Source of the DNA: a virus
DNA length: 21,452 nt
Reading direction: 5' to 3' (one strand)
Virus record (IMG/VR): IMGVR_UViG_3300012931_000079
Span: 1 to 21,452 of that record
Numbering within the stretch: the stretch's first letter is position 1; every line of letters begins with the position of its first letter. Below the pieces are notes generated by a model, which saw only the letters and a list, made by a program, of their open reading frames with translations, ran no database searches and was not told the origin of the DNA. Shown in pieces: positions 1 to 21,452 of this stretch. Position numbers and translations under genes: made by a program.

Positions 1-642
1 GATGACCCGGCAGCACTCGGCGCGCGTCGTAGCCCGGGCGGCGACGGCGTAGGCGGCGGCGGCGGCGACGGCGTAGGCGGCGGCGGCGGCGGCGTGGGCG
101 GCGTGGGCGGCGGCGTAGGCGGCGTCGGCGGCGGCGTAGGCGTCGGCGTCGGCGGTGGCGTAGGCGGCGGCGTGGGCGGCGTGGGCGGCATGGGCGGCGT
201 TGGCGGCGTTGGCGGCGTTGGCGGCGGCGTGGGCGGCGTTGGCAGACCGATCAGTGCCATTGAGCCAATTCTGCGCCCACTCCAGATACTCTGGATCGCG
301 GTAAACAGACAGAGATGCGAGTATGCCAAATGCCACCCTCTGTGATATAGTGACCTCTGGCAGTTGCACCTTGCTGGTAGTCGTGAGAGTCTTAACCCCC
401 ACCTTTGTGCCATCGTCCACCACCACCTCACCCTCTGCCTGGAATGCCACAGCAGATGGGCCGAAGGCGCGGTGAACCGGGTCCATCATCACAGCCAGAT
501 TCAGCGATCTGTAGGCGTGGACTACCTGATCCGTGCAGAGGGTGGTTCCCCCAGCTTGTGCAGAGTGGGTGACTCCCTCACCCCACTGTGTACCATCCCT
601 GGTTCGGCCGTTCCTATCTGCCAGTTTGTACACTTGCGTCAT
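1..642 (-). CDS. Alanine-repeat phage accessory protein, C-terminus beyond window
   Basis: The frame is open from ATG at 642 to the window edge, giving 214 codons with no stop; the C-terminus lies to the left. A GGGAG ribosome binding site sits 7 bases before the ATG. Residues 1 to about 130 form a mixed globular-looking part (starts MTQVYKLADRNG, contains LCTDQVVHAYRSLNLAV). A run of about 70 residues follows, made of A-A-x repeats where x is N, H, Y, D, V or T, and then a cysteine-containing tail. Small proteins with this architecture are common in phages and metagenomic viral contigs, and I recall no proven function. It is probably the last or a late gene of the leftward operon. Translation of the opposite strand gives only Gly-Val low complexity. 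Confidence in the gene is high, in any function none. Confidence 0.8.
   Translation of the reverse strand, partial: MTQVYKLADRNGRTRDGTQWGEGVTHSAQAGGTTLCTDQVVHAYRSLNLAVMMDPVHRAFGPSAVAFQAEGEVVVDDGTKVGVKTLTTTSKVQLPEVTISQRVAFGILASLSVYRDPEYLEWAQNWLNGTDRSANAAHAAANAANAANAAHAAHAAHAAAYATADADAYAAADAAYAAAHAAHAAAAAAYAVAAAAAYAVAARATTRAECCRVI
37..243. repeat. GGC/GTN trinucleotide-type coding repeat
   Basis: About 200 bases are built almost entirely of GGC codon-sized units interrupted by GTA, GTG, GTT or GTC. On the minus strand this encodes the A-A-x repeat of the leftward protein. The third bases of the interrupting units vary, so the amino acid pattern is better kept than the DNA sequence. The tract is a likely site of slippage and copy-number variation, and of assembly error. 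Confidence 0.8.
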
Positions 643-763
643 TGACTATCTCCCTTGTTTTCCCTCGATTGTGGCAATGATGCGCGGCTCTATATCCTCC
701 CAGCGGAACATCACGCCACGCTGAAGGGTAATGGAGTAGCGGTTTATTGGTCACGCTCCCCAT
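614..763 (-). CDS. Possible 49-aa small ORF in the leftward operon
   Basis: The gap between the zinc-ribbon gene and the alanine-repeat gene holds an open frame that starts at ATG 763 with GAGGGG five bases upstream. It ends at 614 inside the next gene. An alternative is a different minus-strand frame ending with TAG at 646, three bases before the next ATG. That frame encodes a fragment ending WEDIEPRIIATIEGKQGR and looks more protein-like, but it has no good start or ribosome binding site. I cannot decide between them, and neither may be real. Confidence 0.2.
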   Translation of the reverse strand: MGSVTNKPLLHYPSAWRDVPLGGYRAAHHCHNRGKTREIVNDASVQTGR

Positions 764-781
764 TCGAGCCCCTCGATATCT

Positions 782-1099
782 TCACGCTATGCTCCTGGCG
801 CCGCTCTGGTGGGCACGCAGCGCCTCCAGCCCCGGCTCGCCAGTGTGATCCGCTCCGCACTGGCGGCAGATCGTACGATCCACAGGCATCGGAAAATCGC
901 AGTGGCGGCAATACCACTGCATCCAGTGCGGCCGGGCAGGCCACTGCCCGAGCGAAAAGCGGAAGGGAGCCCACTTACTCCCATCGCTGCGGTAGGTGGG
1001 CACGGAGGGGAGCAATAAGTATCCCCGCGCGCCGGAGTCACGGCGGATGCCGACAGGATACGGCCCTGCCGCGCGAACCTCATCTATCTCGTATGCCAT
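782..1099 (-). CDS. Small zinc-ribbon protein
   Basis: This 105-residue protein has a C-x2-C (residues 64 and 67) and a second C-x2-C (78 and 81) separated by ten residues, the pattern of a zinc ribbon or knuckle. The N-terminal part contains several Arg, Pro and aromatic residues and no membrane segment. GAGG lies upstream of ATG 1099 at good spacing. It is part of the leftward small-gene operon. Zinc ribbons of this size can bind DNA, RNA or protein, and the sequence does not say which. The gene is well supported by start signal, length and the cysteine motif; overlapping frames on the same strand (744-974 and 787-1083) lack such a motif. Confidence 0.6.
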   Translation of the reverse strand: MAYEIDEVRAAGPYPVGIRRDSGARGYLLLPSVPTYRSDGSKWAPFRFSLGQWPARPHWMQWYCRHCDFPMPVDRTICRQCGADHTGEPGLEALRAHQSGARSIA

Positions 1100-1197
1100 C
1101 TCTCTACCTCGTACCCCTGTATCGCTGGGGGGAGCGGGCCTCTTCCGCTGGCCAGGCGTGGCCGCACAAGCGGCTCTATCCTATGTGGGCTCTCCGC

Positions 1198-1254
1198 TCA
1201 CCAGCACCGGCCAACAGCCGATGCGCCAGCTCCGGTCTTGTCGTCATGTGCCAT
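1198..1254 (-). CDS. Possible 18-aa leader or remnant ORF
   Basis: Right after the stop of the 93-residue gene there is AAGGAG, eight bases and ATG (1254), opening an 18-residue frame that starts MAHDDKTGAG. A second minus-strand frame from ATG 1247 reads 23 residues to TAG at 1176. It then stays open for another 23 codons with a C-G-H-A-W segment, so this 150-base stretch may be a decayed small gene or hold a frame error. The evidence is only the ribosome binding site and position. Confidence 0.2.
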   Translation of the reverse strand: MAHDDKTGAGASAVGRCW

Positions 1255-1266
1255 TGTATCAACTCC

Positions 1267-1548
1267 TTAGCATTCCTGATCTACAGGCAGTGTCCACGCT
1301 GACCGCTGACTAGCTGACAAAGTGCAGTCATTTGACTCCGCATATAGTGTGTCCAGTTGCCCCGCCTTGAGCATGTCCATGGTGGTAGCGTGTCCACCTT
1401 CTATTGCGGCTACGGGGTGCATCGAGGGATACCCTAGATCATTCTCTCTCAGCACGTACCCCCTGCCATCCTTCAAGAACAGGAAGGATCCGAGGTATGT
1501 GTACCCCCTATCGTGGTAGTCCTCGATAAGTTCCTTCATATGTGTCAT
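1267..1548 (-). CDS. Conserved-looking hypothetical protein (93 aa)
   Basis: This soluble protein of 93 residues starts MTHMKELIEDYHDRG. It starts at ATG 1548, seven bases after AGGAG, and that ribosome binding site overlaps the stop of the upstream gene, a tight operon arrangement. The middle (GSFLFLKDGRGYVLRENDLG) looks like a small beta-rich fold. No catalytic or metal-binding motif is visible. It belongs to the leftward accessory operon. I do not recognise the family. Confidence 0.65.
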   Translation of the reverse strand: MTHMKELIEDYHDRGYTYLGSFLFLKDGRGYVLRENDLGYPSMHPVAAIEGGHATTMDMLKAGQLDTLYAESNDCTLSASQRSAWTLPVDQEC

Positions 1549-1558
1549 TGGTTGTCTC

Positions 1559-2071
1559 CTAGCTCGAATTGGCTATCAAGTGTTCTTCCAGCCGGCCTGG
1601 CAGTGGATACTCCCGACGTGCCGCAAAGATAGACACTCCTGCATCAGAGCACTCCTGTATCCGTTGCCGCATCCCGCAATGAGACCAGTACTTACTCATT
1701 TCTTCATACTCCAGATTTGAGAAGTCCTCATCGTCTACCACGGGATAATCTTCTAGGGCGTCCAAAATGTCTTGAGCTATGGTCACTGCGGCAGCATTAG
1801 ATGAGTGAACAAATATCACTTCCACCCATCCGACGGCCCAGTGTCCCTGTCTGGTGTCCGTCACCGTGTCATCGCCCACGCTGTCATACTCAGCATTGCG
1901 GGAGTCAATGTTCTCCGCCTGTAACTCTGAGTTGTACTTGCGCAAGCGCTCTAGCACCGTACGGTAATTGGACCGTTCAAGGCATCCGCTATCACGATTC
2001 TGACTGATGATAGCGTACCAGCCGTACCACGTTTGTCCGCCATAATCAGGCGGTATCTTCCATGGTTCCAT
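1559..2071 (-). CDS. Phage conserved hypothetical protein (170 aa)
   Basis: This is the first gene of the leftward operon. The start chosen is ATG 2071, encoding MEPWKIPPDYGG, because AGGAG lies eight bases upstream; an in-frame ATG at 2092 would place that site inside the gene. The protein is acidic. It contains a W-x-V-G-W-V-E-V segment, then an Ala-rich helix and D-Y-P-V-V-D-D-E-D-F. It ends with V-S-I-F-A-A-R-R, a combination I associate with a widespread uncharacterised phage protein family seen among small early or accessory genes. Its role is unknown. No promoter with clear -35 and -10 boxes is visible upstream. Confidence 0.7.
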   Translation of the reverse strand: MEPWKIPPDYGGQTWYGWYAIISQNRDSGCLERSNYRTVLERLRKYNSELQAENIDSRNAEYDSVGDDTVTDTRQGHWAVGWVEVIFVHSSNAAAVTIAQDILDALEDYPVVDDEDFSNLEYEEMSKYWSHCGMRQRIQECSDAGVSIFAARREYPLPGRLEEHLIANSS

Positions 2072-2110
2072 GATTGTTACTCCTGATAGCACAGTTCCAT
2101 AACCTCAATC

Positions 2111-2137
2111 GGGTACTCTGTGTCACTCAAAGTACCC
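2111..2137. repeat. Inverted repeat GGGTACT / AGTACCC
   Basis: Perfect 7-bp arms at 2111-2117 and 2131-2137 are separated by 13 bases. It lies just upstream of the leftward operon, where an operator or an RNA leader hairpin would be expected. Confidence 0.5.
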
Positions 2138-2483
2138 TCAAAGATTACGTTTCCCTTCTCCCATACTCTACCTTGTCACATAGCCTATGTAGTCTAGTCG
2201 CTCGCCCTGCTACCCGTGGGTAGTTATGGACTGCTATAGCTGCAATGTCTTGGGTTAGTAGTCTGCTACTCACTGAGTAATGAGTGTAGATTAGATGGGT
2301 GTACCAGCTTATGCCCAGTGCCAAACAAGTCTAGGACTGCCATACTCCCACGGTATTGCCCTGCATAGCTCACGTGCCTGTAACCTAGAGTGTTGATGGG
2401 GTTTTCGCGAGGTAGGAACCTGCTAAGCCGGAAATGTGCGCCCAGACTGCAAAGCACACTTAGTTTCCCGCACTTACAGGAAG

Positions 2484-2496
2484 CGTAAAGATTACA
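2484..2496. promoter_or_regulatory. 13-bp palindrome site, one mismatch
   Basis: CGTAAAGATTACA departs from TGTAAWSWTTACA only at the first base. It lies in the gene-free region and is the leftmost recognisable copy. A weaker relative at 2137-2149 has four mismatches and is not counted. Confidence 0.55.
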
Positions 2497-2573
2497 GAGT
2501 AGGGTTAGCATCCAAGCTGTGTATCCCTAATCACTCTGTTCGGGCTAGTTCCCTACAGGCGCACGTTTCAACC

Positions 2574-2590
2574 CTGCTAGCACCTAGCAG
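2574..2590. repeat. Hairpin CTGCTAG-CAC-CTAGCAG
   Basis: Perfect 7-bp arms enclose a 3-base loop. It is not followed by a T-run on either strand, so it is not a standard terminator. Confidence 0.6.
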
Positions 2591-2644
2591 TACACGTGCC
2601 ACAACGGCTAACACCCATAGAATAAGCTCTTTAGGCTACTCATG

Positions 2645-2674
2645 ATACGTGGTAGTCACTAACTACCAGCGTAT
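2645..2674. repeat. Long hairpin with 7-bp plus 5-bp stem
   Basis: TGGTAGT (2650-2656) pairs with ACTACCA (2662-2668) around a 5-base loop. ATACG (2645-2649) then pairs with CGTAT (2670-2674) after one bulged G. This 12-bp bulged stem is the most stable local structure in the gene-free region. Confidence 0.6.
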
Positions 2675-2764
2675 GTCGGTGAGGCGATAGGGTGATTGCT
2701 ACCCCGTTTCCATCTCAGTCCGCCTCCACTCTCAACGAATACTACTAGAGCACGGCGTGTGCCA

Positions 2765-2787
2765 ACCTATGCCCGTGTGTCATAGGT
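2765..2787. repeat. Inverted repeat ACCTATG / CATAGGT
   Basis: Perfect 7-bp arms at 2765-2771 and 2781-2787 enclose a 9-base loop. The right arm contains CATAGG, also the core of the repeats at 3241-3306. Confidence 0.5.
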
Positions 2788-2838
2788 GTAGCCTAACTAG
2801 TTGATTCAATGGCAGTTAGCCTTGATTGGACGCCCGAG

Positions 2839-2851
2839 TGTAATCATTACG
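2839..2851. promoter_or_regulatory. 13-bp palindrome site, one mismatch
   Basis: TGTAATCATTACG differs from the consensus at the last base only. It lies in the gene-free region. Confidence 0.6.
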
Positions 2852-2865
2852 CCTCAGGGGTCAAA

Positions 2866-2915
2866 GGCGGCGTATTGCCACCATCTAAGGCGTCTGTGTG
2901 TGGCACATTGCCGCC
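2866..2915. repeat. Extended hairpin with symmetric internal loop
   Basis: GGCGGC (2866-2871) pairs with GCCGCC (2910-2915). TGCCA (2876-2880) pairs with TGGCA (2901-2905). Four unpaired bases on each side form a symmetric internal loop. Two stems nested in this way suggest an RNA structure rather than a simple operator. Confidence 0.5.
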
Positions 2916-3014
2916 CGCCATGCGCAAGTAGATGATTCTATTAGCTCTGTAAGATGTAAGGCTGTGAGCCATACTGCCACCGGGTGTACTCCTAGTGTCA
3001 CTACACTGTGCAGG

Positions 3015-3027
3015 TGTAATCATTACA
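3015..3027. promoter_or_regulatory. 13-bp palindrome site, perfect
   Basis: TGTAATCATTACA, in the gene-free region, directly left of the 16-bp direct repeat. Confidence 0.75.
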
Positions 3028-3028
3028 T

Positions 3029-3077
3029 TGGTCTAGACCTGTAGGCTAGAGCTATGGCAAGTGGTCTAGACCTGTAG
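3029..3077. repeat. 16-bp direct repeat with palindromic core
   Basis: TGGTCTAGACCTGTAG occurs at 3029-3044 and again at 3062-3077, 33 bp apart, close to three helical turns. Each copy contains the perfect palindrome GGTCTAGACC. The first copy begins two bases after a perfect TGTAATCATTACA site. Confidence 0.75.
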
Positions 3078-3378
3078 CCTACACCCTATGCGCCGCCTAC
3101 GCATACGCCTACGCCTAGCCTCACTCCTACAGTGCCCCGTACGGAGGCGTAGACACACCTAGGAGCCATCGCTAATAGGCGCCTAGGGAGTCACACGCGA
3201 GCGGGCAGGGGAGGTGGCAGGGGAGAGGGGGGGGGGATTTCATAGGCGCTCTAGCATACTAGGGGGATCTCATAGGCACGGCTCTAAAATGAGGGCTTTC
3301 ATAGGCGCCACCATAGAATAAGGGGATTCGATGGCATTTCACTAATAGGCAAGTAGGAGGAAGTTTGACCCAATAGGC
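3042..3378. repeat. TAGGC motif cluster with 29-30 bp iterons
   Basis: TAGGC occurs on the plus strand at 3042, 3176, 3243, 3273, 3302, 3346 and 3374. It occurs on the minus strand (GCCTA) at 3077, 3095, 3107, 3113 and 3181. At 3176-3185 the two orientations meet as the palindrome TAGGCGCCTA. Four longer units begin at about 3233, 3263, 3293 and 3322. The first three share the form GGGGATTTCATAGGCGC with few differences; the fourth is degenerate. Twelve copies of a 5-mer in 337 bases is well above the fewer than one expected. Confidence 0.65.
3203..3236 (+). other. G-rich tract, possible G-quadruplex
   Basis: G runs lie at 3203-3205, 3208-3211, 3220-3223 and a 10-base run at 3227-3236, with GG pairs between them. 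The pattern could form a quadruplex on the plus strand. Long G runs are also error-prone in sequencing. Confidence 0.4.
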
Positions 3379-3385
3379 TATTTGG

Positions 3386-3398
3386 TGTAATGATTACA
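3386..3398. promoter_or_regulatory. 13-bp palindrome site, perfect, before endolysin ATG
   Basis: TGTAATGATTACA ends two bases before the endolysin start codon. TTGACC at 3365-3370 is a possible -35 box, with TGTAAT of the palindrome 15 bases downstream as a weak -10. A regulator bound here would block a promoter at this position. Confidence 0.75.
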
Positions 3399-3400
3399 TC

Positions 3401-3832
3401 ATGGAAAACCTAACAACAACTCAATTAGCAATCGCCTTAATCCGCCCAATGGAGAGCTGCCGTCTAAGAGCCTACTGGGATGCACTTGGAAAGGTATGGA
3501 CCATTGGATGGGGGCATACCAAAGGTGTAGTAGAGGGCCAAACACGCACCCAAACAGAGGCGGATCAGTGGTTGGGGGACGATTTGGCACCATTGTTAGA
3601 CCTAGTGTGCCATTTGCCGACAATCCAGGGGGCGGCACTGGTCAGTTTTGGCCACAATTGTGGAATTGGAGCAATGCAGCAGGTACTTTCTGGCTCCATA
3701 GCTCCAACAATCAAGGGATTCATTACCAAATCTGGCTCATTTTATGGATCAACAGCTAAGGGCGTGTACTCCCAAGGCTTAAATAACCGCAGGATGCTAG
3801 AATCCGCCCTGTACTTGGCTGGAAAAGTGTAA
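3401..3832 (+). CDS. Endolysin, GH24 (T4-type) lysozyme
   Basis: It hydrolyses the beta-1,4 bond between N-acetylmuramic acid and N-acetylglucosamine in peptidoglycan to release phage at lysis. The family pattern is visible: catalytic Glu18, Asp27 eight residues later, then T-I-G-W-G-H-T at 34-40. The Asp to Thr distance is one residue longer than in T4 lysozyme. The C-terminal G-L-x-N-R-R segment (from about 126) is also typical. At 143 residues it is complete, and has no signal peptide or extra binding domain. No ribosome binding site lies at normal distance; AGGAGG is 40 bases upstream and a palindrome site abuts the ATG. The gene sits upstream of the terminase rather than next to an obvious holin; candidates lie at 6863 and 8017. 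Confidence 0.9.
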   Translation: MENLTTTQLAIALIRPMESCRLRAYWDALGKVWTIGWGHTKGVVEGQTRTQTEADQWLGDDLAPLLDLVCHLPTIQGAALVSFGHNCGIGAMQQVLSGSIAPTIKGFITKSGSFYGSTAKGVYSQGLNNRRMLESALYLAGKV

Positions 3833-3840
3833 ACATTACA
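3828..3840. promoter_or_regulatory. 13-bp palindrome site, perfect, over endolysin stop
   Basis: TGTAAACATTACA; its TAA is the stop codon of the endolysin gene. It lies about 130 bases upstream of the consensus promoter at 3968-3996. Confidence 0.75.
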
Positions 3841-3967
3841 GCAAATGTGGCCATGGGGACTATGTACTAGCTCGCCAAGTCTCGGGACGACGCCAAGGCG
3901 TCCTCCTACTCGACACTTGGCTCGGTGGACAGTGGACAGAGCGCAGGACAGGGCCGAAAAATAAACA

Positions 3968-3996
3968 TTGACAAACAGCCATGGCAATAGTATAAT
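3968..3996 (+). promoter_or_regulatory. Perfect consensus sigma70 promoter
   Basis: TTGACA at 3968-3973 and TATAAT at 3991-3996 are separated by exactly 17 bases. A transcript would start near 4003, about 47 bases before the methyltransferase ATG. It is the only perfect consensus promoter seen in the window. No palindrome site overlaps it; the nearest is about 130 bases upstream. Confidence 0.8.
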
Positions 3997-4049
3997 TAAG
4001 ACCAAGGCGGGAGAGGATTGTTAAAGGGGAGGGGGGAGGCATAGTTGAA

Positions 4050-4757
4050 ATGGACACCAAACCTACATTTTCAGAGCTATTGGACACGGCTCAGGGCATA
4101 CTCAAGAGTGTGTATGGCCCCAACAGCCACTACACAACCACCTATAGCCAGTATGAACGGGGGTACTGGGGTCAAATCCCTAATTGGATGGGAGAGTTCC
4201 TATCAGGACACACCAATACCCAAATACTAGACATCGGACCTGGATGGGGGGGGCTATCCTGCTTCACCAAACTGTTAGTCCCATGTGACATCATCGCCAT
4301 TGAACGCAAGTTCTACCTAACACCACTGGTCACTAGACTACTAGATCTGAGCCTAATCAACGGAGATGTAGAGAGGCAGGCCGAACTGCTCTGGTTGTGT
4401 GCCAAGTTTGGATGTGTAATCTTTACGGAGGTAATTGAGCACCTGAATTTCCATCCACAACCAACACTGGAGATGGTTCATGAGATCATGCTCCCTGGTG
4501 GGAGACTATACGTGTCCACTCCTGATGCGAATAGTTCATGGGGTAAGGCTCCGGGGCAGAAGGATTTGGATGAGGCGCCCAAGTTTGATTCAAAGGTTCA
4601 CAGTTTCGATAATCCTGCATGGGTTGATGCTCATACCCACATCTATACAACAGTGGAATTAAAGGGGTTGTTGGTTGCTTGTGGATTCAAGATAAGGCGG
4701 GAGAGTTCTACCAACAACTCCTGGGGTAGACATATCCAGATTGAAGCTGAGGCTTGA
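4050..4757 (+). CDS. Class I SAM-dependent methyltransferase
   Basis: This 235-residue Rossmann-fold methyltransferase has the SAM-binding motif I at 59-68 (ILDIGPGWGG), an acidic residue after the second strand (Glu85), motif IV at 123-132 (VIFTEVIEHL) and the LPGGRLYVSTPD strand at 148-159. This is the layout of the Methyltransf_11/23 groups, which act on small molecules, sugars or proteins. The N-P-P-Y or D-P-P-Y motif of adenine DNA methyltransferases is absent, so a restriction-type role is not supported. The start follows GGGAGG by 10 bases. Transcription is very probably driven by the consensus promoter at 3968-3996. Its substrate is unknown; the phage also encodes a glycosyltransferase, so modification of a surface glycan is one possibility. 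Confidence 0.85.
   Translation: MDTKPTFSELLDTAQGILKSVYGPNSHYTTTYSQYERGYWGQIPNWMGEFLSGHTNTQILDIGPGWGGLSCFTKLLVPCDIIAIERKFYLTPLVTRLLDLSLINGDVERQAELLWLCAKFGCVIFTEVIEHLNFHPQPTLEMVHEIMLPGGRLYVSTPDANSSWGKAPGQKDLDEAPKFDSKVHSFDNPAWVDAHTHIYTTVELKGLLVACGFKIRRESSTNNSWGRHIQIEAEA
4415..4427. promoter_or_regulatory. 13-bp palindrome site, one mismatch, in methyltransferase gene
   Basis: TGTAATCTTTACG lies inside the coding sequence, where it encodes V-I-F-T of methyltransferase motif IV. Confidence 0.55.
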
Positions 4758-4812
4758 CACAGAGCCACAGTAGATCCACCATAGAGTAACTCGTGTGTGT
4801 ACTCCTGCTAGT

Positions 4813-4849
4813 GGGGGAGGTGGCCATAGGGCCTCATAGCACCTCCCCC
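4813..4849. repeat. 10-bp perfect inverted repeat, 17-base loop
   Basis: GGGGGAGGTG (4813-4822) and CACCTCCCCC (4840-4849) form a strong G/C stem between the methyltransferase and small terminase genes. No T-run follows on either strand, so it is not a standard intrinsic terminator, though it could slow or end transcription. The right arm also masks CCTCC, an anti-ribosome-binding sequence. Confidence 0.6.
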
Positions 4850-4900
4850 TCCCGCCATAGATTTCTTGCCATAATCGCCGAATAGACATACACTCGAATC

Positions 4901-5434
4901 ATGAATAGGATGCCTGCCATTAAACCTCCGGTTAGATCCCCAATGGTGAGATCTGGACCATCTGGACGTGGGGGGGTTGCTAAGGTCACGTCTGTGCAGT
5001 CGGTGAGGATCATTGAGCGGCGGTACAAGGTGATGATGATGCGCCGTGACGGGCACTCTATTGCCGAAATAGCCGATGCCCTGAATGTGGCAGAATCCAC
5101 TGTTCGCTCAGATGAGGTTGAGGTCCTAAATAGGATGGCATCTGAGATGTCTGAGACTGCGGCAGAGAACCGGCAGCTTCAGATTCAACGGTTGGATGCA
5201 CTGTTAAAGGCGTACATGCCGATAGCCAGAGGGTACACGGAGATAGTGGATGATCCGGCAAGTCTCAGTGGTAAACGGGAGAAGGTATACCCACCTGATC
5301 CAGTTATGGGTGCGATGGTAATCAAGATCGAGGAGCGCCGGTCTAAGCTGCTGGCACTGGATATGCCTGAGGACAAAGGGGGGGCACTTACTGGAGTCAG
5401 GGAGTATGTTGGAGTGGACATGGATCAAGTATGA
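4901..5434 (+). CDS. terS: Terminase small subunit-like HTH protein
   Basis: This 177-residue protein has a helix-turn-helix at about 50-75 (DGHSIAEIADALNVAESTVR) after a basic, disordered N-terminus. A charged helical region follows (about 75-115), then a conserved-looking segment with P-P-D-P-V-M-G-A-M and I-E-E-R-R-S-K-L. Small terminases bind the packaging site on phage DNA as rings and hand it to the large subunit. The stop codon overlaps the ATG of the large terminase (ATGA), so the two are translationally coupled. There is no clear ribosome binding site before 4901; ATG 4910 or 4943 are alternatives. The name rests on position and the helix-turn-helix, not on a specific family motif. 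Confidence 0.75.
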   Translation: MNRMPAIKPPVRSPMVRSGPSGRGGVAKVTSVQSVRIIERRYKVMMMRRDGHSIAEIADALNVAESTVRSDEVEVLNRMASEMSETAAENRQLQIQRLDALLKAYMPIARGYTEIVDDPASLSGKREKVYPPDPVMGAMVIKIEERRSKLLALDMPEDKGGALTGVREYVGVDMDQV

Positions 5435-6843
5435 GAGTCTCACCGGCCAGCGAGGATCTCAAAAAGGCCACAGGGTATAGGGTCAAGTATCATCCTTATG
5501 GAGTGGCAAAGGATATCTTCCACGAACACGCTGATGAAATCCTAATAGTTGGGCCAAAGGGCACGGGTAAGAGTCTAGCTGTGCTGCAAAAGCAGCACTT
5601 GGTCCTGTCGAAGTACCCCAAATCTAAGATGTTCATGGCCCGCAAGACCCGTGCCAGCATGACTAACTCATGTTTGGCTATGTTTCAAGAGAGGGTGTTG
5701 AAGCCTATTGACAAGGTCCACTTCCACAAGCAGGATCAGCAGTTTATCTACCCAAACGGCTCCATCTACGCCGTAATTGGACTGGATAATGTGGACCGGT
5801 TGAACTCTTCCGAGTGGGACGGGGGGTACATTCAAGAGGCTACTGAGGCTACAGAGAATGACTGGGAAATAGCCGGGGCCTGTATCCGTAACGGAGTAGT
5901 GCCGTATCAGCAGCTTATCGGAGACGCCAACCCAGATAAACCCACACACTGGCTTAAAGTACGGTGTGACAAGGGTTTATGTAAGATGTTCAAGTCAGTT
6001 CATGAGGACAACCCTAGATTCTACGACCATATTCAAGAGGCTTGGACTCCAGAGGGGGAGCGGTACATAGCTAAGCTCAAACGGCTAAGTGGAGTCCGGT
6101 TTAAGCGGCTGTATTTGGGAGAATGGGCGGCAGCGGAGGGCATTGTGTACGACGGTTGGGACCCCCATGTACATCTTCTTAGCCGTAACTCCTTACCACC
6201 GGAGTGGACTGAGTGGCCACACTACTGGTCTATAGATTTTGGATTTACCCATCCGTTCGTATGGCAGGATTGGATGGAAGATAGATTCGGACGCCTTTAT
6301 CTGAATAGGGAGATCTATGTAACTAGGACTTTGGTGGAGGATCTAGCCAGAGAGATCATGGACCTCAATGAGGGTCTGCCACACCCACAGGCTATCTTGT
6401 GTGACCATGACGCTGAAGGCAGGGCGACATTTGAGAGGCACACTGGCCTGTTGACACTCCCCGCATACAAGGCAATCCAACCTGGAATTCAGGCTGTACA
6501 GCGGAGGTTAAGGCCAGAGTACATAGTCAACAGCAACGGAATAGAATACGCATCGCCGGGTATGTTCATTCTAAGAGATGCTTTGGTTAAGATTGATGCT
6601 GAACTAAAGGACTCCGGCAAGCCCTACAGCACGGAAACTGAGATCGATGGGTACGTATGGGATGAAAAGGTGGGCAAAACATCCAACAGCCATAGGGATG
6701 AGTTGCCTATCGACTTGGACAATCACGGCATGGACGCTATGCGGTACGCCATTGCATTTGTTGACTCAATAGCCGATGACCCGGAGGACATTGAGGGAAT
6801 AACCTACTATGGAGACGATGAGGTGGTCGTTAGTCCTTATTAG
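5431..6843 (+). CDS. terL: Terminase large subunit
   Basis: This is the ATP-driven packaging motor and DNA nuclease, 470 residues, full length for the family. The Walker A motif is GPKGTGKS at 41-48; the Walker B strand ends in G-Y-I-Q-E with the catalytic Glu near 136. The RNase H-like nuclease domain shows Asp269 in S-I-D-F-G-F, D-H-D at 325-327 and Asp435 in G-M-D-A-M-R-Y-A, the usual three acidic positions. It starts in an ATGA overlap with the small subunit. The gene ends four bases before a perfect palindrome site that precedes the next gene. Confidence 0.95.
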   Translation: MRVSPASEDLKKATGYRVKYHPYGVAKDIFHEHADEILIVGPKGTGKSLAVLQKQHLVLSKYPKSKMFMARKTRASMTNSCLAMFQERVLKPIDKVHFHKQDQQFIYPNGSIYAVIGLDNVDRLNSSEWDGGYIQEATEATENDWEIAGACIRNGVVPYQQLIGDANPDKPTHWLKVRCDKGLCKMFKSVHEDNPRFYDHIQEAWTPEGERYIAKLKRLSGVRFKRLYLGEWAAAEGIVYDGWDPHVHLLSRNSLPPEWTEWPHYWSIDFGFTHPFVWQDWMEDRFGRLYLNREIYVTRTLVEDLAREIMDLNEGLPHPQAILCDHDAEGRATFERHTGLLTLPAYKAIQPGIQAVQRRLRPEYIVNSNGIEYASPGMFILRDALVKIDAELKDSGKPYSTETEIDGYVWDEKVGKTSNSHRDELPIDLDNHGMDAMRYAIAFVDSIADDPEDIEGITYYGDDEVVVSPY

Positions 6844-6846
6844 TGT

Positions 6847-6859
6847 TGTAAAGATTACA
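6847..6859. promoter_or_regulatory. 13-bp palindrome site, perfect, after large terminase
   Basis: TGTAAAGATTACA fills the short gap between the large terminase stop and the next ATG at 6863, ending three bases before it. Confidence 0.75.
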
Positions 6860-6862
6860 CCA

Positions 6863-7171
6863 ATGCGATACATTGCAGACATGGGGATACTGCGCATCGT
6901 AAGAATCTTGCTGCTGCTACTGGCTACGGGGTCAGTCACATTCACCCTGGTTCACGTGTCTGCGGAGAGTAAGTATCCACCGGCGGTCATCAGTGAACCG
7001 GCAAAATGTGACAGTGTTTGCATTGAGCATAGGATAACTAGGCTCGAAACCATACAAGTGCATTCGGTAGAACAGGTTCAGGAACTGAAATCCTTCGTGT
7101 GGTGGCAGTTGGTGGCAATGGCCGCACTGCTGGGAGATGCTGGAATCAGAGTGGCGCGGGATAAGAGGTGA
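6863..7171 (+). CDS. Small two-membrane-segment protein
   Basis: This 102-residue protein has an N-terminal hydrophobic segment at about 8-31, two cysteines (49 and 53), a helical charged stretch at about 55-78 and a second hydrophobic segment at about 78-95, with a basic tail. The start chosen is ATG 6863, three bases after a perfect palindrome site, because an earlier in-frame ATG at 6809 lies inside the terminase gene. No ribosome binding site is present. The cysteines would lie in the loop between the segments and could form a disulphide outside the cytoplasm. A role in lysis (holin, spanin-like) or membrane attachment is possible but unproven. Confidence 0.7.
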   Translation: MRYIADMGILRIVRILLLLLATGSVTFTLVHVSAESKYPPAVISEPAKCDSVCIEHRITRLETIQVHSVEQVQELKSFVWWQLVAMAALLGDAGIRVARDKR

Positions 7172-7220
7172 AGACTTAACGGTCTTCTAGGCAACTAATA
7201 ACACAATCAAAGGAGAAGAT

Positions 7221-7613
7221 GTGGCGAATATATTCGATCCTAACTATCTGTCCGCACAGTTTGTGGATAGCATGAAGGCTCAGGCCGAAACTCAGAATGC
7301 CATCCGGCTGTCAGGGTACACCCAAGCCTGCGCGGACTGGATTGCAGCGAACGTCTCTAATAGGGATCTTGGATTGACTCTGACGGATCTCCCCATTAAG
7401 CCAAAGAAGCAAGTGGTGGATGCAGTGGGCAACGTAACCGAAGTGACATGGGAAGGGTTGACCACTCCCGTGCTCCCGGAACAGGGGCTAGCTTCCAGTT
7501 CCTCAATCAAGGCCACAACCAACGTGCCGATGGACAGGCTGGATCAGGTCATTGCTTGTTTGAGCGTCCTCAATGAGAAACTGGATAAGATCGTGGCGAA
7601 AGTGGGGGCCTGA
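7221..7613 (+). CDS. Hypothetical protein with C-terminal coiled coil (130 aa)
   Basis: It starts with GTG at 7221, five bases after AAGGAG, and encodes MANIFDPNYLSAQF. The N-terminal half is helical. The middle (about 60-95) is rich in Val, Pro and Ser, and the last 25 residues (LDQVIACLSVLNEKLDKIV) form a short coiled coil with heptad hydrophobics. There is no membrane segment. It is the second of five small genes between terminase and portal, with the next ATG one base after its stop. I do not recognise the family; a minor virion or assembly protein would fit the position. Confidence 0.7.
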   Translation: MANIFDPNYLSAQFVDSMKAQAETQNAIRLSGYTQACADWIAANVSNRDLGLTLTDLPIKPKKQVVDAVGNVTEVTWEGLTTPVLPEQGLASSSSIKATTNVPMDRLDQVIACLSVLNEKLDKIVAKVGA

Positions 7614-7614
7614 C

Positions 7615-7860
7615 ATGGCCGAAACCACATCTACTGCTCTATCCTTGGTGGATGCCATCTCCAAAGGAATTGAGATCAAGGTCACTGGGTCCCTTCCTGG
7701 GGAAACAGTGATCCTCGCTGTTCTCAAAGCCTACATCAGTGTTCGAGAGTCCATGGACCCGGAGTTGAGAAAGCGCTGGGACGCCATCACTGTGCAGCAG
7801 TTGGAAGATGTGCAGAATGTGTGGCGGGGTATCTGGGTGGCCCTGGGGGTGGTTAAATGA
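7615..7860 (+). CDS. Small helical hypothetical protein (81 aa)
   Basis: The ATG at 7615 lies one base after the previous stop and encodes MAETTSTALSLVDAISKG. An upstream in-frame ATG at 7573 would overlap the previous gene and is less likely. The protein is mainly helical, with a mildly hydrophobic segment (ETVILAVLKAYISV, about 29-42), and ends in W-R-G-I-W-V-A-L-G-V-V. Its TGA overlaps the ATG of the next gene. The function is unknown. Confidence 0.65.
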   Translation: MAETTSTALSLVDAISKGIEIKVTGSLPGETVILAVLKAYISVRESMDPELRKRWDAITVQQLEDVQNVWRGIWVALGVVK

Positions 7861-8036
7861 GTATTCTAGATCCGAAAGATAATGCGGAGGCTCTAGCTGA
7901 AGCACTTAAGGAAGTAGTGCATACTACTATTCAAGAGGTGGTGGCTTCCCTCATACCGGCAATGGTATCCGCCGCCAACAAGTGGAAACTCACGGTAACT
8001 CTGGAGAAGATAGAGGATGAGAGCCATACTGGATAA
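7857..8036 (+). CDS. Small helical hypothetical protein (59 aa)
   Basis: It starts in an ATGA overlap with the gene before and encodes MSILDPKDNAEALAEALKEV. Most of the chain is one or two amphipathic helices, followed by a short beta-like W-K-L-T-V-T-L segment and an acidic end. It overlaps the next gene by 20 bases. The coupled arrangement in a run of tight overlaps supports it as a real gene despite its size. The function is unknown. Confidence 0.6.
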   Translation: MSILDPKDNAEALAEALKEVVHTTIQEVVASLIPAMVSAANKWKLTVTLEKIEDESHTG

Positions 8037-8178
8037 TTGGAAGACCACGGGGGCAGCTATCATACTGATTGCACTGGTAGTTGCGTTCCTGCTGGGCAGG
8101 ATGACTCTGGAACAGTTCAACACTGCTGCGTTCGCTGCCATTGCTTATGGACTGGTGGCGGCTAAGGATAGTAAGTAG
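8017..8178 (+). CDS. Holin-like small membrane protein (53 aa)
   Basis: ATG at 8017, inside the end of the previous gene in another frame, opens a 53-residue protein. After N-W-K-T-T-G comes a strongly hydrophobic segment at about 12-27 (AAIILIALVVAFLLG). A second small-residue helix follows, ending G-L-V-A-A-K-D-S-K. The W-K-T-T-x-x-G start and G-L-x-A-A-K-D end are features I know from small phage holin-type proteins. A holin would permeabilise the membrane so that the endolysin encoded at 3401 can reach the cell wall. The family assignment is an inference from these short motifs and topology. Confidence 0.6.
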   Translation: MRAILDNWKTTGAAIILIALVVAFLLGRMTLEQFNTAAFAAIAYGLVAAKDSK

Positions 8179-8191
8179 TACAGAACACATT

Positions 8192-8230
8192 GAGCACCCC
8201 TCAATGATAACTGGGCAGGGGGGTGCTCTT
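8192..8230 (+). terminator. Possible terminator after the small-gene cluster
   Basis: GAGCACCCC (8192-8200) pairs perfectly with GGGGTGCTC (8220-8228) over a 19-base loop, 13 bases after the last small gene. Only two T follow, so termination may be weak. It lies between the small-gene cluster and the portal operon. Confidence 0.55.
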
Positions 8231-8323
8231 GGTGTGCCTAGCCTCTCCCATCCTCCACTAAATATCTAGTCTGACCAAGTTCAATCACAACTGAAAAAAC
8301 AGGTAGCCATTAAATCTAAGGAG

Positions 8324-8336
8324 TGTAAACATTACA
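8324..8336. promoter_or_regulatory. 13-bp palindrome site, perfect, before portal ATG
   Basis: TGTAAACATTACA lies exactly between AAGGAG (8318-8323) and the portal start at 8339, so the ribosome binding site is 15 bases from the ATG instead of the usual 5-10. Confidence 0.75.
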
Positions 8337-8338
8337 GT

Positions 8339-10087
8339 ATGACTGTGCTGAGATCCATACGAGACTCCTTATCCGGAGCCTTGGAGGGGGCCAAACTAGG
8401 CAGTGATGCCCTAGGAAAGTTCGTGGGTGTGGTGGATGAGGCTTTGAACATCAAGGATGAGTCGGCAATTAGGGCACAGGAATCGGCCGAAGATCTTGAG
8501 TTGATGCTTGAAAATATTGGGTGGAAAGACCTTCTAACCCAGACTGGAGATTTCAACTTCAGCCGGGAGAACATACGTCGATTGGTGGATCTGTCCCGTA
8601 CTATGTACCTGATCAATCCGCTAATCCGTCGGGCAGTCACGGTCCAGGAGTTGTATGTCTGGGGTGGTGGGGTCAAGATTGAAGCTGAGGATGAATTGGT
8701 AGAGGAAGTTCTGGATGACTTCTTCAAACACCGTGGTAATCAAAGAGTTATTGGTGAGGCGTGGCCTGAGAGGGAGCGCGAACAGCGGATAACAGGCAAC
8801 ACATTCTTTACCTTCCATCGGAATATGCTGAATGGGACTGCCCGAGTCCGGGTCATGCCAGTAGAACAGGTCCAGGAGATTGTGTGCAACCCAAACGACT
8901 CCAAGGAGCCTTGGTTCTACATCCGTGTGATGCCCTCACCAGGATTGATGCAGCCAAATTCAGGGCTAGTTGATAGTCCAGGTGCATCCCAGACGGTATG
9001 GTACCCAGACATCGACTACAACCCAGAAGTGAAAATGTCTGTGGCTCCTGACGGCAGCCGTGTGGAGTGGTCAGTGCAGGTCCTGCATGTGAAGACCGGG
9101 GGACTGTCTGAGATGCGGTTTGGCCTCCCCGAGTTGTACAGTTCACTGGGGTGGGCCACTGCGTACAAAGGAATTTTGGAGAACTTCGCCACTGTTCTGC
9201 GTGCCTACGCACGATTGGCGATGAAGATCTCAGGGGCAGGTAGCAAGAAGAACATTGCCGCTTCAAAGGCTAAGCTGAATACAACCATCAGCAGTGGCTC
9301 TAGAGAGACTAACCCTTCAGCCAATACTGCGGCCATGTTCATATCCTCTGGTGGGATGGATATCACCCCCATCAAGACTGCGGGGCACACCACTGGGCCG
9401 GATGAAGCCAGAGCACTACGGTCAATGGTGGCTTCCGGGAGTGATACTCCAGAGCACTTCTTCGGTGACTCTGACATTGGCAACTTCGCCACTTCTACCA
9501 CTCTCGACCGGCCCACTGAGTTGAAGATGGTGTCCCGGCAGCAGATGTGGGCCAATATCATCCTCCATATTTGCGAGAAGCTCATGGAATGGTCCTCGGT
9601 ATCTCCAAAGGGGAAGATGCGGACTGCTGGGTTTAGGGGTTTGTTAGTCCCGGACCCATTCGATGGATCTCTGAGTGTAATGATTACGCCTCCGGAAGAC
9701 AGTAGCACCAAGCTGGACATCAAATTCCCCAACATCATTGAAAGGGACGTGGTGGATAGGGTCCGGTCAATCGTGATGGCCGCTACCCTCAACGGAAGTT
9801 CAGCGGAAGGAATCATCCCCAATAGAGGCTACCTATTTGAGCTTCTGATGACGGCTCTGGGTGAAAAAGATGCTGAATCCTTACGGAAAAAGTTCTATCC
9901 TGATGATGTCGTACAGGGATTCGTTGATCCTGGTGAGGCTGCTGAGAATGACCGTATTGAGGCTAAGGCAAAGGCGGATTTGGGCACGGCGGCTATCCAA
10001 CAGGCTGAAGTAGCCAAGGTGAATGCAGAAAAGCCAGAGCCTAAGTCATCTGTTCCGCTGCCTGCGGCTTCTGCATCAAGAAAGTAG
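8339..10087 (+). CDS. Portal protein
   Basis: This 582-residue portal forms the dodecameric ring at the capsid vertex through which DNA is packaged. It has the usual order: a helical N-terminus, I-N-P-L-I-R-R-A-V with a following V-W-G-G-G-V segment (about 90-112), a wing domain, and the long clip/stem and crown region with A-S-G-S-D-T-P-E-H-F-F-G-D (about 363-375). It ends in an Ala/Lys/Pro-rich tail. It follows the terminase and precedes the head protease as expected. AAGGAG is present, but a palindrome site is inserted between it and the ATG, leaving 15 bases of spacing. A second, one-mismatch palindrome lies at codons for V-M-I-T. Confidence 0.85.
   Translation: MTVLRSIRDSLSGALEGAKLGSDALGKFVGVVDEALNIKDESAIRAQESAEDLELMLENIGWKDLLTQTGDFNFSRENIRRLVDLSRTMYLINPLIRRAVTVQELYVWGGGVKIEAEDELVEEVLDDFFKHRGNQRVIGEAWPEREREQRITGNTFFTFHRNMLNGTARVRVMPVEQVQEIVCNPNDSKEPWFYIRVMPSPGLMQPNSGLVDSPGASQTVWYPDIDYNPEVKMSVAPDGSRVEWSVQVLHVKTGGLSEMRFGLPELYSSLGWATAYKGILENFATVLRAYARLAMKISGAGSKKNIAASKAKLNTTISSGSRETNPSANTAAMFISSGGMDITPIKTAGHTTGPDEARALRSMVASGSDTPEHFFGDSDIGNFATSTTLDRPTELKMVSRQQMWANIILHICEKLMEWSSVSPKGKMRTAGFRGLLVPDPFDGSLSVMITPPEDSSTKLDIKFPNIIERDVVDRVRSIVMAATLNGSSAEGIIPNRGYLFELLMTALGEKDAESLRKKFYPDDVVQGFVDPGEAAENDRIEAKAKADLGTAAIQQAEVAKVNAEKPEPKSSVPLPAASASRK
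9676..9688. promoter_or_regulatory. 13-bp palindrome site, one mismatch, in portal gene
   Basis: TGTAATGATTACG lies inside the portal gene and encodes V-M-I-T. Confidence 0.55.
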
Positions 10088-10093
10088 GAGAGT

Positions 10094-11038
10094 ATGGAAG
10101 AGTTAACGGTTACTGAGTCCGCAGTCCTTGATGAGTTTGTGGCTAAGGAGTCTCAGGGGCCTGCCAGCATCCCTATCAAGATCATCAGTCCAGGTTGGGG
10201 CTCGATGGCCTACTACAGTGCCGATATGATTAAGTCCAGTGGGCCTTCATGCTTCACCAAGGGCACTCACATGATGTGGAATCACGCCACGGACGCCCAA
10301 GAGGCGGCACGGCCAGAAGGTGATTTGGACTCTCTCGCTGCGGTATTGACCAAGGATGCACACTGGGAGGACAACGGACCCAAGGGTCCTGGGTTGTACT
10401 CGGAGGCCAAAGTATTCTCCGACTATGCCCAAAAGGTGGCAGAGAAGGGGCCGCACATTGGCATCTCAATCAATGCTGCTATTGCTGCTGAGCGTGGTGA
10501 GGTAGAAGGGCGCAAGGGGCTCATTGCAAAAGAGTTCCGTAAGGCGTTCTCAACGGATTTCGTGACCAAAGCCGGGGCCGGGGGTGCCCCAATTGTACCA
10601 GTAGTTGAGTCAGCGGGGGCCACACCCCCAATTTCAATCAAGGAGAAGGATATGGAGAAAGAAGCTCTGGAAGCCCTCCAGAATGAAAGAGATGCCCTGA
10701 AGGCTCAGGTTACAGCCCTTAAGGCATCAGCCGATAAGGGTATCGCCAAGGAGGCTGTTCGGGAAGCCCTTGGCAAGTCAAACGTCAAGGTGTCTGAGTC
10801 CCTTCTGGACCGGCTCTGTGAGAATCCCATCGTCACCGAAGGCAAGGCAGACACCAAGTGGGTGGATGGAGTCGTTGCCCTATTTCCGGTATCTGATGGA
10901 CAGGGCCGCGTGGATGGAATGGGAGCCCCAGTAGCCAAGACGACCGGAACTGATGAGTTCAACAAACGGATGCGGGAGGCCCTCAAAACTCTCGGTATCC
11001 CCGAAGGTGGACTCGATATCGCGGTGCGAGGAAGATAG
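10094..11038 (+). CDS. Head maturation protease with C-terminal scaffold domain
   Basis: The 314-residue protein has an N-terminal protease-like part (about 25-165) and, after a Pro/Ala linker, a helical C-terminal part (from about 187) with coiled-coil sequence, as in protease-scaffold fusions of HK97-fold phages. Likely catalytic residues are His64 in M-W-N-H and Ser125 in H-I-G-I-S, matching the His/Ser pattern of phage prohead proteases. The exact peptidase family is not certain from sequence alone. GAGAG lies just before the ATG. An internal ribosome binding site and ATG at 10652 would make the scaffold part separately. Confidence 0.75.
   Translation: MEELTVTESAVLDEFVAKESQGPASIPIKIISPGWGSMAYYSADMIKSSGPSCFTKGTHMMWNHATDAQEAARPEGDLDSLAAVLTKDAHWEDNGPKGPGLYSEAKVFSDYAQKVAEKGPHIGISINAAIAAERGEVEGRKGLIAKEFRKAFSTDFVTKAGAGGAPIVPVVESAGATPPISIKEKDMEKEALEALQNERDALKAQVTALKASADKGIAKEAVREALGKSNVKVSESLLDRLCENPIVTEGKADTKWVDGVVALFPVSDGQGRVDGMGAPVAKTTGTDEFNKRMREALKTLGIPEGGLDIAVRGR
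10652..11038 (+). CDS. Nested scaffold protein from an internal in-frame start
   Basis: Inside the protease gene, AAGGAG (10640-10645) stands six bases before an in-frame ATG at 10652. The product would be 128 residues, starting MEKEALEALQNERDALK, a coiled-coil helix. Lambda uses the same design: Nu3 scaffold is made from an internal start within the C protease gene. The start signal is stronger than that of the full-length gene. The role is inferred by analogy. Confidence 0.55.
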   Translation: MEKEALEALQNERDALKAQVTALKASADKGIAKEAVREALGKSNVKVSESLLDRLCENPIVTEGKADTKWVDGVVALFPVSDGQGRVDGMGAPVAKTTGTDEFNKRMREALKTLGIPEGGLDIAVRGR

Positions 11039-11056
11039 GCACTAACTTGGATCAGG

Positions 11057-11069
11057 TGTAATCATTACA
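11057..11069. promoter_or_regulatory. 13-bp palindrome site, perfect, before decoration protein
   Basis: TGTAATCATTACA in the gap between the protease/scaffold and decoration genes. The symmetry extends to 17 bp (GGTGTAATCATTACACC), the longest in the set. Confidence 0.8.
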
Positions 11070-11093
11070 CCCAGTCCAGATAAGGAGAATGAA

Positions 11094-11510
11094 ATGGCAA
11101 TCAATCGACGGTATCCTTGCTCGGGGTTGACGCTCCCCTTGACTAAGGCGACGGCTCAAACAGCGTCTCGTACCACGAACTTCGCTGTATCTGGTGACCC
11201 TGTAGTCATCGGGCAGATTCCTGGAGTGGCAGCCGGGGACGCTGACTCTGCTGGAAAGGTAGTCCCGTTCATCGATGGCATCTTTAACGTGCTGGTGGCA
11301 GGCATCGATGCGGGCGGTACTTCCGGCGCGGACAGGGACATCCATGTTGTCGGGGGGGATGCGATCTATTTCGATAAGGACACCACTCCCCCCCTGTCGC
11401 TTCGCTCTACGGGTATCCTCTGGGGCTACGCCATTGGAGATGCTGGAGTGGAACTGGTTGCGTCTGGTGCGACCACAACTGCCATCAATGTGATGGTGGG
11501 GAAAGGCTAG
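11094..11510 (+). CDS. Capsid decoration protein, DUF2190-like
   Basis: This 138-residue beta-rich protein starts at ATG 11094, six bases after AAGGAG. It contains D-G-I-F-N-V-L-V-A-G, then G-D-A-I-Y-F-D near the middle and G-I-L-W-G-Y-A near the end. That pattern resembles the DUF2190 group, small proteins that sit on or stabilise the capsid next to the major capsid gene. Its place directly before the capsid gene supports this. A perfect 17-bp palindrome lies in the upstream gap. The name is a family-level inference. Confidence 0.7.
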   Translation: MAINRRYPCSGLTLPLTKATAQTASRTTNFAVSGDPVVIGQIPGVAAGDADSAGKVVPFIDGIFNVLVAGIDAGGTSGADRDIHVVGGDAIYFDKDTTPPLSLRSTGILWGYAIGDAGVELVASGATTTAINVMVGKG

Positions 11511-11519
11511 GTGATCCAA

Positions 11520-12716
11520 ATGAGAATGACTGAACGAATCGCACAGATTGCTGCCGAAACCTCCAGCATCCGCAATCTCCTGTCCATCGGATCGGCCGAT
11601 GACCAAACCTTCCTTCGTGAAGGTGCTGGGGGTGGAGAACGGCTGGCGGGCCGGATGAAGGAGTCACAGGTACTCGTATTAGCTGAACTCTTGGCTGACG
11701 TGTACGAGAGACGACGTGAGTCCTACATCCTCAAGGAAGCCATGTCTACCAGTGACTTCCCGTACCTGTTCGGCGATGTGCTGTACCGGCAATTGCTGGG
11801 AGCATACAACACGGTTCCAGTGTCCTATCCTGGATACTTCCGCATCATGGATGTCACAGACTTTCGCACCATGAAGATGTACACCATTGATGGCGGGGGA
11901 GCCCGGCTGTCTCAGGTGGCGGAGTACGCCCCTTATCCGGAAACCACCTTCACTGAGGGCAAGTACGAACTGTCCGTGGCGAAGTATGGTCGCCGGTACG
12001 GGATCAGTTTCGAGATGCTGGTCAATGATGACCTCAACGCCTTCAGGTCCCGCCCGATGGTTATGGCCACTGGCGCTCGCCGGTCGGAGGAGTATTTGGC
12101 TGCGTCTATGCTGGTAGATGCCAGCGGCCTTCATGCTTCCTACTTCACAGTTGGGAATGCCAACATCATCACCAGCAACCCGCCGCTGTCTACCGCTGCA
12201 CTGCAAACGGCGTTTACCCAGTTGACCAACATGGTGGACTCCGATGGGGAGCCTATCATCATCAACGGCGTTAACCTCATCATTGCTCCTGGGGATAAGG
12301 TTCTGGCAGAGAACATCCTTCAGGCCAATACCATTCGTACCACTCTGGCGGCGTACGGAGGCGCAACCGGGTTGGAATTGGAGTCCAACAACTGGATGAA
12401 GAATGCTGTCCAACTACACATCAATCCGTACCTTCGGACCATCGCCACTGGCCTGTCCACCAATCCCTGGTTCCTGGAAGCCAACCCGAATGACATGACC
12501 CAGCGGCCAGCATTCATGTTCGGATTCCTTCGAGGCCGTCGCAATCCTCAACTCTGGGTCAAGGACCCGAATGCTCAGTCACTCGGTGGGGGAAGTTCCT
12601 CCGTAGCCGAAGGGGACTTTGACACCGACAGCATCAACTACAAGCTGCGTCATATCTTCGGAGCCGCGCAGGGCGATCCCAAGATGTGCGTTGGTTCGGA
12701 CGGCAAGGGCAGCTAG
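11520..12716 (+). CDS. Major capsid protein
   Basis: This 398-residue HK97-fold capsid protein has a helical, charged N-terminus and a long E-loop/P-domain region with F-T-E-G-K-Y-E-L and K-Y-G-R-R-Y-G-I-S-F-E-M-L (about 140-170). Its C-terminal half ends with a G-A-A-Q-G-D-P segment, resembling Mu gpT-like capsid proteins. The start chosen is ATG 11520 because AGGTGATCC upstream matches the 3' end complement of 16S rRNA over nine bases. A GTG at 11511, directly after the previous stop, is an alternative that adds three residues. A strong terminator follows the gene. Confidence 0.85.
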   Translation: MRMTERIAQIAAETSSIRNLLSIGSADDQTFLREGAGGGERLAGRMKESQVLVLAELLADVYERRRESYILKEAMSTSDFPYLFGDVLYRQLLGAYNTVPVSYPGYFRIMDVTDFRTMKMYTIDGGGARLSQVAEYAPYPETTFTEGKYELSVAKYGRRYGISFEMLVNDDLNAFRSRPMVMATGARRSEEYLAASMLVDASGLHASYFTVGNANIITSNPPLSTAALQTAFTQLTNMVDSDGEPIIINGVNLIIAPGDKVLAENILQANTIRTTLAAYGGATGLELESNNWMKNAVQLHINPYLRTIATGLSTNPWFLEANPNDMTQRPAFMFGFLRGRRNPQLWVKDPNAQSLGGGSSSVAEGDFDTDSINYKLRHIFGAAQGDPKMCVGSDGKGS

Positions 12717-12741
12717 TAGACTGCCAAATCAAGTCAACTTT

Positions 12742-12770
12742 GGGGCTATCCAATTGGGTAGCCCCTCTTT
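12742..12770 (+). terminator. Intrinsic terminator after the major capsid gene
   Basis: GGGGCTA (12742-12748) pairs with TAGCCCC (12759-12765), with further C/G pairs closing an AATT loop, followed by TCTTT. It lies 26 bases after the capsid stop and should cap capsid-operon transcription or let only part of it continue into the inserted genes. Confidence 0.8.
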
Positions 12771-12791
12771 ACAGATGACAGGAGATATACA

Positions 12792-13178
12792 ATGCCGTCT
12801 AGATTTGTGAGTGTCCTGGTGGTTCTCACTGCAAGCCTGCTGATGGCTGCGGCCCCTACCCTCATCATTCCCCCAACTGTCAATTTGACTGATGTAGAGA
12901 TCAATTGGACAGCCGCTCCTACCAGTTCTGAAAAGGTGTGTGCTGAGACTATTTGGCTGGACCATCTGGCCTTTAGTGTGGCGGGGGACGCCCGGACTGT
13001 CACGGCTACAGATGCACAGGGTAGTCCAATAACTTGGATGACCGCTATACCATTGTCGGCTAACCAGTTAACTCTCATAGCTCTGCCATCCAAGGGTATT
13101 AGGATGCAGGGTGGGTTTTATCTGACTGCTAGTGGATCTGGAGTAGTGTACCAGTTCCGCGGGAGGGTAAAGCGGTGA
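12792..13178 (+). CDS. Predicted exported protein (128 aa)
   Basis: The N-terminus MPSRFVSVLVVLTASLLMAA is a Sec signal peptide, with cleavage likely after A-A-A near residue 21. About 105 mature residues follow, beta-rich, with one Cys (about residue 50), ending in a basic R-G-R-V-K-R. AGGAG lies seven bases before the ATG. The stop overlaps the GTG of the fibre gene. There is no recognisable domain. It is the first of three genes with N-terminal export-like sequences inserted between capsid and connector genes, so a shared role with the fibre-like proteins is likely. Confidence 0.65.
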   Translation: MPSRFVSVLVVLTASLLMAAAPTLIIPPTVNLTDVEINWTAAPTSSEKVCAETIWLDHLAFSVAGDARTVTATDAQGSPITWMTAIPLSANQLTLIALPSKGIRMQGGFYLTASGSGVVYQFRGRVKR

Positions 13179-14668
13179 AAACTGTAATCTTTACACTTCT
13201 GCTATGTGCCTCTCTGGATGGGCAGATAACTCAGGTCCCCAGTTCTAGTGGAGGTGGTGGAAGTGGGTCTGTGACAAGTGTGGATCTCGTAGGAACATCC
13301 GGCCAATTGACGGTTACCGGGACTACTCCCATAACCTCTTCTGGGTCGTGGACGATATCGATACCTAACCCATTTGTGCTGCCAGGCCTTGCCACCATTG
13401 CTGCTAGCACTACTGGTGGGGCGGGGTTGAGGTTAACGTCGGGTGTGGCTCCTACGGCCCCAACAAGCGGAGATTTCTGGAATCTGTCTGGAGTGTTGCA
13501 GTACTACGATGGCGCCGCTACCAAAACGTTGGTGACAAAGGATTCGGCGGGGGATGTTGCGGCGACTTCTTTTACATCTACTGCAACTGGAACTACGGAG
13601 TTGACGTTTACTGAAGGCTCAACTCCCGCTAGTCTTCCGGCATCGGGCAAACAGAAGATGTTCGTGACTACAGGGCACGCGCCAACCCTGCTAGATTCGG
13701 CGGGAGATACTGTAGCTTTCCTGATGGATAGCGGGACTCTGGCAGCAGCTAGAATGCCTGCATTCACAGGGGATGTCTCTACGGCTGCTGGTGCAGTGGC
13801 CACTACCCTAGCGACCGTGAGCACCACTTATGGCACGTGTGGGGATGCTACTCACGTGTGCGCCGTGACCACTAATGCTAAAGGTTTGGTGACGGCTCAG
13901 TCGGCAGTGGCGATCACAGCATCAGGAGGGGATGTCCTGACCCCAGTGTCCCAGGGGTATGATGATATGTGTGGCGGGGTGACCACTCCTGGGGTTGGCC
14001 GCTTGAATTGGGGAGGTGCAAATGGTGTGGCTGGAACTGCGGGGACGCTGGGGATGGCGTATGAGACAGGGTGGGCTTGTGGCCTGACGGTTACGTCGGC
14101 TGCGACAAGCAGCACCAGTTACTTTATCGGTATTGCTAGACAGGCATATACTCCAGGCTTAATGCTATATACGCGAACGTCAGGATGGGATACTACCTTC
14201 TTGGTAAAGACTGGCAGCAGTGTATCTAGTATAAAAGCGTATGTTGGGACTGCGGGATCAGTGGAGAGCAACCCCTACACTCTGCTAACTGGCAGTAACT
14301 CCCTTGCTGCTGTGGGAGCGGCTGCGGGGATGCTTATAGACACCTCCCAGACATCTACATGGAGAGTGCAAAGTTGTGGGTATCCGGGTGGAGTTATCAC
14401 TTGTAACAGTGTGGATACCGGGGTATCAATAGCGGCAAATACGGTTTATAGGTTGAGGCTTAGGTCCACGACTTCTGGAACTCTGCTCGGTAGTGTTAAT
14501 GGTGGGACTGAGTACAGTATTACCATTGTATCTCCAGCACAGGGGGCTACTGCGGAAGTGCCCGTCGGTCTAGGAGTGGAAATATCTACCTTGGAAGATG
14601 TAGCTAAGTCTTTAACACTTTATTATGTAGGGTGGAAGCTCACTGGGCAGGGATTTACTATCCCATAG
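13175..14668 (+). CDS. Tail-fibre-like protein with a signal peptide
   Basis: This 497-residue Gly/Ser/Thr-rich protein starts with GTG (GGGAGG upstream, stop of the previous gene overlapping). The first 17 residues, MKTVIFTLLLCASLDGQ, look like a signal peptide. Typical fibre sequences follow: S-V-T-S-V and T-G-T-T-P-I-T-S-S-G-S-W (about 32-60), then F-T-G-D-V (about 198) and N-A-K-G-L-V-T-A (about 230). The C-terminal half (from about 255) looks like a lectin-type beta-sandwich with paired cysteines. Phage fibres bind the host surface but are normally made without export signals, so this one is odd. A perfect palindrome lies in codons 3-7. Confidence 0.65.
   Translation: MKTVIFTLLLCASLDGQITQVPSSSGGGGSGSVTSVDLVGTSGQLTVTGTTPITSSGSWTISIPNPFVLPGLATIAASTTGGAGLRLTSGVAPTAPTSGDFWNLSGVLQYYDGAATKTLVTKDSAGDVAATSFTSTATGTTELTFTEGSTPASLPASGKQKMFVTTGHAPTLLDSAGDTVAFLMDSGTLAAARMPAFTGDVSTAAGAVATTLATVSTTYGTCGDATHVCAVTTNAKGLVTAQSAVAITASGGDVLTPVSQGYDDMCGGVTTPGVGRLNWGGANGVAGTAGTLGMAYETGWACGLTVTSAATSSTSYFIGIARQAYTPGLMLYTRTSGWDTTFLVKTGSSVSSIKAYVGTAGSVESNPYTLLTGSNSLAAVGAAAGMLIDTSQTSTWRVQSCGYPGGVITCNSVDTGVSIAANTVYRLRLRSTTSGTLLGSVNGGTEYSITIVSPAQGATAEVPVGLGVEISTLEDVAKSLTLYYVGWKLTGQGFTIP
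13183..13195. promoter_or_regulatory. 13-bp palindrome site, perfect, at fibre gene start
   Basis: TGTAATCTTTACA begins at base 9 of the fibre gene and encodes V-I-F-T within its signal peptide. Confidence 0.7.
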
Positions 14669-14675
14669 GAATTTT

Positions 14676-16586
14676 ATGAGAATGGTGATACTATGTCTAC
14701 TCCTGTTCACTAAGGAGGCAATATCTAGCCCAACATGCAGTGCTGGGGCAGTGCAGGTGTTCAAGGTTGGGGTGGCTGGGGCACTTGATGGCAGTGGGTC
14801 ATCGGGTTCTGGCACCCTGACCTATGCTTGGTCCCAGACGGCTGGGGCTACTGCTACTATCACAGGCGCGAGCACGGTTTCTCCGTCAATCACTACTCCG
14901 TCGTTCGGGCAGTACACATTTCAACTGTCCGTAACAGACACCAACGGCACTACTACCTGTACAGTGACCGATGGGGCCGTACCAGTCAATGCTTATGATG
15001 TGGTGGACATGACCACTATCGACCCTACAAACGGAACCACAATCCAGAAGGTTATTGGGAGGCAGGTACGATGGTCGCTTGAGACTGGGGTTAATCGTTG
15101 GCCCTTTTGGCACACAGCCAGAAAGAATATGGCGACAGTTTTGGAGACTGCCCACACAACAGGGGGAATGTATGACCCGGCGTGGTTGAGCACTACGCAG
15201 GTGGGCACCGTAACGCTGGTGCCGTCTGCTGCCAGCAACACACTATCTACGGTTACTGGGAGTGGCACTTCATTTCAAACTACTTTCTGTGGTGGAGGTA
15301 CGACATGGGATAGTAAGACTATATTTTTAGCTCACGTCACTAATCCTACAGGGCAGGTTGGAAGATATCGGGCACAGCCTGGAACCTGCACTAGTGACAC
15401 GGAGATGACCATTTACTACGGCATTTCTACCTATGAACTTCCCACTACTACTTCCGGTATAGCCTATGGAGCATATGACTACACTACAGGGGCACCGAGT
15501 GCGTCCTTATATGGCTCCACTCCGGAGAATTATTATGATCGTGTAATCGGACTGTACGCAATGTATTACAGCACAGGACTAACCACGTATATCACTCAAG
15601 CTCGTGCAGAGGCATCCTTGTGGATGAAGAACCCCACACAGGATTATGGCTGGGCGTGTAGGCCGTATGCAAACGGCAATGCTAATTCTGTTTCCTGCTA
15701 CATGCAGGCTCGCACATTCTCATTAGGGGGACTATTTTTGTGTGGGTTGGATAGTGGATGCGCAGCAGACGATGCCTGGGATACTCTAGATAATTGGTTT
15801 GTGACATTGCTCACATACATTGAGACGCTCGACCCAGCCTGGGGAATGTGGGATCAGAGAGATACGTCATACCACCTGCAATTCCTAGCCTTGTATGCAG
15901 CATTGCATCCAGACTCTTCCGTGCGAACTAGTAGTTTGACTAAGCTGTCCACCTTTATCAGCGGGTTTTGGACCACCACTCGTGCTAGTGGGTCCTGGGT
16001 GGATACTACCGGCAATGTGTTGGTTTATATGCTGGCCATGATATCCCAGTCAATGGATTTGGCAGGCTGGACGCTAGCTGACTCAAATCCAACGGCTTCG
16101 GCTTTGGCCTATAGTTATGCTAAGGATGGGGTGGATTGGATCATAGCTAATTCGTACATTACGGCGACAGGGTATCGAACATTCCAACCAATCATCAATG
16201 CCTCATGCCCACTACCAACATTAACAAGTGCCTGTTCTGTCGAAAGTGTGGAGGAGGTACGAGGGTGGAGTATGCCCATCCCCAACGCCATTGCAAGGGT
16301 GTGGGAGAGGACCGGCACAGCATCCTATAGGACACTCCTGATAGACCAGATATCTTCTCAGTGGTCTAATACTGAGGGGGAAACTGGATATGATGGTACT
16401 TACCTAACAGGGTATGTATACCCTGGGGGATGGTACATGATTTCTGCTGGTATGCGGGATAAGTGGTGGGGGGAGCCTTGGGGATGGACGGGTCAGGGCA
16501 ACGCAATGGCCGCAATCTATACTGCCCCCACAGTATCAACTTACACATTCACAGGGGGAACCCTGTCAGGTGGAGTATTAAAGTAG
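14676..16586 (+). CDS. Putative exported PKD-domain tailspike or carbohydrate-active protein
   Basis: This protein has 636 residues. A short hydrophobic N-terminus (MRMVILCLLLF, then T-K-E-A-I-S-S) may be a weak signal peptide. Residues about 30-98 match a PKD/REJ-type beta-sandwich, with D-G-S-G-S-S-G-S-G and T-Y-A-W-S-Q-T-A-G. The rest (about 105-620) is rich in Trp and Tyr, with repeated helical pairs such as A-R-A-E-A-S-L-W-M and L-Q-F-L-A-L-Y-A-A-L. This suggests an alpha/alpha toroid as in many glycoside hydrolases and polysaccharide lyases. It may degrade or bind a host surface polysaccharide. No catalytic residues can be named. AGGA lies six bases upstream of the ATG. It is the third inserted gene after the capsid gene. 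Confidence 0.55.
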   Translation: MRMVILCLLLFTKEAISSPTCSAGAVQVFKVGVAGALDGSGSSGSGTLTYAWSQTAGATATITGASTVSPSITTPSFGQYTFQLSVTDTNGTTTCTVTDGAVPVNAYDVVDMTTIDPTNGTTIQKVIGRQVRWSLETGVNRWPFWHTARKNMATVLETAHTTGGMYDPAWLSTTQVGTVTLVPSAASNTLSTVTGSGTSFQTTFCGGGTTWDSKTIFLAHVTNPTGQVGRYRAQPGTCTSDTEMTIYYGISTYELPTTTSGIAYGAYDYTTGAPSASLYGSTPENYYDRVIGLYAMYYSTGLTTYITQARAEASLWMKNPTQDYGWACRPYANGNANSVSCYMQARTFSLGGLFLCGLDSGCAADDAWDTLDNWFVTLLTYIETLDPAWGMWDQRDTSYHLQFLALYAALHPDSSVRTSSLTKLSTFISGFWTTTRASGSWVDTTGNVLVYMLAMISQSMDLAGWTLADSNPTASALAYSYAKDGVDWIIANSYITATGYRTFQPIINASCPLPTLTSACSVESVEEVRGWSMPIPNAIARVWERTGTASYRTLLIDQISSQWSNTEGETGYDGTYLTGYVYPGGWYMISAGMRDKWWGEPWGWTGQGNAMAAIYTAPTVSTYTFTGGTLSGGVLK

Positions 16587-16593
16587 GTGCAGT

Positions 16594-17160
16594 ATGTCCT
16601 TAACGACTATCCAGAAAATACGGGCCATCATCCAAGATGACTTACAGGCTGCATCTGAGACATTCACTGTGACCGGAGGCGTCAGTTACCAGTTGACCTA
16701 CTTCCCTGTAGTGGGAACCTCCGTCGTATGCTCTGCTGGGACGTTCACTGTTGTTGAGGCATCCGGCACTGTAATCTTTACATCTGCCCCAACAGGGTCA
16801 ACCATAACCATCACCTACAGTCATGTGAATTTACTGGATGATACTATCCAGGTGTTCATCGACCTAGAGGATGCCGCATGTGATGGAACTGCGGATATCA
16901 GGCTGGCAGCGGCAGATTGCTTAGATTCGATTGCCTCTTCTCAGGCTCTTATCCTCAAGAAAATAAAGATCTTAGACCTACAGACGGATGGCCCAGCAGT
17001 AGCAGACTCCCTCCGGAAACATGCTGAAAATCTCAGGGATCAGGTGACTGGAGCGCTGGGGTTAGAGCCATGCTTCGACATCATTGAGCAAGTGGAGTAT
17101 GAGGATTGGGCCGCAGAGCATGAGAAGTTAGTCAAGGATATTCTGCGGAGTGGACTATGA
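16594..17160 (+). CDS. Head-tail connector protein
   Basis: This 188-residue protein has a helical start, a beta-rich insert (about 22-82) and a helical C-terminal half. It is placed first in a run of four overlapping connector and tail-completion genes. Phage head-tail adaptors of the HK97 gp6/SPP1 gp15 kind attach under the portal; they are mostly helical, so the beta insert here is an addition. TAGGTG precedes the ATG. Its stop overlaps the next ATG (ATGA). A perfect palindrome site lies at codons for V-I-F-T in the insert. Identification is mainly by position. Confidence 0.55.
   Translation: MSLTTIQKIRAIIQDDLQAASETFTVTGGVSYQLTYFPVVGTSVVCSAGTFTVVEASGTVIFTSAPTGSTITITYSHVNLLDDTIQVFIDLEDAACDGTADIRLAAADCLDSIASSQALILKKIKILDLQTDGPAVADSLRKHAENLRDQVTGALGLEPCFDIIEQVEYEDWAAEHEKLVKDILRSGL
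16770..16782. promoter_or_regulatory. 13-bp palindrome site, perfect, in connector gene
   Basis: TGTAATCTTTACA lies inside the head-tail connector gene and encodes V-I-F-T. Confidence 0.7.
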
Positions 17161-17540
17161 GCAGGTTGATTGATCCCAGACTCAGAACCAGCCTGCCAGA
17201 TTTCTGGCCCAGCCGGTGCTCCATCAAGACAGTTACCACAACAGCATCTGCGTCCGGGCAGAAAGTGAGAACAGGCACTACTGATGTTGCTGGGATGACT
17301 AGCATCCAGTGCCGGATGTCAGTTACCACCACAGAGAGGCCAAACGATCAAGTTACTACGGAGGCACGCATTCGTGGGTCAGTGGCCCGCCGCAACTTGA
17401 AGCTGAGTGGGTACTTTCCAACTATCCAGCCGGATGTCATGGTGGCCGTAGTTGATGGGGTGGAGTATGCCATCTACTCCAATGAGCCTGACAGTGAGCA
17501 CTTCAGCACCCGGCTAGGTGTTGATATAATCAAACCATAA
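17157..17540 (+). CDS. Head closure / stopper-like protein
   Basis: This 127-residue beta-rich protein overlaps the previous gene by ATGA and the next by TAATG. The central part (T-T-E-R-P-N-D-Q, G-S-V-A-R-R-N-L) and a C-terminal D-G-V-E-Y-A-I-Y are consistent with the small beta-barrel stopper proteins that close the head after packaging. The assignment rests on size, composition and its place between connector and tail-completion genes. Confidence 0.5.
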   Translation: MSRLIDPRLRTSLPDFWPSRCSIKTVTTTASASGQKVRTGTTDVAGMTSIQCRMSVTTTERPNDQVTTEARIRGSVARRNLKLSGYFPTIQPDVMVAVVDGVEYAIYSNEPDSEHFSTRLGVDIIKP

Positions 17541-18019
17541 TGGCTGTATATCCGATACGACCGGGACCGGTAAGAACCACCACACAGAGGGGTGGTCCCA
17601 ACATGGAAGTTGGGTCCATGATCTCAGTGAGCGTGGACACTACTGTCCTTCAGTCTATTGAGAATATCAGCGGTGATGATCTACTGCCGATCATCCTGGA
17701 CGCCATTGAGCCGTCAATGGAGATAGCCAAGTCTCAATGGCCGGTCCTCACCGGGGCCAGCATAGAGAGCTTTGAAGTTACTGGGGAAGTTACTGGGGAG
17801 AGGAAAGCCCATGGTCAGTTACAGGTGGGGGGGGCTAAGTTAATCTCAGACTCCAGGAATGACAAGCATATCGACTATGCCCCCTTCATTGAGTTCAACG
17901 GATCTCCTACAGGACTGGGCAAGGATGCCGTATTCAACTCATTTGTTGGTAGGGCTGATGAGATGAAACGGATGATTCGAGATGGAGTGCAAAGGCTGAT
18001 AGCAGAGAGGATGAAGTAA
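17540..18019 (+). CDS. HK97 gp10-like neck / tail-completion protein
   Basis: This 159-residue protein contains A-K-S-Q-W-P-V-L-T-G-A-S and Y-A-P-F-I-E-F-N, close to the pattern of HK97 gp10-type proteins, in which a substrate-like P-x-x-T-G-x-L-x-x-S is followed by Y-A-x-x-x-E. It ends in a helix. These proteins sit at the head-tail junction. The start at 17540 overlaps the previous stop (TAATG); ATG 17603 would remove 21 residues and is possible, since the first 21 residues look unstructured. A 12-bp tandem duplication inside the gene repeats E-V-T-G. Confidence 0.65.
   Translation: MAVYPIRPGPVRTTTQRGGPNMEVGSMISVSVDTTVLQSIENISGDDLLPIILDAIEPSMEIAKSQWPVLTGASIESFEVTGEVTGERKAHGQLQVGGAKLISDSRNDKHIDYAPFIEFNGSPTGLGKDAVFNSFVGRADEMKRMIRDGVQRLIAERMK
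17774..17797 (+). repeat. 12-bp tandem duplication in coding sequence
   Basis: GAAGTTACTGGG occurs twice in direct succession (17774-17785 and 17786-17797), adding an extra E-V-T-G to the gp10-like protein. Exact identity suggests a recent slip event. Confidence 0.8.
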
Positions 18020-18405
18020 TGAGCAGCCATGTAGCTGGGGTGGTGGATTTAATTCAAACGGGGCTGTCTAGCCTATCATTCGCGGACATAAGCCCTGACC
18101 CAATTCCGATAAACGCCACGCTGCCGTACATCACTGTGAGTGAGGCTATGGCGAAGGATGTACAATCACTGACCGGTCCCAGCGGTGCAACGTACTCAGT
18201 GATGCGGATCTCCTGCTGGAGTGGTGACTACGAAGAGGCCAATGACCTACGCAGTCTCATCAAGGATCTTCTGGGTAACTACACTGGAGAGGCTGGAGAC
18301 TACACGGTCATGGGTACCAACCACTACCAGGACCGGGAATTGTATGACGGTCTAACCCAGAAGTACCAACTGATAACGTCCTACTCCATCTGGTGGACAG
18401 AATGA
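18019..18405 (+). CDS. Tail terminator / completion protein, DUF3168-like
   Basis: This 128-residue protein has a TAATG overlap with the gene before and an ATGA overlap with the glycosyltransferase after it. The layout is an N-terminal helix, P-Y-I-T-V-S-E, a strand with M-R-I-S-C-W-S, a helix E-A-N-D-L-R-S-L-I-K-D-L and a final Q-K-Y-Q-L-I-T-S-Y-S-I-W. That is the lambda gpU/DUF3168 pattern of proteins that cap the tail tube and join it to the head. Confidence 0.7.
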   Translation: MSSHVAGVVDLIQTGLSSLSFADISPDPIPINATLPYITVSEAMAKDVQSLTGPSGATYSVMRISCWSGDYEEANDLRSLIKDLLGNYTGEAGDYTVMGTNHYQDRELYDGLTQKYQLITSYSIWWTE

Positions 18406-19436
18406 CTACCCAAACCTATCCTGCGGGAACTACCTTTGAGTATGGGTCAAGTACTTGGAGAGGTCATGACCGGTTCTTCTGCTACGACTGCCCCTTTGAC
18501 ATCTTCAATGAGGCTACAATGATTGACCACTGCCGTAGGAATGGACATGGGGTGATAGTTCAAGATATGACTGAGGAGTCATTCATTGAGCATGAAGCTC
18601 CACTGCCCCCCATTGGTGTAAAGATTACACTTGGGTACATCACATGGAATACTCGTGGTCCGAGTGTGGATGGGGTTAAGGGGTTACTGGCAGAGGCAGA
18701 CCGGCTTCGCCGTCTAGGTCAGGTAGTTGAATTGGTCATCCTGGACAATGGCAGTTCTGATGGCACTCCCGAAGTCATCACAGAAATGCTCCGAGATGTG
18801 CCCGGTACTGAACTGATTCGCAATGTGCGCAACTTCGGTATCAGTGTAGGCCGTAATCAGATCATTGATGCTGCCCTGGACAGGAAATCCAAGTATCTGT
18901 TGATGATGGATGGGGATATCCAAGTGGTGCCCCTATCCACCTACGTGATGATTCAGTACCTTGAGTGCCACACAGGACTTGGGTGTATAGGTGCGGCATC
19001 CTCTAACTACACCAGAGAGCCTCACCGCGCCAGCAAATACCTGTTTGATATCCCCGAGATATCAGTGAAGAGTAACATCCCCATAGCGTGGACCCAGTAT
19101 GGGCTGTTCCGGTGCAGGATGTTTGAGCTAGGTGTGAGATTTGATGAGGATGGACCATTTGGGGAACCTGGATGGGGGTATGAGGATGACGACCTGTACA
19201 TCCAAATGGTGGCCTCCGGGTGGGAGAGTAGGTACTTCAACCGAATGTGCTACCTTCACCGTAACATCAGGTCATCGTGGCCTAGCTTGAGGGAGTCCGG
19301 GGTAGATGTCAGGAGCACATTTAAAGCCCGGAAGTCCTACATGTTGAATAAGTGGAAGAGGCGAGGGGTGGACTCCAACTTGCTGGCTAGGATTGACAAC
19401 CAGAGTATTCCGGTGGAGATGGATCATGGCAGATAA
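18402..19436 (+). CDS. Zinc-finger family 2-type glycosyltransferase
   Basis: This 344-residue protein starts at ATG 18402 in an ATGA overlap with the tail terminator gene; a GTG at 18393 is in frame but less likely. The N-terminus has a C2H2-type finger (Cys27, Cys30, His43, His49). A GT-A fold follows from about residue 75: a first strand, then V-I-L-D-N-G-S-S-D-G-T, R-N-F-G-I-S-V-G-R-N, and the metal-binding M-D-G-D. Further on are G-x-G-W-G-Y-E-D-D-D-L, the usual catalytic-base region, and a C-terminal helix. Such enzymes move a sugar from a nucleotide-sugar to an acceptor. Position in the tail operon suggests glycosylation of a virion protein. The zinc finger on a glycosyltransferase is unusual. 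Confidence 0.8.
   Translation: MTTQTYPAGTTFEYGSSTWRGHDRFFCYDCPFDIFNEATMIDHCRRNGHGVIVQDMTEESFIEHEAPLPPIGVKITLGYITWNTRGPSVDGVKGLLAEADRLRRLGQVVELVILDNGSSDGTPEVITEMLRDVPGTELIRNVRNFGISVGRNQIIDAALDRKSKYLLMMDGDIQVVPLSTYVMIQYLECHTGLGCIGAASSNYTREPHRASKYLFDIPEISVKSNIPIAWTQYGLFRCRMFELGVRFDEDGPFGEPGWGYEDDDLYIQMVASGWESRYFNRMCYLHRNIRSSWPSLRESGVDVRSTFKARKSYMLNKWKRRGVDSNLLARIDNQSIPVEMDHGR
18617..18629. promoter_or_regulatory. 13-bp palindrome site, perfect, in glycosyltransferase gene
   Basis: TGTAAAGATTACA with flanking G and C making a 15-bp palindrome. It encodes V-K-I-T just before the first strand of the glycosyltransferase fold. Confidence 0.7.
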
Positions 19437-19668
19437 ACCTCTGATATTCACCCCAAGCCAGGACGATATTGACAGGTTAAATGGATACAGAGTGGGGCCT
19501 GACCTGTGGGCCAGTAAGTACAAAAACTACTGTTGCCTAGAGTGCCAGTATGCCACAATATTCAAGGAGAAGATTGTAAAACATGTCAGTGAAGGTAATC
19601 ATCCGTGGGGATTCCCTTCAGGGCACGTGGAGACGGAAGAGGACAACTCAGAACCAACCTACGGTTAG
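19426..19668 (+). CDS. Small C2H2 zinc-finger protein (80 aa)
   Basis: It starts at ATG 19426, after GGAG and inside the last codons of the glycosyltransferase gene. Residues Cys37, Cys40, His53 and His59 have spacing C-x2-C-x12-H-x5-H, identical to the finger at the start of the glycosyltransferase upstream. The flanking Y-K-N-Y-C-C-L-E-C and H-V-S-E-G-N-H resemble F-C-Y-D-C and H-C-R-R-N-G-H there. The tail is acidic. It may be a partner or a split-off copy of that domain. It lies before the tail tube gene. Confidence 0.7.
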   Translation: MADKPLIFTPSQDDIDRLNGYRVGPDLWASKYKNYCCLECQYATIFKEKIVKHVSEGNHPWGFPSGHVETEEDNSEPTYG

Positions 19669-19679
19669 GAGATAAGACA

Positions 19680-20105
19680 ATGAGCACTATCGCGATGGTA
19701 TCTAACGGAACACTGCTGCAGTATGGAGCGTACGCTAGCACCACTACATTCACCACTGTTCCGGAAGTGACCAAGTTGAGCGGTCCAACTATCAAGTTTG
19801 ACTTGCTGGACGCCACCAGCCATGACTCCACTGGGTACTTCCGTGAGTGGGTCCCTGGACTGGCAGATGGAGACAACATCTCGGCAGACATGCACTGGAA
19901 ACCGAGTAACACTGTCCACAAGGAGCTTCGAACGGACAGCTACGCCAGAAATCTAGGAGCATTCCAGGTCGTGTTCCCCGATACGACCGACAACACAGTG
20001 ACAGGTGGAACCTATGTGGCCTCCATTGCCCCCAAGGCGGATATCGGGACTCTTCTGGAGGCGTCACTGACACTAAAGACCACGGGCCAGCCTACTTGGT
20101 CCTAA
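19680..20105 (+). CDS. Major tail tube protein
   Basis: This 141-residue protein starts at ATG 19680, eight bases after GGAG; an in-frame ATG at 19605 lies inside the zinc-finger gene and is rejected. Features are a beta-rich sequence, N-G-T-L-L-Q-Y-G, an I-K-F-D-L-L-D-A-T-S-H segment and an F-R-E-W-V-P-G-L-A-D-G-D loop. V-V-F-P-D-T follows later. This is the pattern of small siphovirus tail tube proteins, in which D-x-T-x-x-D/S is followed by a G-L-x-D-G motif. It stacks as hexamers to form the tail tube. The tail chaperone genes follow, as expected. Confidence 0.75.
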   Translation: MSTIAMVSNGTLLQYGAYASTTTFTTVPEVTKLSGPTIKFDLLDATSHDSTGYFREWVPGLADGDNISADMHWKPSNTVHKELRTDSYARNLGAFQVVFPDTTDNTVTGGTYVASIAPKADIGTLLEASLTLKTTGQPTWS

Positions 20106-20130
20106 GTCTAAAAGCTGAAGAGAGGCGGCT

Positions 20131-20574
20131 ATGAAACGCAAAGTAACGTCCAAAGAGTATCAGGATATCAAACACGAGCGGGCACAGGAGACCTGTCAAC
20201 TTGACCCGCTCGTAAAGATCAAACTGGGGGGCCGGGAGTATATCCTGGAATTTGACAACAGGGCCTTGATTAACATCTACAAGGGCACTAACATCAACAT
20301 CATGCAGGTGGGCCTGTCCATGGACATCATGGCAGAACCCGCCAATTTCGGCATCACCATTTTCGAGGGCCTGAGAAAGCATCACTCTGAACTGACATTG
20401 GATGCTGTTAACAGCATGTTCTCCTTCCGGCACTACCCATACATCCTGGATCGGGTGCAGTTGGCTCTCAGGCTGTTCATGCCCAACATGGAGGACGTTG
20501 AGGAACTCCCGGACGCTGTTGACTCAACGGGTAGCTCTGCGGACCCTACCGAGCCGCAAACTCAGGCTGGCTGA
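20131..20574 (+). CDS. Tail assembly chaperone, G-type (unshifted)
   Basis: This 147-residue protein starts at ATG 20131 with GAGAGG upstream. It has L-D-P-L-V-K-I-K-L-G-G-R-E-Y-I-L-E-F-D near residues 24-42, a common start of the fold, then helical segments and an acidic Ser/Pro/Thr tail with no stable structure. In lambda the equivalent gpG acts on the tape measure protein during tail assembly, and a minority of ribosomes shift frame to make gpGT. Here the reading frame -1 to the tail is open to 20933 and encodes the matching T domain. Confidence 0.75.
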   Translation: MKRKVTSKEYQDIKHERAQETCQLDPLVKIKLGGREYILEFDNRALINIYKGTNINIMQVGLSMDIMAEPANFGITIFEGLRKHHSELTLDAVNSMFSFRHYPYILDRVQLALRLFMPNMEDVEELPDAVDSTGSSADPTEPQTQAG

Positions 20575-20933
20575 AATACTGGGCGTCAGCTATAACCCTG
20601 GGTCTGTCGGAGGAGGAGTTCTGGGGGTCCACTCTGGCTAAATTGGTGGCTCTGTATCGGGCACGGGTTCTGGGGATGGACAGGACCCGTGATTACTTTG
20701 TGGCTGATATTGCAGCAGTTATCATCAACAGCCATAGACAGAATGAGTCAGATAGAGTGTGGACAGCAGAGGACCTATTGGAAGCCCGGTATCCCAAGAG
20801 GAAACAGAGTGTAATCATTACAGGCCCCCAGATGGACCCAGATCATGGGGCGGCTGGTAACTGGCGGGACCTGAGAGCCGGAATGAAAGCCCTAACTCAG
20901 AAGGTTAAGACTTCTAGGAGAGGCAGGAGATAG
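20535..20933 (+). CDS. Tail assembly chaperone T domain, made by -1 frameshift
   Basis: The -1 frame relative to the G gene opens after a stop at 20532-20534 and runs to 20933 without its own convincing start (first possible one is TTG 20643). From 20565 it reads G-W-L-K-Y-W-A-S-A-I-T-L-G-L-S-E-E-E-F-W, the classic T-domain pattern in which a helix and E-E-F-W follow the shift. The T domain ends in a basic R-R-G-R-R. A shift must occur between 20535 and 20571. If it is at the Pro codon 20545-20547, the fusion is 267 residues (20131-20933). A one-mismatch-free palindrome lies within at V-I-I-T. Confidence 0.75.
   Translation, partial: LCGPYRAANSGWLKYWASAITLGLSEEEFWGSTLAKLVALYRARVLGMDRTRDYFVADIAAVIINSHRQNESDRVWTAEDLLEARYPKRKQSVIITGPQMDPDHGAAGNWRDLRAGMKALTQKVKTSRRGRR
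20544..20550 (+). other. Likely -1 frameshift site at a C CCT Pro codon
   Basis: Within the 37-base interval where the shift must happen, the only codon whose tRNA can re-pair one base back at its first two positions is CCT at 20545-20547, preceded by C (CCT to CCC). There is no classical X XXY YYZ heptamer. Confidence 0.4.
20810..20822. promoter_or_regulatory. 13-bp palindrome site, perfect, in tail chaperone T region
   Basis: TGTAATCATTACA inside the frameshifted chaperone region, encoding V-I-I-T. Confidence 0.7.
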
Positions 20934-20934
20934 A

Positions 20935-21452
20935 ATGGCTGAACCCACAGGATCAATCGCCAGTTTGTTTGCAACTCTCCAGATAGATGCTCAGTTGTGG
21001 AAGCCCCAGCTTGATGCCGCTAAGGCTGACCTGAAGGCCGCTGCATCCTCCATGAAGGGTTCCATGGAGGATGTACGCAAGTCTCTGGATAAAATCACTG
21101 AGGCATATGGCCCACAGCATGAGGCTATAAAGCAGATCCAGGAGGCTGGTCTTAATGCGGCTGAATCCCAAAAGGTTCTAGTAAAGTCCTACCAACAGGT
21201 GGAGGAACACTCTCAGCGAGGGTTGGCTAGTCGTAGAGAGTCTATCCGGCTTGAGAGAGATTCTGCGGCTGAGACTAAGAGGATTGCTGCCAGCCGGAAT
21301 GCCATATCCAAAGCAGAGCAGGAATCCGTCAAAGACTATGCAAACCTCGTAGCTCAATTACGGGCAGAGGAAAAAGCCGCTGCTGTAGCTTTCGAGAAAC
21401 AACAGGCTGAGAAAGTAGCTGCACATGCTGCTGCTATGAGAGCCATCCGGGA
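20935..21452 (+). CDS. Tail tape measure protein, N-terminal part
   Basis: The gene starts at ATG 20935 with GGAG eight bases upstream and runs off the right edge after 172 codons. The N-terminus M-A-E-P-T-G-S-I-A-S-L-F-A-T-L-Q-I-D is followed by long Ala/Glu/Lys/Gln-rich helices with coiled-coil character, as in tape measure proteins, which set tail length and help DNA entry. Its place directly after the frameshifted chaperone gene is the standard siphovirus order. Most of the protein, including any membrane or enzymatic domain, lies outside the window. Confidence 0.85.
   Translation, partial: MAEPTGSIASLFATLQIDAQLWKPQLDAAKADLKAAASSMKGSMEDVRKSLDKITEAYGPQHEAIKQIQEAGLNAAESQKVLVKSYQQVEEHSQRGLASRRESIRLERDSAAETKRIAASRNAISKAEQESVKDYANLVAQLRAEEKAAAVAFEKQQAEKVAAHAAAMRAIR

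Follow-up and report, generated by a model that had tools for sequence, protein, structure and literature searches.

Homologous C2H2-type fingers on a putative glycosyltransferase and its small neighbor at the tail terminator-tail tube site of uncultured phages

Two adjacent genes in the tail module of an uncultured tailed phage encode proteins with what is, by profile comparison, one homologous C2H2-type finger domain. One finger is fused to a glycosyltransferase of the GT2 family, and the other lies in a protein of 80 residues. The DNA analyzed here, referred to as the window, is the whole of a virus record of 21,452 bases. We propose, with moderate confidence, that the insert is a virion-glycosylation cassette in which the finger acts as a protein-docking module for a GT-A enzyme and a small adaptor.

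The gene pair and its neighbors, with all features located within them, lie on the plus strand. The left neighbor encodes the tail terminator (18019..18405; PF11367, E 6.3e-9; phrog_347, E 1.9e-7) and the right neighbor a lambda-type tail tube protein (19680..20105; PF16461, E 1.9e-7; phrog_158, E 2.6e-17) with GGAG upstream of its start. These matches bear out the placement of the pair between tail terminator and tail tube given by an earlier reading of the DNA made from its letters (the sequence-only reading). The first gene encodes the finger-bearing enzyme of 344 residues (18402..19436), and its start overlaps the stop codon of the terminator gene (ATGA at 18402). The gene for the small finger protein (19426..19668), defined by its translation and an alignment with 10 homologs, overlaps the end of the glycosyltransferase gene by 11 nt and is preceded by GGAG about 8 nt upstream. 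In lineages with the finger, the insert is found between terminator and tube or directly ahead of the tube. In four cultured phages that have a homologous tube protein, the terminator and tube genes are directly adjacent: Streptomyces phages Dubu and PHTowN, Paracoccus phage Shpa and Paenibacillus phage PG1. The two genes are about 100 nt apart in Thermobifida phage P1312 and flank the gene for an unrelated protein of 112 residues in Chymera. Since the two genes abut in most of the cultured relatives checked, the glycosyltransferase and finger genes constitute an insertion at a defined position in the tail module. Elsewhere in the window, a class I methyltransferase gene (Methyltransf_23; 4050-4757) is located between the endolysin and terminase genes.

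The first protein matches Glycos_transf_2 (PF00535) with 52.8 bits against a curated cut-off of 23.3 (E 5.7e-14). Its GT-A catalytic domain covers residues ~72-330 (18615..19391), as judged from invariant residues, and structural matches span residues 56-336. An alignment of 19 sequences locates the DxD motif at D170-G-D172 (18909-18917) and an acidic pair at E261-D262 (19182-19187); D115, D170, D172, E261, D262 and H286 are invariant throughout. Because these residues are retained, this enzyme of the GT2 family is expected to be active. Foldseek searches with its AF2 model returned GT-A enzymes with E values down to 2.4e-11, and the best VIA match had a Z of 19.4 (rmsd 3.6, 242 aligned residues). 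The nearest solved structures are GT-A enzymes including polypeptide GalNAc-transferases, cellulose synthase and K4 chondroitin polymerase; their Z values are tied among many GT-A enzymes, and thus donor and acceptor cannot be read from the matches. The Escherichia coli K4 chondroitin polymerase (profile match to the window's enzyme, E 5e-19) and the polypeptide GalNAc-transferases have the same fold, DxD and acidic catalytic motif with structural Z values of 18-19, yet they are only 8-17% identical to the phage enzyme, and their matches are confined to residues 56-336 and leave out the finger. Similarity to the TET-associated DNA glycosyltransferases (TAGTs) falls below the curated threshold, PF20691 scoring 12.6 bits against a cut-off of 27.5 (E 0.13 in the window; E 0.0099 in the best relative). 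Among 12 related contigs, the enzyme at the finger site is the only GT2 gene found on most.

The finger of the glycosyltransferase (W19 to H49; 18456..18548), delimited by ligand conservation in homologs and by the model, reads C27-x2-C30-x12-H43-x5-H49. That of the small protein (W28 to H59, followed by P60-W61; 19507..19602), delimited by an 11-sequence alignment and hhalign, reads C37-x2-C40-x12-H53-x5-H59. Reading frame, residue numbers and spacing were checked for both, and the motifs, residue numbers and coordinates of the sequence-only reading proved exact to the residue. Its description of the two spacings as identical is true within the window but not across the family, in which Cys-His spacing ranges from 12 to 16 and His-His spacing from 4 to 5. 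A chance origin of the motifs was rejected on three grounds: the rarity of the exact C-x2-C-x12-H-x5-H pattern in shuffles (frequency 5e-5 for each protein), the conservation of the ligands in homologs, and the confinement of the pattern to this locus. A looser C2H2 pattern is matched by 21 of the 1,107 distinct genes called on the fetched loci, 20 of them glycosyltransferase or small-protein rows of the terminator-tube locus and the remaining one an antisense ORF; because some rows represent near-identical contigs and a number of the overlapping small genes escaped the gene caller, this count speaks for confinement to the locus and not for independent events.

All four ligands are kept in every small protein aligned (11/11) and in every finger-bearing glycosyltransferase (10/10); homologs without the Cys and His residues, which the earlier reading had put forward as a counterargument to its own claim, were not among them. 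In the small proteins, which are 30-53% identical to that of the window, the sole invariant columns are W28, C37, C40, Q41, T44, H53, H59, P60, W61 and P64. The ten finger segments of the glycosyltransferases (26-51% identical) have C27, C30 and H43 as invariant columns. None of the ten lacks the fourth ligand, but it is shifted by one position in L015, L019 and L044, giving a His-His spacing of 4. Three lineages have a Cys-His spacer of 13-16 residues instead of 12. In L044 and L019 the finger is part of a larger fusion, and these two proteins are 34% identical overall while keeping all four ligands. Each protein has a single finger, with a net charge of about -3 to +5 and a near-neutral helix. 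The small protein ends in a [DE]-P-x-Y motif (19651..19662), which the homolog alignment shows in 10 of the 11 proteins, L015 being the exception; this end is possibly a short docking peptide.

The relationship between the two fingers is supported by hhalign, which aligns the glycosyltransferase-finger alignment with the small-protein alignment over 41 columns (probability 95.1, E 3.2e-8), including a Trp about 8 residues ahead of the first Cys. When run over 13 whole related contigs, a profile of the glycosyltransferase finger found one or two places in each and no others. These were the glycosyltransferase finger (E 8e-12 or better) and the small-protein finger (E 1e-5 to 1e-10), the latter detected in most of the contigs that encode it. 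In the window itself, this profile found the glycosyltransferase finger only. The profile alignment supports a shared or duplicated domain, the latter as the sequence-only reading had suggested.

Structural models place both fingers in the beta-beta-alpha order of a classical C2H2 finger. In the AF2 model of the enzyme (pLDDT 89.6), a strand at 22-26, a short strand at 33-34 and a helix at 37-47 surround the ligands and are followed by the GT-A domain. The model of the small protein has strands at 34-37 and 43-44 and a helix at 47-56, with lower confidence than the enzyme (pLDDT 68.7). Structure prediction had been proposed as a check on the motifs, and by secondary-structure order they withstand it in both models; together with ligand conservation, the predicted fold argues that the C2H2-type motifs are genuine, one of them on a GT2 enzyme, and both would be expected to bind zinc. 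A Foldseek search of the small-protein model against the PDB gave no match at E <= 0.001, so its fold assignment relies on sequence and secondary structure. The Pfam family zf-H2C2_5 is matched by 5 of the 11 small proteins (best E 0.0027) and not by the window's own. The sequence profile of the small proteins gives weak alignments to the fingers of CTCF and ZFAT (best E 0.019), and VIA matches ZFAT finger 2els with a Z of 2.2 over 30 residues.

Relatives of the enzyme on viral contigs are 58, 55, 51, 46, 45 and 38% identical to it. The order terminator, finger-glycosyltransferase, small finger protein and tail tube is found in the window and in L002, L003 (whose contig ends inside the tail tube gene), L004, L006, L011, L030 and L015. 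A different arrangement is found in L044 and L118, where the small finger protein is encoded upstream of a fusion of a finger with two glycosyltransferases. L019 has the same kind of fusion, and a search of its site for the small finger protein found none. In L031, L032 and L033 the small finger protein still directly precedes the tube, and no GT2 gene was seen between terminator and tube. The site is occupied instead by sugar-family genes: MptE-like, methyltransferases including FkbM, GT9-like and DUF6716-like, some of them below the Pfam cut-off. Two of these three contigs were tested for a GT2 match and a second finger, and neither was found. In these contigs, the site (L031 2905-4902, L032 2184-4163, L033 3-2440) resembles a hotspot where genes for surface sugars accumulate. 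In L016-L018, two glycosyltransferases but neither the finger nor the small protein are encoded between terminator and tube, so that the finger is dispensable for the function of the site in these phages. The two are separate genes (L016 5360-6828, L018 922-2390), the second ~32% identical to the window's enzyme. A tblastn search of 50,697 phage records with both proteins, the L044 fusion and the L016 enzyme returned no match, and a search of genome contigs gave only two weak GT2 matches and thus identified no host.

In the proposed mechanism, the first gene would supply a metal-dependent GT-A (GT2) glycosyltransferase with an N-terminal classical C2H2 finger. The fingers of the enzyme and of the small protein would attach to the same partner, or to each other by way of it, and the docked enzyme would then glycosylate a phage structural protein while the tail is being made. 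The likeliest acceptors would be the adjacent tail tube protein or another virion protein. The sequence itself shows the enzyme family with its conserved catalytic residues, the finger domain common to both proteins and its restriction to the locus; zinc binding, docking and acceptor are inferred. This docking role is suggested by the tail-module site, by the retention of the small finger protein as the enzymes change, by the single near-neutral fingers and by a precedent in mycobacteriophages, which attach sugars to capsid and tail tube proteins by means of their own glycosyltransferases, as outlined in two papers that both cite Freeman et al. 2023 (PMC12363180, PMC11600133). Counted against it are the finger-less enzymes of L016-L018, the pLDDT of 68.7 for the small-protein model and the tail tubes themselves, in which an alignment with cultured phages lacking the insert revealed no lineage-specific insertion that would point to an acceptor site. 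Neighboring genes need not act upon one another's products. A broader version, in which phages evolved a eukaryotic-type finger into a transferable docking tag for protein glycosylation, carried on varied glycosyltransferase arrangements and on a dedicated adaptor, that directs enzymes to a single virion protein as the tail is assembled, is put forward tentatively.

DNA binding is the best-known role of classical C2H2 fingers, and those of the phage could instead bring the enzyme to phage DNA for anti-restriction glycosylation, or the small protein could be a nucleic-acid-binding regulator. A finger protein of an archaeal virus, AFV1p06, does bind DNA (PMC3541406), and the window's enzyme and its relatives weakly resemble TET-associated glycosyltransferases, at E values of 0.0099 to 0.13 that fall short of the cut-off, which would fit a DNA substrate. 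However, the single finger per protein and its near-neutral helix are unlike tandem DNA-binding arrays, the locus lies within the tail module, and no thymidylate-synthase-type gene turned up on 12 fragmentary contigs of related phages. A search of 12 fragmentary contigs for TET/JBP oxygenases was likewise without a match, as was its control set. DNA binding by such fingers is less likely than protein docking, and we regard the nucleic-acid role as improbable. The recruitment idea of the sequence-only reading, which had allowed for either a nucleic acid or a virion protein, therefore leans toward a protein partner, given the locus, the single near-neutral fingers and the persistence of the small protein beside other sugar-type genes.

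The arrangement of the genes bears on two further possibilities. Homologous fingers encoded by adjacent, overlapping genes could pair, and a direct fusion of finger and glycosyltransferase is seen in L044, L118 and L019, as might be expected if the finger were a structural or oligomerization element, for example one joining the enzyme to the small protein, with no recruiting role. Such an element is hard to reconcile with L031-L033, where the small finger protein is kept without a finger-bearing glycosyltransferase at the site (and, in the two contigs tested, without a GT2 match or second finger), or with L019, where a fingered enzyme is encoded and no small finger protein was found at the site; a purely structural finger is thus possible but rather unlikely. 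The small protein might also be the acceptor or carrier, modified by the enzyme before it joins the virion. It is the immediate neighbor of the enzyme, with an overlapping gene in most lineages, and it contains several Ser/Thr residues as well as the conserved [DE]PxY motif at its C terminus. That it has no invariant Ser, Thr or Asn outside the finger core, that L015 is without the Tyr tail and that no small protein was found in L019 make this role very unlikely. Docking of the enzyme to a virion protein is the reading that we prefer.

Several known systems resemble parts of this locus. The mycobacteriophage enzymes reported to modify capsid and tail tube proteins (Che8 gp110, Corndog gp38 and that of Myrna; Freeman et al. 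2023 via PMC12363180 and PMC11600133) are also phage-encoded; the passages on them in these papers mention no zinc finger, whereas the window's enzyme, judged from its sequence, has a finger, a small finger partner and a terminator-tube site. Classical eukaryotic-type fingers such as those of CTCF and ZFAT share the C-x2-C-x12-H-x3-5-H pattern and the beta-beta-alpha order. In AFV1p06, from the archaeal virus AFV1, the fourth ligand is replaced by Glu (PMC3541406). The phage fingers differ from both in being single in each protein, with one on a glycosyltransferase. Prokaryotic fingers of the Ros/MucR type have a C2H2-type motif in common with those of the window; however, the Ros finger has a Cys-His spacer of 9 residues within a larger domain (PMC9779718), and all members of the phage family have 12-16. 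By its sequence, the Cys-His spacing of 12 in the window is of the eukaryotic type and not that of Ros/MucR.

Neither phage glycosyltransferases nor classical fingers are new in themselves. A search of open-licence papers for phage glycosyltransferases with C2H2 fingers found none, and in the phage records and papers searched we did not find the fusion of finger and enzyme, the finger common to a small partner, or the fixed site beside the tube. To our knowledge, how phage glycosyltransferases choose their protein acceptors is a largely open question. Because a conserved finger is common to the enzyme and its very small partner, and both are always encoded near the tube gene, this question becomes testable with two small proteins. 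If the docking role is true, C2H2 fingers in bacterial viruses would gain a function beyond gene regulation.

Large variable genes are also found between the major capsid and connector genes (window 13175-16586; L003 42-2189; L011 3-2795; L031 133-1077). They encode a PKD protein in the window, a 715-residue protein in L003 and Ser/Thr-rich repeats of the 'SMSTFSGSL' type in L011 and L031, and could be alternative glycan acceptors.
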